The notes under the pieces: generated by a model | Databases searched by the model: none | The model's input: only the letters and a program-made list of their open reading frames with translations | Told to the model about the DNA's origin: nothing | Program-made: the position numbers and the translations under genes | Shown: positions 1-64,000 of the stretch, piece after piece | How positions within the stretch are numbered: position 1 is the first letter of the stretch | Layout: every line of letters starts with the position of its first letter | Assembly (NCBI RefSeq): GCF_014647375.1 | Contig: NZ_BMPB01000011.1 | Location: 186,001 to 250,000 of the forward strand | Reading direction: 5' to 3' | Length of the DNA: 64,000 nucleotides | DNA from: Parabacteroides faecis | GTDB lineage: Bacteria; Bacteroidota; Bacteroidia; Bacteroidales; Tannerellaceae

Positions 1-506
1 TATTGAGCAATATCTCTTCCTCCAATGCCGGTCTGATCGTCGGTGCCGATACGGGAATATCCCCGACCGGCGGTGAAGGCGGTGCGGAGACGGAGGTGTT
101 ATTCGGTAGCGACGAGTTTGTTCCTGTGGAAGAAGGTTCCGATCCGAAGAATATGAAACTGAACAAGGCAAAAGGAGTTATCCTTCCTAAAAACGACCTG
201 CCTTTCGAGGTGGAGATCAGCGTGCAGAGGGATAACGAGACAGCCACCCTGAAAGCGACCGTCGACAAACGGATCACTTTTGATGCGGGCAAACGGTATG
301 TATTTACCCTGGAAGTAAGGAACGACGAAAGCCGTTTGAATCTGAGGGTATTGGCATGGAATGCCGTTCCTTTTTCCGACGGAAATGTGGGAGGTCCCGA
401 TAAACCTTATCCTGACCCCGATATTCATCAGGGGATAGGTGTCGTGATGACTGTGGCAAGTTGGAAGAATATCATCTGGAGCGGAAACGGAGAAGTCGGA
501 AACTGA
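1..506 (+). CDS. Fimbrillin-like surface protein, C-terminal part
   Basis: Partial gene: the reading frame is open from the window edge and stops at 506, so the real start lies upstream. The visible 167 residues have the beta-rich, Gly/Asp/Asn-rich look of the C-terminal half of fimbrillin/Mfa-like proteins, ending in a segment that moves from a carbohydrate-like SWK.IIWSGNG motif to the stop. Bacteroidales fimbrillins are lipoproteins that are processed and polymerised at the cell surface; whether this copy is a pilin or a tip protein cannot be told without its N-terminus. It lies 25 bases upstream of the next lipoprotein gene, so the two are probably one operon. A degraded echo of its last 32 codons recurs at 3986-4087. 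The fimbrillin family call is by overall character and neighbourhood, not by a diagnostic motif. Confidence 0.55.
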   Translation, partial: LSNISSSNAGLIVGADTGISPTGGEGGAETEVLFGSDEFVPVEEGSDPKNMKLNKAKGVILPKNDLPFEVEISVQRDNETATLKATVDKRITFDAGKRYVFTLEVRNDESRLNLRVLAWNAVPFSDGNVGGPDKPYPDPDIHQGIGVVMTVASWKNIIWSGNGEVGN

Positions 507-531
507 GAATAATGTAAGAAACAATACGACA

Positions 532-3500
532 ATGAAACAGATGAGTGAAATAAAGAACGGACTAAGGCTTTGCTTGTTTTTCTGGATGGCTTTTCATTAT
601 TTGTCCGGTTGCACGCAAACGGAAGTGGTGGATGAACCGCAGTTGCCCGAAGAAGGAAAAGAGGTTCGGGCGACGTTTCACCTGAATGTGCTGGCGAACC
701 GGGACTCTCAGACACGGAGCATCGCGTTTACAGCCGACGGTACGACTGAAACGGATTCCATTCCGGCAAATCCGAAAGATACAGTTGTGACAAAAGCAAC
801 TACAGCATTGCCTGACGCAGAGGAAAGCGGGATCGCTCATCTGTGGATCGGTCAGTATGATACGGATGGCAATTGTATCTTCAACCAGTATTTTTCTGTA
901 ATAACCGGTAACGAGGTAGATGTCCGTTTGAAAGATAGCGGAGGCAAAGAACATCATATCTGGTTTGTAGCGAATACCAGTGACCTGGGAAAGATCGAAA
1001 CCGAAGCGATTTTGCAGAAACATGTGTTGACGTATTCATCAGAAGGAGACGGTCTGCCTTCAAACCGATTGTGCGAGATGGTGGGTTCATGGAGTGGTTC
1101 CGTTGATGAGGGAGGTGTAGAAAATATCCATGTGGATTTGACGCGGTTGGTGGCAAAAATATCGTTTGCCTATCTGATCGGAGGAACAGGCTTCTCATTT
1201 ACTCCAACGTCGGTGACGTTAAACTCCGTACCGGACAGATATCAGGTTAAAGCTCCGGTAAACCAGTTGACAGCCGATATGATTTATAAAACATATAATG
1301 GAACGGCCAGTAAGGACGGTGCTACGATGTATTGGTACCTGCCAGAGAATATGGCTGGTACGGTAAGCGACGAGAATACTGTCAAGTCAGATAAGAAGAA
1401 AACGGGCAAAGGAGTGACAAATGCCACTTATATAGAACTGACCGGTCGGGCAGTGCAGTCCGGTGTGACTTATGAGAATGTCCGTTTCCGTTTTTATCCG
1501 GGCAGCAATGAGAATAATTACGATATCGAACGTAACTCCCATTATACGATGAATGTCACACTAGCCGGTATAGATATAACCGACGAACGTATCACGGTGG
1601 GTACGATTCCTCCGGTCGAGATCACTCCGGGGAATATGCCTGCGGGGATAGGTGGCGAAAAAGAGTTACAGATCACGGCTCGTCCGGGACAGTCATGGGC
1701 AATTCGATTGCCGGATTGGCTGTCGGCACTGATAAAAGGCAAAGATCTTTCCGTACCCACAAGCGGAAGTATCACCTATCAAGGCCCTGCTCAACTACTG
1801 TTTAAGGCGGAAACAGCCAATCCCAAAGCGGAAACGCGCACTTTTTCTTTTCCTCTTACTATAACGAGTGAAGAACAAACGATAGAGATCGTACAGGATG
1901 GTTCGACTTTGGAGGCTGGCGGTTCGATATCTCTTGGCGCCGTTTCCGGGTCGGAGGGCAGTTCTATTTTTACGGCAACGAAAGGTTTGCCGTGGCGTGC
2001 TGTCCTGTCGGATGGAGGTTGGTTGACCTGGGCATCAACCAATCCGGGAACCGGCGGTGATGCGGCCACAGGTGAAAGCCAGAATTTGATAGTAAAAGCT
2101 ACGGCTAGTAATCCGTATGCAAAGGAACGCTCGGTAAATATAACGGTGGAAGGGGGAGAGTCGATCGGAAGTATGGATTATCATAATCTTCAAAAGAATA
2201 TATCGGTTTCGCAGGTAGCTTCTACGGTAACTTGTCCGTCCAATCCGGTTGTAGTGACAGCCGAAGGGGTAAATGACGCAACTTCTTCATTTACTGCGAC
2301 CTCCGGTCTATCATGGCAAGTAGCAGTATCGGAAGATAATAAGTGGATAGGCTTGACCGGTCAAACGACAGGCACGACGACGGCTGAATCCCAAAATGTA
2401 ACGTTTAATGTTCCTGTAAATCCAAACTCCAGTGTGCGCAGTGGAGCAATAGCCGTACGTATAGGAGACGAAAGCGAGGGACCGACAGGAACGATAGCTG
2501 TGCAGCAGGGGGCATCGTCGTTAACAGTAGAAAATAACCCAACTCCTTTGGATCCGACGGTCGGAACTACAGCCACATTAGGATTTACAGGAACCAAAGG
2601 CTTGAGTTATAATATCGTTTGTCCCGATTGGCTTGAATTTACCAATGGGACTACGGGAACGACAACAGGAAGCCGGCAGGCTATTGAGTACAAAACAAAT
2701 AGCGTAAACAAAAACAAAGAAGCACGTAGCGGTCAAATATCAGTAACAGCAGGAAATATTGAAAAAGAAACTGCGATTACTCAGAATGCTTCGTCATTCA
2801 CGGTCGAACCTACTGAAATAAATTTGCCGTATAAAGAAAGTACGGGAACTGTGACTGTGACAGGAACTTTGGGATTGCCTTGGACGGTGATGCGGAGCGG
2901 TGGAGACGACAATGCTGTAATAGCAGCAAGTACAGCGAGTGGTACAGCAACAGGGGAAGGGCAGACTGTTACATTCAGTGCACCGGTCAATGAGAATAAT
3001 GTACGTTTTGCAACATTTATTATAGCAGTAACTGGAGGAAACCATTCTGCAACAATTATAGTGAATCAGAATGCGACTTTGGCTGCAACCGAATTTAAAA
3101 TAGATGAGTCTGTTTTAAAAAGATATTATAATCAGATTGTTACTAATGTGAATCCGGATTATAGTTGGATAACTCACCCGCCGTTTAATGTTGAAGGTGC
3201 AGATAAGTCTTCGTCTTTTGGTATAACGAATGTGGTATTGAATGATAATCCCACGATGACAGGGTCTTATATATTGCAAGTACAGAGAGGACAAAACTCT
3301 GCAGATGCTCCTTATAGTAATCAGAAGAATTATTGTGAAAATTTAGTGGAAGATGGCTACAGTGATTGGCGTATACCTACTGAGTTGGAAGCATATGAAA
3401 TGTGTGCTAATAGGGTAAAAATAGAAAAGGGAGAGGGGGTTACACCTTTCTGTGCGGCATGTAATGAAGATATTGAAAGCAAAGGTCGATGGATGTTGAG

Positions 3501-3621
3501 TTGTTCACGTTTTAAAGGAGGGCCTGATTATTGTAGGGTACGGTCAGTTGATTGTGTACTTGATTATAATCGTTACTACTATGGAGGATTTGTCCGTTGT
3601 GTGCGTATGGTAAAGAAATAA
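532..3621 (+). CDS. DUF4906/BACON-repeat lipoprotein with FISUMP-like C-terminus (copy 1)
   Basis: A 1029-residue predicted surface lipoprotein. The signal peptide ends in a lipobox LSGC with Cys27. Residues about 45-365 resemble the DUF4906 domain found in fimbrial loci of Bacteroidales. They are followed by about five BACON-like beta-sandwich repeats (roughly 370-455, 460-565, 566-660, 661-755, 756-847), recognisable by the recurring TxGLPW core, an S/T-rich stretch and a final VxQxAS. The last 120 residues carry a WRIPTxxE motif and end in GFVRCVR, typical of the Fibrobacter-type major paralogous (FISUMP/DUF1566-like) domain. BACON domains are thought to bind carbohydrate or mucin; ligand and role here are unknown. 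The first 560 residues are almost identical to the neighbour at 4107-7121, while the C-terminal half differs strongly. Confidence 0.8.
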   Translation: MKQMSEIKNGLRLCLFFWMAFHYLSGCTQTEVVDEPQLPEEGKEVRATFHLNVLANRDSQTRSIAFTADGTTETDSIPANPKDTVVTKATTALPDAEESGIAHLWIGQYDTDGNCIFNQYFSVITGNEVDVRLKDSGGKEHHIWFVANTSDLGKIETEAILQKHVLTYSSEGDGLPSNRLCEMVGSWSGSVDEGGVENIHVDLTRLVAKISFAYLIGGTGFSFTPTSVTLNSVPDRYQVKAPVNQLTADMIYKTYNGTASKDGATMYWYLPENMAGTVSDENTVKSDKKKTGKGVTNATYIELTGRAVQSGVTYENVRFRFYPGSNENNYDIERNSHYTMNVTLAGIDITDERITVGTIPPVEITPGNMPAGIGGEKELQITARPGQSWAIRLPDWLSALIKGKDLSVPTSGSITYQGPAQLLFKAETANPKAETRTFSFPLTITSEEQTIEIVQDGSTLEAGGSISLGAVSGSEGSSIFTATKGLPWRAVLSDGGWLTWASTNPGTGGDAATGESQNLIVKATASNPYAKERSVNITVEGGESIGSMDYHNLQKNISVSQVASTVTCPSNPVVVTAEGVNDATSSFTATSGLSWQVAVSEDNKWIGLTGQTTGTTTAESQNVTFNVPVNPNSSVRSGAIAVRIGDESEGPTGTIAVQQGASSLTVENNPTPLDPTVGTTATLGFTGTKGLSYNIVCPDWLEFTNGTTGTTTGSRQAIEYKTNSVNKNKEARSGQISVTAGNIEKETAITQNASSFTVEPTEINLPYKESTGTVTVTGTLGLPWTVMRSGGDDNAVIAASTASGTATGEGQTVTFSAPVNENNVRFATFIIAVTGGNHSATIIVNQNATLAATEFKIDESVLKRYYNQIVTNVNPDYSWITHPPFNVEGADKSSSFGITNVVLNDNPTMTGSYILQVQRGQNSADAPYSNQKNYCENLVEDGYSDWRIPTELEAYEMCANRVKIEKGEGVTPFCAACNEDIESKGRWMLSCSRFKGGPDYCRVRSVDCVLDYNRYYYGGFVRCVRMVKK

Positions 3622-3672
3622 TTATTATTGAGTTTGAATTGAAAAAATATAGACGAATTAAATTTAGTTATC

Positions 3673-3948
3673 ATGAACAAAGCTGAATTAGTGAATGAGT
3701 TAGCCGCAAAAATGCATATTACGCAGGGACAATCGCGGCAATTTCTCAATACCTTTCAGGAAGTATTGACAGAAGCAATGAAAAAAGATAGCCCTGTCAT
3801 GCTTCAAGGTTTCGGAACGTTTGCCCCTTGGGTACAAAAAGAACGTTCCGGTCGTAATCCTCGTACGGGGATTTCCTGTGCAATACCGGCACGTACGAGT
3901 GTCAAGTTCAAACCCGGAAAATTTTTACTCAAAGAGCTAAACACTTGA
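3673..3948 (+). CDS. HU-family DNA-binding protein
   Basis: A 91-residue HU/IHF-type protein beginning MNKAELVNELAAKM, the usual N-terminal dimerisation helices, followed by the beta-arm region with GFGTF and the conserved SGRNPRTG, then a C-terminal VKFKPGK helix. These match the full-length family size of about 90 residues. HU proteins bend DNA and act in nucleoid architecture and recombination. The gene lies 51 bases after the copy-1 lipoprotein and before a remnant of the upstream fimbrillin-like gene, so it sits inside a duplicated surface-protein cassette. A second, truncated HU copy occurs at 8447-8581. It could serve as a local regulator or recombination helper, but that is speculation. 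Confidence 0.88.
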   Translation: MNKAELVNELAAKMHITQGQSRQFLNTFQEVLTEAMKKDSPVMLQGFGTFAPWVQKERSGRNPRTGISCAIPARTSVKFKPGKFLLKELNT

Positions 3949-3985
3949 AAAGGCTAGTACACAGAGGGTAGTGGTGCAGGATTTT

Positions 3986-4087
3986 AATTTGCCGGATATT
4001 CATCAGGGAATTGGTATTGTGATGACTGTGGCAAGTTGGAAGCATATCGTCTGGAGCGGAAACGGAGAAGTCGGAAACGGAGAATAA
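3986..4087 (+). pseudogene. Remnant of the 3' end of the fimbrillin-like gene
   Basis: From about 3992 to the TAA at 4085-4087 the frame reads PDIHQGIGIVMTVASWKH and on to GNGE, nearly the same as the last residues of the gene ending at 506. DNA identity continues past the stop through the ATG of the following lipoprotein (compare 420-539 with 3995-4114). Upstream of about 3986 the similarity ends and there is no start codon. This is therefore a leftover from a tandem duplication of the junction between the fimbrillin-like gene and the DUF4906 gene, not an active gene. Confidence 0.75.
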
Positions 4088-4106
4088 TGTAAGAAACAAT
4101 ACGACA

Positions 4107-7100
4107 ATGAAACGGATGAATGAAATAAATAACGGGTTCTGGGTCTGCCTGTTTATGTGGACGGTCCTACATATTTTGTCAGGTTGCACGCAGACGGAAG
4201 TGGTGGATGAACCGAAGTTGCCTCAAGGAGGTAAAGAAGTTCAGGCGACATTTCACCTGAATGTGCTGGCGAACCGGGATTCTCAGACACGTAGCATCGC
4301 GTTTACAGCCGACGGTACGATCGAAACGGATTCCATTCCGGCAAGTCCGAAAGATACGGTTAAGACAAAAGCGGCCGACCAGTTGCCCGAAGGGGAGGAT
4401 AGCCGGATCGCTCACCTGTGGATCGGCCAGTATGATGCGGATGGGCATTGGATCTTCAACCAATATTTTTCTGTAGTAACCGGTGGTAAAGTAGATGTCC
4501 GTCTGAAAGACAGCGGTGGAAAGAAGCATCATGTCTGGTTTGTTGCCAATGCCGGTAACCTGGGAAAGATCGATACCGAAGCGGCTTTGAAGGAACATGT
4601 CTTGACGTATTCTTCCACTGATGTAGGCCTGCCGGAAAACCAATTATGCGGAATGACAGGTATGTGGAACGGTGTAATCAATGATGGGGGAGTAGAGAGT
4701 ATCCATGTGGATTTGACACGGTTAGTGGCAAAAATATCGTTTGCCTATCTGACCGGAGGGATGGCCTTCTCGTTTACTCCGACATCGGTAACGTTAAACT
4801 CCGTTCCGGACAGATACCAGATTGAAGCCCCGTCAAATCAGTTGATAACCGATGTGACTTATAAAACATATAGCGGAACCGCCAATAGAGACGGTGCTAC
4901 GATGTATTGGTACCTGCCTGAAAATATGGCCGGTACGGTAAGCGGCGAGAACGCTGTGGAATCGGAGAAGAAGAAAACGGGCAAAGGAGTGACAAATGTC
5001 ACTTATATAGAACTGACCGGTGCCGCAGTGCAGTCCGGTGTGACTTATGAGAATGTCAGTTTCCGTTTTTACCCGGGTAGCGGTAAGAATAATTACGATA
5101 TCGTGCGTAACTCCCATTATACGATGAATGTCACACTAGCCGGTATAGATATAACCGACGAACGTATCACGGTGGGTACGATTCCTCCGGTCGAGATCAC
5201 TCCGGGGAATATGCCTGCGGGGATAGGTGGCGAAAAAGAGTTACAGATCACAGCCCGTCCGGGACAAGAATGGGTAATCCGATTGCCGGATTGGCTGTCG
5301 GCGCTGATAAAAGGCAAAGATATGTCAGTACCCACAGGTGGAAGTATCACCTATCAAGGTCCTGCCCAACTACTGTTCAAGGCGGAAACAGCCAATCCCA
5401 AAGCGGAAACCCGTACTTTTTCTTTTCCCCTTACTATAACGAGTGAAGAACAAACGATAGAGATTGTACTGGATGGTTCCACTTTGGAGACTGCCGGTTC
5501 GATTTCTCTTGATGCCGTTTCCGGGTCGGAGGGCAGTTCTACTTTTACGGCAACGAAAGGTTTGCCGTGGCGTGCTGTCCTGTCGGGTGGAAGTTGGTTG
5601 GGTTGGGCAGAGACTAATCCGGCAACCAGCAGTGATGCAGCCACCGGTGAAAAACAGAATTTGATAGTGAGAGCTACGTCCAGTAACCCGTATGCAAAGG
5701 AACGTCCCGTAACTATAACGGTGGAAGGTGGTGAATCGGTCGGAAGTGTGGATTATCATAATCTTCAAAAGAATATATCGGTTAAACAGGCAGCTTCTAC
5801 GATACAAGGGTCAGAAGTAGAGGTGGAGCCGGAAGCTGCCAATGCTCAATCATCATCCTTTATCGCTACCCCCGGCTTAGTTTGGGTGGCCAATGTGACA
5901 AATGGTGATTGGATCTCTTTTTCGGGGGCAACATCAGGCAGTCCCACAACAGGAAGTGCCCAGAGTGTTTCATTTGATGTAATGGTGAATCCGACAGCCT
6001 CCCAACGGAGCGGTGCGATCACAGTTCGGGCAGGTGATGAAACCGAAGGTCCGACAGGTGTGATAACGATAAAGCAGAAAGCTTCATCGCTAACAGCTTC
6101 CGGTGACAAAACAACATTGGAAGCAACAGCCGATGACAGTGGTGCACTAACGTATCAGGCAACTAAAGGATTACCTTTGTCTATTACCCATCCTGAGTGG
6201 TTAACTCTGATAACACCCAAATCGGAAACTGCGACCGGTGGTGAACAGAGACTTGAATATAGAACAAGCAATCTGAATTTAAACGGTACAAACAATAAAG
6301 GTAACATATCGGTAACAGCCGGAGAAATGACTGCAAATGTGGCGGTCGAACAAGAAGCATCCGTTTTTAGCATTACCAATGGAGCAGCGACAATAGCAGC
6401 AACTGGAGGGAGGACAACCGGTTCGGTAACGGCTACTCCCGGTTTGCCTTGGACTATATCTCCGGAAACCCATAATGGTATAACCGTGAGTCCGACCAAT
6501 GGTAGAGGTAATGCTGAGTTAATCTTTGCGGGAGCTGCCAATACCGGTGCCGATCGTACAGGTACTTTTACTGTATCGGTAACAGGTGCCAGTCCAACAC
6601 GAACAGTGACGGTAACAGCTAAACAGGCGACAGACAAAATGGTTACGATTGATGTAGCTATCGTAGAAGATTATAGAGAGACAGGGAAAAGTTTAATTTA
6701 TTTTCCACCATTTAATTATGATGGAGGGATTTCTTTTGGAACAACAGGTTCTGATAGGAATGGTGTTTCGTCTAACTGTAGTTTAACTAAAGCTTATTCG
6801 ATAGAAGTAGAAAAATCACAACGAGTAGGAGCTTTTACTTATGCAAATGCCATAAGTCAGTGTCCATTAGGTTGGCGCTTACCTACTATGATAGAGTTGT
6901 ATGCGATATGGAGTAAGTGTAAAGGAAGTAATAGTAATGCTGCGGATGAAGAAGCAGCATCGACGGCACTTGGCGATAAATTTATCAGCGATTGGTACTG
7001 GAGTAGTTCGGTTGGCAGCGGCGTCATTGATCATCGCTGCAGGGTGGAGTTCAGTAACGGCGCTTTTAATTACTACAAAACGAACCTCACTAGTTATGTT

Positions 7101-7121
7101 CGTTGTGTACGTGATATCTAA
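4107..7121 (+). CDS. DUF4906/BACON-repeat lipoprotein with FISUMP-like C-terminus (copy 2)
   Basis: A 1004-residue paralogue of the gene at 532-3621. It has the same signal peptide design with lipobox LSGC (Cys27), a DUF4906-like region, about five BACON-like repeats and a C-terminal FISUMP-like domain containing GWRLPT, DWYWSSS and a final YVRCVRDI. Long DNA stretches (for example 5105-5250 against 1530-1675) are identical, but after about 5806 (about 2228 in copy 1) the two diverge to weak repeat-level similarity. Translated product is probably exported and lipid-anchored at the outer membrane. The pattern of a shared N-terminal half with a variable C-terminal half suggests a common assembly or anchoring part with exchanged ligand-facing parts. 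Confidence 0.8.
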   Translation: MKRMNEINNGFWVCLFMWTVLHILSGCTQTEVVDEPKLPQGGKEVQATFHLNVLANRDSQTRSIAFTADGTIETDSIPASPKDTVKTKAADQLPEGEDSRIAHLWIGQYDADGHWIFNQYFSVVTGGKVDVRLKDSGGKKHHVWFVANAGNLGKIDTEAALKEHVLTYSSTDVGLPENQLCGMTGMWNGVINDGGVESIHVDLTRLVAKISFAYLTGGMAFSFTPTSVTLNSVPDRYQIEAPSNQLITDVTYKTYSGTANRDGATMYWYLPENMAGTVSGENAVESEKKKTGKGVTNVTYIELTGAAVQSGVTYENVSFRFYPGSGKNNYDIVRNSHYTMNVTLAGIDITDERITVGTIPPVEITPGNMPAGIGGEKELQITARPGQEWVIRLPDWLSALIKGKDMSVPTGGSITYQGPAQLLFKAETANPKAETRTFSFPLTITSEEQTIEIVLDGSTLETAGSISLDAVSGSEGSSTFTATKGLPWRAVLSGGSWLGWAETNPATSSDAATGEKQNLIVRATSSNPYAKERPVTITVEGGESVGSVDYHNLQKNISVKQAASTIQGSEVEVEPEAANAQSSSFIATPGLVWVANVTNGDWISFSGATSGSPTTGSAQSVSFDVMVNPTASQRSGAITVRAGDETEGPTGVITIKQKASSLTASGDKTTLEATADDSGALTYQATKGLPLSITHPEWLTLITPKSETATGGEQRLEYRTSNLNLNGTNNKGNISVTAGEMTANVAVEQEASVFSITNGAATIAATGGRTTGSVTATPGLPWTISPETHNGITVSPTNGRGNAELIFAGAANTGADRTGTFTVSVTGASPTRTVTVTAKQATDKMVTIDVAIVEDYRETGKSLIYFPPFNYDGGISFGTTGSDRNGVSSNCSLTKAYSIEVEKSQRVGAFTYANAISQCPLGWRLPTMIELYAIWSKCKGSNSNAADEEAASTALGDKFISDWYWSSSVGSGVIDHRCRVEFSNGAFNYYKTNLTSYVRCVRDI

Positions 7122-7462
7122 GTGCGCCCAGCTTAACTTAATAAATGATGATGGTCTGTATTCCAAGGTTTGGAGGGCGTTAGAATACCCTTATGACAAA
7201 GAACACAGAGACTGGTCCATCGGTAAAGAGTGATCAAGCACATTTACCAAACCACGCTCCGGTGCTTTACTCCAACGGGTAAGGTATTGAACGGAAGAGT
7301 GAAAAGGCAGCGGTGAGAGAACCGTGTCAGGTGAATATATAAGAACAGATAAAAGCGATCTTTGACATATTGAGGGTTTGAAGAAAAATAGTAAGGTAAG
7401 CTGTAAATGATATTGATTGGAATTGATTACATTTGCATGTGAACGATTAATCGTATTGCCTT
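7122..7462 (+). other. Gene-free stretch between lipoprotein copy 2 and the nuclease
   Basis: About 340 bases without a convincing gene. A short open frame (7130-7233) overlaps the end of the previous gene but resembles nothing I know. The segment contains a possible stem GGTAAA/TTTACC near 7222-7249 and a TACATTTG box at 7428-7435 that matches the Bacteroidetes -7 element ahead of the nuclease gene, though no good -33 element sits at the right spacing. Confidence 0.4.
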
Positions 7463-8317
7463 ATGAAAGATAATTACATCCGTTTCGACTGGGCCATAAA
7501 GAGGCTTCTGCGGCAAAAAGCCAATTTCGGAGTGCTGGAAGGTTTACTGACCGTGCTGCTGGATGAAAAGGTGGAGATCATCGAACTGCTGGAAAGCGAA
7601 GGCAACCAGCAAACCCTTGACGACAAATTCAACCGGGTAGACATCAAGGCTAAAAACAGCAAAGGAGAGATCATCATTGTGGAGGTGCAGAACACTCGTG
7701 AACTGACTTTCCTGGAACGTATCCTCTATGGTGTGGCGAAAGCCATTACCGAGCATATCTCTTTGGGTGATAGTTATTACGAGGTGAAGAAAATCTACTC
7801 CGTAAATATTCTTTACTTCGATATCGGTAAGGGAAACGATTATCTGTATCATGGGCAGAATATCTTCACCGGCGTACATACTGGCGATCGTCTGGAAGTG
7901 AGTGTAAAGGAAAAAGATGTCCTGGTGCATAAGCTGCCGGCGGAAATTTTTCCGGAGTACTTTCTGATTCGTGTGAACGAGTTCAACCAGGTGGCTGTCA
8001 CTCCGTTGGAGGAATGGATAGAATATTTGAAAGACGGAACCATCCGTGCCGATACCACCGCTCCCGGTTTGAAGGAGGCTCGTGAAAAGCTACTCTATCA
8101 CAATATGAGCGACGAGGAACGCCGCGCCTACGACGAACACCTCAGCGATATCATGATACAAAATGATGCGTTGGACGGAGCCAAATTGGAAGGACGTATG
8201 GAAGGTGAACTTCTTAAACAAAGAGAGATCGCAACCAACATGAAACAGTTAGGTGCGGATATTCAGTTTATTTCGCAGGTAACCGGTTTGACTGCCGAAG
8301 AAATAGGTAAACTGTAA
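7463..8317 (+). CDS. Rpn family / PD-(D/E)XK nuclease-transposase protein
   Basis: A 284-residue protein of the recombination-promoting nuclease group (PDDEXK_2). Visible hallmarks are an N-terminal region beginning RFDWAIKRLL, the nuclease core with VDIKAKNSKGE followed by IIIVEVQ (acidic residue plus E-x-Q), then RILYGVAK, and a C-terminal part rich in charged helices with repeated EGxMEGE-like pieces. Length fits the usual 280-310. Members cut DNA and promote RecA-independent recombination; in Bacteroidales they occur in many copies. The gene stands alone with its own terminator at 8347-8386. Its position between two HU copies and beside duplicated lipoprotein genes hints at a recombination-active region, which is inference. 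Confidence 0.85.
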   Translation: MKDNYIRFDWAIKRLLRQKANFGVLEGLLTVLLDEKVEIIELLESEGNQQTLDDKFNRVDIKAKNSKGEIIIVEVQNTRELTFLERILYGVAKAITEHISLGDSYYEVKKIYSVNILYFDIGKGNDYLYHGQNIFTGVHTGDRLEVSVKEKDVLVHKLPAEIFPEYFLIRVNEFNQVAVTPLEEWIEYLKDGTIRADTTAPGLKEAREKLLYHNMSDEERRAYDEHLSDIMIQNDALDGAKLEGRMEGELLKQREIATNMKQLGADIQFISQVTGLTAEEIGKL

Positions 8318-8346
8318 CATACTGTAGAAGACTATTTATCTTTAAA

Positions 8347-8386
8347 CCCTCAATATCTCAAACAGAGAGATATTGAGGGCTTTTTT
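8347..8386 (+). terminator. Intrinsic terminator after the Rpn nuclease gene
   Basis: A perfect 13-bp stem (8347-8359 with 8367-8379), seven-base loop, then C and six T. It lies 30 bases past the nuclease stop codon. Confidence 0.9.
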
Positions 8387-8446
8387 ATGCCCTCACAAAG
8401 AAAGTAAGGTTAAAAACGATAATGATAACATTTTAAACAACTGATT

Positions 8447-8581
8447 ATGAACAAAGCAAAATTAGTAAACGAATTAGCGGAAAAGATGAATATCACGCAA
8501 GAGCAGTCGCGCCAATTTGTCAATGTCTTTCAGAAAATATTAATGGAAGCGATCAAGCAGGAGACTCCTGTCATGCCCTAA
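8447..8581 (+). pseudogene. Truncated HU-family gene
   Basis: Starts MNKAKLVNELAEKMNI and runs 44 residues to PVMP followed by TAA, aligning with the first half of the HU-like protein at 3673-3948 up to the same PVM position. The whole DNA-binding beta arm is missing, so it cannot be a working HU protein. The break coincides with the start of an unrelated sequence, consistent with a deletion or insertion junction at about 8577. Confidence 0.8.
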
Positions 8582-8637
8582 GTCTGTATTTGATTTCCCT
8601 CAATAGATTATTCATTCAACGCCTATCAGAAATACCC

Positions 8638-9132
8638 ATGAAGAAGCAAAACAAATTAGAAGCATTATTCCCCAACGGGAAAGTGCCGGACGCAAAAGAC
8701 TTTAACCGAAGCCTCGACAAAATGTCGAAAGAAGGTCGTAACCATTTCCATGAAAAGATCTACAAAATAGCCTTCACCGTCTGGTGCACCTTACCTAAAA
8801 AACACCAGAAATTTATCCGAGAAGTAATCATCCACGACCGCCAGTCATATGTCGACTTCATGCAGCAAAGAACCGTCATGTCCTGCCTTCGCTGTCCCCT
8901 CCGTTACCCTGTTTTGTTTATCCGAATGCTCCACCTAACCGAAATCGTCGAACGCACTGCACAAACCTCTGTAAATCATATTGTCATGTCCGTCCTGATC
9001 TGCTTTCAAATTTGTGGCAAGATCGGTACGCTTGCCGGACATCTTGGCAAAGATGAGATTGCTTATGAAGAGGCGTTAGTGTTGGTGGGGAAGATGACGA
9101 TTGTGGAGTTTTGCGGGGAAATGAGGTATTAA
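8638..9132 (+). CDS. Hypothetical protein
   Basis: About 164 residues from the ATG at 8638; the frame is open further upstream to 8590, but the MKKQNKLEALFPNG start is more natural. The N-terminal 80 residues are charged and helical (LEALFPNGKVPDAKDFN, then a KIYKIAF segment). The middle holds Cys-x-x-Cys spaced residues (SCLRCP) and the C-terminal part is hydrophobic. I do not recognise a family. It follows directly on the truncated HU gene and ends shortly before the convergent chloramphenicol acetyltransferase gene. It could be a decayed or unusual small gene; base composition is like the neighbours. Confidence 0.45.
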   Translation: MKKQNKLEALFPNGKVPDAKDFNRSLDKMSKEGRNHFHEKIYKIAFTVWCTLPKKHQKFIREVIIHDRQSYVDFMQQRTVMSCLRCPLRYPVLFIRMLHLTEIVERTAQTSVNHIVMSVLICFQICGKIGTLAGHLGKDEIAYEEALVLVGKMTIVEFCGEMRY

Positions 9133-9188
9133 AGGGTAAAGGTAAATAACACGATTATGGATTGTTTAGAACATAAAGGATATCTGAT

Positions 9189-9851
9189 TTAAAATAACCA
9201 TTCTTTATGATTGGATGATAAATCTTGTAATGATTGCACGAATCTCCCGATGTGAAATCCGTCACATACAGCATGATGAACTTGTATCGAGAGCGGCATT
9301 AAAACAGAATCTTCTGTTTCAATAAATTTACCTATTGTAAAAATGGGTGGTAAATAACATCCCTCATTAAATACATTCACATTAAATCCTGTAAAGCTCA
9401 CCCAAGGTAAACTCGAAATCGTAAAAGAATTAGGGGGCTCATTTTGTTTCGGTTTTAAGGAAGTTGATTGTGAATAGTTACCCATATCAGCAATACAACT
9501 GTCATAAAATCGACTGAAAACGCGATTATAGTTAGTCCATATACTGGAAAATGTTTCATTATCCTTATTAAACACCGTATAACTTGGATGTACCTCATCC
9601 CAATAACCTAACTCTCCGTAAGAATTAATATCCATTCGAAATTCCTTATACTGATTTACAATGTTTGCAATCATATATATTTGTACAGGATATATCTTTT
9701 TATTCATTTTTCTTACAACTGCTTTTACATTTGTAATGTCAATATTAACGGTCAAACTATATGTGCAGCGTAATTCATTCATGTAGTGAATGTAATATTC
9801 CTTACGATTCCATTTTTCGATATCTATCTGATTAAATTTCATGTCTTTCAT
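9189..9851 (-). CDS. cat: Chloramphenicol acetyltransferase, CatA type
   Basis: A 220-residue enzyme of the classical trimeric CAT family (usual length 210-220). The catalytic signature HHAVCDGFH is present near the C-terminus, with His193 as the expected general base and Asp197 as its structural partner. The upstream LPWVSFTGF segment is the other family hallmark. It would transfer acetyl from acetyl-CoA to the 3-hydroxyl of chloramphenicol in the cytoplasm. The gene stands alone, is AT-richer than the helicase region beside it, and no transposase lies next to it. Whether it confers resistance cannot be judged from sequence, since distant CAT homologues may use other substrates. Confidence 0.88.
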   Translation of the reverse strand: MKDMKFNQIDIEKWNRKEYYIHYMNELRCTYSLTVNIDITNVKAVVRKMNKKIYPVQIYMIANIVNQYKEFRMDINSYGELGYWDEVHPSYTVFNKDNETFSSIWTNYNRVFSRFYDSCIADMGNYSQSTSLKPKQNEPPNSFTISSLPWVSFTGFNVNVFNEGCYLPPIFTIGKFIETEDSVLMPLSIQVHHAVCDGFHIGRFVQSLQDLSSNHKEWLF

Positions 9852-10068
9852 TTTTTAACAAGCAAACACATTCATCATTTTATAATAAGCTCTGGAGGAA
9901 TTTGGGAATGAAAACTTGTGTCAAGGAGATATTCCCTGACAAGCCCGGAAGAAGTAACTATATGGTGTCGATTGATGCCATAAATTAGATAATGCATTAA
10001 TTCACAGATACAAAAATATGGAATTTGCAATAGATTCCAAAGAAAATCAAACAATCTTTGTTTGATTT

Positions 10069-10617
10069 TTACCGTTTGTTCCATGCCGGATTCTTTTCCA
10101 GAATCTTTTGATATATGGGGCAATCCGGTGTATGGGCCCCTTCAAGATAGCCGGTACTTAGCAGGAATTCGTTGACGATCTCACCACCGGTGAATTTGAA
10201 TGTCTTTTTGAATAATTTGGTCCATTCATCTTTGGTTTTAGGGTGATGATGGTCCAGCCAGTTTTTGAATGAGCCGTATTTGTTTTGCAGTTGTACAATG
10301 ACCTGGGCATTGTGGATGGCAGCTTTGATTTTTAATTTATTCCGGATGATGCCGGAATCGGATAAAAGTCTGGCTTCATCTGTTTCCGTGTAGTTTGCAA
10401 CCTTTTCAATATGGAAATTATCGTAAGCAGAACGAAAGCTCGGTTCTTTCTTTAATATCGTCGACCAACTTAGGCCCGCCTGGTTGATCTCCAGGAGAAG
10501 TCTGCCGAATAACTCGTTATCGTCTTCGATAGGGAAACCGTAACTTGTATCATGATAGGCTTTATTAAGCTCGACGGCTGAATCCTTAGATGTTTTTACA
10601 TATTCGCAATAGGACAT
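10069..10617 (-). CDS. tag: DNA-3-methyladenine glycosylase I
   Basis: A 182-residue Tag-family base-excision repair enzyme. The N-terminal part has YHDTSYGFPIEDD, then LFGRLLLEINQAGLSW with the conserved E and QAGLSW motif that shapes the 3-methyladenine pocket. The C-terminal part has HTPDCPIY. In E. coli Tag the Zn site uses an N-terminal Cys and His plus a C-terminal His and Cys; here Cys4 and His22 and the HTPDC end fit that pattern. Length matches the family (180-190). It removes 3-methyladenine from alkylated DNA. It is a single gene, divergent from the SNF2 helicase. Confidence 0.93.
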   Translation of the reverse strand: MSYCEYVKTSKDSAVELNKAYHDTSYGFPIEDDNELFGRLLLEINQAGLSWSTILKKEPSFRSAYDNFHIEKVANYTETDEARLLSDSGIIRNKLKIKAAIHNAQVIVQLQNKYGSFKNWLDHHHPKTKDEWTKLFKKTFKFTGGEIVNEFLLSTGYLEGAHTPDCPIYQKILEKNPAWNKR

Positions 10618-10734
10618 AAATTCTGTTTTGTTTGTTATGGGAGATAAAAGTAATCAAATATCTTTAATTCAGTCTATATGCCTAGTTATTTGTTTTTCTT
10701 GTAACTTTGTAGTTTTAATAAAAATGAACCGTTG

Positions 10735-13674
10735 ATGCCCGAAAATCAGATATTGATCATTGCGTTAAGTAACCATCCTGTTTTGGGACCTTTGCTTATT
10801 CCTTATTTTGCCAGAACTGTATCGCCGGAAGTGATCAGCGTGGAAGAGCAAGCCACGCACGCCGGAAATGAAGCGGGGTTGTCTGATATGGAGAAACGGG
10901 CAATCGCGATCGCACAGAGTTACTCGGAAAAGAAACTGATGCAGGTGTATTCCCGGCAACAGACAGTTACCGGCTTTCTGAATTCGGTGACACCGGAGAT
11001 GCTGAAGAAACAACTCCGACCGTTCATCGATAAGAAGATAAGGGAGATGGTCCGGTTGATACAGGCAAACCATTTATCTGTATATATAAAGGAAGCTGGA
11101 AGTAAGTTGCTTTATGAACATGACCGGGTGCGCTTTTCCGGGGAGGAGGCTGAGATCTCTTTTCGTTTCGAGATAACAGACCATTCTTTTCGGTACACAG
11201 CCTTATGTCACATGAATGGAGTGGAAGTGTCTTTATTGAAAAAGAGGCGGTTTCTGTTGTTGTCATCAAAGCCTGCTATATTCCTGCTGGATGACCAGTT
11301 GTTAGCATTCAAACGTATAGAAGCGGCGAAAGTTACACCTTTCCTTTCACGGAAATACGTGGAAGTTCTGTTGGCTGAGACAGAAAAATATCTGGAACTG
11401 GTGGCACTTCCTTTGATTAGTGATTATCCGGCCAGTTCTTCCGGATTTGATATGATCCATGAGCCCCGCACTTGTGTCCCGGAATTGTCTGTGGAGCGTT
11501 CTATCAATGATGAACCGGCACTTCAACTGCGTTTCAGGTATGGAGAACGTTCTTTTTCGCCGGGAAAAAGAAACCAGTTCGCTTATCCCCGGTTGGAACA
11601 TGTCGAAGGGAAACCGGTCATTTATTATTTTACACGTGATTTGCAATTGGAACAAACGTACATCTGCTTACTTGAACAATGGCATTTCAAGCAGATAACC
11701 GATGTACAGTTCGTTCGGACCACAGAAGCGGGTGGTTATACATTTATCGATTGGCTGCAACAACATAAAAGTGAGTTGGAGGCTTGTTTCTCTTTTGTGC
11801 AGACCGATACCTCTCTGTGGTTCTATCTGGGAGATATTTCGCTGACACAGGAAATTTCCCCTTCTCCCGATTGGTTCGATATTCGTATCACGGTTCGTAT
11901 GGGTGATTTTCAATTCCCTTTTATCCGCTTCAGAAAACATATTCTGGAGGGGAAACGTGAGTTTGTTTTACCGGACGGGCAGGTCGCCTTATTGCCTGAA
12001 GATTGGTTTGAGAAATATAGCGATCTGTTTGCTTTCGGCGATGACCGGCCCGGGGAGATCAGAGTCCGTAAGATGCATTTGGGAATTGTCTCTGCTTTGG
12101 AGCAGGATGAATCCGTATCGAAGGAATATGTGCAGAAAGAATCGGTTGCTATTCCACCAAAGATAAAGACGACGTTACGTCCGTATCAGCAGGAAGGTTT
12201 TTCCTGGTTGGTCCATTTGGCGGCGAATGGTTTCGGTGGTTGCCTGGCGGATGATATGGGATTGGGGAAGACATTGCAGGCTATTACCTTGCTGCAACAG
12301 ATATATGATCCGGAGGAACCTAAAGAGGCCACGATTTCTCCATCCGCTCCGGAGAATGTTACAGTCGATCAAAGCGGGCAACTTTCCTTTTTCGGAACAG
12401 ATTCGCCGGATGACAAACCCTATGAGGAAGTGAAGGACAGACAGGAAGAATCAGTGGCTATTCCCGCTTCCCTGATTGTTGTGCCTACTTCTTTATTGCC
12501 TAACTGGAAACGGGAAATCCGTAAGTTCAGTACATTGAGTGTCTATACTTATACCGGAGATCAGAAAAGGAAAGATCCCTGTAAAAACTTCAACCGGTAT
12601 AATATCGTGCTGGTCACTTATGGACTGTTGCGGCGTGATATCGAGCTGCTGGAGAAGTATCGTTATACTTATGTGATACTGGATGAAAGCCAAAACATAA
12701 AGAATCCGGCTTCCATGACCTATCATTCGGTGGTCCGTCTGCAATGTGAACACCGGTTGGTACTGACCGGAACACCTATCGAAAACTCACTGAAAGATCT
12801 ATGGGCACAATTCAATTTTATCAATCCCGGTTTATTGGGATCGGCAGATGGTTTCCGGAAACATTTCATCCATCCGATTACCAGGGAGGGGAATGAGAAT
12901 GCCCGTAAACGTTTGCAACAAATCATCCGTCCTTTCTTTTTGCGACGGACCAAACAACAGGTGGCACCGGAACTTCCGCCATTGACGGAAGAGGTCGTAT
13001 ATTGCGAAATGACACCGGAGCAATGCGAAGTGTATCAGAAAGAAAAGAATGCGTTGCGGAACACGATCTTGCAGGAACGTTACAAAAATTCTTTTGTCGC
13101 TTTGAATGGTATCACCCGCTTACGTCAGCTGGCTAATCATCCGCAGATGGTTTTACCGAAATATACGGGTGGTTCGGGAAAGATGGAACAGGTGCTGGAT
13201 GCTTTTGAAACACTGGTGAGCGAAGGGCATAAAGTATTGATCTTTTCTTCTTTTGTCACACACCTGAAATTGTTGGCGGATGCTTTTACGCAACATGGAT
13301 GGCAGTTTGCAATGCTGACCGGCAGTACATTGGACCGGGAGGGCGAAATTGCCCGTTTCTCAACCCGCCAGGATGTGTCCGCCTTTTTCATCTCGCTGAA
13401 AGCGGGTGGGGTAGGACTGAACCTGACGGATGCCGATTATGTATTTATTATTGATCCCTGGTGGAATCCGGCGGCTGAGATGCAGGCGGAAAGCCGTGCC
13501 CATCGTATCGGGCAGGATAAACAGGTCTTTGCCTACCGCTTCATCACTGCCGATACGATCGAGGAAAAGATCCGCAACCTCCAGGAATCCAAGAGTGAGC
13601 TGGCTGAAACATTTATTACGGAAAACGACCCGTTCAAGTCGCTGACAGATAAGGATTGGGAAGAGCTATTATGA
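10735..13674 (+). CDS. SNF2-family DEAD/DEAH-box helicase
   Basis: A 979-residue protein from the ATG at 10735. The N-terminal half (about 480 residues) is a poorly conserved region typical of bacterial SNF2/RapA-like proteins. The C-terminal half is the SNF2 ATPase: RPYQQEGFSWL (Q motif), DDMGLGKT Walker A near residue 505, a long acidic insert, the DExx box as DESQ near residue 650, LTGTPIENSL (motif III), then the helicase C domain with LKAGGVGLNLT and SRAHRIGQ (motif VI). Such enzymes translocate on DNA or remodel protein-DNA complexes. A TAACTTTG box at 10702-10709 fits a -7 element. It stands alone, with no restriction-modification genes beside it. Confidence 0.92.
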   Translation: MPENQILIIALSNHPVLGPLLIPYFARTVSPEVISVEEQATHAGNEAGLSDMEKRAIAIAQSYSEKKLMQVYSRQQTVTGFLNSVTPEMLKKQLRPFIDKKIREMVRLIQANHLSVYIKEAGSKLLYEHDRVRFSGEEAEISFRFEITDHSFRYTALCHMNGVEVSLLKKRRFLLLSSKPAIFLLDDQLLAFKRIEAAKVTPFLSRKYVEVLLAETEKYLELVALPLISDYPASSSGFDMIHEPRTCVPELSVERSINDEPALQLRFRYGERSFSPGKRNQFAYPRLEHVEGKPVIYYFTRDLQLEQTYICLLEQWHFKQITDVQFVRTTEAGGYTFIDWLQQHKSELEACFSFVQTDTSLWFYLGDISLTQEISPSPDWFDIRITVRMGDFQFPFIRFRKHILEGKREFVLPDGQVALLPEDWFEKYSDLFAFGDDRPGEIRVRKMHLGIVSALEQDESVSKEYVQKESVAIPPKIKTTLRPYQQEGFSWLVHLAANGFGGCLADDMGLGKTLQAITLLQQIYDPEEPKEATISPSAPENVTVDQSGQLSFFGTDSPDDKPYEEVKDRQEESVAIPASLIVVPTSLLPNWKREIRKFSTLSVYTYTGDQKRKDPCKNFNRYNIVLVTYGLLRRDIELLEKYRYTYVILDESQNIKNPASMTYHSVVRLQCEHRLVLTGTPIENSLKDLWAQFNFINPGLLGSADGFRKHFIHPITREGNENARKRLQQIIRPFFLRRTKQQVAPELPPLTEEVVYCEMTPEQCEVYQKEKNALRNTILQERYKNSFVALNGITRLRQLANHPQMVLPKYTGGSGKMEQVLDAFETLVSEGHKVLIFSSFVTHLKLLADAFTQHGWQFAMLTGSTLDREGEIARFSTRQDVSAFFISLKAGGVGLNLTDADYVFIIDPWWNPAAEMQAESRAHRIGQDKQVFAYRFITADTIEEKIRNLQESKSELAETFITENDPFKSLTDKDWEELL

Positions 13675-13876
13675 ATAAGTGTTATTAATTATATCGTATA
13701 TCTCCGTTCTCCTTACAAATTTTATGTCGGGAGTGGTTTTCGGCTATGTAATTGTAACTTTGTCGAAACAATACGGAAATATATAATATTTTAACCAAAT
13801 GCCGGATAAAATGATTATTTCTATTAATGTGTCAATTATTTTGCATTAATATGAACATTGTGTTTGATAAAGTGCG

Positions 13877-13884
13877 TATCTTTG
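13877..13884 (+). promoter_or_regulatory. Putative -7 element for the purF-like gene
   Basis: TATCTTTG matches the Bacteroidetes -7 consensus TAnnTTTG, 28 bases before the start codon. A TTG upstream lies at about 16 bases, shorter than the usual 19-20, so the -33 part is weak. Confidence 0.5.
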
Positions 13885-13911
13885 TGGTCGAAATAAACAA
13901 GATAGAACCAG

Positions 13912-15798
13912 ATGGAACAACTTAAACATGAGTGTGGAGTCGCCATGGTCCGGTTACTGAAACCTTTAGAATATTATCATCAAAAGTATGGTACCTGGAT
14001 GTATGGGCTGAATAAACTCTATTTACTGATGGAGAAGCAGCATAACAGGGGACAGGAAGGAGCCGGTTTAGCCTGCGTGAAGTTAGAAGCAACCCCCGGT
14101 GAAGAATACATGTTTCGGGAAAGAGCATTGGGAACAGGAGCTATAACCGAGATATTCGCCGCCGTTCATGAACATTACAAAGATTTACCGCCCGGTAAAT
14201 TGAATGATCCGCTTTTCGCAAAATCAAATCTTCCTTTCGCCGGAGAGCTTTATATGGGTCACCTCCGTTACAGTACGACCGGTAAGTCCGGTATTTCCTA
14301 CGTCCATCCTTTTTTACGCCGCAACAACTGGAGAGCCAAGAACCTCGCTCTTTGCGGAAATTTCAATCTCACAAACGTAAACGACATCTTTAAAGAAATT
14401 ACAGCGATCGGCCAGCATCCGCGTAAGTTTGCCGATACGTATATCATGCTCGAACAGATGGGACACCGTCTGGACCGGGAGATCGAACGTTTGTACCAGA
14501 AGTATGAAGACGAAGGAATGAAGGGGATGGATATAACCCATGCGATCGAGGCACATGTCGATCTGTCGAACGTGTTGAAGCGTTGTGTACCGACCTGGGA
14601 CGGCGGATTTGTGATCTGCGGTCTGACCGGTAGCGGCGAATCGTTCAGCGTACGTGACCCCTGGGGAATCCGTCCGGCGTTCTATTATGCGGATGACGAG
14701 ATCGTGGTACTGGCTTCCGAGCGTCCGGTCATCCAGACGGCGATGAACGTGCAGGCCGAAGATATAAAGGAATTGCAACGCGGCGAAGCGATGTTTATCA
14801 GTAAAGACGGCCGTTTCCGCACTTCGCAGATCGTGGAGCCGAAGGTGAATAAAGCCTGCTCTTTCGAGCGTATCTATTTCTCCCGCGGCAGCGACGTGGA
14901 TATTTACCGCGAACGTAAGAAGTTGGGGGAGAATCTGGTTCACCCGATACTGAAAGCTGTCGATTACGACCTCAAACATACTGTCTTTTCTTTCATTCCC
15001 AATACGGCGGAAGTCGCCTATTTCGGTATGCAGGAAGGACTGAACAACTATCTGAACAAACTGAAAAAAGAATGGATCGCCGACCGCAGCCATCTTTTGC
15101 AGGAAGAAGAACTGGATCAGATACTTTCCATGCGCGTTCGTGCTGAAAAAGTAGCGATTAAAGATATAAAATTGCGTACCTTTATCGCCGAAGGTAACAG
15201 CCGTAACGACCTGGCAGCCCATGTGTACGATGTTACTTACGGAAGTATCGAACCATTCGTCGATAATCTGGTTGTAATAGATGATAGCATTGTTCGCGGA
15301 ACGACCCTGCAACAAAGTATCATCGGTATCCTGGACCGTCTGCATCCGCGGAAGATCGTGATCGTATCTTCATCTCCGCAGGTGCGTTATCCGGATTATT
15401 ACGGGATCGATATGTCGCGGATGAACGAGTTTATCGCTTTCAGGGCAGCGGTGGCTTTGCTGAAAGAGCGGGGAATGGAGTCGGTGATAACGGATGCTTA
15501 TTGGAAAGCCAAGAAACAACAGGCACAGGAGGACGGTACGATTGTGAATTTTGTAAAGGAAATTTACGCACCGTTCACCGATGAGGAGATTTCGGCCAAG
15601 ATGGTCGATTTGCTTACTCCGGCGGGTACACGTGCCAAGGTAGAGATCGTCTACCAGACATTGGACGGCTTGCATGCTTCCTGTCCGAATCATCCGGGAG
15701 ACTGGTATTTCTCCGGTGATTATCCGACACCGGGCGGTGCACGGATGGTGAACAAGGCTTTCATCAATTATATGGAAGAAGAATATTTAATCAGATAA
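13912..15798 (+). CDS. Amidophosphoribosyltransferase-like class II glutamine amidotransferase
   Basis: A 628-residue protein, longer than the usual PurF (about 470-510). The N-terminal class II glutaminase domain starts near Cys8 in HECGVAM, the residue that becomes the N-terminal nucleophile after processing; QHNRGQEGAGLA and MGHLRYSTTG follow. The phosphoribosyltransferase domain has the PRPP-binding loop VVIDDSIVRGTT around residues 455-466. The reaction expected is the first committed step of purine synthesis, making phosphoribosylamine from PRPP and glutamine. Bacteroidales often carry such a long paralogue beside carA as well as an ordinary purF elsewhere, so its exact substrate is uncertain and I give no symbol. 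The gene sits 78 bases upstream of carA, separated by a long hairpin. Confidence 0.85.
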   Translation: MEQLKHECGVAMVRLLKPLEYYHQKYGTWMYGLNKLYLLMEKQHNRGQEGAGLACVKLEATPGEEYMFRERALGTGAITEIFAAVHEHYKDLPPGKLNDPLFAKSNLPFAGELYMGHLRYSTTGKSGISYVHPFLRRNNWRAKNLALCGNFNLTNVNDIFKEITAIGQHPRKFADTYIMLEQMGHRLDREIERLYQKYEDEGMKGMDITHAIEAHVDLSNVLKRCVPTWDGGFVICGLTGSGESFSVRDPWGIRPAFYYADDEIVVLASERPVIQTAMNVQAEDIKELQRGEAMFISKDGRFRTSQIVEPKVNKACSFERIYFSRGSDVDIYRERKKLGENLVHPILKAVDYDLKHTVFSFIPNTAEVAYFGMQEGLNNYLNKLKKEWIADRSHLLQEEELDQILSMRVRAEKVAIKDIKLRTFIAEGNSRNDLAAHVYDVTYGSIEPFVDNLVVIDDSIVRGTTLQQSIIGILDRLHPRKIVIVSSSPQVRYPDYYGIDMSRMNEFIAFRAAVALLKERGMESVITDAYWKAKKQQAQEDGTIVNFVKEIYAPFTDEEISAKMVDLLTPAGTRAKVEIVYQTLDGLHASCPNHPGDWYFSGDYPTPGGARMVNKAFINYMEEEYLIR

Positions 15799-15858
15799 CA
15801 GTTGACAGATGACAGTTGACAGATTCGCTCTAACTGTCAACTGTCACTTGTCAACTGT
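15798..15858. repeat. Long imperfect hairpin made of a repeated TGACAGTT unit
   Basis: Left arm 15798-15822 and right arm 15834-15858 pair over 25 bases with only a two-base mismatch, with an 11-base loop. Each arm is itself built from two copies of ACAGTTGACAG-like units. It could stop or slow transcription between the purF-like gene and carA, or be a dispersed intergenic repeat. Confidence 0.8.
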
Positions 15859-15876
15859 CAACTCAAACATAAGTTT

Positions 15877-16962
15877 ATGCAAACAGAAAAAACAGCAACA
15901 TTGATCTTAGACGACGGGACTGTTTTTCGCGGTCTTTCTTTCGGCTGCGAGAAGGAGGTTACCGGCGAAGTAGTGTTCAACACGGCCATGACGGGATATC
16001 CGGAGAGTTTGACCGATCCTTCTTATGCCGGTCAGCTGATGGTTCTGACTTATCCGCTGGTAGGTAACTACGGTGTACCTCCCCGTACATTCGGTCCGGA
16101 CGGGATCGCCACGTTTATGGAAAGTGAAAAGATCCATGCGGAGGCGATTATTGTAAGTGATTACAGTCATGAATACAGTCATTGGAATGCTGTCGGAAGC
16201 CTGGGAAGCTGGTTGAAAGAAGAGGGTGTTCCCGGAATTTACGGAATCGATACACGTGCGCTGACCAAGAAACTGCGTGAGCACGGTGTCATGATGGGAA
16301 AGATCGTGATCGGTGATGCAAAGACCGACCTTACGGATTTCGGACAATACGGAAATGTGAATTATGTAGACAAAGTGTCTTGTAAAGAAGTCATTACTTA
16401 TGGGGAAGGTGAAGGAAAGAAACGAGTTGTCCTGGTGGATTGCGGCGTGAAACATAACATTATCCGCAGCCTGCTGAAACGGAATGTGACCGTGATCCGG
16501 GTTCCCTGGAACTATGATTTCAATACACTGGAATATGACGGCCTGTTCATTAGCAACGGTCCCGGCGACCCCGATACCTGCGACGCAGCCGTTCAGAATA
16601 TCCGCAAAGCGCTGGCAGGCGACAAACCTATTTGTGGTATCTGTATGGGAAACCAGTTGCTGGCAAAAGCAGGAGGTGCTTCCATCTATAAACTGAAATA
16701 CGGACACCGCAGCCACAACCAGCCGGTTCGGATGGTTGGAACGGAGAAATGTTTCATCACCTCGCAGAATCATGGATACGCGGTGGATAACACGACGCTG
16801 GGTGCCGATTGGGAACCGCTTTTTATCAATATGAATGACGGTACGAACGAAGGTATCAAGCATAAAACGAAACCATTCTTCTCGTCGCAGTTCCATCCCG
16901 AGGCTTGTAGCGGGCCGACGGATACGGAGTTTATGTTCGATAAATTTGTCGAGTTACTATAA
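15877..16962 (+). CDS. carA: Carbamoyl-phosphate synthase small subunit
   Basis: A 361-residue CarA, normal length. The N-terminal CPSase domain holds GYPESLTDPSYAGQ. The C-terminal class I glutaminase domain has the nucleophile in GICMGNQLL (Cys256) and the His/Glu pair in FHPEA (His340, Glu342). The usual GICLGHQ reads GICMGNQ here, a common Bacteroidetes variant. It releases ammonia from glutamine and channels it to CarB for carbamoyl phosphate, feeding pyrimidine and arginine synthesis. It is followed by carB after a 220-base repeat-bearing gap, so the two subunits are co-oriented but not tightly coupled. Confidence 0.97.
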   Translation: MQTEKTATLILDDGTVFRGLSFGCEKEVTGEVVFNTAMTGYPESLTDPSYAGQLMVLTYPLVGNYGVPPRTFGPDGIATFMESEKIHAEAIIVSDYSHEYSHWNAVGSLGSWLKEEGVPGIYGIDTRALTKKLREHGVMMGKIVIGDAKTDLTDFGQYGNVNYVDKVSCKEVITYGEGEGKKRVVLVDCGVKHNIIRSLLKRNVTVIRVPWNYDFNTLEYDGLFISNGPGDPDTCDAAVQNIRKALAGDKPICGICMGNQLLAKAGGASIYKLKYGHRSHNQPVRMVGTEKCFITSQNHGYAVDNTTLGADWEPLFINMNDGTNEGIKHKTKPFFSSQFHPEACSGPTDTEFMFDKFVELL

Positions 16963-17182
16963 AGAGGAATGCAGGTGATGCATCTTTGCGCGATCAGGCA
17001 ACACACCTTTGCATGGTAAGGCAAAGACCCTTTGCGTGAACAAGCAAAGCATCTTCGCCAACGGCAGCGACACCTCCTAAGTGGGGGCAGCGACAGTGTC
17101 TCTCCGAAGGCAGTGAGGCAAGCTCACCAACGTTGGTTAGTCGGTGCGCCTAAAAAGTGTTAACAAGAAAAATAAGGTCAAT
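16963..17182 (+). repeat. carA-carB intergenic region with CTTTGC/GCAAAG repeats
   Basis: About 220 bases without a gene. In the first 100 bases the hexamer CTTTGC occurs three times and its complement GCAAAG twice, giving several possible small hairpins. The second half is GC-richer. Function unknown; possibly a dispersed repeat element. Confidence 0.45.
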
Positions 17183-20100
17183 ATGAAAGAAGATATAAAA
17201 AAAGTCCTGATATTAGGTTCCGGCGCTCTCAAGATCGGTGAGGCGGGCGAGTTCGATTATTCAGGCAGCCAGGCGTTGAAGGCCATCAAGGAAGAGGGCA
17301 TCCGGACGGTGCTTATCAATCCGAACATTGCAACGGTACAGACTTCAGAAGGGGTTGCGGACACGGTTTATTTCCTGCCCGTTACTCCTTTCTTTGTAGA
17401 AAAGGTTATCGAAAAGGAACGTCCCGAGGGGATCCTGCTGGCATTCGGCGGACAGACGGCTCTGAACTGCGGGGTGGCTCTCTATCAGAGCGGCGTGCTT
17501 GAAAAATATAACGTGCGTGTGCTGGGTACTCCGGTACAGGCCATCATGGATACGGAAGACCGTGAACTGTTCGTTCGCAAGCTCGACGAGATCGATGTAA
17601 AGACGATCAAGAGCGAAGCGGTAGAAAACATCGTAGATGCACGCCGTGCTGCTCGCGAACTGGGATACCCGGTGATCGTGCGTGCCGCTTATGCACTGGG
17701 TGGTCTGGGATCGGGCTTCTGTGATAATGAAGAAGAACTGGATGTGCTGGTTGAAAAAGCCTTTTCTTTCTCTCCGCAGGTCTTGGTTGAGAAGAGCCTG
17801 AAAGGTTGGAAAGAGGTGGAATACGAAGTAGTGCGTGACCGTTTCGACAACTGTATCACGGTTTGTAATATGGAGAACTTCGACCCGCTGGGAATCCACA
17901 CCGGCGAATCGATCGTGATCGCTCCTTCACAGACACTGAGCAATACGGATTATCACAAACTGCGCGAACTGGCTATCCGCATTATCCGTCATATCGGAAT
18001 TGTGGGAGAATGTAACGTGCAGTATGCCTACGACCCTGAAAGCGAGGATTACCGAGTGATCGAGGTGAATGCCCGTCTGAGCCGTTCCTCGGCATTGGCA
18101 TCGAAGGCAACAGGTTATCCGCTGGCTTTTGTCGCTGCTAAATTAGGTTTAGGCTATGGCTTGTTTGACCTGAAGAACTCGGTAACGAAAACGACCAGTG
18201 CCTTCTTTGAACCGGCACTCGACTATGTGGTCTGCAAGATACCGCGTTGGGACCTGGGTAAATTCCATGGCGTTGCCCGCGAACTGGGTTCCAGCATGAA
18301 GTCGGTAGGAGAGGTGATGGCTATCGGCCGCACATTTGAAGAGGCTATTCAGAAAGGTCTGCGTATGATCGGTCAAGGTATGCACGGCTTTGTGGAAAAC
18401 AAAGAGCTGCTCATCCCGGATATCGACAAGGCGCTGAATGAGCCGACTGATCATCGTATCTTCGTGATAAGCAAGGCTTTCCGTGCCGGCTATACGATTG
18501 ACCAGATCCATGACCTGACAAAGATCGACAAATGGTTCCTTCAGAAACTATATAATATTATCCAGACCGCAGGAGCTTTGGAAAGTTTCAGCCGGATAGT
18601 CGATATCCCCGACAATCTGTTCCGTCTGGCGAAGAAGCAAGGTTTCTCTGATTTCCAGATTGCCCGTGCTATCTTCAAAGATCAGATGGAAGACGGTGAA
18701 AAGGCGATCCTTCAGGTTCGTCAGGACCGTAAATACCGCGGCATCCTTCCGGTGGTGAAACAGATCGATACGCTGGCAGCCGAATATCCGGCACAGACCA
18801 ACTATCTGTACCTGACTTACAGCGGAACGGAAAGCGATGTGCATTATCTGGGAGATAAACGCTCTATCGTGGTGCTGGGTTCGGGTGCTTACCGTATCGG
18901 TAGTTCGGTAGAGTTCGACTGGTGCGGTGTGCAGGCGCTCAACACGATCCGCAAGGAGGGCTGGCGCTCCGTTATGATCAACTACAATCCTGAAACGGTT
19001 TCGACCGACTACGATATGTGCGACCGTCTTTACTTCGATGAGCTGACATTCGAACGTGTAATGGATATTCTCGAACTGGAGAATCCGCACGGTGTGATTG
19101 TCTCTACCGGAGGCCAGATCCCGAATAACCTGGCGATGCGTTTGGACGAACAGCATGTCAATATCCTTGGAACATCGGCCAAGAGTATCGATAATGCGGA
19201 AGACCGTGAGAAGTTCTCAGCCATGCTCGACCGTATCGGGGTGGATCAGCCTCGCTGGAAAGAGTTGAGCAGTACGGAAGATATCAATCAGTTTGTGGAG
19301 GAAGTAGGTTTTCCTGTATTGGTTCGTCCGAGTTACGTACTGAGTGGTGCGGCCATGAATGTCTGCTCCAACCAGGAGGAACTGGAACGCTTCCTGCAAC
19401 TGGCGGCTAACGTCAGCAAGAAGCATCCGGTGGTAGTAAGCCAGTTCATCGAACATGCCAAGGAGGTGGAGATGGATGCGGTAGCCGATCATGGGGAGAT
19501 CGTAATGTATGCGATCAGCGAGCATATCGAGTTTGCAGGCGTACACTCCGGTGATGCAACGATCCAGTTCCCGGCGCAGAAGTTGTATGTGGAAACGGTT
19601 CGCCGTATCAAACGTATCAGCAAGCAGATTGCGAAGGAATTGAATATCTCCGGCCCGTTCAATATCCAGTATCTGGCTAAAGGCAACGAGATCAAGGTGA
19701 TCGAGTGTAATCTCCGTGCTTCGCGCAGCTTCCCGTTCGTGAGCAAGGTCCTGAAGATAAACTTTATCGAGCTGGCTACCCGTATCATGTTGGGTTTGCC
19801 TGTCGAAAAGCCGAATAAGAATGAGTTCGACCTCGATTATGTAGGTATCAAGGCTTCCCAGTTCTCTTTCAACCGCTTACAGAAAGCTGACCCTGTACTG
19901 GGTGTGGATATGGCTTCGACCGGTGAGGTGGGTTGTATCGGCGATGATGTCTCCGAAGCGATCCTGAAGAGTATGCTTTCCGTCGGTCTGCGTATCCCGG
20001 AAAAGAATATTCTGCTTTCGACCGGTACGCCGAAACAGAAGGTGGCGATGCTGGATGCTGCCAAGATGTTGGCAACAAAGGGTTACAATCTCTTCGCGAC

Positions 20101-20407
20101 AGGCGGAACACATCGTTTCCTGAAAGAGAACGGCATCCCGAGCACCCGTGTTTACTGGCCGAGCGAGGAAGGCAAACAGCCGCAGGCACTCACCATGCTC
20201 CACGAAAAAAAGATCGACATGGTAGTAAATATCCCGCGTGACCTTTCCGCCGGTGAGTTGGATAACGGCTATAAGATCCGCCGTGCCGCTATCGACCTGA
20301 ATACGACACTTATCACAAATGCCCGTCTGGCAAGTGCCTTTATCGAAGCGTTCTGTACGCTGACGGTAGATGATATACAGATTAAGAGCTGGCAGGAATA
20401 TAGGTAA
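17183..20407 (+). CDS. carB: Carbamoyl-phosphate synthase large subunit
   Basis: A 1074-residue CarB, the standard length. I take the ATG at 17183 (MKEDIKKVLILGSG), because the 13 residues encoded upstream from a GTG are not family-like. Two homologous ATP-grasp halves are visible: the first begins LILGSGALKIGEAGEFDYSG, the second IVVLGSGAYRIGSSVEFDWC near residue 560. The C-terminal MGS-like allosteric domain includes LFATGGTHRFL. It makes carbamoyl phosphate from bicarbonate, ATP and ammonia delivered by CarA. The gene ends at a strong terminator shared with the convergent toxin gene. Confidence 0.97.
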   Translation: MKEDIKKVLILGSGALKIGEAGEFDYSGSQALKAIKEEGIRTVLINPNIATVQTSEGVADTVYFLPVTPFFVEKVIEKERPEGILLAFGGQTALNCGVALYQSGVLEKYNVRVLGTPVQAIMDTEDRELFVRKLDEIDVKTIKSEAVENIVDARRAARELGYPVIVRAAYALGGLGSGFCDNEEELDVLVEKAFSFSPQVLVEKSLKGWKEVEYEVVRDRFDNCITVCNMENFDPLGIHTGESIVIAPSQTLSNTDYHKLRELAIRIIRHIGIVGECNVQYAYDPESEDYRVIEVNARLSRSSALASKATGYPLAFVAAKLGLGYGLFDLKNSVTKTTSAFFEPALDYVVCKIPRWDLGKFHGVARELGSSMKSVGEVMAIGRTFEEAIQKGLRMIGQGMHGFVENKELLIPDIDKALNEPTDHRIFVISKAFRAGYTIDQIHDLTKIDKWFLQKLYNIIQTAGALESFSRIVDIPDNLFRLAKKQGFSDFQIARAIFKDQMEDGEKAILQVRQDRKYRGILPVVKQIDTLAAEYPAQTNYLYLTYSGTESDVHYLGDKRSIVVLGSGAYRIGSSVEFDWCGVQALNTIRKEGWRSVMINYNPETVSTDYDMCDRLYFDELTFERVMDILELENPHGVIVSTGGQIPNNLAMRLDEQHVNILGTSAKSIDNAEDREKFSAMLDRIGVDQPRWKELSSTEDINQFVEEVGFPVLVRPSYVLSGAAMNVCSNQEELERFLQLAANVSKKHPVVVSQFIEHAKEVEMDAVADHGEIVMYAISEHIEFAGVHSGDATIQFPAQKLYVETVRRIKRISKQIAKELNISGPFNIQYLAKGNEIKVIECNLRASRSFPFVSKVLKINFIELATRIMLGLPVEKPNKNEFDLDYVGIKASQFSFNRLQKADPVLGVDMASTGEVGCIGDDVSEAILKSMLSVGLRIPEKNILLSTGTPKQKVAMLDAAKMLATKGYNLFATGGTHRFLKENGIPSTRVYWPSEEGKQPQALTMLHEKKIDMVVNIPRDLSAGELDNGYKIRRAAIDLNTTLITNARLASAFIEAFCTLTVDDIQIKSWQEYR

Positions 20408-20417
20408 GAACGAAATG

Positions 20418-20452
20418 AAAAGGAGGATGTTACAGCATCCTCCTTTTGTTTT
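20418..20452. terminator. Bidirectional terminator after carB
   Basis: Twelve-bp perfect stem (20418-20429 with 20436-20447), six-base loop, A4 on one side and T4 on the other. It lies between convergent carB and the PIN toxin gene and can serve both. Confidence 0.88.
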
Positions 20453-20858
20453 ATCTTTCAATCCAATTAATAACAGTAAGTTTCGATATTCGATCAAAAT
20501 GCTTTTCATTATCAGTGACCATAACCAGATTGTTAGCACTGGCAGTACAAGCAATGAACAAATCAAAATCATCAACAAGTTTACCTGCTTTCCTTAATTT
20601 TGCTTTTTCTTCTGCGTACCTATCGATGGCTGTGGCAAACGGGATGATTGTAATTTTCTCAAGGAAAGCTTTTAGAATAGTCTCATTTGCTAGGGGATTA
20701 GAGCAACATTCTACTCCGTATTTCAATTCTGCAACAGTCACTTCGGATATACAACAATTATTCCATCCTACCTGACTAATCTTTTTATTGATATCGTATT
20801 TACCTCTGAACAGGAAAACACAGATATTCGTATCTAATAGATATTGTGCTTTCATCAT
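20451..20858 (-). CDS. PIN-domain toxin (VapC-like ribonuclease)
   Basis: A 135-residue PIN-domain protein. The acidic residues expected around the metal site are seen in LLDTN (Asp9), VAELKYG, DDFDLFIA and VTDNEKHF. This is the usual VapC size and layout. Such toxins cleave tRNA or other RNA and are held inactive by their cognate antitoxin. Its start overlaps the end of the upstream gene by four bases (20855-20858), the usual arrangement of antitoxin followed by toxin. Target RNA is unknown. Confidence 0.9.
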   Translation of the reverse strand: MMKAQYLLDTNICVFLFRGKYDINKKISQVGWNNCCISEVTVAELKYGVECCSNPLANETILKAFLEKITIIPFATAIDRYAEEKAKLRKAGKLVDDFDLFIACTASANNLVMVTDNEKHFDRISKLTVINWIER

Positions 20859-21175
20859 TCAAAGGATTCTATATGTCGTGTCCCTAATACCCGGCTGTTA
20901 CGTATTTCGTTGATTAACTCTTCGGCACTTTTATCATCTTCCCATGCTCCATAAAATTTATCTGGCAAATCTTTGTATTCTTCTTTTGCTTTATCATCCA
21001 GGATAGAGTTAGAAAGTCTAGCTATTAGTTTTAGCTTTATGTCTGTACTGAGGTTCTTCAATAATCCCCAATAGGTTTCTATTATGCTGGTCTTTTCCGG
21101 GTTGGCATAAGATGCTATAGGTTCGGAAACCTTGTCGGATGGCTTGTTCTCATTTTTGTAAGGCTTTGTTGTCAT
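20855..21175 (-). CDS. Putative antitoxin of the PIN toxin
   Basis: A 106-residue acidic protein directly upstream of, and overlapping, the PIN toxin gene. The N-terminal third (KPYKNENKPSDKVSEP) is hydrophilic and likely disordered; the middle is helical and the end (LINEIRNSRVLGTRHIESF) resembles the toxin-binding tail of Bacteroidetes VapB-like proteins. I do not see a clear AbrB or ribbon-helix-helix motif, so the antitoxin role comes mainly from the gene order. It may also repress its own promoter; a CAAATGTA at 21210-21217 is a -7 element match read on the minus strand. Confidence 0.65.
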   Translation of the reverse strand: MTTKPYKNENKPSDKVSEPIASYANPEKTSIIETYWGLLKNLSTDIKLKLIARLSNSILDDKAKEEYKDLPDKFYGAWEDDKSAEELINEIRNSRVLGTRHIESFE

Positions 21176-21483
21176 AAAGATTATAGATTAAGTTGTTTAT
21201 ACTATGCGACAAATGTAAGTATAATATTTTACACCGCATGAGATATCAAAACAGAATTACAGCAAATGGTTTATATAACTTTACAGAAGCTGAATCATCC
21301 TTTCGGATGGTGTGGAAACCGATGATATGGGTTTACACATAAAATTAAAATATCCATTTAAATTTATTAGCTTTAGTTGCACAAATATATGGAGAATAGT
21401 TAAGAAGTTATTTTAATTTTGTAGTTCGTTGGAAAACATATCTTAAGAGAGAACAGTTATACTTATGTTATAATTCAACCAAT
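21176..21483. other. Divergent intergenic region between the antitoxin and lutA
   Basis: About 308 AT-rich bases. It holds a minus-strand TACATTTG box (21210-21217) for the toxin-antitoxin pair and a plus-strand TAATTTTG box (21414-21421) about 60 bases ahead of lutA. Neither has an obvious -33 partner. No gene or repeat seen otherwise. Confidence 0.45.
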
Positions 21484-22224
21484 ATGAAGATAGGACTATT
21501 TATCCCGTGTTATATCAACGCGGTGTATCCGGAGGTTGGCGTAGCCTCCTACAAACTCTTGAAGCATTTGGGCCTGGACGTCGATTATCCTTTAGACCAG
21601 ACTTGTTGCGGCCAGCCGATGGCAAATGCCGGTTTTGAAAACGAATCCCTGAAACTGGCTCTCCGTATGGAAGATTTATTTAAACAGTACGACTATGTGG
21701 TCGGACCGTCTGCCAGTTGTGTTGCATTCGTAAAAGAGAATCATCCCGGCATCCTGGAAAAGGCCGGACATGTTTGTCAGAACAGCAGTAAGATATACGA
21801 TATCTGCGAGTTTCTGCATGATGTAGTGAAACCGGAAGAACTGCCTTCTGTTTTCCCCCATAAAGTGAGTATTCATAACAGTTGCCACGGGGTGCGCGAG
21901 TTGCATCTGTCATCCCCCAGCGAAATGAATATCCCATACTTTTCCAAACTGCGTGATCTGTTGCAGTTGGTAAAAGGCATCGAGATACTCGAACCGAAGC
22001 GCATCGACGAATGTTGCGGTTTCGGAGGAATGTTTGCCGTCGAAGAGCCGGAAGTCTCTGTTTGTATGGGACATGACAAGGTGAAAGACCATATGAGTAC
22101 CGGGGCCGAATATATCACCGGAGCCGATAGTTCCTGTCTGATGCATATGCAGGGTGTCATCGAGCGTGAACACCTGCCGATAAAGACCATTCATATCACT
22201 CAAATATTAGCCGCAGGATTATGA
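21484..22224 (+). CDS. lutA: Lactate utilisation protein LutA, (Fe-S)-binding
   Basis: A 246-residue protein of the CCG-domain family. Two cysteine-rich motifs are visible: TCCGQPMANAGFENE near residue 40 and ECCGFGGMFAVEEPE near residue 180, each expected to help bind an iron-sulphur centre as in heterodisulfide reductase-type CCG proteins. With LutB and LutC it forms the non-FAD L-lactate oxidation complex known from Bacillus subtilis. The stop codon overlaps the lutB start by four bases, so translation is coupled. In a gut anaerobe it would allow use of lactate as electron donor. Confidence 0.93.
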   Translation: MKIGLFIPCYINAVYPEVGVASYKLLKHLGLDVDYPLDQTCCGQPMANAGFENESLKLALRMEDLFKQYDYVVGPSASCVAFVKENHPGILEKAGHVCQNSSKIYDICEFLHDVVKPEELPSVFPHKVSIHNSCHGVRELHLSSPSEMNIPYFSKLRDLLQLVKGIEILEPKRIDECCGFGGMFAVEEPEVSVCMGHDKVKDHMSTGAEYITGADSSCLMHMQGVIEREHLPIKTIHITQILAAGL

Positions 22225-23594
22225 GTACGAAACATTCAATAGCAGCTGCCCGTTTCATAGCTAACAGGAAACAGGAAGCCTGGCACGATGAGACCCTTTG
22301 GATGGTACGTGTCAAAAGAGATAAGATGAGTCATTCGCTTCCCGAATGGGAGCGTTTGCGTGAGTTGGCCTGTGATATCAAAATGTATTCCAACAGCCAT
22401 TTGGATACGTTGCTGGAAGAGTTTGAAAAGAATGCCATAGCCAACGGAGCCATCGTACATTGGGCGAAAGATGCGAAAGAGCATAATGAGATCGTCGAAA
22501 AGATCCTTCAGCAGCATAATGCGCATACGCTGATCAAGAGCAAATCCATGCTGACGGAAGAATGCGGTATGAATGAGTATCTGTTCAGTAAGGGGTATGA
22601 CATCGTCGAGAGTGATCTCGGTGAACGTATCCTTCAATGGATGCACCTTCATCCGAGCCATATCGTGATGCCTGCCATCCATATCAAACGCCAGGAGGTG
22701 GGCGAGATGATGGAACGTGTCCTGGGTACGGAGAAAGGCAATTCAGATCCAACTTATCTGACACATGCTGTTCGTAAGAATATGCGTGAAAAATTCCTGA
22801 CGGCTGATGTTGCTATGACGGGAGCCAACTTTGCTGTTGCTTCGACCGGTGAGATTGTGGTTTGTACCAATGAGGGAAATGCAGATATGGGGACTTCATT
22901 CCCTAAAGTCCATATCGCTACATTCGGGATGGAGAAGATCGTTCCCAACCAGGAGGCTTTGGGCGTCTTTACCCGCCTGCTTGCCCGTTCCGGTACCGGA
23001 CAGCCGATAACCTCTTATACTTCTCATTACCGTAAACCTCAGGATGGCGGTGAGTTTCATCTAATCATCGTAGATAACGGACGTAGTGATATTCTGGCAA
23101 AGCCGGATCATATCCGTACGCTAAATTGTATCCGTTGCGGCGAATGTATGAACACCTGCCCGGTATATCGTCGGACTGGCGGTTATTCCTATACCTATTT
23201 TATACCCGGTCCGATCGGTATCAATCTGGGCATGTTGAAAAATCCGGAAGAGTATTCTGATAATGTTTCGGCTTGTTCCCTGTGTTTATCCTGTTCAAAT
23301 GTCTGTCCTGTAAAGATAGACCTGGGCGAACAGATTTACCGTTGGCGTCAGGATCTGGACAAGATTGGAAAAGCCAGCTCGGAGAAGAAAGTAATGTCGG
23401 GCGGTATGAAGTTCCTGATGGAGCGTCCGGCACTGTTCAATACAGCGTTGAAGTTTGCTCCTCTGGTAAATAAATCACCTCGTTTTATGATCTATAATGG
23501 ATTGAATGCCTGGGGAAAGGGGCGTGAGTTACCGACCTTTGCCAAAGAATCGTTCAATGATATGTGGAAGAAAAACAAGATACAAAAACCGTAG
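22221..23594 (+). CDS. lutB: Lactate utilisation protein LutB, iron-sulphur cluster-binding
   Basis: A 457-residue LutB. The N-terminal two thirds form a LUD domain (TGANFAVASTGEIVVCTNEGN is its characteristic stretch). Two ferredoxin-type 4Fe-4S motifs follow, CIRCGECMNTCP and CSLCLSCSNVCP, near residues 305 and 355. A C-terminal region ends in a helical tail. It is the central electron-transfer subunit of the LutABC complex. It overlaps lutA by four bases and is followed by lutC after 37 bases, so all three are one operon. Length is typical (450-480). Confidence 0.94.
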   Translation: MSTKHSIAAARFIANRKQEAWHDETLWMVRVKRDKMSHSLPEWERLRELACDIKMYSNSHLDTLLEEFEKNAIANGAIVHWAKDAKEHNEIVEKILQQHNAHTLIKSKSMLTEECGMNEYLFSKGYDIVESDLGERILQWMHLHPSHIVMPAIHIKRQEVGEMMERVLGTEKGNSDPTYLTHAVRKNMREKFLTADVAMTGANFAVASTGEIVVCTNEGNADMGTSFPKVHIATFGMEKIVPNQEALGVFTRLLARSGTGQPITSYTSHYRKPQDGGEFHLIIVDNGRSDILAKPDHIRTLNCIRCGECMNTCPVYRRTGGYSYTYFIPGPIGINLGMLKNPEEYSDNVSACSLCLSCSNVCPVKIDLGEQIYRWRQDLDKIGKASSEKKVMSGGMKFLMERPALFNTALKFAPLVNKSPRFMIYNGLNAWGKGRELPTFAKESFNDMWKKNKIQKP

Positions 23595-23631
23595 GGGTAG
23601 GGTTTGCCTGCCTGTAAAAACATAGGAAAGA

Positions 23632-24210
23632 ATGAGTAGTAAAGAATCTATATTATCCCGTATCCGTAGTCATACCGGTACTCGTTACGAGCAGCCGGAA
23701 ATCACATTGGATGCCATTCATTATGAAGATAAAACCGGACAGTTTTCCGAATCGTTAAAGGCTGCGGGTGGTGCGGCCGTTGTTCTGCAAGCGGGGGAAG
23801 ATATCAATGAGCTGATCCGGAAACATTTTCCTGACGCGAAACGTATTGCGTCGAATCTGTCTGAAATAACTTGTGCCACTTTCGATCCTGATTCGGTATC
23901 CGACCCCAGGGAATTGAATAATACAGACCTTGCTATTGTGGAGGGTTGTTTCGGGGTTGCCGAGAATGGTGCCGTATGGATTACGCAGCAAGTAAAACAT
24001 AAAGCACTTTATTTCATCTCGACCGGATTGGTGATCCTTATCAATAAGGAAGATTTGGTTAATAATATGCATGAAGCTTATAAGCGGGTGGAAGGTACAG
24101 ACTATAAATATGGCTTTTTTGTCTCCGGTCCGTCCAAAACAGCCGATATAGAACAGGCATTGGTGTTCGGTGCACATGGACCGATGAATGTCTTGGTTAT
24201 TTTAAGATAA
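23632..24210 (+). CDS. lutC: Lactate utilisation protein LutC (LUD domain)
   Basis: A 192-residue LUD-domain protein, slightly shorter than the B. subtilis version (about 240). The core has LAIVEGCFGVAENGAVWI, close to the LutB LUD motif, and ends GAHGPMNVLVIL. It is the third gene of lutABC and is needed for lactate oxidation in Bacillus; its biochemical role is not settled. The start at 23632 has an AAGAATG context 37 bases after lutB. Confidence 0.92.
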   Translation: MSSKESILSRIRSHTGTRYEQPEITLDAIHYEDKTGQFSESLKAAGGAAVVLQAGEDINELIRKHFPDAKRIASNLSEITCATFDPDSVSDPRELNNTDLAIVEGCFGVAENGAVWITQQVKHKALYFISTGLVILINKEDLVNNMHEAYKRVEGTDYKYGFFVSGPSKTADIEQALVFGAHGPMNVLVILR

Positions 24211-24237
24211 AACTACTTTTTATTTGATGGAAAATGG

Positions 24238-24319
24238 TCAAAAGATCAGGGCTGCACCGGCTTCGCTGTTCCAATGAAAGACAAAGCGGACGCTTATTAG
24301 TTGAGGTCTTGATCTTTTG
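24238..24319. repeat. Spaced inverted repeat in the lutC-crp gap
   Basis: CAAAAGATCA (24239-24248) and TGATCTTTTG (24310-24319) are perfect inverted copies separated by 61 GC-richer bases. It may form a long hairpin ending the lut transcript or be part of a dispersed intergenic element. The rest of the 248-base gap is AT-rich and shows no gene. Confidence 0.5.
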
Positions 24320-24458
24320 GTCACATTTCTTTCAAGAGAAAAGCAACATCCAAATCTGATTAGGACCGACCCCATAATCTGTATCCTCTCAAATCGTTTT
24401 TCACTTTATAGATTACGTGTGTACATTATAATATATATATATAACTATTTAGTATAGA

Positions 24459-25028
24459 ATGAAACAATTGGAACTCATTATAAAAGAACTAGATCTTCCG
24501 GCTGGCTATTATGATAGACTGACAGAACTATTAGAAGAGAAACAACTTCCCCAAAAAGAATATCTTCTGAAGACCGGACAGGTTTGTACTTTTATCGGAG
24601 TAGTGGAAGAAGGTGTGTTACGGTCATTCCGTGAACAGGATGGAGAGGAGTTTATAAGCGACTTTTATGTCCCAGGTTCTTTTGTCACCTCTTATCGGAG
24701 TTTTCTGCGAAAAGAACCGAGCGTAGGAGCTATTCAGGCATTGGAAGATACAACGCTTAGCAGTCTTTCATATGCGAATTTTGAACTTTTGACAAATGAA
24801 TCTCCTTTATGGTTTAAGTTTGGAAAACACATTGCCGATACCCTGTTTGTGAAGAAATGTGTCAAGGAAACTTCTCTTTTGAAGGATTCAGCCTTGGAAA
24901 GATACCGATTGTTAGTAAAAAACTATCCCGGTATAGAACAACATGTAGCACAGTATCATATCGCTTCTTACCTAGGAATCAAACCGGAATCTTTGAGCCG
25001 GATCAAATCTCTTAACATAGGTCAATGA
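24459..25028 (+). CDS. Crp/Fnr-family transcriptional regulator
   Basis: A 189-residue protein with an N-terminal cyclic-nucleotide-binding-like beta roll (VCTFIGVVEEGVLRSF, then DFYVPGSFVTSY) and a C-terminal helix-turn-helix ending YLGIKPESLSRIK. The layout matches the short Bacteroidetes Crp/Fnr group that lacks cysteines for an Fe-S centre and probably responds to something other than cAMP. It lies 52 bases before a cupin gene and may control it and the aldo/keto reductase that follows. Ligand and targets are unknown. Confidence 0.88.
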   Translation: MKQLELIIKELDLPAGYYDRLTELLEEKQLPQKEYLLKTGQVCTFIGVVEEGVLRSFREQDGEEFISDFYVPGSFVTSYRSFLRKEPSVGAIQALEDTTLSSLSYANFELLTNESPLWFKFGKHIADTLFVKKCVKETSLLKDSALERYRLLVKNYPGIEQHVAQYHIASYLGIKPESLSRIKSLNIGQ

Positions 25029-25079
25029 AATAGTCGCTCTTTCACTCTTTCTTTGCCATATAATTAAAAACATAGAAAG

Positions 25080-25427
25080 ATGGTACAAGAAAAAGTATTC
25101 AGAAGAGATTTGTTGACAGCCTGTTTTTCAAAGCAGACCGTGTCGAGAGTTGAGATAAAAGAAGTAACTCTTCCTCCTGCAGGAAAAGCTGATTATCATT
25201 TACATCGTTGCCCGGTGGTAGGATGTATCGTTTCCGGGGCCCTTCTGTTCCAGTTGAAAGGAGGAGATCCGATGATAATAAAAACAGGCGAAGCTTTCTT
25301 CGAACCCAGGGATCAGCCGGTACTTCATTTTGATAACGCTTCGGAGACAGAACCGTTGGTTTTTACAGCCTTTTATTTGGTAGAGGAAAATGAGGACCTG
25401 ATCACAATCCTTCCTGATATATCTTGA
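25080..25427 (+). CDS. Small cupin-domain protein
   Basis: A 115-residue single-domain cupin. The first motif is present as PPAGKADYHLHRCPVVG and the second around TGEAFFEPRDQPVLHF, with His residues in both that could hold a metal. Such small cupins include isomerases, dioxygenases and metabolite sensors, and nothing here decides between them. It is co-oriented with the Crp-type regulator and the aldo/keto reductase, so they may form one small stress or detoxification unit. Confidence 0.85.
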   Translation: MVQEKVFRRDLLTACFSKQTVSRVEIKEVTLPPAGKADYHLHRCPVVGCIVSGALLFQLKGGDPMIIKTGEAFFEPRDQPVLHFDNASETEPLVFTAFYLVEENEDLITILPDIS

Positions 25428-25532
25428 TTATTCACTCTTTTCTGTTAAAGTTCGGGTAATTAGGTAAATAGTATTATTTTTGTGAAATCCTTAATCTGTA
25501 TTCACGAAAATAATACTCAATATTCTTTTACC

Positions 25533-26444
25533 ATGAGCAACATAAAAATGATGAACAGAAGAAAATTTATCCGGACAGGTGTTGCCGGAGTAGCTGGTTT
25601 GTCGCTGGCACAGGTTGGTTGGGCTGATATGCAGCGGGTACTTCCTTCCGATGTGACGGTCGATAAAGTGGAGTTAGGCAAAACAGGACTGGAAGTTTCC
25701 CGTATCGCTTTGGGTACCGGAACGAAAGGATGGAATTATGAATCCAACCAAACCCGTATCGGAATGGATAATTTCCTGAAACTGGCTCATCACGGCTATG
25801 AAAGGGGAATCCGTTTCTTCGATATGGCCGATATGTACGGTTCCCAGCCTTTCGTGGGTAAGGCCTTAAAAGAACTGCCTCGTGAAAAAGTAACTCTGAT
25901 GACAAAGATGTGGACGTATGATGATGGATCGGAGAAAAGAGAACCGGTCAGGAAAACCCTCGACCGTTTCCGTCAGGAAGCCGGTACCGAATATTTCGAT
26001 ATCTTACTGATGCATTGCATGACCAGCGGCGACTGGCCTGAAACACGTAAATTCTATATGGACGGTCTTGCCCAGGCAAAAGAAGAGGGTATTGTGAAGG
26101 CTGTCGGAATATCTTGCCATAACTGGGAGGCTATGAAGGAAGCAGCCGATAATCCGTGGTGCGATATTATTCTGGCCCGTCTGAATCCTTTCCAGAGCCA
26201 TATGGACGGAACACCCGAAGATGTGAATGTTCTTTTAGGGAAGGCCCGGGAGAATGGAAAAGGTATCATGGGAATGAAAATATTCGGTGAAGGAAAGCAT
26301 GTTGCAGATGATGAACGCGAACGTTCGATCCGGTTTGCTGTTACCGGGAGCAATTTACACTGTATGACGCTTGGCCTGGAGTCGATCGCCCAGATGGATG
26401 ACGCCATTGAAAGGGTAATGAGGAATGTAAAAAATATCCGATAG
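25533..26444 (+). CDS. Aldo/keto reductase with twin-arginine-like signal
   Basis: About 303 residues from the ATG at 25533; the frame is open from a GTG at 25482 but those first residues are not typical. The start MSNIKMMNRRKFIRTG with a following hydrophobic AGVAGLSLAQVG segment looks like a Tat export signal. The AKR barrel carries the catalytic tetrad pattern: FFDMADMYG (Asp, Tyr), LMTKMW (Lys) and LLMHCM (His). The protein is therefore an NADPH-type oxidoreductase that may act in the periplasm, as several Bacteroidetes Tat-exported AKR proteins do. Substrate unknown. Confidence 0.87.
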   Translation: MSNIKMMNRRKFIRTGVAGVAGLSLAQVGWADMQRVLPSDVTVDKVELGKTGLEVSRIALGTGTKGWNYESNQTRIGMDNFLKLAHHGYERGIRFFDMADMYGSQPFVGKALKELPREKVTLMTKMWTYDDGSEKREPVRKTLDRFRQEAGTEYFDILLMHCMTSGDWPETRKFYMDGLAQAKEEGIVKAVGISCHNWEAMKEAADNPWCDIILARLNPFQSHMDGTPEDVNVLLGKARENGKGIMGMKIFGEGKHVADDERERSIRFAVTGSNLHCMTLGLESIAQMDDAIERVMRNVKNIR

Positions 26445-26488
26445 TGCTACGCATTGGCTTGTTTAGGGGCAACGGTGACAAATAAAAT

Positions 26489-26518
26489 ATTAGCAGGAAT
26501 CGCATTGATCCTGCTGAT
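26489..26518. terminator. Hairpin between the aldo/keto reductase and the signal peptidase remnant
   Basis: ATTAGCAGGA (26489-26498) pairs with TCCTGCTGAT (26509-26518), one G-T wobble, ten-base loop. It lies between convergent genes. A T7 run follows only about 20 bases later, so termination is probable but not certain. Confidence 0.55.
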
Positions 26519-26549
26519 AATATCGTGTATTTTACGGTTTTTTTATTCT

Positions 26550-26930
26550 TTATCTCAATTGTCCTAATATGCGTTCCCAGCGAATTGATTTCCAAAAACT
26601 TTTTTGGGGAGTCAATGAAAATAGAACGAAGTCGGATTTTCCGATAATAGCTTCTTCCGGAATGAAACCGAAGATACGGCTGTCATGTGAATTGTCGTGA
26701 TTATCCCCTTCCATGAAATAAAAAGATTGTTTAGGTGTGTAAAAGGAAACATGTTTCCCATTAATAATTATATGAGATTTTAATTCAGAAACTTTATTGT
26801 TTTCGCGAATGATTAATGACCGATATAAAGGTAGAGTGTTCCGATTAATTATCAATGTATCACCTTTTTCAATCACTTGTACAATACGTTTGACCAATAA
26901 CAGTTGTGGATTTGACGGACTATTGAACAC
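26550..26930 (-). pseudogene. Truncated signal peptidase I remnant
   Basis: The 126 residues match the C-terminal part of S26 signal peptidases: NSPSNPQLLLVKRIVQ with the catalytic Lys region, a variable beta insert, then the conserved GDNHDNSHDSRIFGFI box. The N-terminal membrane anchor and the SxMxPT segment with the catalytic Ser are missing. In the minus-strand frame the sequence is open only back to a TAA inside the end of the upstream gene (about 26968), and no ATG lies in that stretch. A working peptidase is therefore unlikely. It is the last gene of the minus-strand cluster that includes the 6-bladed beta-propeller lipoprotein. Confidence 0.75.
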
Positions 26931-26952
26931 GACTATATTCCTATTTTCATGT

Positions 26953-27405
26953 TCAAATCTCTTTCTTTGTTAGCAGATATTTCTTATCCTCTTTCCAAAC
27001 CATATAAAAACAAGTCTCTTGGCAGTATCTGTTATCAGCTATAAAGTCTGAGACAAAGACTGAATATCCCGGAACAGCTTCTTCCATACTCTCTTTATCA
27101 ACTTCTTGACAGATTATGAATGTATTGTTTTTTGTGTATGACTCATTCTTATTTAAAAGTTGTATCAGTTGGTAATACATGTTCATTGTTGTATCTGACG
27201 GTATAATAACAGCGTATTGATACGTAGGTTTCCATATGGAATCCAATTCAGGGAACATAAGTATTATTCTATTATTGAGAGAATCGTTTTTATTATCTCC
27301 AATAGTAATAGTTGCATTTCTACAAAAATTAAATTGATAATGAGAACAACACCAAACTATTGTACATAATATGATGCAAAGAATAATTGAGCCTTTCTTC
27401 TTCAT
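26953..27405 (-). CDS. Hypothetical membrane-anchored or secreted protein
   Basis: 150 residues with an N-terminal hydrophobic segment (residues about 5-20, IILCIILCTIVWCC) that is a signal anchor or lipoprotein signal. The rest has the alternating pattern of a small alpha/beta domain with IIPSDTTMNMYYQLIQLL, and scattered cysteines. I do not recognise a family. It lies two bases downstream of the thioredoxin-like gene, so it is almost certainly in the same transcript and may act with it at the inner-membrane/periplasm face. Confidence 0.65.
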   Translation of the reverse strand: MKKKGSIILCIILCTIVWCCSHYQFNFCRNATITIGDNKNDSLNNRIILMFPELDSIWKPTYQYAVIIPSDTTMNMYYQLIQLLNKNESYTKNNTFIICQEVDKESMEEAVPGYSVFVSDFIADNRYCQETCFYMVWKEDKKYLLTKKEI

Positions 27406-27407
27406 AA

Positions 27408-28013
27408 TTATAAATATTTTTTGTTAGCTAACGAGTTCCCTGCATAAAATAGTGAAGCTACACTTTTGATATAAAAATCTGTAAGTTCCGGCTTTGATTT
27501 TTCGGGAAGGAAGAAGTCAGAAGCCATTTTGTTTGGATGTAAAACAAAATAATAAGGAGCTTCATATTGTTCTATATACCAATTATCATATAAACAATCA
27601 TTCGGTATATGAAAAATCGTAATATTGTTGCACTTTTTTGCTCTCAGTAATTTTTTTATTATGGATGGACTATAAGTTACCAATAATGCACATTTGATCC
27701 CATTTTCTTTTAACTCTTTAATTTTATCTAATTCATTGGATACGCATGTTTGACAGCTTGTTTCTTTGATACGTAGCATTAAAATTGGTTTTTTCAATTT
27801 TTCAACGAAAGCACATAAACTGTCGTTTTGAAATTTTTTATCAGGAACAAAGTTTCTCCATTGATTATTGGCATTTGCTTCCGCATTTCTTAAGAGAGTG
27901 AACATCATCATATCATCAATATTATCAGAAGGCCGTCGATTATTGTAGAATAAGCCGGCGGCGATAGCCAAAGTGATAACTGAAACAATTATATTGATCA
28001 AACTTATTTTCAT
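27408..28013 (-). CDS. Membrane-anchored thioredoxin-like protein
   Basis: 201 residues. An N-terminal membrane segment (residues 5-22) is followed by a domain with ETSCQTCVSNEL near residue 83, a C-x-x-C placed after a beta strand as in TlpA/thioredoxin folds, and a C-terminal PYYFVLHPN strand resembling the cis-Pro side. It probably handles disulphides or a redox signal outside the inner membrane. The start overlaps the stop of the beta-propeller gene by four bases (28010-28013). Similar small thioredoxin-like proteins often accompany 6-bladed beta-propeller lipoproteins and Cys-containing peptides in Bacteroidales. Confidence 0.72.
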   Translation of the reverse strand: MKISLINIIVSVITLAIAAGLFYNNRRPSDNIDDMMMFTLLRNAEANANNQWRNFVPDKKFQNDSLCAFVEKLKKPILMLRIKETSCQTCVSNELDKIKELKENGIKCALLVTYSPSIIKKLLRAKKCNNITIFHIPNDCLYDNWYIEQYEAPYYFVLHPNKMASDFFLPEKSKPELTDFYIKSVASLFYAGNSLANKKYL

Positions 28014-29248
28014 AAATTTTTGATTTTAAAGAATACCAAAACTAGATTATCATCCTCTTTTATATTCTCGAATAATCTCATATTTTCCTCTTTTGCTGAA
28101 TAATGAGTTATTTCATCTATATGTTGTTTCAATCCTTTCAGGGTTGTAGGAGGAACTAAGGCTACGAAATAATCATTATAACTGTATATGCCGCTTGAAA
28201 ATTCCATGGAAAAATCCGTATCATAGTAAAATCCTGCAGTATTTACTGTTTTTTTACTTCTTTTGTCGTAAAACGAAACAAAACGCCTGTCTTGTTTGTC
28301 GCATGTCACAAACAGAATATGTGTATCATTCTCAGCATAAATAAATAGATAAGTATGAGCTAATAGATAATTGTTAAAATCATCGTAACTTTCAAATGTT
28401 CCCATTTTATTCTTTTCGAAAGGAGTAAAATCACTGTAATCGAATTTATACCTCATGTATAAAGCCGTATCTGTTACAGTATATACTTCATTGAGATACA
28501 TAGGGGTATATAAAATTTCATCTCTTTTCCGACTTAAAGGATCGTATCCCAAAGATGAGTGAACTGTTTCTGAATAAGTACAGGCTGCTTTTTTTAAGTG
28601 TCCTAAGCTGTCAGTATATAAAATTTTATATTCGCTATATTGCCCTAAATGGTTGTTCCGGTCCCCTTTATCTGTGGCTGTTACATATTCACCATTAGGA
28701 AGAATTTGAAAATTGCGTCCTATTCTAAAAGGAACATCATGGGATGCTATATAATTTCCATCTAGGGAAAATTTCATCCATTTTCTTTTTTGATTGTCAT
28801 AAATGACAATTTGTTGTTGTTTTGTGTCGATTGCAAATGCTTTTGGTAAATAGAATTCGAAAGGAGCACCACCTTTTTCTCCCAAGGCCTTTAAGAACTT
28901 TCCTTTGTTATCAAAAATATAAAGCTTCTCTGTTCCAAGTCTGTCGAATGCATAGATTTTATTATCATAAAATCCAATGTTGGTGCAATAGGCAAATAGA
29001 GATTCATCTGTTGTTTCTAGCGGAACATAATGGAATTCTTCAATCAATTCAGACGATGGAACCGGTTCTTTGATGTTATTTGTTACTTTTATAATTTCAA
29101 ATTTATCTTCTTCTACCGGAATTACGGTTATACTATCTAAACTGACAGTAGGGAAAGGTCTGTTTTTCATTCTGATTTCTTGACAACCAAAACACAAAAA
29201 GCCTATTCCTAAACCTAAAATCATATTTTGTAGATACCATTTTTTCAT
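28010..29248 (-). CDS. 6-bladed beta-propeller lipoprotein
   Basis: About 412 residues from the ATG at 29248, chosen because MKKWYLQNMILGLGIG then FLCFGC forms a lipoprotein signal with Cys22. The body has the recurring pattern of NHL-like beta-propeller blades: IGFYDNKIYAFDR, KLYIFDNKGKFLKALG, and KWMKFSLDGNYIASHD. This is the 6-bladed propeller family of Bacteroidales, of unknown ligand. The gene heads a minus-strand operon with the thioredoxin-like protein, a small unknown protein and a signal peptidase remnant. Further upstream (29327-29682) lie fragments of what look like former partner genes. Confidence 0.8.
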   Translation of the reverse strand: MKKWYLQNMILGLGIGFLCFGCQEIRMKNRPFPTVSLDSITVIPVEEDKFEIIKVTNNIKEPVPSSELIEEFHYVPLETTDESLFAYCTNIGFYDNKIYAFDRLGTEKLYIFDNKGKFLKALGEKGGAPFEFYLPKAFAIDTKQQQIVIYDNQKRKWMKFSLDGNYIASHDVPFRIGRNFQILPNGEYVTATDKGDRNNHLGQYSEYKILYTDSLGHLKKAACTYSETVHSSLGYDPLSRKRDEILYTPMYLNEVYTVTDTALYMRYKFDYSDFTPFEKNKMGTFESYDDFNNYLLAHTYLFIYAENDTHILFVTCDKQDRRFVSFYDKRSKKTVNTAGFYYDTDFSMEFSSGIYSYNDYFVALVPPTTLKGLKQHIDEITHYSAKEENMRLFENIKEDDNLVLVFFKIKNL

Positions 29249-29326
29249 ATTTGTTATATTTTTAAGAGGATGCGCTAAAAGTATTATCCTCCTTTTGTAC
29301 ATCCTCTGATTTGTTCGAAATTACAT

Positions 29327-29467
29327 TTAATTAGCTCTACAGTCTTTTGTGCAAAATGGATTCCAACCATCATTACATTCCCAAGTATTCCCTTTATAGG
29401 TTATAACGGCACCACCTCCTGCATATGTGATCTTTTGACCCTTGATATAACGGAGATAACATAGTAG
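29327..29467 (-). pseudogene. Cys-rich peptide tail without a start codon
   Basis: An open minus-strand frame of 46 codons ending AGGGAVITYKGNTWECNDG then WNPFCTKDCRAN. It has no ATG and runs into a TGA at 29468-29470. The ending with three Cys resembles the C-terminal part of small exported NVEALA-like or other Cys-rich peptides that are encoded beside 6-bladed beta-propeller lipoproteins. The missing N-terminus suggests a deletion fusion with the fragment at 29401-29682. Confidence 0.4.
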
Positions 29468-29682
29468 TCATAGTAAAAAACTAAAAAAACGCATCCAATA
29501 TGCCATAGATTGTCGATTGTCCATCCATTTTCCGTATAATGGCTGAACACCATCCATTGGTCATCCTATCCTGTCAGAAAACTATTCCTCAAGATAGGAT
29601 AATATACAATAAAGCAGATTATTAATAAAAAGAGGTTAATCCACTTTGAATACAAATAGTCATTGGCCTTAATCTTTTTCAT
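29401..29682 (-). pseudogene. Remnant of a membrane glycosyltransferase-like gene
   Basis: From ATG at 29682 the minus strand reads MKKIKANDYLYSKWINLFLL, a membrane segment to YYPILRNSFLTG, then an in-frame TAG, then DDQWMVFSHYTENGWTIDNLWHI. A W-D-D-Q-W-like segment right after a first membrane helix is characteristic of multi-spanning O-mannosyltransferase-like proteins with TPR repeats, and here the Trp codon is replaced by TAG. After NLWHI the sequence turns into unrelated residues and stops at 29401. Most of the gene, normally several hundred codons, is gone. Confidence 0.6.
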
Positions 29683-29907
29683 AATATACGGTATTTGTTT
29701 CAGTGTATGAAATTTACTAATTGAGTAAAGTTTTGATAACTAGCGTGTTTAAGGTGTAATTAGCTGTTTTTTCAATTTATTACCCGAATCTTGGTGATAA
29801 AAATAGTTATTTATTTTAGAAAATTGTATTTTAATTGAAAAAAAACGACTTGATTGAGTTTTTTATTTTTAGATATTTGTCAGTAATCCGAATAGCTATA
29901 CAATTGA

Positions 29908-29938
29908 TTTGGTTATTCTGAAAAAATACCTATCTTTG
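29908..29938 (+). promoter_or_regulatory. Promoter of the ABC-F leader
   Basis: TTTG (29908-29911), a 19-base spacer, and TATCTTTG (29931-29938) match the Bacteroidetes primary-sigma consensus exactly. Transcription should start near 29943, giving a leader of about 180 bases before the ABC-F start codon. Confidence 0.82.
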
Positions 29939-29962
29939 CCCCATAATTTTATAAATACACCG

Positions 29963-29980
29963 ATGAAAATATCCAAGTAA
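29963..29980 (+). CDS. Five-codon leader peptide MKISK
   Basis: ATG AAA ATA TCC AAG TAA lies 20 bases after the predicted transcription start and directly ahead of a stem-loop and an intrinsic terminator. Antibiotic-responsive ABC-F genes in other bacteria are controlled by short leader peptides on which a drug-bound ribosome stalls. The placement suggests the same here. There is no ribosome-binding site I can point to, as is usual in Bacteroidetes. Confidence 0.5.
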   Translation: MKISK

Positions 29981-30051
29981 GCCGGTTTCAGAACATATTT
30001 ATGAGTAGCTCCCGATCCGAACGGGAGTAAGTTTCTGTATAACCTTCCGGC
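29981..30051 (+). promoter_or_regulatory. Leader RNA stem-loop of the ABC-F gene
   Basis: GCCGG (29981-29985) can pair with CCGGC (30047-30051), CAGAA (29989-29993) with TTCTG (30033-30037), and CTCCCG (30009-30014) with CGGGAG (30022-30027) over a seven-base loop. The base of the structure begins at the base after the leader-peptide stop codon, so a ribosome sitting there would open it. Confidence 0.6.
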
Positions 30052-30058
30052 TATGTCC

Positions 30059-30083
30059 TGCGCTGTATCCTGGCGCATTTTTT
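30059..30083 (+). terminator. Attenuator terminator in the ABC-F leader
   Basis: TGCGCTG (30059-30065) pairs with TGGCGCA (30071-30077), two G-T wobbles, five-base loop, followed by six T. It lies within the leader, 43 bases before the ABC-F start codon, so it must be bypassed for expression. Confidence 0.7.
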
Positions 30084-30126
30084 ATTTCCAGATTTTAGTT
30101 TCTAACATTTTTAAAGCAGATAGACT

Positions 30127-31743
30127 ATGTGCATATCAGTACAACAACTTTGCTATATCCATGCGGATAAAGAACCACTATTTCAAGATATCAGTTTGAC
30201 GGTAAACAAAGGGGAGCAATTATCATTAGTGGGAAATAACGGTTCCGGTAAATCAACTTTGTTACGTATTATTGAAGGAAGTCTGAAACCCTCCTCCGGG
30301 GAGGTCGTTTGTTCTTCCAAACCCTATTATGTGCCGCAACATTTCGGTCAATACGATCAGTTGACTGTGGTACAAGCCTTGTTGGTCGAATCCAAAATCA
30401 ATGCATTACATGCCATTATAGCGGGAGATGCGTCGGCCGATAATTTTACCGTTCTGGATGATGACTGGAATATTGAAGAACGAAGCCTGGCCGCCCTTTC
30501 CTCCTGGGGATTGGAACATATCCGGCTGGACCAATCGATGAGTACATTGAGCGGCGGTGAAAAGACGAAAGTGTATTTAGCCGGTATTCAGATACATTCT
30601 CCTGAGATCATCCTGATGGACGAACCGACCAACCATCTGGATGTAAATAGCAGAAAGAAGCTTTATAGCTTTATCGAGTCGAGCCGTGCCACCATGCTTA
30701 TTGTCAGCCATGACAGGACACTGCTCAACCTGCTGCCTTACACCTGTGAACTGGAAAGAAGTAAGATTACATTGTATGGTGGAAATTACGACTTTTATAA
30801 AGAACAGAAAGAGGTCGCATTGACAGCCTTGCAGAATCAATTGAGCGAGAAAGAAAAAGAGTTGCGGTTAGCAAAGAAGATTGCCCGGGAAACACTTGAA
30901 AGAAAGAGCAAATCGAGTGTAAGAGGGGAGAAAGCCGCCATAAAGAAAGGCATTCCCCGGATAATGATGGGAGCCATGAAACAGCATGCCGAACAAAGTA
31001 CCGTTAAATTGAAGGATATACACGATGAGAAAATGGGGTCGATCAATTCCACCATTACGGATATCCAGAACACGCTGCCGGATATGAAACAGATGAAAAC
31101 GGATTTCAATTCCCCCAATCTTCATACCGGTAAAACATTGATCACTGTAAAGGATATGAACTTTGGCTATGATCAGGATGGTTTATGGAAAGAACCGTTG
31201 AACCTGCAGGTTCGGAGTGGCGACCGTATCCAGTTCAGCGGAAATAACGGAGCGGGAAAAACGACATTGCTGAAGTTGTTGCTGGGCGAATTGGAACCGA
31301 CTGAGGGAACAATTACCCGTGCAGACTTCAAATATGTATATATCGACCAGGAATATTCGATCGTGAAACCTCACCTGACGGTTTTTGAACAGTTGGAGCA
31401 ATTCAACCTGTTTGCCAAACCGGAGCATGAGTTAAAAATGATCCTGAGCCGTTTCCTTTTTCCGGTCGGCACATGGGATAAAAACTGTTCAAAATTAAGC
31501 GGAGGGGAGAAGATGAGGCTTGCTATTTGCTGCCTGATGGTCAGTAATAGCACGCCGGATATATTTGTTTTGGATGAACCAACGAACAATTTGGATATCC
31601 GGAGTGTTAGTATAATAACAACGGCCATCAAGGACTACAATGGTACAGTGCTTTTGGTTTCGCACGATCTTTACTTTGTGAAAGAAATAAAAATAAACAG
31701 GTTCGTTGAACTTTTTTCTTCAACCCCTGTTATTAAGATATAG
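30127..31743 (+). CDS. ABC-F family ATPase
   Basis: A 538-residue soluble protein with two ABC ATPase domains and no membrane segments. Walker A motifs are GNNGSGKST (residues 35-43) and GNNGAGKTT (about 372-380); signatures are LSGGEKT and LSGGEKM; Walker B segments are IILMDEPTNHLD and IFVLDEPTNNLD. The linker between the domains (about 220-320) is long, charged and helical, as in ABC-F factors that reach the ribosomal P-site. Such proteins act on the ribosome as translation factors or protect it from antibiotics (Vga/Lsa/Msr types). The attenuator-like leader favours a drug-responsive role, but the subgroup cannot be fixed by eye. Confidence 0.9.
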   Translation: MCISVQQLCYIHADKEPLFQDISLTVNKGEQLSLVGNNGSGKSTLLRIIEGSLKPSSGEVVCSSKPYYVPQHFGQYDQLTVVQALLVESKINALHAIIAGDASADNFTVLDDDWNIEERSLAALSSWGLEHIRLDQSMSTLSGGEKTKVYLAGIQIHSPEIILMDEPTNHLDVNSRKKLYSFIESSRATMLIVSHDRTLLNLLPYTCELERSKITLYGGNYDFYKEQKEVALTALQNQLSEKEKELRLAKKIARETLERKSKSSVRGEKAAIKKGIPRIMMGAMKQHAEQSTVKLKDIHDEKMGSINSTITDIQNTLPDMKQMKTDFNSPNLHTGKTLITVKDMNFGYDQDGLWKEPLNLQVRSGDRIQFSGNNGAGKTTLLKLLLGELEPTEGTITRADFKYVYIDQEYSIVKPHLTVFEQLEQFNLFAKPEHELKMILSRFLFPVGTWDKNCSKLSGGEKMRLAICCLMVSNSTPDIFVLDEPTNNLDIRSVSIITTAIKDYNGTVLLVSHDLYFVKEIKINRFVELFSSTPVIKI

Positions 31744-31782
31744 TGTTTTTCATGGTATTAGAATTAAGTTAGATTAGGTTAT

Positions 31783-31815
31783 CCGTCTTGTTCGTGAGAA
31801 TAGGGCGGTTTTTTT
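31783..31815 (+). terminator. Intrinsic terminator after the ABC-F gene
   Basis: An 11-bp stem (31783-31793 with 31798-31808, including G-T pairs) closed by the stable GTGA tetraloop, followed by seven T. It ends the ABC-F transcript before the convergent gldB gene. Confidence 0.85.
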
Positions 31816-31820
31816 ATGTC

Positions 31821-32816
31821 TTATGGTTTATATTTGGATAGAGTTAGTATATCCTGTGCATTTTCGTTTTTCATCAGTGCTTCGGGGGTTGCATTGGTTT
31901 CATTCATATACTTCAGAATGATTTGCAGTCCTACCCAGCTTCCGATATTGCCGGGAGCATCGCTTGCCAGGAATTGTGCGGGCATATCTTCAAAATATTT
32001 TGTAGTAGCCATCTGATCCGGTGTGTACAAATGTTTACGTTCGACAATCGCTTTCCAAAGATTTGCTTCATTGTTTTTGCACCATTCCCATGCTTCGTCC
32101 GTGTAACCGAACAATTGGGCGGGAGACATATCCGGTAAGGCAGATAAAACCAGATATTTGATCTTACCTTCATAGACCATCCGGTCGAGTAGTACATTCT
32201 CTTTGCCGGTGAAAGGATATTCGGACATCAGCCAACCTGCGACATAATCGGGAACTATATGTGACGGTTGCATTTTGCGAAGTTGATAATCATAGAAAAA
32301 ATCCTGGTATAGCGGATAATCCTGCCCCATATATTTATCGATGGAAATAGACAATAGGCTATCTCCGACCAGCACATTCTGATTTAAACCAGAAATGTGC
32401 ATATATAAAGCCGGAATCTGCATTGCTGGAAATTTTTCATGTACCCAGGCAAATGCATTACCAAGTGATTGTTCCATCTCTGTTACCGATTCGTATTTTG
32501 CAATAGCATCCGCATAGAGCTTTTTCAGGGTCGGCTCCGAATAAAAGTTTTCCAACTTGGTGAAAAAGCCGGGCAGATCCGGTGACTGCATATTCAGAAT
32601 ACCTTTCCCCAGAATCTCTGTCATTTGAGGATATTGATTTAATAACTGCTGATTGAGCGTGGTGTCATCGGAACAAATCAGTTCATACAACGCTTTATCA
32701 AACCGGTTAACAGGCATCGGAGTCGCATCCGTGATATTGTTTGCGTTCGTATTTTGTCCGTTACAACTACAAAAGCAGACGGTCATAAGGAATGTCAGGA
32801 ATATTTTGAAATTCAT
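31821..32816 (-). CDS. gldB: GldB-like lipoprotein
   Basis: 331 residues with an N-terminal lipoprotein signal ending VCFCSC. The body matches GldB: VNRFDKALYELI near the start, FFTKLENFYSEPTLKKLY, and the C-terminal PGNIGSWVGLQIILKYM signature. In gliding Bacteroidetes GldB is an essential gliding-motility lipoprotein; non-gliding gut species keep a homologue whose role is unknown. It is a single gene transcribed toward the ABC-F gene. Confidence 0.88.
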   Translation of the reverse strand: MNFKIFLTFLMTVCFCSCNGQNTNANNITDATPMPVNRFDKALYELICSDDTTLNQQLLNQYPQMTEILGKGILNMQSPDLPGFFTKLENFYSEPTLKKLYADAIAKYESVTEMEQSLGNAFAWVHEKFPAMQIPALYMHISGLNQNVLVGDSLLSISIDKYMGQDYPLYQDFFYDYQLRKMQPSHIVPDYVAGWLMSEYPFTGKENVLLDRMVYEGKIKYLVLSALPDMSPAQLFGYTDEAWEWCKNNEANLWKAIVERKHLYTPDQMATTKYFEDMPAQFLASDAPGNIGSWVGLQIILKYMNETNATPEALMKNENAQDILTLSKYKP

Positions 32817-32950
32817 CGTTCTATCTTTATGTTATATATTTACTTTTTTCTCTGTCATTTTAATACGTTAAAAAATATTACCCGCGGGGGTATTTTCATT
32901 TACCCGGTATATTAATCCGATTTATCCGGCATAGTAATGACAAATTGATA

Positions 32951-32968
32951 AACGGATATTTATCCGTT
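32951..32968. promoter_or_regulatory. Palindromic site upstream of the MATE gene
   Basis: AACGGATA-TT-TATCCGTT is an 8+8 perfect inverted repeat ending three bases before the -33 element. Its position fits an operator for a local regulator, such as those controlling multidrug transporters. No such regulator gene is adjacent. Confidence 0.5.
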
Positions 32969-32970
32969 AT

Positions 32971-33002
32971 ATTGTGTGGAAAACTTCTTATTACTACCTT
33001 TG
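32971..33002 (+). promoter_or_regulatory. Promoter of the MATE transporter gene
   Basis: ATTG (32971-32974), 20-base spacer and TACCTTTG (32995-33002) match the Bacteroidetes consensus with one base off in the -33 box. The start codon follows 21 bases later, giving a very short leader. Confidence 0.75.
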
Positions 33003-33023
33003 CAGCCCTTTTGAATATCCTTT

Positions 33024-34346
33024 ATGCAATTTACGAATAAACAAATCTGGCAGATTACCTATCCTGTACTTATCAGTTTGCTGATGGAACACATGATCGG
33101 GTTGACCGACACGGCTTATTTGGGTCGGGTAGGAGAGGTTGAATTAGGTGCATCGGCATTGGCCGGTGTGTATTACCTGGTTATTTATATGTTGGGGTTC
33201 GGCTTCAGTGTCGGAGCACAGGTTCTGATTGCCCGGCGTAACGGTGCTCACGATTATACACGGATCGGTCCGGTCTTCATGCAAGGGACACTTTTTCTGT
33301 TGTTACTTGCGGCGGTTTTATTTACCGCATCTCATTTGTATTCTCCGTTGATCCTTCGGAAACTGATTGGTTCGGACGATGTATATCGGGCTACCATGAG
33401 TTATGTCGACTGGCGTGTGTATGGCTTTTTCTTCTCTTTTATTGCCGTCATGTTCAGGGCGTTTTATGTGGGTATTACCAAGACAAAGATATTGACTGCC
33501 AACTCAGTCGTGATGGTATTGACCAATGTTGTCCTGAATTATATCCTGATATTTGGTAAGTTCGGTTTTCCTGCATTGGGAATTGCCGGTGCGGCGATTG
33601 CTTCCTCTATTTCAGAGGCGGTGTCGGTCCTGTTCTTTATTATTTATACCTGGAAGAAGATCGATTATAAGAAATATGCGATGTTCAGTTTTGTGGGGAT
33701 CGATTTCAGGATGCTCAAACAAATATTGAATGTGTCTGTCTGGATTATGGTACAGCATGGCATTGCATTCGTGGGGTGGTTTATCTTCTTTGTGGTGATG
33801 GAGCATCAGGGAGAACGTCCGTTGGCTGTTACGAATGTGGTGAGGAGTATTTCTTCTTTTCTTTTTATGTTTGTGAATGCGTTTGCTTCCACATCCAGCT
33901 CTTTGGTCAGTAACCTGATCGGTTCCGGTAAATCGGATCAGGTTCTGGGATTATGCGGACGTATGATACGGCTTTGTTATTTCTTCGTGCTGCCGTTAGC
34001 TATATTGATCGCCTTGTTCCCGGATTTGGTTTTGCGCATCTATACGGATAATCCGGACCTGATACAGAGTTCGACTCCTTCTCTTTGGGTGATGCTTTCT
34101 TCTTATATATTGGCCGTTCCTGCTTTTATCTACTTTTTTAGTGTGTCGGGAACCGGGAATACACAGTCGGCACTGATGATAGATATGGCTAGTATCTTTG
34201 TGTATGTGGCTTATACATTTCTGGTCGGTATCTGGTTGCATGCCGATGTCGCTGTTTGCTGGACAACCGAACATGTTTATAACGGGATGTTGCTGATTTC
34301 GTTCTTTTATCTCTGGAAGGGAAATTGGAGGAACAAAAGGCTATAA
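33024..34346 (+). CDS. MATE-family efflux transporter
   Basis: A 440-residue membrane protein with about 12 hydrophobic segments and the two-fold repeat of the MATE family. The first half contains LMEHMIGLTDTAYLGRVGE and VGAQVLIARRNGA, the second half MFVNAFASTSSSLVSNLIGSG. These exporters use a sodium or proton gradient to expel cationic drugs or metabolites from the cytoplasm. It has its own promoter with a palindromic site beside it. Substrate not deducible. Confidence 0.92.
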   Translation: MQFTNKQIWQITYPVLISLLMEHMIGLTDTAYLGRVGEVELGASALAGVYYLVIYMLGFGFSVGAQVLIARRNGAHDYTRIGPVFMQGTLFLLLLAAVLFTASHLYSPLILRKLIGSDDVYRATMSYVDWRVYGFFFSFIAVMFRAFYVGITKTKILTANSVVMVLTNVVLNYILIFGKFGFPALGIAGAAIASSISEAVSVLFFIIYTWKKIDYKKYAMFSFVGIDFRMLKQILNVSVWIMVQHGIAFVGWFIFFVVMEHQGERPLAVTNVVRSISSFLFMFVNAFASTSSSLVSNLIGSGKSDQVLGLCGRMIRLCYFFVLPLAILIALFPDLVLRIYTDNPDLIQSSTPSLWVMLSSYILAVPAFIYFFSVSGTGNTQSALMIDMASIFVYVAYTFLVGIWLHADVAVCWTTEHVYNGMLLISFFYLWKGNWRNKRL

Positions 34347-34670
34347 GTTTATCCTGAACAAAACATATATGTTTTGTAATTAAAAGTCCCTTATTTTGAA
34401 ATCAAAAGTCCTTTATTTAAAACTCAAAAGTCAGGTCTTAACATTTCAAAGGATAGATATTTTATCCAAAGCCTACTGATAGATGGTCCGGTGCTTATCC
34501 AACTAACTTTAACATCCCCCTTGTTCCCCTCTCCGGGCATGGAAAAGTTATTCTTGCATTATAAAAGAAAGGCTCATCTCTTTATAATGTAAGCTATTTG
34601 CGGATATAACCGGAATTTCCTATTGCCATATTTTTTCGCATTTTCATATTTGTTGTTTAAAGGTATCCTC
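34347..34670 (+). other. Gap between the MATE gene and the invertible element
   Basis: About 320 bases with no gene. It holds a perfect 20-base palindrome at 34358-34377, possibly ending the MATE transcript, then three spaced copies of AAAAGTC (about 34384-34435) separated by similar T-rich stretches. Confidence 0.5.
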
Positions 34671-34688
34671 AGTTCTAGTGGAACTATG
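34671..34688 (+). repeat. Left inverted repeat of the putative invertible promoter
   Basis: AGTTCTAGTGGAACTATG. Exact inverted partner at 34919-34936. It contains the partly palindromic core AGTTC-N5-GAACT, the motif I recall from the inverted repeats flanking invertible polysaccharide promoters of Bacteroides fragilis. Confidence 0.85.
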
Positions 34689-34716
34689 TTAATTTAATCC
34701 GGATTGTTAATTGTTA

Positions 34717-34746
34717 CAAATATCCGTATTAAATAAAAATCACAAG
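34717..34746 (-). promoter_or_regulatory. Candidate promoter inside the invertible element
   Basis: On the minus strand, CTTG (34746-34743) and, after 18 bases, GATATTTG (34724-34717) resemble TTTG/TAnnTTTG with one mismatch in each box. It faces out through the left repeat; inversion would place it facing susC at the right end. I found no comparable match on the plus strand. Confidence 0.4.
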
Positions 34747-34918
34747 TTACAAAAATGATATTTAATATAATAAAACTGGCACTATCCTTAATTATGTTCC
34801 AAAAATTATCCTGAAAACAATTACTTGATCAACTGAATCTTTATGTGTTAATGATGTGTAAAATGATTAATGCGTTGAAATACAATGAATAGTCTCTTCC
34901 TGTGTTTGTGCTATTAAC

Positions 34919-34936
34919 CATAGTTCCACTAGAACT
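34919..34936 (-). repeat. Right inverted repeat of the putative invertible promoter
   Basis: CATAGTTCCACTAGAACT, the exact reverse complement of 34671-34688. Confidence 0.85.
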
Positions 34937-35040
34937 AAGAGTCAGTAACATTAATATAATTGCTTATGAAGACATAAAATGAACCTATTTAATTGTATCA
35001 ATAATTAACATATTTAATTGTTAAACTTAATATCAATATA

Positions 35041-38000
35041 ATGAATAAATCTATATACAGTAATATAAAAGGAAAAGCTGTATCCCTAACTATTCTATGT
35101 GCTTTTAGCTATACAACATCTTTCGCATCGGTTAATATAGGAGTAGATAGGGGCAAATCGGCTTCAAGTGGGATAATACCGAATCAAAGTCAGACAACCT
35201 TTAATTTAAAAGGAAAAGTAATAGATGATATGGGAGAGCCTCTTCCCGGTGCAAATATAGTTCTTGTAGGTGGTACGAGAGGTGTTGCCACAGATATCGA
35301 CGGATCGTTTGTGATCAGTGTTTCGATTGGTGAAAAACTAACTGTTTCTTATTTGGGTATGGAAGATCAGATTATAACGGTCAAGGATAAGAAAGATCTT
35401 ATAATCACGATGAGACCTAAAACAGATGAACTGGAGGAAGTGACCGTTGTCGCTTTTGCCAAACAAAAGAAAGAAAGTGTTATCGGATCTATTACTACTT
35501 TGAATCCATCGGAACTAAAAGTTCCTTCCAGTAACCTGACTACAGCAATGGCCGGTCGTTTGGCCGGTGTGATTGCCTATCAACGAAGTGGTGAACCGGG
35601 AAAAGATAATGCCGAGTTCTTTATTCGTGGTGTGACTACTTTCGGTTATAAAAAAGATCCTCTTATTCTTATTGATAATAATGAAGTTACCACAACGGAA
35701 TTATCCCGTATTCAACCGGACGATATTGCCTCTTTCTCTATTATGAAGGATGCCACAGCAACTGCCCTTTACGGTTCTCGTGGTGCGAATGGCGTTATCT
35801 TGGTTACAACGAAAGAAGGAGCGGAAGGGGCTGCACAGGTCAGTGTCCGATTGGAAGGTTCTATGTCACAGCCAACGAAAATGGTGGAATTAGCCGATCC
35901 GATAACTTATATGCGCCTTCATAATGAAGCCGTATTGACACGTAACCCGATGGGAGCACTACCTTATTCGCAACAGAAGATAGATAATACGATTGCCGGT
36001 GTGAATCCGTACGCTTATCCGGCTACGGACTGGTATAACGAACTGTTCAAGAAAAATACGTTCAACTACCGTGCCAACTTTAACGTAAGTGGTGGTGGTA
36101 AAGTAGCTCGCTATTACATTGCCGGTAGTTATATTTCGGATAAGGGTGTATTGAATGTCGATAAAAAGAGTAGTTTCAATAATAATATCAACCTGAAACG
36201 ATATATGCTTCGTGCCAATGTAAATATCAATGTTACTAAAACAACAGAAGCAGTCGTTCGTTTGAGTGGCGCATTTGATGACTATACCGGACCGATAGAT
36301 GGTGGCGATCAACTGTTCGCTAAAGTTATGCGTACTAACCCCGTTTTATTCGCTCCTTCTTATCCGGCAGATAAAGCCAATCAATATACCAAACATATAT
36401 TATTCGGTAATGCAGATAAGGGACAGTACAACAACCCATACGCGGATATGCTGAAAGGATATAAAGATACGCAGACATCTCAGATGGCAGCTCAGTTCGA
36501 AGTGAAGCAGAATCTGGATTTTATCACGGAAGGGCTGTCTCTTCGTGCTATGTTTAATACGAACCGATATGGCTATTTTGATGTCTCTCGTCAATATATA
36601 CCATTCTTTTATAGGATAGGCTCATATAATAAGTTGGAAGATACCTATATTTTAGCACCTCTTAACGAACAGGATGGGCGGGAAACATTAGACTTTGTTC
36701 CCGGTAATAAAGTTGTTAGTTCTACAACTTATTTTGAAACAGCAGCTAACTGGAGTCAAACTTATAATGAAAAGCATGCTGTCGGTGCTATGTTGGTTTT
36801 CACACTTCGTCAATCCCTGACTTCCGACGCCAATACATTACAACTTTCATTACCTTCACGCAATGTGAACTTTGCCGGTCGTGCTACTTATGCTTATGAT
36901 TCGCGTTACTTCCTTGAAGCAAACTTTGGTTATAACGGTTCCGAACGTTTTGCAAAAAAAGAACGTTTTGGTTTCTTCCCTTCAATGGGACTTGGTTGGC
37001 TTGTTTCCAGTGAAGCGTTCTGGAATGACGATCTGAAGAAAACGATTAATAAATTGAAACTGAAAGTTACTCACGGATTATCCGGTAACGATGCGATTGG
37101 TAGACCTGAAGACCGCTTTTTCTATATCTCGGAAGTAAATATGAATAGCGATGGTAAGCAATCGTCGTTCGGTACCTACGGGAATTTTGGAGGACGTACG
37201 TTGAATGGTGTTTCGATTTCTCGTTATCCGAACGAAGATATAACCTGGGAGACTGCCCGGAAAACAAACATGGGTGTAGAGTTAGGATTGTTTGATAAGT
37301 TAGAATTGCAAGCAGATTATTTTATGGAATCTCGTTGGAATATTCTAATGTCACGTGCTTCTATTCCTACTACTATGGGACTTCAGGCCGATGTAATGGC
37401 TAATGTGGGAAAAGCTAAAAGTAGTGGTATCGATCTGTCGTTGAACTATAACCACATGATCAATAATGATGCCTGGTTGACGGGGATGGCCAATTTCACT
37501 TATGCGACCAGTGAGTTTACAGCCTATGAAGAACCGGATTACAGCGATACCCCCTGGAAATCTAAACTGGGGACTTCCCTAAATCAGAATTTCGGTTATG
37601 TAGCTGAACGTTTGTTTGCAGATGAAGAAGATATCCGCAATTCGCCGACTCAGTTTGGTAATTATATGGCCGGTGATATCAAATATAAAGATATCAATAA
37701 CGATGGTAAGATTACCGAATTGGATATGGTACCGATGGGATATCCGACCAGTCCGGAAATTGTGTATGGTTTCGGTCTATCCGGAGGATATAAACAATGG
37801 GATTTGTCTTTCTTCTTTCAGGGATTGGCTCGTGAATCATTCTGGATCGACACATCAACGGATAACGGAACTCTACCTTTCCTCAACGGACAGAATGCTT
37901 TGTTAAAAGCGTATGCAGATGATCACTGGTCTGAAGATAATCGTAATCTGTATGCTTTGTGGCCACGTTTATCTTATGAAGCTGTAGAGAATAATCAGAA

Positions 38001-38241
38001 ACCGTCTACCTGGTTTATGCGCAATGGTTCGTTCTTGCGTTTGAAATCATTGGAGTTTGGATATACTGTTCCGACCAATGTGGTTAAAAAAGCCTTTGTA
38101 AAGAACCTTCGTATCTATTTCAGTGGTACGAATCTGCTAACATTCAGTCCTTTCAAATTGTGGGATCCTGAAATGGGTGGAAATGGTTTGGGCTATCCGG
38201 TTCAGCGTGTATTCAATTTGGGAGCTCAGATTTCCTTCTAA
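35041..38241 (+). CDS. SusC/RagA-family TonB-dependent outer-membrane transporter
   Basis: 1066 residues. The N-terminus has a signal sequence, then a carboxypeptidase-D-like regulatory domain (KGKVIDDMGEPLPGANIVL, DIDGSFVIS), a TonB box region (ELEEVTVVAF), a plug domain with SIMKDATATALYGSRGANGVI, and a C-terminal beta barrel ending LGAQISF with a terminal Phe. There is no STN domain, so it is unlikely to signal through a FecR/sigma pair. With the SusD downstream it imports an oligosaccharide or other large ligand. It is the first gene of a four-gene operon preceded by a putative invertible promoter, so its expression may be phase-variable. Confidence 0.95.
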   Translation: MNKSIYSNIKGKAVSLTILCAFSYTTSFASVNIGVDRGKSASSGIIPNQSQTTFNLKGKVIDDMGEPLPGANIVLVGGTRGVATDIDGSFVISVSIGEKLTVSYLGMEDQIITVKDKKDLIITMRPKTDELEEVTVVAFAKQKKESVIGSITTLNPSELKVPSSNLTTAMAGRLAGVIAYQRSGEPGKDNAEFFIRGVTTFGYKKDPLILIDNNEVTTTELSRIQPDDIASFSIMKDATATALYGSRGANGVILVTTKEGAEGAAQVSVRLEGSMSQPTKMVELADPITYMRLHNEAVLTRNPMGALPYSQQKIDNTIAGVNPYAYPATDWYNELFKKNTFNYRANFNVSGGGKVARYYIAGSYISDKGVLNVDKKSSFNNNINLKRYMLRANVNINVTKTTEAVVRLSGAFDDYTGPIDGGDQLFAKVMRTNPVLFAPSYPADKANQYTKHILFGNADKGQYNNPYADMLKGYKDTQTSQMAAQFEVKQNLDFITEGLSLRAMFNTNRYGYFDVSRQYIPFFYRIGSYNKLEDTYILAPLNEQDGRETLDFVPGNKVVSSTTYFETAANWSQTYNEKHAVGAMLVFTLRQSLTSDANTLQLSLPSRNVNFAGRATYAYDSRYFLEANFGYNGSERFAKKERFGFFPSMGLGWLVSSEAFWNDDLKKTINKLKLKVTHGLSGNDAIGRPEDRFFYISEVNMNSDGKQSSFGTYGNFGGRTLNGVSISRYPNEDITWETARKTNMGVELGLFDKLELQADYFMESRWNILMSRASIPTTMGLQADVMANVGKAKSSGIDLSLNYNHMINNDAWLTGMANFTYATSEFTAYEEPDYSDTPWKSKLGTSLNQNFGYVAERLFADEEDIRNSPTQFGNYMAGDIKYKDINNDGKITELDMVPMGYPTSPEIVYGFGLSGGYKQWDLSFFFQGLARESFWIDTSTDNGTLPFLNGQNALLKAYADDHWSEDNRNLYALWPRLSYEAVENNQKPSTWFMRNGSFLRLKSLEFGYTVPTNVVKKAFVKNLRIYFSGTNLLTFSPFKLWDPEMGGNGLGYPVQRVFNLGAQISF

Positions 38242-38298
38242 TGAGAGTAATAACGAGTTTTGTCTTATTTGATTCTATTAATCAATAAATTAGTTTAC

Positions 38299-40236
38299 AT
38301 GAAAGCATTTTATAAAATATTAATGTTTACAGCATTACTACAGGTATTAACCTCGTGTGACGGTTATCTGGATTTAGTTCCGGATAACGTAGCAACGGTT
38401 GAGTCGGCTTTTACGAATCGAGCTGCTGCTGAAAAGTTTTTATATACTTGTTACAGTTATCGTCCGCAGTGGGGGGATTTATTTAATGATCCGGCTATTA
38501 ACGGGGGAGACGAGACATGGCAGTTTTATCCGATAGCATCACATGTATTTCCTACTTTTACAGCTTCTTATTTGCAACGTGGTTTTCAAAAACTAGATGA
38601 TCCTTATCTGAATTTTTGGGATGGTCTGCAAGGTGGTAAAGGGTTATTCATTGGTATCCGTGATTGCAATATCTTCCTGGAGAACATAGCTAGTACGGTT
38701 GATTTGGAAGAATCTGAACGTATTCGTTGGATTGCTGAAGTGAAATTCCTAAAGGCATATTATCATTATTATCTGTTGAAATGTTATGGTCCTATACCTA
38801 TTATAAATGAAAACCTTCCGGTTTCTGCTTCACCTGAACAGGTTGCGGTTTATCGTGATAAAGTGGATGATGTGGTGACTTATGTAAATGATCTGATTTT
38901 AGAAGCATTGCCAGATTTGCCGGATTATAAAGACATGGTTATGAGTCTTGAGGCAGGTCGTGTAGACAAACAGATCGCTTTGGCTGTTCGTGCAGAGATG
39001 TTAGTTATGGCAGCCAGTCCTTTGTTTAATGGCAATACGGAAATGGCGGGACTGATAGATAATCGCGGAACAGTTTTATTTAATCAGACTTATGATCCTG
39101 AAAAATGGAAAATTGCAGCAGAAGCTTGTAAAGAAGCGATAGAATCCTGTCATAGTGTCGGTAAGAAACTTTATACGGAAATTGAACCGATCACATTGAC
39201 TCAAGATCCTGTATTTCAAATACAAACCATGTTGCGTCAGGTCGTTTGTGAACGTTGGAACTGTGAGTTGATATGGGGAGGTACAAACAGTCAATGTAAT
39301 GATCGTTCCAATCATGCGACCCCTCGTGTTTTACGTGTTAATTCAGAAGTAATCAATACTATTAGTGCTCAATGGGCTCCGACAATTAAAACAGTAGAAA
39401 GTTTTTATACATCCAATGGGGTTCCTATGAACGAAGATAAGGAATGGAATAAAGAATCTTGGTATGCAAAGCGGTATGAGTTACGTCCCGAACCTTCTTC
39501 CGGAGATGAGAAATATTTAGTCAAAGAAGGGCAGCGCACTTGTTATATGCATTACAACCGTGAACCTCGTTTTTATGCCAGTATAGGTTTTGACCAGGGA
39601 ATCTATTACGGAAACGGAAAAACTGAGTTCGAGTCATGCAATTATACCAACTTTTTGAATTTGGGCTGGTCCGGTTATCAAGGAGGTAGTTCCTATTCCA
39701 TAACCGGTTACGCTCCTAAGAAAATGGCCAGTTATAAAAACGGTATTACTGCCAATAATATTTCATCTCCAGAATTTTATCCTTTTCCTGTTATCCGTTT
39801 GGCCGATCTTTATTTGCTCTATGCGGAAGCTTTGAATGAATATTCCGGTCCTTCGACAGAAGTATACGAATACATAGACCGGGTTCGTGAACGTGCCGGA
39901 TTGGAAGGTGTAGTAGAGTCATGGAGTAAATATTCTACCGATCCGTCTAAACCAACAACGAAAGATGGTTTGCGTAGTATCATTCACGGTGAAAGAACGA
40001 TTGAGTTTGCGTTTGAATCCAAACGTTACTGGGATGTACGTCGTTGGAAAGAGATCGACACTTACAATACTCAACCTCAGGGATGGAATATTATGGGTGA
40101 GACACCTGAAGACTTTTATAAATTGCAGAATGTGGCCGAGGTTCCTGTAAAAGTAACGGTGAAAGATTATTTTATGCCTATCCGGGAGACGAATATTATT
40201 ACTAATAAGAATCTTATACAAAATTACGGATGGTAA
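38299..40236 (+). CDS. SusD/RagB-family ligand-binding lipoprotein
   Basis: 645 residues from the ATG at 38299, which gives the lipoprotein signal MKAFYKILMFTALLQVLTSC. The family features are present: CDGYLDLVPDN after the signal, an alpha-helical N-terminal region with FLKAYYHYYLLKCYGPIPI, and the C-terminal YIDRVRERAGL and FAFESKRYWDVRRWKEI. It forms the lid of the SusC transporter on the cell surface and binds the substrate. It follows susC by 57 bases. Confidence 0.95.
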   Translation: MKAFYKILMFTALLQVLTSCDGYLDLVPDNVATVESAFTNRAAAEKFLYTCYSYRPQWGDLFNDPAINGGDETWQFYPIASHVFPTFTASYLQRGFQKLDDPYLNFWDGLQGGKGLFIGIRDCNIFLENIASTVDLEESERIRWIAEVKFLKAYYHYYLLKCYGPIPIINENLPVSASPEQVAVYRDKVDDVVTYVNDLILEALPDLPDYKDMVMSLEAGRVDKQIALAVRAEMLVMAASPLFNGNTEMAGLIDNRGTVLFNQTYDPEKWKIAAEACKEAIESCHSVGKKLYTEIEPITLTQDPVFQIQTMLRQVVCERWNCELIWGGTNSQCNDRSNHATPRVLRVNSEVINTISAQWAPTIKTVESFYTSNGVPMNEDKEWNKESWYAKRYELRPEPSSGDEKYLVKEGQRTCYMHYNREPRFYASIGFDQGIYYGNGKTEFESCNYTNFLNLGWSGYQGGSSYSITGYAPKKMASYKNGITANNISSPEFYPFPVIRLADLYLLYAEALNEYSGPSTEVYEYIDRVRERAGLEGVVESWSKYSTDPSKPTTKDGLRSIIHGERTIEFAFESKRYWDVRRWKEIDTYNTQPQGWNIMGETPEDFYKLQNVAEVPVKVTVKDYFMPIRETNIITNKNLIQNYGW

Positions 40237-40266
40237 TGAATTTTATATCTAATACATTATAATAAG

Positions 40267-41463
40267 ATGAATATGAAAAATAAGATTATACTGTCTGTTA
40301 TGACACTGGGTTTGATCACCTGGTCATGCAGTGAGTCACCTGTTGGACAACAACCTCTAGATTCTATAGCTCCTGGAGCTGTATCGAATGTGAGTGTGAA
40401 AAATATTCCCGGAGGGGCTATTCTTAGTTATACTTTGCCGGATGATGAAGATTTACTTTATGTAAAAGCACTTTATGATTTGAAAGAAGGTGTCGCTGAG
40501 GCTAAAAGTTCTCTTTATAATGATACGATTAAGGTAGTAGGTTTTGGCGATACCGAACCACGTGAAGTCTCACTTATAGCAGTGGATCGGAGTCGTAATG
40601 AATCTGTCCCTGTGAAAGTAACAGTGAACCCCGAAGAACCTCCTGTGTTAACAATCGGTAAAACACTTGATTTAGTGCAAGACTTTGGTGGTGTACAAGG
40701 ACAATGGACAAATACAAATCGGGATGAAGTCACTGTTCATATAGTACGTAAAGATGAATACGGAGATTATCAACCTTTGGAAACATTCTATACGACGGTT
40801 GTAGAAGGTAGTGGAGCTGCTCGTGGGTTGGATACAATTCCAATGAATTTTGGAATCTATGTAAAAGATCGCTGGGGAAATGTCAGTCCGACTCTTTATA
40901 AAGAGTTGACACCTATGTTCGAAACCTCATTTGATAAGACTAAATGGTCCGATGCTAAATTACCGAACGATATTGGTGAAGGAGTAGGTTGGGGAATGTC
41001 TCGTATATGGGATGGTATTTATGGTCCAGGTGATAATGGCTTTAGTTCGCCAGGTGGAACAGGGGTTTGGCCTCAATCGATTACTATTGATTTAGGAGCG
41101 GTAGGTAAGATCAGTCGTTTATTACTCTATCAACGTGGAGATGCCTATATTTTTTCTGAAGGAAACCTAAAACAGTTTGAAGTTTATGGTACTACAGATC
41201 TAGATCCTACGGGTAATTGGGATAGTTGGACCTTATTGGGTACTTTCGAATCTGTAAAGCCTTCAGGTCTTCCTTTAGGTCAGCATAGTTCGGAAGATGA
41301 TGATGTTGCCCTTACATCTGGAGAGAATTTCATTATGCCGTTGGATGTCCCACCTGTTCGTTGGATTCGTATCAAGGTTACCAGAACTTGGGCTGGTGGT
41401 GATAACTTCCAGATTGGAGAATTGTTTGTGTTTGGAGACAACAGATCCGAATTATATCAATAA
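40267..41463 (+). CDS. Surface lipoprotein, DUF4959/DUF5126/DUF5000-type
   Basis: 398 residues with lipobox TWSC (Cys21). The N-terminal region (PGAVSNVSVKNIPGGAIL) is a fibronectin-III-like DUF4959 domain, the middle a second beta domain (DUF5126-like), and the C-terminal part a discoidin-like domain with WPQSITIDLGAVGKISRLLL and WIRIKVTRTW. This architecture is found right after SusD in many Bacteroidales loci and is thought to bind glycan at the surface. It lies 30 bases after susD in the same operon. Confidence 0.85.
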   Translation: MNMKNKIILSVMTLGLITWSCSESPVGQQPLDSIAPGAVSNVSVKNIPGGAILSYTLPDDEDLLYVKALYDLKEGVAEAKSSLYNDTIKVVGFGDTEPREVSLIAVDRSRNESVPVKVTVNPEEPPVLTIGKTLDLVQDFGGVQGQWTNTNRDEVTVHIVRKDEYGDYQPLETFYTTVVEGSGAARGLDTIPMNFGIYVKDRWGNVSPTLYKELTPMFETSFDKTKWSDAKLPNDIGEGVGWGMSRIWDGIYGPGDNGFSSPGGTGVWPQSITIDLGAVGKISRLLLYQRGDAYIFSEGNLKQFEVYGTTDLDPTGNWDSWTLLGTFESVKPSGLPLGQHSSEDDDVALTSGENFIMPLDVPPVRWIRIKVTRTWAGGDNFQIGELFVFGDNRSELYQ

Positions 41464-41481
41464 TTATAAAAAGAATAGTTT

Positions 41482-42639
41482 ATGAAATTCAATAAAATAT
41501 ATTTTGTATTACTGATGCTGTTGGTGGTTGCCAGCCAGTCGTGTTCGGATATGAATGAGCTTACTGACAAGTATCTTGACGAAGGGGAGATTACTTATGC
41601 AGCGAAAGTAGATAGCGTGGGTGTCCGGGCTGGTGAGAACCGGATTCAATTAGATGTTTATGTAAAAGCTCAACGTGTAGAAAATTTGCGCGTTTATTGG
41701 AATAATTATGAAGATTCTGTCGATGTGGAGATCGGAGGAAAGACTGGTGTTTTTCCTATTATGCTCGATGGTATGCCAGAAAGTGGATATCTGTTCCAGT
41801 TAGTCAGCTTTGATAAGTTTGGTAATCGTTCGTTAGAGTTTGAAGCTACCGGATCGTCTTATGGAGAGAGCTATAAGAACAGTCTTTCTAATCGAACTTA
41901 TACTACCGAATTTACCCATTATGATGTGGAAGGCGATTCGATGGTGATCTATTGGGGAGGAACAGTTAGAGGTGCGGTTGGCATGGAGTTACAATATACT
42001 GATACTTCCGACAAAACGGTTCGCATGGAAGTTCCGGCTGATGCTACTACGACAACTCTGTATAACTTGAAGGGAAATATAAGTTACAACTCACGCTTCT
42101 TACCAGAGGAGAATGCTATAGATACTTTTATTTCTACTTCTAAAAGTATACCGGTTTATTATGAACGTCCGATAGACAAATCGAATTGGAAGATTGTCGG
42201 TTTCAGCTCAGCTTCAGCTTCCCCTGAATGGCCGGCAACGAATGCCATCGATGGTGATATTAATACTCCTTGGCATACGGAGCATAACCCTACGGCTCCT
42301 TTCCCTCATTATTTTATTGTAGATATGGGAGAAGTGGTTGATATATCGAGTTTTGAAGTATATCGCCGTATGGATGATTCAGGTGGTGCTCAACCGACTC
42401 ATCAGATATTCTATGCTGAATCGTTGGCTGATCCGACAGATGCAGATGATGCAGGCTGGATGAATTATGGCATTTACAATTTGGATAATGTAGTCGATAT
42501 CCCTCAATTTTCAAGGACGGCTAATGTTGTTAAAGCACGCTATTTCATGTATTATGTCGCTTCGAACTCTCGTTCATCGTATGCTTATATTGGTGAAATA
42601 GGGGCTTATTCTCCGGCAGGTGATGGCTTGATTCATTAG
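41482..42639 (+). CDS. Surface lipoprotein, DUF4998 plus discoidin (F5/8 type C) domain
   Basis: 385 residues with lipobox SQSC (Cys21). The N-terminal DUF4998-like part includes CSDMNELTDKYLDEGEITYA and a VGVRAGENRIQLDV strand. The C-terminal half is a discoidin/F5-8C domain with ATNAIDGDINTPWHTEH, the usual calcium/carbohydrate-binding loop, and YFIVDMGEVVDIS. It is the last gene of the SusC/SusD operon and ends at a strong hairpin. It probably helps bind ligand outside the cell. No glycoside hydrolase is encoded in this operon. Confidence 0.87.
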   Translation: MKFNKIYFVLLMLLVVASQSCSDMNELTDKYLDEGEITYAAKVDSVGVRAGENRIQLDVYVKAQRVENLRVYWNNYEDSVDVEIGGKTGVFPIMLDGMPESGYLFQLVSFDKFGNRSLEFEATGSSYGESYKNSLSNRTYTTEFTHYDVEGDSMVIYWGGTVRGAVGMELQYTDTSDKTVRMEVPADATTTTLYNLKGNISYNSRFLPEENAIDTFISTSKSIPVYYERPIDKSNWKIVGFSSASASPEWPATNAIDGDINTPWHTEHNPTAPFPHYFIVDMGEVVDISSFEVYRRMDDSGGAQPTHQIFYAESLADPTDADDAGWMNYGIYNLDNVVDIPQFSRTANVVKARYFMYYVASNSRSSYAYIGEIGAYSPAGDGLIH

Positions 42640-42664
42640 GTATTTATTACCCTTTTCATTTGCT

Positions 42665-42710
42665 AATCCGGTGTCAATAGTAATACTTTAATCACTATTA
42701 GCACCGGATT
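42665..42710 (+). terminator. Hairpin ending the first SusC/SusD operon
   Basis: A 17-base stem (42665-42681 with 42694-42710), only two central mismatches, 12-base loop. It starts 26 bases after the last stop codon. The following T tract is short and mixed, so it is either an intrinsic terminator or a 3'-end-stabilising hairpin. Confidence 0.7.
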
Positions 42711-42797
42711 TGTTTATAATAACCGGTTTGCAGAATATATGAGATATTCTTTGATTAAAGAAATATGTGATATGAACTATAAACTTAGTTTAACCTT

Positions 42798-43169
42798 ATG
42801 GATAATATATTGAAAAACAAATTACGTGAACGGGTATTGTGGTTTTGGGGATTCTTCGGTTCCAAAAGAGACAAGGTGGCATATATAAGTACAGAAGAAT
42901 GGCCTTATATAGAGCGTTGGACAAACTATATTTTTGATGATTTTCTTGTGCGACTAAGTAAGCATTATCCAAATCTTTCTCATAATGATTTGAGAATATG
43001 TTGTTTAATAAAACTAAAAGTAGATCGTTTGCATATTGCTTCATTAATGGGAATATCGCCATCCTCTGTATCTACCTGCAAGTTTAGGATTAAGAAAAAA
43101 ATTGATGCAGGGAATGTTAATAAAATACTTAATCACATGTCTTTGGAGTCATATTTATTGACTTTTTAG
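42798..43169 (+). CDS. Small helix-turn-helix protein
   Basis: 123 residues. The C-terminal half (LSHNDLRICCLIKLKVDRLHI, then SLMGISPSSVSTCKFRIKKK, quoted in parts) is a LuxR-like DNA-binding domain of the kind found at the end of large TPR-type Bacteroidetes regulators; here the sensory part is absent and only about 60 residues precede it. It could be a stand-alone regulator or a remnant of a larger one. It lies between the first SusC/SusD operon and the AT-rich island and may control either. Confidence 0.6.
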   Translation: MDNILKNKLRERVLWFWGFFGSKRDKVAYISTEEWPYIERWTNYIFDDFLVRLSKHYPNLSHNDLRICCLIKLKVDRLHIASLMGISPSSVSTCKFRIKKKIDAGNVNKILNHMSLESYLLTF

Positions 43170-43513
43170 TTGATAGCGTTATAAAAAGATAAGGATATGT
43201 TATAGATGGAAATAGTAAATCTAATTCTTTCAGTATTATTGTTTGCTAATATATTGGTCTATTAGATATTTATTCTTCATTGTCTATGTTTTTCTTTTTT
43301 GTTGTATGACTAATAAATTGATTAATAGTGTTCTATGGTGTAATGATGTGATGACTTTGTCTATCGATGAAATGTTATAATTAGATTTTTTTATTGTTTA
43401 TTTGTAATGAAAAAAATGGTGATTTGATGTGTGTTGATTTTTGAAAATAAATTTACTTTAAATGAATGATGTTTATAGAGTATTCTTATTGTTTTAATTT
43501 TAATTGATTCAAA
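43170..43513 (+). other. AT-rich gene-free stretch
   Basis: About 340 bases of very AT-rich DNA with long T and A runs. I see no gene, strong hairpin or promoter match. It marks the edge of the AT-rich island that extends to 49.8 kb. Confidence 0.4.
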
Positions 43514-44458
43514 ATGAAAAAAAACTATTTATTATTAAGTGCTGTTTTATTACTATTTTCTTGTAGTAATGCTATTTTGCCAGATGAGGAATCGGCTGTC
43601 TCTGATTTATTAGCCCAGCCAAAGACTTGGCAGAAACAGTTAGAATATGCCCAAAAGAACAATGATCTAAAAACAAAAACAAGTTTTCAGGGGATTAGTT
43701 TTCAGGGGTATACGTACAAGGGTAAAATTGATAGAGAAGTCGATATTCCTGTAATAATTGAAGAATTACTTTCAGATAATTCGGCAATTGTTCAGTATAC
43801 AGATTTAAATTTTTCAAATTTTGAGATTATTCCGATAGGGATGGTAAGGCAATCTGTGAAAACATTAAGTAGCGAAGATCCATTTTCATATCTCAAATCC
43901 CAACTACAAACTTCTATTATGATAGGAATGGAATTATTAGAGTTAGAATGGACTTACAAGGGAGATACTTTTTATTCCACAGCAATAGTCTCGAATGAAC
44001 ATGGTGGTCTTATTTATGATAATATAGGAATTTATATTATTGAAAAAAGCTCTAAATTAGAGCAAAAAGATAAAGAGATAGAATTGAATGTACCATTTGT
44101 TAAAACGAAATCTGAATCTGAAGGTCCTGTAGTACGGCAGTTTAGCCAGTCAGATTCGGGACGTAATTATTATGGTCAGACGGTTTTTTCATATAGCATT
44201 AGCTGTAATTCATATTTTAATGCAGGGGTCTTATATGATCGAAAATTAAGATCAAGTCATGATTCTGCTTTTGGATGGTCCTGTAGTGCTGATGTAAGAA
44301 CAATTAGTGGTCAGATCAATATTTCAACATATCATGAATTTGCTTGGGCATATGCTTATGGTGCAGCTTGTTCAGTATCGATTGGATGGAATGGAAATGG
44401 TTTTAAGATATCTGGAGGAGGGACTGGGTCAACTGGAACGACAGTTCACAGACAATAA
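43514..44458 (+). CDS. Hypothetical lipoprotein
   Basis: 314 residues with a lipoprotein signal MKKNYLLLSAVLLLFSC (Cys17). The middle is mixed alpha/beta. The C-terminal 110 residues are rich in Ser, Gly, Tyr and Trp with regularly spaced Cys (YSISCNSYFNAG, WSCSADVRT, GAACSVSIGW) and end in a glycine-rich GGGTGSTGTT tail, like a beta-sandwich adhesin or toxin tip. I do not recognise a family. It is the first gene of the AT-rich island and is followed by small Cys-rich and membrane proteins in the same direction. Confidence 0.7.
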   Translation: MKKNYLLLSAVLLLFSCSNAILPDEESAVSDLLAQPKTWQKQLEYAQKNNDLKTKTSFQGISFQGYTYKGKIDREVDIPVIIEELLSDNSAIVQYTDLNFSNFEIIPIGMVRQSVKTLSSEDPFSYLKSQLQTSIMIGMELLELEWTYKGDTFYSTAIVSNEHGGLIYDNIGIYIIEKSSKLEQKDKEIELNVPFVKTKSESEGPVVRQFSQSDSGRNYYGQTVFSYSISCNSYFNAGVLYDRKLRSSHDSAFGWSCSADVRTISGQINISTYHEFAWAYAYGAACSVSIGWNGNGFKISGGGTGSTGTTVHRQ

Positions 44459-44631
44459 TGAAATCTGGTGGTCAATAGTAACTGACGTAATATTGATTAC
44501 TATTGATTATAGGGTTTGTAAATTATATACTCTTACTGGATATGGTTATTTTTTGATGATTAGAGAGTTGTGGTTGAACTAATGGCAATGATTGTGTTAG
44601 ACGTTGTGCAGAGCAAAGAAAAGCAGCGGAT

Positions 44632-44784
44632 ATGATAACTTATTGTGCAACAGCTTTTAATATTGCAACATGCTTAGCAATTGCAGGAGCTAGTGTTACT
44701 ACCTGGTGGGGGGCTGAATTTGGAATAGCAGCTGCTAGAGATTATGCACATGACAGTTATGATGTTTGTGTGAGGGGTTGCTAA
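44632..44784 (+). CDS. Small Cys-rich hydrophobic peptide
   Basis: Fifty codons from ATG at 44632 to TAA at 44784, with a hydrophobic core FNIATCLAIAGASVTTWW and an end DSYDVCVRGC. The same frame is open 17 codons further upstream and contains DCVRRCAEQRK, so a larger Cys-rich product (six Cys in about 67 residues) seems to be intended, but no start codon is found before a TGA at about 44575. Either the start is non-standard or the N-terminus has been lost. The pattern of Cys pairs at both ends of a hydrophobic helix recalls small exported peptides. Confidence 0.45.
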   Translation: MITYCATAFNIATCLAIAGASVTTWWGAEFGIAAARDYAHDSYDVCVRGC

Positions 44785-44794
44785 ATGTATAAAT

Positions 44795-45091
44795 ATGATG
44801 AAAATGAATAAGTATATAAATCTGATTTTTTCATTGTTATTAGTTGTTTATATGTTTGTTAGTTATATAATTACAGATGGTAGGCAGTTGTTATATGGTA
44901 GTGATAGGTTTATGACATATCTTCCTCCTATTTTAATGGTAATTACACTATATATAGCTATTGTTCATGGAAAACAAATACTTATAATGTATAAAAGTAA
45001 ACAGATATATAAAGCTATATATGTGTTAATTATGACATTGATTCTGTTATCCTTATTTATATATACAGTATTACTTTATTATAGTATATAA
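44795..45091 (+). CDS. Small integral membrane protein
   Basis: 98 residues with three predicted membrane helices (about 8-26, 44-60, 74-95) joined by short charged loops such as TDGRQLLYGSDRF and MYKSKQIYKAI. No family recognised. It directly follows the Cys-rich peptide (10 bases) and is co-oriented, so it could be a partner, for instance an immunity or export component, though that is only inferred from position. Confidence 0.6.
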   Translation: MMKMNKYINLIFSLLLVVYMFVSYIITDGRQLLYGSDRFMTYLPPILMVITLYIAIVHGKQILIMYKSKQIYKAIYVLIMTLILLSLFIYTVLLYYSI

Positions 45092-45159
45092 TTGTTGATT
45101 ATACCGAATAAAAATAGTTTCATGAAAATAATTTACTATATATTGTTTGTAACAGAAAG

Positions 45160-45356
45160 ATGAAAGATCAAATTAAATATTTGAATTTGTTATTATTTAT
45201 TATTGCAATATTTGGAAGTATATTTTTTATTCCAAGTTTTTTGTTGATAGATATTATGTAATTCAATATGATTGGATACGAATGAATTGTCAAGATTGCC
45301 TTCAATTTTGTAAACGAAATGGTTATTGGAATCAAACTGGATGTCCGTTAAACTAA
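45160..45356 (+). pseudogene. Small membrane-anchored Cys-rich protein with a frameshift
   Basis: Starts MKDQIKYLNLLLFIIAIFGS, a membrane helix, and reaches a TAA at 45261 after a T6 run (about 45236-45241). Adding one T gives a continuous frame FFVDRYYVIQYDWIRMNCQDC then LQFCKRNGYWNQTGCPLN and a stop at 45354-45356, about 65 residues with four Cys. The clean continuation on the far side suggests a one-base slip in the T run, by mutation, phase variation or sequencing error. Confidence 0.55.
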
Positions 45357-45368
45357 AATTTATATAAA

Positions 45369-45665
45369 ATGAAAGGATTTGATATATGTATTAATGATGA
45401 AAATGTTAAAGCTGGGCTTGAAGCAGGGGTGGTGGTAATTAATATTGATGTCTATAATCGAATATCTGTTTGTGGTGTAGACTATAGTAATTTTGCATCT
45501 GTTAATTGGATTCAGTCAAAACTTAACCCTGAGGATAAGATAAAAGTAACAGTTTTAGATATTGATGAGAATTCACCATTTAGTGTTGATGTGATTGATA
45601 GACAAGAACTTCTCAAAGAGTATAAGATGTTGAAACAGGATTTAGAAAAGGAAGGATTGCTGTAA
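45369..45665 (+). CDS. Small hypothetical protein, paralogue of the next gene
   Basis: 98 residues, starting MKGFDICINDENVKAGLEAG. The N-terminal 65 residues are beta-rich with a VYNRISVCGVDYSN stretch, followed by a charged C-terminal helix (LLKEYKMLKQDLEKEG). It shares the start MKG-x-x-I, the C-x-YNR motif and overall plan with the next gene, indicating duplication. No family recognised. The stop codon overlaps the next ATG by one base, so translation is coupled. Confidence 0.65.
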   Translation: MKGFDICINDENVKAGLEAGVVVINIDVYNRISVCGVDYSNFASVNWIQSKLNPEDKIKVTVLDIDENSPFSVDVIDRQELLKEYKMLKQDLEKEGLL

Positions 45666-46015
45666 TGAAAGGAATTGAAATATTGTTAGGCAAAGAGATA
45701 ATAGATATTGCATTAGGACATGATATTAGTATAAATGTTTGTATCTATAATAGATATGGTAAATGTTATATACAAGTATCTGGACTTGACCAAGATATGA
45801 TCTCATACTGTTGGCTTGAATCTGAACTAGAATTGAATGATGTAATTAAGTTAGAGGTTAAAGAAATAAATAAAAGTTCAGACCTTAAAGAAAAGAGGAA
45901 AATTTTTTCCAAAACTATCCTTGCTGGTAAAGAAGATATTAAAAAAATTAATAAGGAACGTTTGGAACGTTTTCTAGTACTTGAAAAAATTTTGAAAGAT
46001 GAAAATATATTATAA
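45665..46015 (+). CDS. Small hypothetical protein, paralogue of the previous gene
   Basis: 116 residues, MKGIEILLGKEIIDIALGHD, then VCIYNRYGKCYIQVSG and a long Lys/Glu-rich C-terminal helix. Same layout as the protein before it. No signal peptide, so cytoplasmic. The tight coupling of two related small soluble proteins suggests a complex, perhaps chaperone- or immunity-like for the neighbouring Cys-rich peptides; this is inference only. Confidence 0.65.
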   Translation: MKGIEILLGKEIIDIALGHDISINVCIYNRYGKCYIQVSGLDQDMISYCWLESELELNDVIKLEVKEINKSSDLKEKRKIFSKTILAGKEDIKKINKERLERFLVLEKILKDENIL

Positions 46016-46160
46016 TATATAATATATGTCAAGTTAGTTGCGGTAAATAATGTATATGAGATTTATAGTATGATAATATTTGTTTTATTTTGGATGTTTA
46101 AATATTTGTTAGTGATTGAGAAGAATAGTAAAATTTGTATAATTTGCCATTTGTATTAAA

Positions 46161-47882
46161 GTGTTTATAAATAAATATTTTGTAGGAGTTAATAAAAAAG
46201 ATATAGTTTTGAATGTAACTATCACTTTTGTTCTATTTTGTATAATGTTTTTATCATTTAAAGGATTTGTTGAGGTCAGTATACTCTCGAAGTGGTATGC
46301 TTTTGTAGCTGGGGGTATATTCTACTTCTTGATAACTTTGTTTGTGATAAAAGAAATAATTATATCTCTTGACAAAATAGTTATAATGACTATTATCTTT
46401 ATATACTATTTACTCATTCATATGTGTTTAATTTCGTTAGAACAAAACAGAATATATGTATTATCAGTTATTGTTTTTATTCTATTTTATCTTTCTTTTA
46501 AGCAACTTCCTATAGGTTCTCATCAAAGTATAAATTTTATCATACTTTGTGTATGTTTTATTCAAGCTTGTTTTGGTCTGATACAATGTATGGAGGTGTT
46601 TCATATTTATGGCTCATTTAATCTAGTTGGTAGTTTTGATAATCCTGCAGGTTTTTCTGCTTGTCTTTCTACTGGGATTCCATTCTGCTTGTCTGTGGTA
46701 AGTAAGAAAGGAGAGAAGAATTATATTGAACTATTTCTTTTAACTATTATTGTTATATCTATAATTTTATCTGGTTCAAGAACTGGAGTTATAGCAGTAT
46801 TTACTATTTTTGTTGTATACTTTAAGGATGAATGTTGTAATATTTTAGTGAATCGTAAAAAACTTATTTTACCACTATTTCTTATATTATTTATTATAAT
46901 AATGGGACTATTAATTTTGAAAATAGATTCTATTATAGGAAGGTTTTTTATATGGAAAAATTCTTGTATTATGATACTTAATAAACCTATATTTGGGTAT
47001 GGTACAGGTGGATTTATGAGTAACTATATGTTGTATCAAGCTGATTATTTTCAAAAAAACTCTAATACTCTATACTCTATGTTGGCAGATAATGTTATTC
47101 ATCCATTCAATGAATATTTGTTTTTAACTATAGAATACGGTATTATAGGATTAATATTAGTAATTTTAATATTGTTAGTTATAATAAAATCTTCGAGACG
47201 AATAACTATATCACATATATGTTTGCTCTCAGTTGGAATATTTGCTTGTTTTTCCTATCCGTTACGTTATCCATTTGTTCTAGTTCTTTTAGCATATAGT
47301 TTAGCTAATATTAAAACAAAAGAGGTTTTTAGTATTTCTATTAATGTTTTAGGTAAAGTTGTTAGCATTATGTTGATTGGTATTATTAGCGCTGTTTTGG
47401 TAAATGATATACGATTTGAAAGACTTTGGGGAAATTTAGTACAAAAAAATAAATTTAGGAATAAGGAGTTATTACTTAATAGTTATGAGAAATTATATTT
47501 TGAATGGAATGGGGATCCTGCGTTTCTTTATAACTATGGGGCAATATTAAATAGAGTGGAAAGTTATGAAATAAGTAATATTATATTAAATAAGTGTACT
47601 CATTATTGGAATGATTATGATGTACAGCTTTTATTAGCAGACTGTTATCTGCAGAAAGAAAAATTTGAAAAGGCAGAGGAATGTTTTGTATTGGCTTCAA
47701 ATATGTGTCCGAATCGTTTTATTCCTTTATATCAGTTAGTACATTTGTATGATCGGATTGGTCAAAAGGAAAAGGCGTATAATCTTGCTGAAAAGATTAT
47801 CCATAAAAAAGTGAAGATATCTTCTTTTAAAGTTCAAAGAATAAAAAACGAAATGATAGAATATGTTCAAAAAGGACTCTAA
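46161..47882 (+). CDS. O-antigen ligase-like membrane protein with C-terminal TPR
   Basis: 573 residues from a GTG start. The first 420 residues hold about 11 membrane helices with the Wzy_C/O-antigen ligase hallmarks GSFDNPAGFSACLSTG and SGSRTGVIAVF and the large outer loop GYGTGGFMSNYML followed by HPFNEYLFL. The last 140 residues are TPR-like (YNYGAILNRV, LLADCYLQKEKFEKAEECF). Such proteins transfer lipid-linked glycans to lipid A, protein (PglL type) or each other. No sugar-nucleotide genes are nearby, so a protein-targeted role for local secreted proteins is possible. The stop lies 20 bases inside the next gene. Confidence 0.82.
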   Translation: MFINKYFVGVNKKDIVLNVTITFVLFCIMFLSFKGFVEVSILSKWYAFVAGGIFYFLITLFVIKEIIISLDKIVIMTIIFIYYLLIHMCLISLEQNRIYVLSVIVFILFYLSFKQLPIGSHQSINFIILCVCFIQACFGLIQCMEVFHIYGSFNLVGSFDNPAGFSACLSTGIPFCLSVVSKKGEKNYIELFLLTIIVISIILSGSRTGVIAVFTIFVVYFKDECCNILVNRKKLILPLFLILFIIIMGLLILKIDSIIGRFFIWKNSCIMILNKPIFGYGTGGFMSNYMLYQADYFQKNSNTLYSMLADNVIHPFNEYLFLTIEYGIIGLILVILILLVIIKSSRRITISHICLLSVGIFACFSYPLRYPFVLVLLAYSLANIKTKEVFSISINVLGKVVSIMLIGIISAVLVNDIRFERLWGNLVQKNKFRNKELLLNSYEKLYFEWNGDPAFLYNYGAILNRVESYEISNIILNKCTHYWNDYDVQLLLADCYLQKEKFEKAEECFVLASNMCPNRFIPLYQLVHLYDRIGQKEKAYNLAEKIIHKKVKISSFKVQRIKNEMIEYVQKGL

Positions 47883-49827
47883 AGCATTATTTATTAGTTT
47901 TTTACTAATAACTGTATTTATCTCGTGTCATTCAATTGATAAATTGGATCAGGCTTTATCTCTGGCAGAAGAGAATAGATCTGAGTTGGAGAAAGTACTT
48001 GAGTATTATAAAAATGATCCTAATCCTTTGAAGTTGAAAGCAGCTATTTTTCTTATTGAGAATATGCCGGGACATCGTTCTTATATAGGGGATGAGATAG
48101 AAAATTATTATAAAGAGCTGGAATCAATTATAAATACAGATACGACTGTTGATGTCAAGAATGAGGAAATAAAAAAAATCACTCGTAACTACTCGAAAGT
48201 CTCTTTTCAGGAAGAAGAAGATATAAAGATAGTTACTGCTGATTATCTTATACGTAATATTGATCAGGCTTTTGATTTGTGGGGAAATGGACGGCTCGTT
48301 AAGCAAGTTGATTTTGAACAGTTTTGTGAATTGATACTACCCTATAAGTGTTTTGAATATCAGCAATTGGATGCATGGCGGGATACTTTATCTGTGCGGT
48401 TTGATAAAAAATTAAAATCTAAACTGGGTTATGATCAATCTGATAACTCTTCCTATTTTGTTGCTTCCCAAATAAATGTGGATATAAATGCTTCATTTTC
48501 GGGAACAAAAGAAGCTGAAACTAAAAAGCCTGTAGGATTACCTTTTTTGAATTCATCAATTTATAAAGTCGCTTATGAAGATTGTTTTGGATCTGCTTTG
48601 TTGGCAACAATGGTAATGAGAAGCCATGGACTTCCTGTTACTATGGATTATATTCCCCAATGGGGAGGAAAGGAGGGAGCACATGCATGGTATACGCTTT
48701 TAAGCGATAATGGAAATTATTTGCCATTCAGTTTTGGTCTTAGTTCTAATCCAGGGGATCTATTTTTTCCATATGAATCTATTCCAAAGGTATATAGAAT
48801 TACTTATACAGCTAATGAGAGGGTTGTTTGCTATTTGAATGAAGCAACCTATAAACATCCTTTTTTCGAAGTTTTTGAAAAGGATGTTACAAATGAATAT
48901 GTACAAACGAGTAATTTATCTGTCCAATTAGTAAAAACTCATTTAAAAGATAAATATGTTTATTTAGCTGTTTTTGATAATCGGTCATGGAATGTTGTGG
49001 ATTTGGGTGTTTGTAAAGGTGGTGGGGGTGAATTTCAAAATGTAGGTAGGAATATTATCTATTTGGTATTAGGGTATAATGGAAGTACTTTAGTTCCGGT
49101 TTCTTATCCGTTTCTCGTCGAAAAAAATGGAGACCTAAAATACTTTATTGCGGATACAGCAAGTAGAAGAAATATTTGTTTATGTCGTAAGTATCCTAAA
49201 AGTGTAGCTCTGGTAGATATTGAATATAGAATGGTGGGAGGTGAGATCCAGGCTTCTAATGATAAAGATTTTGGTCAGTATCAGCTGTTATACAAAATAA
49301 AAGATTTTGCTTATCCTGACTTGATAAAACTGAATCCTGATCAAGAATATCGTTATTGGCGTTATCTTTCGGAAAAGAACAGTTATTGTAATATTGCAGA
49401 GTTACAGTTTTTTGAAAAAGATAAGGATAGCATCGCTTCAGGTAAAATTATTGGAACGGATAAGATATATCAGAACAATCCGGATATGGTCAGGGAGAAG
49501 GCTTTTGATGGAGATTATTTGACATTTTTTCATGCAGAACAACCGGATAGTGCATGGATTGGGTTAGATATGGGGAAAGCTGTTACAATAGATCGTGTAC
49601 GTTGTTTGCCAAGAAGTGATGATAATGCGGTACATTACGGAGACGTTTATGAATTGCAATATTGGGATCGGACAGGATGGAAGTCTTTAGGAATAAAGAA
49701 AGCAAAAGATAAATATTTATGTTTTGACTTTGTTCCGGATAATGTTCTATTACTGTTGAGTAATCGAACAAGAGGAAAACAAGAACGTATTTTTACTTTT
49801 GAAAATGGACGGCAGATATGGTGGTAA
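47863..49827 (+). CDS. Transglutaminase-like lipoprotein with discoidin-like C-terminus
   Basis: 654 residues, lipoprotein signal with Cys22 (VFISC). The central region shows a transglutaminase-like fold: YEDCFGSALLATMVMRSHGLP with the candidate nucleophile Cys near residue 240, and GGKEGAHAWYTLL with the His near residue 275. The C-terminal 150 residues look like an F5/8-type sugar-binding domain (YWRYLSEKNSYCNIAELQFF, AFDGDYLTFFHAEQ). It may cleave or cross-link peptides at the surface or in the periplasm. The start overlaps the previous gene by 20 bases, so both are translated from one message. Confidence 0.8.
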   Translation: MFKKDSKALFISFLLITVFISCHSIDKLDQALSLAEENRSELEKVLEYYKNDPNPLKLKAAIFLIENMPGHRSYIGDEIENYYKELESIINTDTTVDVKNEEIKKITRNYSKVSFQEEEDIKIVTADYLIRNIDQAFDLWGNGRLVKQVDFEQFCELILPYKCFEYQQLDAWRDTLSVRFDKKLKSKLGYDQSDNSSYFVASQINVDINASFSGTKEAETKKPVGLPFLNSSIYKVAYEDCFGSALLATMVMRSHGLPVTMDYIPQWGGKEGAHAWYTLLSDNGNYLPFSFGLSSNPGDLFFPYESIPKVYRITYTANERVVCYLNEATYKHPFFEVFEKDVTNEYVQTSNLSVQLVKTHLKDKYVYLAVFDNRSWNVVDLGVCKGGGGEFQNVGRNIIYLVLGYNGSTLVPVSYPFLVEKNGDLKYFIADTASRRNICLCRKYPKSVALVDIEYRMVGGEIQASNDKDFGQYQLLYKIKDFAYPDLIKLNPDQEYRYWRYLSEKNSYCNIAELQFFEKDKDSIASGKIIGTDKIYQNNPDMVREKAFDGDYLTFFHAEQPDSAWIGLDMGKAVTIDRVRCLPRSDDNAVHYGDVYELQYWDRTGWKSLGIKKAKDKYLCFDFVPDNVLLLLSNRTRGKQERIFTFENGRQIWW

Positions 49828-49834
49828 GTTTTAT

Positions 49835-50959
49835 TTACCGCTTTATCAAAACTGTCAATCGTAACGACAAGTCAAAGAAAACCATTTTAGCATTTACATT
49901 CTGTGTTATATGGCGTTCTGCTTTAGCCAGTTCTTCCATTATATCGAATACATTCCGTTCGTTGACGAAAGGGGCAAACTTGACGGCAAAACCAGCTTCG
50001 TCCATATTCATATAATTCAAATCCGGAGACTGAAAACGATACATAAAGTTTTCGCGTATCAAATGCTGGCAATATTGGAGGAAGTTCTTTTGCCGTTCCC
50101 GTCCGATACCGGCCAGAATATCTCCCATTGCTTTCATTCCTTTTACATTTCGTGCCCAGGAATTACGCATCATCGTTTTAAACTGTTCCAGATAGAAGCT
50201 GTTCTCTTCGCTGAGGCTGATCGCTTCTACTGCCTTCAGGTAATTGCCATTGGCCAGATGGGCAACATGTTTGGCATCGTCGGCTGCCAAACCGAATTGC
50301 ATCATCATAGCTGTTGTTATCGCTTCGGGATGGATGGAACGGACATTAATCCGTTGTGCCCGTGAGAGAATTGTTCCCAATACCTGGTCGGGTATTTCCG
50401 AGACCATCAGGATAACTGTATTTAAAGGAGGTTCCTCGATAACTTTCAGAAGTTTGTTAGCACAGGTCGGATGTAGTTTTTCGGGTAACCAGACCAATAA
50501 GATACGGTAAGTCGCTTCATATATTTTCAAGTTCAGTTTACGGATAATCTCGTCGCTTTCCTTTGAATAGATGATAGCCTGTGAGTTACCGGCATCTATA
50601 TAATCGAGCCAGCCGTCTATATTGAAATAGGGACGGTCTTTCAGGAACCCGCGCCACTCGGTCAGATAATCGTCGCACACTTCTTTTTTCTTTTCTTTCT
50701 TGGCAACGATAGGAAAGACAAAATGTAAATCCGGATGTGCCAGTTCATTGTATTTCAGGCAGGACGGACATGTCCCGCAAGCATCAGTCTCTGTCCGGTG
50801 AGTACAATTCAGGTAACGGGCATATGCCAGTGCCAGAGGAAAAGCTCCTGCACCTCCCTGTTCTGTAAATAGCTGGGCATGTGGAACAACACCTGTTTGT
50901 GCTGAATGGATAAGTTGTTTCTTTATTTCTTCCTGACCGATTATATTTTTGAAATACAT
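49835..50959 (-). CDS. holB: DNA polymerase III subunit delta'
   Basis: 374 residues of the clamp-loader AAA+ family. The N-terminus IIGQEEIKKQLIHSAQTG and VPHAQLFTEQGGAGAFPLA correspond to the Walker A region, but the GK[S/T] is replaced, as expected for a delta' subunit that does not bind ATP. Zinc-binding cysteines Cys52, Cys61, Cys64 and Cys67 (ACGTCPSC) are present. It works with delta, tau/gamma and the sliding clamp in replication. It is transcribed toward the AT-rich island; a TACCTTTG box (50992-50985, minus strand) precedes its start. Confidence 0.92.
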   Translation of the reverse strand: MYFKNIIGQEEIKKQLIHSAQTGVVPHAQLFTEQGGAGAFPLALAYARYLNCTHRTETDACGTCPSCLKYNELAHPDLHFVFPIVAKKEKKKEVCDDYLTEWRGFLKDRPYFNIDGWLDYIDAGNSQAIIYSKESDEIIRKLNLKIYEATYRILLVWLPEKLHPTCANKLLKVIEEPPLNTVILMVSEIPDQVLGTILSRAQRINVRSIHPEAITTAMMMQFGLAADDAKHVAHLANGNYLKAVEAISLSEENSFYLEQFKTMMRNSWARNVKGMKAMGDILAGIGRERQKNFLQYCQHLIRENFMYRFQSPDLNYMNMDEAGFAVKFAPFVNERNVFDIMEELAKAERHITQNVNAKMVFFDLSLRLTVLIKR

Positions 50960-51035
50960 GAATGCTCCTTTTGTATTGTTAGAACAAAGGTACGAATAAT
51001 CGGGAAAAATAAGAATATATCGGTATGATATAGCT

Positions 51036-51623
51036 TCAGACCAAATGAATAAAGTATAGAAGAGGTAGATAATCCTTTAATTCTTTGCGTAAAATCTTTA
51101 GAGCCTGCTGGATCCGGTAGTCTATAGTTTTACTGGAAACTCCTGCCTGTTCAGCTATCTCCTTGTAGCTCATGTGCTGGAACCTGTGCATGACGAATGC
51201 CTGCCGGTAGCTGTCCGGTAGTTTGTTAATAGCTTTTTTGAGCAATTCTCTTAGCTCGGTAATCTGGTAGTAATCGGTGTCCTGTAACATTTCCTGCATT
51301 TGCTCAAAGAAAATGGTATCAGCTTTGTTTTTTGCCTGTAGACTGGCTATTTTATTGATGGCTCTATTATATATAATCTTGAATAGATATTGGCTGAGTG
51401 ACTTTTCTATAACCAGCTCTTTGCGGGATTCCCATAACCAGAACAGAACATCCTGAACGATCTCTTCTGAATCTTCTAAAGAAATAAACTTGTGGCAATA
51501 GGCACACAGCATTGGGTAATATTTCCGGAATAAGAAGGTATATGCTTCCCTGTCCGATTGACGTAAAGCTGACAAAAGAAGATTATCATTCTGGTATTGC
51601 TCTTTATATATACTCCCTTTCAT
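51036..51623 (-). CDS. RNA polymerase ECF sigma factor
   Basis: 195 residues with sigma region 2 (LFRKYYPMLCAYCHKFI, EIVQDVLFWLWE) and region 4 (LPDSYRQAFVMHRFQHMSYKEIAEQAGVSSKTIDYR, here in parts). It is the FecI-type, normal length for the SigF/RpoE-like group of Bacteroidetes. It reads away from the FecR-type anti-sigma gene, 108 bases apart, an arrangement less usual than sigma followed by anti-sigma. It should direct transcription of the second SusC/SusD locus when ligand binds the STN-type SusC. Confidence 0.93.
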   Translation of the reverse strand: MKGSIYKEQYQNDNLLLSALRQSDREAYTFLFRKYYPMLCAYCHKFISLEDSEEIVQDVLFWLWESRKELVIEKSLSQYLFKIIYNRAINKIASLQAKNKADTIFFEQMQEMLQDTDYYQITELRELLKKAINKLPDSYRQAFVMHRFQHMSYKEIAEQAGVSSKTIDYRIQQALKILRKELKDYLPLLYFIHLV

Positions 51624-51731
51624 ATGTTTTTCTTATCTAAGAGCAAATATCATAATTTTTTTTTGAAAAAAGTCAATTTCTGTTTAGGAACTCATCTGAT
51701 CTCACCTGTCATAATAATAAAAGGAGATTAA

Positions 51732-52733
51732 ATGAGCGAGAATAATATAAATATTGTAGAGGAGCTACTTCCCCGCTATTGTGACGGAAATGTTTCAGCA
51801 GAGGAGAAAGAGAAAGTTGAAATCTGGATTCGTCAATCTGAAGAACATTATAAAATTGCTCAGCAGATACAACTGATATACCTGGCTTCGGATACTATTG
51901 CTATCATGGATCAGGTAAATACAGATAATGCTTTGGATAAAGTCGACGGGCGTATCCGAAGAAGTCAGCTGAAGACGCTGTTTATGTGGGGACAGAGGGT
52001 TGCTGCGATATTATTTATTCCGTTGTTGGCTGCTTATCTGTTGGAAGTTCTTATTCCTGAAAAGCGGGATATCCGTATGTTGGAAGTCCGGACAAATCCG
52101 GGAATGACAACCAGCCTGACATTACCGGACGGCACAAAGGTGAATCTAAATTCCGAGTCGTCGCTGGTATATCCGGAAACGTTCGATGGGGATCTCCGTT
52201 CGGTCCGGTTGGAAGGTGAGGCTTTCTTTGAAGTTGTAAAAAATCCGGAAAAACGGTTTGTTGTAACGACTCCTCACAATGCCAGGGTCGAAGTATTGGG
52301 AACTTCTTTTAATATGGAGGCTTTTAAGTGGGATTCTATTGTTTCGACCACATTGATCAGTGGTAAAGTCGCTTTTATTTCCAGGTCCGGACAGGTGAAT
52401 ATGAAGCCGGGGGAAAAGCTGGTTTATAATATACAAGCAGACCGGGCGAGCATATATCAGACAAATGGAGAAGCTGAAATATCCTGGAAGAATGGAATGA
52501 TTATTTTCAGGAAAACTCCGTTTGAAGAGGCTTTACGTATGTTGACAAAAAGGTTTAATGTAGATTTTGTAGTGTCGAATAATAAATATGTAAAAGACTT
52601 TTATACCGGATCGTTTACCAATCATCGATTGGAACAGATATTAGACATATTCAATGCTTCTTCCGGAATTAAGTGGCGTTATATTCCGTCGGAAAATCAA
52701 TTGGATAGGAAAAGTAAAGTAGAAATCTATTAA
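51732..52733 (+). CDS. FecR-type anti-sigma factor
   Basis: 333 residues. The N-terminal cytoplasmic part (residues 1-80) would hold the sigma factor, a membrane segment follows (RVAAILFIPLLAAYLLEVL, about 95-113), and the periplasmic part has the FecR domain (SLTLPDGTKVNLNSESSLVYP) and a C-terminal DUF4974-like end (PFEEALRMLTKRFNVDF). The periplasmic region contacts the STN domain of the partner SusC and passes the signal to the sigma factor. It sits just upstream of that SusC. Confidence 0.95.
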   Translation: MSENNINIVEELLPRYCDGNVSAEEKEKVEIWIRQSEEHYKIAQQIQLIYLASDTIAIMDQVNTDNALDKVDGRIRRSQLKTLFMWGQRVAAILFIPLLAAYLLEVLIPEKRDIRMLEVRTNPGMTTSLTLPDGTKVNLNSESSLVYPETFDGDLRSVRLEGEAFFEVVKNPEKRFVVTTPHNARVEVLGTSFNMEAFKWDSIVSTTLISGKVAFISRSGQVNMKPGEKLVYNIQADRASIYQTNGEAEISWKNGMIIFRKTPFEEALRMLTKRFNVDFVVSNNKYVKDFYTGSFTNHRLEQILDIFNASSGIKWRYIPSENQLDRKSKVEIY

Positions 52734-52888
52734 AAACAGAAGCGTATGGCAAACGGACCCCCTTGAAACAAAAACATTCGGATAAATATTGGCGTATTCA
52801 TCCGAATGAAATGAACTAACTGAGAGAAACCTGTTTGGCGACAGGTTCGTTTCAAATCATTTTTTCCTTAAAAAAAGTACACAAAGTT

Positions 52889-55800
52889 ATGCAAAAATTA
52901 TCTATTACCCAATTTCTATGGGTGACAAAGTCACTTGGGTTAACCTTAAAAAAGATTCCATTGGTTATGAAACTGTTTTTTGTCTTTTTGATAAGTTCAA
53001 TTAGCTTACTACATGCCTCTGGTAGCTATGCACAAACTGCCCGGATTAGTTTGGATACTAAAAATCAAACAGTGCAGGAAGTCTTGGAACAGATAGAAGC
53101 TAAAAGTAATTTTTCTTTCTTTTATAACAATCGTCATGTCGATTTGAATCGTAAAGTATCGGTATCTGTCGATGATGCTGATATATTTAAAATACTGGAT
53201 ACCGTTTTTTCCGGGACCAATGTCGGTTATTCAGTTGTGGAAAATCGAATTGTGTTGTCTGTAAAATCGTCAAATCCTATTATATCCCAAAAAGGGAAGA
53301 AGATTACAGGGACGGTGGTCGATGCTGCGGGTATCCCTATTATCGGAGCAAATGTAATGGTCAAAGGAACGACCAATGGTGCTGTAACGGATATAGACGG
53401 ACATTTTTCTTTAAATGTAGAAAAGGGAGACTTGCTGGAGATCTCTTATATCGGCTATCTTTCATCTGAAATAAAGATTGGTAATGAACAGTCGTTGGCT
53501 GTTACATTAAAAGAAGATACCAAAACATTGGATGAAGTGGTAGTTGTCGGATATGGTACACAGAAAAAAGGAAACTTGACAGGATCTATCGCAACGGTTA
53601 AAAGCGAAGAAATGACCGTTGCTCCGGTTTCCAGTACTATAAATAGTTTAGGTGGTAGATTACCCGGATTAGTCTCTCAGCAGGCAAGCGGACAACCTGG
53701 GGCGGACCAGGCAACTATAAAAGTGCGTGGATTTGCGGATAATGCTATTTGGATCGTGGACGGAATAGAAACTGATTTTAACCGGGTCGATCCGAATCAG
53801 ATCGAGTCTATCAGTATATTGAAAGATGGTTCCGCTTCAATTTATGGAGCTCGTGCCGGTAATGGTGTTATTTTGGTAACCACAAAGAGAGGTGTTGTCC
53901 AAAAGCCGACCATTGCTATTAATTCATCCATTACTTTTCAAGGTATTACTACTATGCCTAAACCTGTATCTTCGGGTGATTATGCTACTTTGAAACGGGA
54001 AGAGTGGCTTCAGTCCGGTAAACCGGAATCGACTGCTCCCTATACGGAAGAACAGATACAGAAGTTCTATGACGGTACGGATCCGCAGTATGTAAATACA
54101 GATTGGTATAACGAATTGATCAGAAACTGGTCTCCGTTGAACCAGCATAATATATCGGTACGCGGAGGTAGTGAGAAGATTAAATATTATGGTTTTTTGG
54201 GCTATTTAGGCCAGGAATCTATTTGGAAAAATAATGGTGGAGATTATAAGCGTTATAATTTACAGTCGAATATCGATGCCAACATCACAGATCAGCTATC
54301 GTTGCAGTTGGACTTGTCTTTCATAAAATCTGATAATATGACGACAGTTCGTGGCCAGTCCGCAGGGGAAAATACGGTTTGGCAGGATTTTTGGAATACG
54401 TTGCCTATTTATCCGGCTCATTTGCCAGATCCGACGAGAATCTCTTATGCTGATGGAAAGGGAACAGGGGGTGCACATGTTACATCCAATACTGATTTAT
54501 CCGGATATACCAAAGATGAAAAGCTTACTTTAACCGGTACAATCGCTTTAAAATATAATATTAAATGGGTAAAGGGACTCTCTGCTAAATTCTTTGTTAA
54601 TTATTATGACGATATTAAATTCCAGAAGAGATTTAACAGACCATCTTCCTTTTATAGATATGATGTGGCGAGTGATACATATATCAGTGCAGGAGGATTG
54701 GGAAATTCGGCCCAATTATCACAACGGGATGATCGGAGTAAGATGCTGACCAGGCAGTTCTCTGTTAATTATGATAATACGTTGGCAGAAGATCATACCT
54801 TGTCTGTTTTGGCTCTGTATGAAGCGATTGATTATTCGGGAAACTGGATGTCAGCAAGTAGAGAAGATATGCTGACTCCTTCCATTGAGGAATTATTTGT
54901 CGGTAATACTGAAACAATGAAAAATGACGGAGCCTCATCGGAGATGGGACGTAAGAGTTTTGTCGGAAGATTCAATTATTCCTATAAGAATAAATATTTG
55001 TTGGAAACAACATTAAGAGCGGATGCCTCGGCTAAGTTTGCTCCCGGACACAGATGGGGCTTTTTCCCGAGTGCTTCATTAGGGTGGAGAATCACAGAGG
55101 AATCCTTTATGGAAAATGCTAAATCTGTATTGGATGACTTAAAGGTTAGGGCAAGTTACGGACGTTCAGGTAATGATGCTGTGGGTAACTTCCAGTATCT
55201 ATCCGGTTATAAGCTGAATGGATATTATCTGTTGGGAGATAAAAGTATGTCCGGTATTGTGACAACAGGCTTGGCTAATCCTATTTTGTCCTGGGAAAAA
55301 TTTGAAATATGGAATGTCGGTCTGAATTATTCATTCCTGAATCAGTTGATTTATGGAGAAGGGGATGTTTTCTACCGGAAGAGATCAGGTATCCCGGCTA
55401 AACGCTCTATGAGTTTGTCTCCTACATTTGGTGCTAGTTTTCCTGATGAGAATCTTAATAGTATGACAGATAGAGGTTTTGAATTTATTGTCGGTAGTTC
55501 AAAAAACTTTAAAGATTTCAGCTATAACATCAGCGGTAATATTTCGTGGTCCAGAGCAAAATGGGATCATTATGAAGAGCAGATGTATACAGATCCTGAC
55601 CAGAAAAGGATAAATCAGAAGTCCGGACAATGGATAGACAGACAATTTGGATACGTATCGGACGGATTGTTTACTTCTCAGGAAGAAATTGATAATTTGG
55701 GTTTTGATCAGGATAATAAGCAAAATGCATCTTTACGGCCGGGAGATATTCGCTATGTAGATGTAAACGGCGATAAAGTGTTGGACTGGAAAGACCAGGT

Positions 55801-56290
55801 TGAGATAGGTAAAGGAACGATGCCTCATTGGATGTATGGACTGAATGTCGATCTGAAATATAAAGATTTTGATTTTGCGGCTCTTTTCCAGGGTGCTTTC
55901 GGATATAACAGCAATATCACATTATGGCATAATACATTAACATTCCCACAGGAGCTGTATGATCTTCGTTGGTGTGAACAAAATAATGTATCTGATGCTC
56001 TTTATCCTCGTTTAGGTGGTGCTGCTACCAATGGTTATACATCTGATTATTTTTATAAAAAAGCAGGTTATTTACGTCTGAAATCGTTGGCTATTGGATA
56101 TAATTTGCCCAAAGAGCTTTGTACGAAATTATTTATAAAGCAATGCAGAGTCTATTTTGCAGGTACCAATTTGTTGACATTCGATAAGTTAAGAAAATAT
56201 CATATTGACCCGGAGGCCCCTTCCGGACAAGGCGGATATTATTATCCTCAACAAAAAACTCTTTCTGTAGGTGTTAATTTGTCATTCTAA
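52889..56290 (+). CDS. SusC/RagA-family TonB-dependent transporter with STN domain
   Basis: 1133 residues from the ATG at 52889; the earlier TTG at 52835 adds residues unlike a signal peptide. After the signal (ending SYAQ) comes a secretin/TonB N-terminal STN domain (QTVQEVLEQIEAKSNFSFFY), then a carboxypeptidase-like domain (GTVVDAAGIPIIGANVMVK), TonB-box region (DEVVVVGYGTQKKGNLTGSI), plug (SISILKDGSASIYGARAGNG) and barrel ending VGVNLSF. The STN domain marks it as a signalling transporter working with the FecR and ECF sigma genes just upstream. It pairs with the SusD at 56307. Confidence 0.96.
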   Translation: MQKLSITQFLWVTKSLGLTLKKIPLVMKLFFVFLISSISLLHASGSYAQTARISLDTKNQTVQEVLEQIEAKSNFSFFYNNRHVDLNRKVSVSVDDADIFKILDTVFSGTNVGYSVVENRIVLSVKSSNPIISQKGKKITGTVVDAAGIPIIGANVMVKGTTNGAVTDIDGHFSLNVEKGDLLEISYIGYLSSEIKIGNEQSLAVTLKEDTKTLDEVVVVGYGTQKKGNLTGSIATVKSEEMTVAPVSSTINSLGGRLPGLVSQQASGQPGADQATIKVRGFADNAIWIVDGIETDFNRVDPNQIESISILKDGSASIYGARAGNGVILVTTKRGVVQKPTIAINSSITFQGITTMPKPVSSGDYATLKREEWLQSGKPESTAPYTEEQIQKFYDGTDPQYVNTDWYNELIRNWSPLNQHNISVRGGSEKIKYYGFLGYLGQESIWKNNGGDYKRYNLQSNIDANITDQLSLQLDLSFIKSDNMTTVRGQSAGENTVWQDFWNTLPIYPAHLPDPTRISYADGKGTGGAHVTSNTDLSGYTKDEKLTLTGTIALKYNIKWVKGLSAKFFVNYYDDIKFQKRFNRPSSFYRYDVASDTYISAGGLGNSAQLSQRDDRSKMLTRQFSVNYDNTLAEDHTLSVLALYEAIDYSGNWMSASREDMLTPSIEELFVGNTETMKNDGASSEMGRKSFVGRFNYSYKNKYLLETTLRADASAKFAPGHRWGFFPSASLGWRITEESFMENAKSVLDDLKVRASYGRSGNDAVGNFQYLSGYKLNGYYLLGDKSMSGIVTTGLANPILSWEKFEIWNVGLNYSFLNQLIYGEGDVFYRKRSGIPAKRSMSLSPTFGASFPDENLNSMTDRGFEFIVGSSKNFKDFSYNISGNISWSRAKWDHYEEQMYTDPDQKRINQKSGQWIDRQFGYVSDGLFTSQEEIDNLGFDQDNKQNASLRPGDIRYVDVNGDKVLDWKDQVEIGKGTMPHWMYGLNVDLKYKDFDFAALFQGAFGYNSNITLWHNTLTFPQELYDLRWCEQNNVSDALYPRLGGAATNGYTSDYFYKKAGYLRLKSLAIGYNLPKELCTKLFIKQCRVYFAGTNLLTFDKLRKYHIDPEAPSGQGGYYYPQQKTLSVGVNLSF

Positions 56291-56306
56291 TAAAAAGTCT
56301 AATCGT

Positions 56307-58118
56307 ATGAAAAAAATATTTTTGTCATTAATGATAATCGCTTCATCTTTTGTTTCCTGTTCAGATGTTCTGGACAAAACTCCATTAGATATCATCTCTG
56401 ATGAAGCTGTATGGAATGATGAAGCTTTGATTGAAGCTTATTTAGTTCAATGTTACTATCACATGTCTTATTTTGGAAATGAAAGTGGTGGTGCAGGTTG
56501 GCAAGGTGATGGCTATTTCCCTGCATTCGTTGTGAACCATGTTTCTGATGAATGTTTGTCTCAATGGAGAGATTGGGGAGAAGCTATGACCGGATATAAT
56601 TATAAGTTTGGCGGACTAAAAATTGATGGTGGTTTGTTGGACTGGTGGGGATATGATCCTATCCGTAAAATCAATGAATTTATAGAAAAAGTCCCGGAAT
56701 CTCCGTTAAATCAGGATCTTAAAGGTACTCGAGTTGCAGAAGCTCGTTTTTTGAGAGCTTTTTCTTATTTTGCCATGGCAAAACGTTATGGTGGTGTTCC
56801 CTTGATTTTGAAAGCGCAGCAGTTGACTGATCCGGAGGAAGAATTATATCCTAAACGGGATACGGAAGAAGCCGTCTATAATTTTATTATATCTGAAACA
56901 AGTGAAATAGCTAATGAATTGCCGGAAGAGGCCGGAAGCGGAAACCTGGGACGTGCAACGAAATATGCTGCTTTGGCTTTGAAGTCGCGGGCAGCTTTAT
57001 ACGCTGCAAGTATTGCACAGTTCGGTAAGGTGCAATTGGATGGAGTAGTGGGAATCCCTGCAGAAAAGGCAAAGGATTTTTATCAGATATCTTATGATGC
57101 TTCCAAGGAGATCATAAATAGCGGAAAATTTGCTTTATATGATCAGGATGCGGATAAAGTAACAAACTTTAAAAATATATTTTTAGTTAAAAATAATAGT
57201 GAGGTTATCTTTGCAAAAAGACACGATAGTTCAAACGGTTTGATAACAGGTGGAAATGGATGGGCTGTTGATTTCTTTCAGTGTCCTCGTCCCCAGGGTT
57301 GGAACAGAGGTAACCTGGACGGTCCTTATCTGGAGTTAGTGGAAGATTTTGAGTATGTGGATGGTACTCCCGGAAAACTGAACCGTTCAGAAGTGGAGAA
57401 TGGTCTGTGGACTATGGATAAGTTGTGGGGGAAAAAGGATCCTCGTTTCTTTGCAACGATATATACACAGGAAACTCCGTGGAAAGGTAGCTTTGTGGAC
57501 TACCATAATGGCTTGCTTTTACCGGATGGGACGATTATGACGAAGGATTCTTACAAGGGAGTGTTATGTACAGGCGATCAGGATCTGGAAGGTACTTGTT
57601 TTGGTGTAATGAAATATTTGGATGAATCTCATGATAATATGGCAGGAACAGAGTCTGCATGGGCTACTTCTTCCCAGGATTTCTTATTATTCCGTTATGC
57701 GGAAACCTTACTGAATTTAGCGGAAGCTGCTTATGAATTAGGTAAGAATGGTGAAGCTTTGGATGCTATCAATCAGATACGGGAACGTGCCGGAATTGCC
57801 TCGCTGAAAGAGATCAGCCAGGATAAGATACGTCATGAAAGAAAAGTCGAACTGGCATTTGAAGGACACCGGTATTGGGATGTCAGACGTTGGAGAACTG
57901 CAACCACTGAATTATCAAGAAGTTTTTCTGGTCTTCGATATATATTAGACTATTCTAGTTATACAGATGATGAGAAAAAATATAAACTGGAAATTCTGGA
58001 TAATATCGACGGAAGTGTTTCTACACCGTTGTTCAAAGAGGAAAATTATTATTTGCCTATAACTTTGAGCAGAACGTCTAGCAATCCTAATATGGTAGAA
58101 AATCCAGGATATAAATAA
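56307..58118 (+). CDS. SusD/RagB-family lipoprotein
   Basis: 603 residues from the ATG at 56307, giving a lipoprotein signal MKKIFLSLMIIASSFVSC (Cys18). SusD features include LDKTPLDIISDEAVW after the signal, EARFLRAFSYFAMAKRYGGVPLI in parts, and the C-terminal INQIRERAGI and ELAFEGHRYWDVRRWR motifs. It binds the imported glycan with the STN-type SusC. A hairpin (58126-58169) follows, then the enzyme genes. Confidence 0.95.
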   Translation: MKKIFLSLMIIASSFVSCSDVLDKTPLDIISDEAVWNDEALIEAYLVQCYYHMSYFGNESGGAGWQGDGYFPAFVVNHVSDECLSQWRDWGEAMTGYNYKFGGLKIDGGLLDWWGYDPIRKINEFIEKVPESPLNQDLKGTRVAEARFLRAFSYFAMAKRYGGVPLILKAQQLTDPEEELYPKRDTEEAVYNFIISETSEIANELPEEAGSGNLGRATKYAALALKSRAALYAASIAQFGKVQLDGVVGIPAEKAKDFYQISYDASKEIINSGKFALYDQDADKVTNFKNIFLVKNNSEVIFAKRHDSSNGLITGGNGWAVDFFQCPRPQGWNRGNLDGPYLELVEDFEYVDGTPGKLNRSEVENGLWTMDKLWGKKDPRFFATIYTQETPWKGSFVDYHNGLLLPDGTIMTKDSYKGVLCTGDQDLEGTCFGVMKYLDESHDNMAGTESAWATSSQDFLLFRYAETLLNLAEAAYELGKNGEALDAINQIRERAGIASLKEISQDKIRHERKVELAFEGHRYWDVRRWRTATTELSRSFSGLRYILDYSSYTDDEKKYKLEILDNIDGSVSTPLFKEENYYLPITLSRTSSNPNMVENPGYK

Positions 58119-58125
58119 ATTTAAT

Positions 58126-58169
58126 AAAAACGGTCAGTTTCAGGTAATGGATCTGGACTGATCGTTTTT
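58126..58169 (+). terminator. Hairpin between susD and the enzyme genes
   Basis: A 13-base stem (58126-58138 with 58157-58169, one G-T pair) starting A5 and ending T5, 18-base loop. It may end part of the transcripts so that susCD is made in excess over the enzymes. Confidence 0.78.
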
Positions 58170-58188
58170 ATGAAAGAAAAAATAAGAT

Positions 58189-59409
58189 ATGAATCTAAAA
58201 GTAATTATTTGTTTGATTATGCTGGCTTTTACTGCAACGGGTATGAGTCAGGCGAAAGATGTAAGTGATGAAATTACAGTAGCGTGCTATTATTTCCCTA
58301 ATTATCATACACGTGATACTACCGATTTGCGTATTAGCCGTCAGCATTTTGAAAACTGGTCGGAATGGGAGTTGGTAAAGCATGCCAAACCTCGCTTTGA
58401 TGGTCATTATCAGCCTAAAGTACCAGCATGGGGATATACTGACGAAAAAGACCCCAAAGTGATGGAGCAGAAAATACAGGCTGCATCGACGCATGGTATC
58501 GATGTGTTTATTTTCGATTGGTATACCTATGAGGGGAAACCTTTTTTAAACCGTTGTCTGGATGAAGGTTTTCTTCACGCATCGAATACTGATTCCATTA
58601 AATTTGCTCTTATGTGGGCAAACCACGACTGGATGGAATTATATCCTTATACTGCTGGTGATAAACATGATTATTTATATAACGGAAAGGTTACCTCTGA
58701 AATGTTCGATCGTATTGGTGATAATTTGATCGAGCAATATTTTACTAAGTCAAATTATTGGTTGATAGATGGGAAGGCTTATTTCTCTATTTATGATATT
58801 CAAAATTTTATTAATAGTTTCGGTTCTTTGGAAGCTACGATAAAAGAAATGAAAAAATTAGATCGGAAAGCTATTGATGCCGGATTGAAGGGGATACATT
58901 GGAATTTGGTAGCTTGGAGTACGGCAATTTTGCCCGGTCAGGATGCTCCGCTGAACAATAGAGAATTATTAGAAAAGTTGAAGTTCGATTCTGCGACTTC
59001 TTATGTCTGGATTCATCATGTCGGATTGCCGCAGGTTGAAACCGATTTTAATTATGTCAGGGATAAATACCTGGAACATTGGGATAATGCCGTGAAAGAT
59101 TATGGAGTTCCTTATTATCCGAATGTAACTATGGGATGGGATCCAAGTCCGAGAACGAATCAGGAGAAGGAGTGGAGTGGTAGTAATTATGGCTATCCTT
59201 ATACGAACACGATGTCGAATAATACTCCGGCAAATTTCAAAAAAGCTTTACAAATGACCCGGGATAGATTATTGGCAGACCCTGATGGCCCGCGTATTTT
59301 AAATATCAATTGTTGGAATGAATGGACGGAAGGTAGTTATCTGGAACCCGATACGAAAAACGGAATGTCCTATCTGGAAGCTGTAAAAAGTGTTTTTAAT
59401 AAAGAATAG
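58189..59409 (+). CDS. GH99-like / WbsX-type glycan-active enzyme, first copy
   Basis: 406 residues with a cleavable signal peptide (about 20 residues, ending MSQA). The (beta/alpha)8-type core has VACYYFPNYHTRD, HYQPKVPAWGYTDE, GIDVFIFDWYTYEGKPF, LMWANHDW and the C-terminal INCWNEWTEGSYLEPD (around residue 374), where the Glu residues of WNEWTEG match the catalytic acids of GH99 mannosidases. Proteins with this domain occur as WbsX-type transferases and as GH99-like hydrolases; in a SusCD locus with an export signal, hydrolase is more likely. It is followed by a second copy after only five bases. Confidence 0.8.
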   Translation: MNLKVIICLIMLAFTATGMSQAKDVSDEITVACYYFPNYHTRDTTDLRISRQHFENWSEWELVKHAKPRFDGHYQPKVPAWGYTDEKDPKVMEQKIQAASTHGIDVFIFDWYTYEGKPFLNRCLDEGFLHASNTDSIKFALMWANHDWMELYPYTAGDKHDYLYNGKVTSEMFDRIGDNLIEQYFTKSNYWLIDGKAYFSIYDIQNFINSFGSLEATIKEMKKLDRKAIDAGLKGIHWNLVAWSTAILPGQDAPLNNRELLEKLKFDSATSYVWIHHVGLPQVETDFNYVRDKYLEHWDNAVKDYGVPYYPNVTMGWDPSPRTNQEKEWSGSNYGYPYTNTMSNNTPANFKKALQMTRDRLLADPDGPRILNINCWNEWTEGSYLEPDTKNGMSYLEAVKSVFNKE

Positions 59410-59414
59410 AAAAT

Positions 59415-60611
59415 ATGAAAAATCGATTGTGTTTATTATTTGTGTTTTTGTGTTGCTCGATCCTTTTGTTTGGACAAGGAAAGAAGCAGAAGTATGATAT
59501 CGCAGCATTTCTCTATCCGGCGTATGCTTCTGACGATCCGCGTTTACGTCCGTTCTGGCCGATGGGAATAGGTGAGTGGGAGACTGTTATGACAATGCAA
59601 AAGAGAAATCCCGGACATTATTGGGACCGCAAACCTTTGTGGGGATATATTAATGAAGCAGATCCTTCGGTTATGTCGATGGAGATAGAACAGGCAACAA
59701 AGCATGGTGTAAATGTTTTTATTTTTGACTGGTATTGGTATGACGGTCGTCCGTTTATGGAGACGACTTTGGATAATGGTTTCCTCAAAGCTGATAATGT
59801 GGATAAAATGCAGTTCTACCTGATGTGGGCAAACCATGATGTGGTGAATGTCTGGGATACCCGCCTGGCCAGAGTCAAAGAAGATAATGTGATCTGGACC
59901 GGCAAAGTGGACCGTCAGGAGTTTGAAAAGATCTGCAAACGTAATATCGAGAAATATTTCAAACATCCTCAATATTATAAGATAGACGGAAAACCTGTTT
60001 TTATGATTTATGATATACCACAGTTAATAGCAGGTTTGGGAGGAGTCGAAGAAACAGCAGATGCTTTGGAATGGTTTAAGAAGGAAACGAAAAAGGCAGG
60101 GTTTCCCGGACTAGAGTTGCAGATAACGATGTGGTCCATTAATATGAACTATAGTGGGTTCGATGCTGGAAAAACAACGAATCCGGAGAATTCATTCGTA
60201 AAGAAATTAGGATTCACTAGCGGTACTCATTATCAGTTTGCCCATTTTACGAATGTAAATGAAGATTATAATGTCATTATGGATGCGGTTGAAAAAGAAT
60301 GGGAACGCATTGATTCTTCTTATGACTTTACTTATTATCCTCATATAAGTGTGGGATGGGATAATAGTCCCCGTACAGGTGTAAGTGCAGTTGTGAAGAA
60401 TAATACACCCGAAAATTTTGAAAAAGCACTTCGTCGTGCTAAAGCTTTTGCCGACCGGCATCCGAAACAAAAGCCATTGATAACGATAAATAGTTGGAAT
60501 GAATGGACAGAAACTAGCTATTTGATGCCTTGTGATATGTTTGGGTACGGCTATTTGGAAGCGGTTAAACGGGTATTTGTGGATTTAAATGAATTATCAA
60601 ATGAAAAATAA
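59415..60611 (+). CDS. GH99-like / WbsX-type glycan-active enzyme, second copy
   Basis: 398 residues, signal peptide of about 20 residues (LLFVFLCCSILLFGQG). Same core motifs as the previous gene: IAAFLYPAYASDDPRLRPFW, HYWDRKPLWGYINEADP, NVFIFDWYWYDGRPF, LMWANHDV and SWNEWTETSYLMP (around residue 359), with Thr-Ser replacing Gly-Ser in the last motif. A third, even closer copy begins at 63675. It overlaps the next gene's start by 11 bases. The three copies probably act on related linkages of one glycan; which sugar is not clear from sequence. Confidence 0.8.
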   Translation: MKNRLCLLFVFLCCSILLFGQGKKQKYDIAAFLYPAYASDDPRLRPFWPMGIGEWETVMTMQKRNPGHYWDRKPLWGYINEADPSVMSMEIEQATKHGVNVFIFDWYWYDGRPFMETTLDNGFLKADNVDKMQFYLMWANHDVVNVWDTRLARVKEDNVIWTGKVDRQEFEKICKRNIEKYFKHPQYYKIDGKPVFMIYDIPQLIAGLGGVEETADALEWFKKETKKAGFPGLELQITMWSINMNYSGFDAGKTTNPENSFVKKLGFTSGTHYQFAHFTNVNEDYNVIMDAVEKEWERIDSSYDFTYYPHISVGWDNSPRTGVSAVVKNNTPENFEKALRRAKAFADRHPKQKPLITINSWNEWTETSYLMPCDMFGYGYLEAVKRVFVDLNELSNEK

Positions 60612-63600
60612 ATATTGGGGAGGGGTTATAGCTCTTCTTATTCTTGCATTTGTTAATGTACAATGTGACTCTAGTGTAAGATTTATTGGAGATACATTAG
60701 AAGAAGGATTTAAATCACCTCCTAAAGGTGCGAATCCGGGAGTTTATTGGTACTTTATGGATGGAAATCTTTCGAAGGAAGGGATAACGAAAGATTTGGA
60801 ATCAATGGTTCAGGTGGGAATTTCTCATGCAATCTTTCTTGAAGTAAATGCTGGAGTTCCTCGTGGAAAAGTTGATATGCTCAGTCCGGAATGGATGGAC
60901 ATATTTAAACATATGGTTTCAGAAAGCGAAAGGTTAGGAGTGCGTTTATCCATTGCCACCGGACCGGGATGGGCTGGAACTGGTGGACCATGGGTGGATG
61001 TAGAAGAATCCATGCAACATCTGGTAGCTAGTACGGTGGTGGTAAATGCTTCTGACATATCCGGTGTTATCCTTCCTAAACCTGTTGCGAGAAAACGCTT
61101 TTATGGCGATTTTGTGTTTACACCGGAACAGAGGAAAGATTGGGAAAATTTTTATGAAGATGTAGCGGTATTGGCCTTCCCTACGCCGGAAGGAGATGAA
61201 ACGATTGTGGATACAGATGAAAAGGCTCTTTATGGCAGACATCCTTTTAGTTCCATGTTTGGTGTAAAACAATTTTTACCAACATCTGCTTCTTATCCTG
61301 AAGCGGAAGGATCGGTTGTGAATCCTGCAGATATGATAGATCTTACCTCCCGATTGAGGGCAGATGGTTCCATTGAAGGAACGCTTCCGGAGGGCAGGTG
61401 GACTATTATGCGATTTGGAGTACGTAATACGGGCGCCGTTACGAGTCCGGCTCCGGCTCCCGGATTAGGTTTTGAAACGGATAAAATGGATACAACAGCC
61501 ATATCTCATCATTTGAATAATTTTGTAGGGGAAATATTTCGTTATGCTGGTTTTCAAAAAAGAACATCACGGTCTCCTTATGGTGGTCTGGCTATGCTTC
61601 ATTTTGATAGTTGGGAGATGGGATCGCAGAACTGGACTTCTAAGTTCCGTGAAGAATTTAAACAACGGAGAAAGTATGATCCACAACCATTTTATCCGGC
61701 ATATACAGGTGTTATTGTTGGTAGTCGTGAATTAACAGAAAGGTTTTTATGGGATTTGCGTAAAACAATACAAGAACTGATACTGGAAAATCATCTTGGA
61801 TATATTAGGCAATATGCTCACGAATATGGGTTGGGATTATCGATAGAGCCTTATGATATGACCCCTGTTGCAGATTTAGAACTTGCAGCAGCAGCAGATG
61901 TTCCTATGTGTGAATTTTGGAGGGCTGGATTTGGTTTTAATACGACCTTCAGTTTGATGGAGGCAACTTCTGTGGCACATCTCAAAGGACAGCCTGTTGT
62001 TCCTGCCGAAAGTTTTACGGCTCTTAATGATGGCTGGGATTTGTATCCTGGTCAGTTGAAGAATCAGACAGACTGGGCTTTAGCATCAGGTGTTAATCGG
62101 ATGATGTTTCATACTTTTGTACATCAATGTTTTCCTGATAGTGTAAAGCCTGGGATGACGATGGGGGGGATTGGAGTTCAATGGAACCGTAATCAAACCT
62201 GGTGGGAGATGAGTAAAGCGTATCATGATTATCTTTCCCGTTCTCAGTTTTTATTGCAACAGGGACGTACCGTTTCAGATATTCTTTATTTCTGCCCGGA
62301 AGGAAATCCTCATGTATTTAAAGCGCCGGTTTCGGCTTATAATAAACCGGATTCTGCTTATGATGTTCTTTATATTCATGCTAATACGACTTTTGAAAAA
62401 AGGTCGGCTTCAGAAAATCAGGATGTAAATATTCTTCCGGATAAGAGAGGGTATGCTTTTGACGCATGTCCGCCTAGTCTTTTATATAAAGCAACGGTGA
62501 AAGATGGGCGAATTATATTTCCTAGTGGAGCTGAGTATAGTATACTGGTATTACCCAATTGGGAGACAATGACACCGGATATACTCAAAAAAATAAAAGA
62601 GTTGGTAATAGGTGGAGCCACAGTTGTCGGTATGCCACCTAAAAAGTCTCCGAGCTTACAGAATTATCCTCAATGCGATAACGAAATTAAAGCATTAGTA
62701 AAGGATATTTGGGGAGAGGGAGAAATGCCCATAACTGTAGGAAAACGTATGGTTGGAAAAGGACAGATTATTTGGGGACAAGATCTTATAAAGAATCAGG
62801 ATAATTTGTATCCGGATTATGATTGTACAGCAAGTATACTTTCTGATATGAATATTCCGGAAGATTTTACCTCTAATGGGGCTTTACGATATACACATCG
62901 TACAGTGGCCGAATATGACATTTATTTTGTTTCCAATCGCTCAGGAAAGAAAATTCAAACAGATTGTATTTTTCGTGTAGATAATAAAATTCCGGAATTG
63001 TGGGATGCTGTGACTGGGGAAATTAGGGATCTGAAATCTTTTTCAACAAAAGATGGACAGACGATTGTTCCGATGCAGTTCGATATAGATCAGAGTTTTT
63101 TTGTGGTGTTTCGTAAAAAGGGAGAACCATCTTCTGGAAAAAGTAATTTCTCTTCGTTTACTACAGTTTTAACCCTGGATAAACCATGGTCTGTTTCCTT
63201 TGATCCGAGTAAGGGGGGGCGCAGAAAAGGTTGTATTTGATAAGCTTACAGATTGGAGTACAAATGAAAATGATAGTATTAAGTTTTATTCTGGTACAGG
63301 GGTATATCGTCAAACATTTGATATGAAAAATATCTCGGATAAACAATATTATCTTCATTTAGGTGAAGTAAATGTTATTGCTAAAGTTTGGCTTAATAAA
63401 AAAGAGATAGGAACTGTTTGGACATATCCGTGGCAGCTTAATATTAGTGATTATATTAAACTAGGAGAAAATCAACTAGAAATAGAGGTCATTAATCCTT
63501 GGGTTAATAGATTAATAGGTGATAAGGTTTTATCTGATGGGGGTGTACAGAAACATTATACCAGTACTACCTACCAGCCTTACAATAAAGAATCTCCTTT

Positions 63601-63661
63601 GTTAAAATCCGGTTTGCTAGGTCCCGTGAGAATTCTAGAGGTTGTAGAAAAAAGTAATTAA
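60601..63661 (+). pseudogene. GH106-like (alpha-L-rhamnosidase family) enzyme, frameshifted
   Basis: A lipoprotein (ATG at 60601, Cys22 in NVQC) of about 1019 residues if repaired. The N-terminal region has NPGVYWYFMDGNLSKEGI, GISHAIFLEVNAGVPRG and the GPGWAGTGGPWV motif of the GH106 barrel; the C-terminal part is a galactose-binding beta domain (YYLHLGEVNVIAKVWLNKKE). The frame breaks at a run of seven G (about 63214-63220): as written it stops at 63238-63240, but with six G it continues FDPSKGGAEKVVFDKL without a gap to 63661. GH106 enzymes release alpha-L-rhamnose. The gene may be inactive, phase-variable, or intact with a sequencing error. Confidence 0.8.
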
Positions 63662-63674
63662 ATTGTGTTTTTGT

Positions 63675-64000
63675 ATGAGGTATATGTTTAAAAAAATAGG
63701 AAATCTGAGAAATCAGTTATATTTATTATTTGTTTTTTTATGTTGTCCGATCTTTGTCTTTGGAGGGGGAAATAAGCAAAAGTATGATATTGCAGCTTAT
63801 ATCTGGCCTGCTTATCAGGATGATCCGCGCTTTAAGGAGATGGGTGTTTTCCCGGATGGAAAGGGAGAATGGGAAGCTATCTATAAGGCAAAACCGAAAT
63901 TTGAAGGGCATCGCCAACCCAGGGTTCCTCTGTGGGGATATTTGGATGAGGCGGATCCGAAAGTTCAGGAGAAAGTTATCGATACAGCGCTTGAATATGG
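63675..64000 (+). CDS. GH99-like / WbsX-type enzyme, third copy (cut by window end)
   Basis: Begins at ATG 63675 and is open to the last base, 108 codons. The start MRYMFKKIGNLRNQLYLLFV carries a signal peptide, then KQKYDIAAYIWPAYQDDPRF and HRQPRVPLWGYLDEADP, very close in DNA and protein to the gene at 59415-60611. It is the third member of the tandem family in this locus. The catalytic C-terminal part lies outside the window. Confidence 0.85.
   Translation, partial: MRYMFKKIGNLRNQLYLLFVFLCCPIFVFGGGNKQKYDIAAYIWPAYQDDPRFKEMGVFPDGKGEWEAIYKAKPKFEGHRQPRVPLWGYLDEADPKVQEKVIDTALEY

Follow-up and report, generated by a model that had tools for sequence, protein, structure and literature searches.

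A short intergenic segment before a SusC/SusD operon of Parabacteroides faecis raises the question of whether it is a promoter that inverts and, if so, which enzyme turns it. The window, that is the whole stretch of 64,000 nucleotides that was analysed, corresponds to positions 186001-250000 of contig C11 in a genome of 6.66 Mb and 33 contigs (G000). The segment is bounded by a left inverted repeat at 34668-34688 on the plus strand, with the core AGTTCTAGTGGAACT at 34671-34685, and by a right inverted repeat at 34919-34939 on the minus strand, with the core AGTTCCACTAGAACT at 34922-34936, the reverse complement of the left core. The perfect 18-bp repeats described in the first-pass annotation (34671-34688 and 34919-34936) were confirmed and can be extended to 21 nt, where 20 of 21 bases agree (95%), and the AGTTC-N5-GAACT core that it placed in each repeat is present at 34671 and 34922. 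The putative invertible segment, at 34689-34918 (no strand), comprises 230 bases and is gene-free as had been proposed: no open reading frame of at least 90 aa is listed there and no ATG-started one of at least 21 aa lies wholly within. The right 18-bp arm ends 104 bases before the susC start at 35041, close to the 100 bases first estimated. This pair, with three overlapping matches, is the single place in the window where a 16-mer recurs in inverted sense within 400 bases, compared with a mean of 0.07 matches in 30 shuffles, and it is far above chance. The locus has the arrangement of a Bacteroidales invertible promoter (inverton), in which two inverted repeats enclose a short stretch between genes, ahead of an operon.

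The operon beside the segment comprises four genes on the plus strand, separated by gaps of 18-30 bases. The first is susC (35041-38241), encoding a SusC/RagA family TonB-linked outer membrane protein of 1066 aa (TIGR04056, 991 bits with a cut-off of 368; Pfam Plug and CarbopepD_reg_2); the closest SusC relatives that carry names belong to Bacteroidales, which, like the promoter type, agrees with a genome of this order. It is followed by a susD-like lipoprotein of 658 aa (38260-40236; PF07980 and PF14322) and by two probable surface glycan-binding proteins whose function is read from their domains, one of 398 aa at 40267-41463 (DUF4959-DUF5126-DUF5000) and the other of 385 aa at 41482-42639 (DUF4998 and an F5/8 type C domain). 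The domain scan is consistent with the earlier statement that this operon has no sigma or anti-sigma genes, yet seven sister loci, described below, precede sigma genes. Upstream of the repeats a MatE transporter gene (33024-34346) reads in the same direction. A chain of about 22-base units occupies 34358-34432, with the ACAAAACATATATGTTTTGT palindrome and then AAAAGTC at 34382, 34404 and 34426; similar stretches gave 10 further matches at 8 places in G000 and were matched in other species of the genus too, forming a dispersed intergenic repeat to which no name is given. A search for counterparts of the window region in 59 other genomes gave only short matches, nearly all to this neighbouring dispersed repeat, and one match of 52 bases lies within the segment (G051, 79%, E 5e-4). 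A plasmid search gave no match.

The reading that we favour, with a probability of about 0.85, is that the stretch 34668-34939 acts as a SusC/SusD-class invertible promoter, flipped by a trans-acting tyrosine recombinase and controlling the susC operon. A tyrosine site-specific recombinase would bind the AGTTC-N5-GAACT dyad in each repeat, and recombination of the two copies would flip the 230-base segment. In one orientation the promoter inside would read into susC, susD and the genes of the two probable glycan-binding proteins (35041-42639), and in the other it would read away from susC. The enzyme would be the 387-aa recombinase encoded at C3:454683-455843, acting in trans and serving about 34 switches. 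We infer that this segment flips, that the C3 recombinase flips it and that susC expression follows.

The repeat of the window belongs to a large family in its genome. AGTTC-N5-GAACT is present at 66 exact sites genome-wide, compared with one when the pattern is reversed as a control. A partner search around every one of these sites, which demanded an equal spacer and a distance of at most 2.5 kb, identified 34 inverted pairs; the two cores are exact in 22 of them, and in the other 12 one core is imperfect. In this count the doubtful, chance-like pair L191 was dropped and L180, with two possible pairs, was counted once. Nine of the 66 exact sites, L191 among them, are left with no accepted partner. 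At L180 (G000 C10:84064-84259) the right repeat is doubled, with two direct copies 34 bases apart. Since the partner search itself required equal spacers, the fair count is the one made on neighbouring exact sites at most 2.5 kb apart (n = 24): 22 form inverted pairs whose spacers are equal, one is a direct copy and one a mismatch; an equal spacer would be expected in about 2% of cases for two independent arms. The 28 distinct spacers among the 34, with 26.0 expected by chance (p 0.25), were rejected as proof that an address code exists; this diversity is at chance level and leaves only the agreement within pairs to be counted. The distance between cores ranges from 126 to 1637 bases and is below 300 in 25 of the 34.

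The genes downstream of the 34 loci were read by hand from open reading frames and profile labels. SusC genes follow 19 of them, the window included as well as L195, which lies between two divergent SusC genes; seven precede sigma-led sets, one is found between more distant SusC genes and the last seven precede other genes. In all, 26 of the 34 switches precede SusC genes or sigma genes of SusC sets. The sigma-led loci (L172, L174, L181, L190, L192, L200 and L207) stand before three-gene sets ending in SusC, whose first gene matches the Pfam families of sigma-70 region 2 and region 4 in seven of seven; from size and order, the first genes can be read as ECF sigma factors and the second ones as anti-sigma factors. 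Three first genes were scanned among the seven loci before other genes, being one outer membrane efflux protein and two with no family.

Recombination of this motif is observed within the genus. Genomes G016 and G017 have 99.1-99.2% identity over 12 kb on the two sides of a 566-base segment, reaching 100% in the 300 bases that adjoin it on each side, and the segment itself, bounded by AGTTCATACAGAACT and the inverse of it, matches at 100% only when reverse-complemented. Collinearity ends 17 bases into the repeat from both sides. Inversion of the same repeat motif in related genomes is one of the features expected of an inverton. Since the motif flips between G016 and G017, the segment in the window, too, is very probably a promoter that inverts. 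The proposal of such a promoter before the SusC/SusD operon is in this way sustained by evidence on its class, namely the 34 like pairs and the inversion between G016 and G017.

Between G012 and G033 one homologous segment (73% over 290 bases) is inverted, but its right flank is unlike (47.6%). A segment of 10-14 kb between AGTTCTGGAAGAACT sites (L352 in G012, L351 in G033) presents a mostly inverted alignment with collinear flanks, although similar SusC copies inside it yield direct alignments too. Another pair shared by these genomes (ATAAA spacer) has the same orientation in both species. In the homologous switches L349 (G012) and L350 (G033) the spacers are TAACA and TAATC, different between species and equal within each pair. 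In G060, two of 11 exact sites lie at most 20 bases from a contig start and contig C35 terminates exactly in a degenerate site, a pattern to be expected when an assembly has to deal with both orientations.

A possible promoter inside the segment was assessed against the sister loci. An exact TAnnTTTG box, reading outward and located 12-20 bases inside one repeat, was identified in 21 of the 34 loci and never inside both repeats; the window locus has no such box at that distance. A weight matrix built from the exact boxes of these 21 loci gave its best matches in the window on the minus strand, reading away from susC: CATTTTTG at 34750-34757, a second -7-like candidate (10.2), and GATATTTG at 34717-34724 (9.6). 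The score stays below 8.6 in 95% of shuffled segments and ranges from 2.7 to 21.3 in true boxes, each left out of training. The minus-strand promoter candidate at 34717-34746 is the one that had been pointed out in the first reading, and its boxes are indeed present: the -7-like GATATTTG and a -33-like CTTG at 34743-34746, one base off the TTTG consensus. Its distance is unusual, 31 bases from the left core by our own count, compared with 12-20 in the sister loci (n = 21). After flipping, the CATTTTTG and GATATTTG boxes would end, as computed, 150 and 183 bases before the susC start.

The assembled orientation is probably OFF. The original OFF call finds modest support in the minus-strand boxes, which score above the shuffle limit, and is weakened by their unusual spacing to the repeat; OFF is preferred because the best matrix matches lie on the minus strand, above the limit that holds 95% of shuffles. 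As a possible ON state, a plus-strand promoter was weighed too (TGTGTTTG, located at the right repeat with 13 bases between it and the core), but it was dropped, being absent from the best matrix scores. By hand count, 16 of the 21 boxed loci have SusC or sigma genes on one side only, with 12 boxes reading away from the gene and four towards it. Pieces of the segments of L184 and L185, of 28 and 41 bases, have matches in L187 only when the direction is reversed with respect to their SusC genes.

As for the enzyme, SusC/SusD invertible regions and shufflons of Bacteroides fragilis are reportedly controlled by Tsr0667, in work attributed to Nakayama-Imaohji in 2009, and the consensus of Tsr0667 is said to be AGTYYYN4GDACT, a form that was not found in print. 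This consensus is fitted in the outward direction by 61 of the 68 arms, both window arms included, in the inward direction by 49, and neither way by five. The tyrosine recombinase family is matched 23 times in G000 (one match below cut-off) and the serine family four times. The best candidate is the 387-aa tyrosine recombinase at C3:454683-455843, with arm-binding, SAM-like and catalytic domains. Three other genomes have 45-54 motif sites (G019, G022 and G024), and in these the protein is conserved at 89-93%. Relatives, called at E 1e-60 or better, were identified in 25 of the 38 other genomes of the genus (45-93% identity, some partial), or 26 of 39 with its own genome.

The regions of 17 of these 26 recombinases were examined, all at 59% identity or more. 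SusC-like genes adjoin the recombinase in the 17 regions, a housekeeping neighbour read as rarA from sequence is found in 15 and one read as serC in 13. A site fitting AGTYYYN4GDACT is present in 14 of the 17, whereas none was found in 201 kb of 20 other G000 stretches, 19 of them around recombinases, and the chance expectation on window composition is 0.38 per 64 kb. The linkage between recombinase and motif is thus an observed one, but its 14 regions are not independent, since the site AGTCTTTGCAGAACT is common to seven by homology. At AGTCTTTGCAGAACT the SusC genes continue in frame in G013 and G021 and switch abruptly to a different sequence in G014, G019, G022 and G024, in the manner of a shufflon. 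This site lies in or just before the SusC genes beside the candidate, at 343628 and 344451 in G021 (L334) and likewise in L331-L333, L335 and L336, and the sequence upstream of it changes abruptly between species. In G000 the own site beside the C3 recombinase is not visible because the contig ends inside the adjoining SusC gene. Presence of the candidate and excess of the motif were not significantly associated, 10 of the 26 genomes with it and 2 of the 13 lacking it being enriched (p 0.27); G004 and G061, in 490 and 340 contigs, have excess motif sites and no relative at the threshold used. Being encoded on another contig, the C3 recombinase would most likely act on the window switch in trans.

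For the remaining tyrosine recombinases of the genome, linkage or conservation was the sole ground for setting them aside. Five genes (C11:177356, C3:184823, C1:630948, C7:71973 and C23:12992) were rejected as each has its own different repeat. They are invertases of about 305-330 aa, each adjoining a CTTATTT...AAATAAG repeat pair (G000 C11:177839-178256, C3:184333-184750, C1:631475-631918, C7:71480-71897 and C23:13529-13941), and differ from the window system in this repeat, in the 380-390 bases or so between its arms and in its position next to the gene. L123 (C12:150434) was discarded, being at the end of putative prophage genes and with only 41% identity in the enriched G022; in this stretch, G000 C12:144000-151747, the last gene encodes a 438-aa tyrosine integrase. 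L128 (C2:234159), with best matches of 47% in G022 and 39% in G024, and L116, which adjoins another 22-nt repeat, were also rejected. The integrases L118-L122, L124 and L125, the cluster L113-L115 and the short L126 were left out of the candidate comparison.

The class of the enzyme is where the first-pass annotation was at its weakest, having assigned the core to capsule promoters and the inversion to serine recombinases. According to PMC4747536, the serine recombinase Mpi inverts 13 regions of B. fragilis, including seven capsule promoters, and Tsr0667, among three master invertases, acts on three SusC/SusD clusters and nine other regions. These assignments and the fit of the arms to the Tsr0667 consensus run against both attributions, and the motif is linked here to a tyrosine recombinase. 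Downstream of the window switch there is a SusC/SusD operon and not a capsule operon. Targets and linkage fit, by analogy, the SusC/SusD class that the tyrosine recombinase Tsr0667 inverts in B. fragilis. That Mpi itself works the window switch is very unlikely, even though an Mpi-family serine recombinase is encoded in the genome at C13:214213-214815 (NF009949, 323 bits with a cut-off of 272): PMC4747536 assigns the capsule promoters of B. fragilis to Mpi and its SusC/SusD regions to the tyrosine enzyme. None of the 34 loci stands before a capsule operon by the labels used, seven of them being only partly classified. Serine invertases exchange around a 2-base centre whereas the dyad has an odd one (N5), and the Mpi repeat differs from the AGTTC-N5-GAACT repeat.

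Three further explanations concern the segment itself. The two dyads could be operators of a regulator with nothing inverting, each arm being itself a dyad; this is extremely improbable in view of the clean inversion between such dyads in G016 and G017 and of the equal spacers in 22 of 24 neighbouring exact pairs. A frozen remnant, with repeats kept but no longer recombining, would accord with the weakness of the promoter boxes and their unusual distance, and the 59 other genomes offer no counterpart of the segment for comparison. However, drift would erode the repeats, and in the window both cores are exact and 20 of the 21 arm bases agree; this locus is not among the 12 of 34 with one imperfect core, and a remnant is unlikely. 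Finally, the segment could invert with no control over susC if a separate promoter for the gene lay downstream of the right repeat and ahead of the susC start, where sigma-70-like matches occur on the plus strand at 34951 and 35005. Such matches number 31 in 34300-43600 compared with 33.4 in shuffles, and with the sister-promoter matrix nothing scores in the interval from the repeat to susC (best -1.6); a separate susC promoter is an unlikely explanation.

An invertible promoter of the SusC/SusD class, the preferred reading, resembles the Tsr0667 regions of B. fragilis in its SusC/SusD targets, in the many scattered regions, in the tyrosine recombinase and in a motif that fits the Tsr0667 consensus; as in the Tsr0667 shufflons, the candidate gene adjoins SusC genes with signs of shufflon exchange. 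The differences are another genome and genus, seven loci that precede sigma genes, and 34 pairs here compared with the 12 regions given in PMC4747536. The Mpi capsule promoters of B. fragilis are similar in their small invertible promoter segments and in one enzyme for many loci, and an Mpi-family protein is encoded here, but they have a serine enzyme and capsule genes downstream (PMC4747536). In the invertons of the hCom2 community (PMC11892184), invertases are tied to repeat groups by proximity, a Bacteroidota promoter motif lies inside and surface products are encoded nearby; linking by proximity and the promoter motif are already established ideas, and the invertons were identified there from reads, in passages that do not deal with G000. 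Orientation at or near SusC/SusD genes was among the most different between disease and control cohorts in PMC10939037.

The window switch is very probably a real SusC/SusD-class invertible promoter, of a type that B. fragilis is already known to have. What is less common is how large the family is within a single genome and that it extends to sigma genes; a literature search, which is weak evidence of absence, gave among the papers listed none devoted to a large switch family together with sigma genes. It is about an even chance that one chromosomal tyrosine recombinase, with the same neighbours kept in most of the genus, runs a genome-wide lottery of about 34 switches, acting on SusC genes directly (19) or through a sigma gene (7), with a random subset of glycan importers in each cell and the five-base spacer keeping partners together. 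If this is true, the spacer shared within each pair would allow dozens of sites to be inverted by one enzyme while leaving the chromosome largely in order. If the window segment flips, this glycan importer would be present in some cells of the strain and absent from others, with possible consequences for the use of nutrients and for how phages or a host recognize the cells. At the level of the class, the value lies in a motif together with the candidate enzyme linked to it and, within a single genome, some 34 target loci, sigma genes included, and whether one enzyme sets much of the SusC repertoire is a directly testable question.
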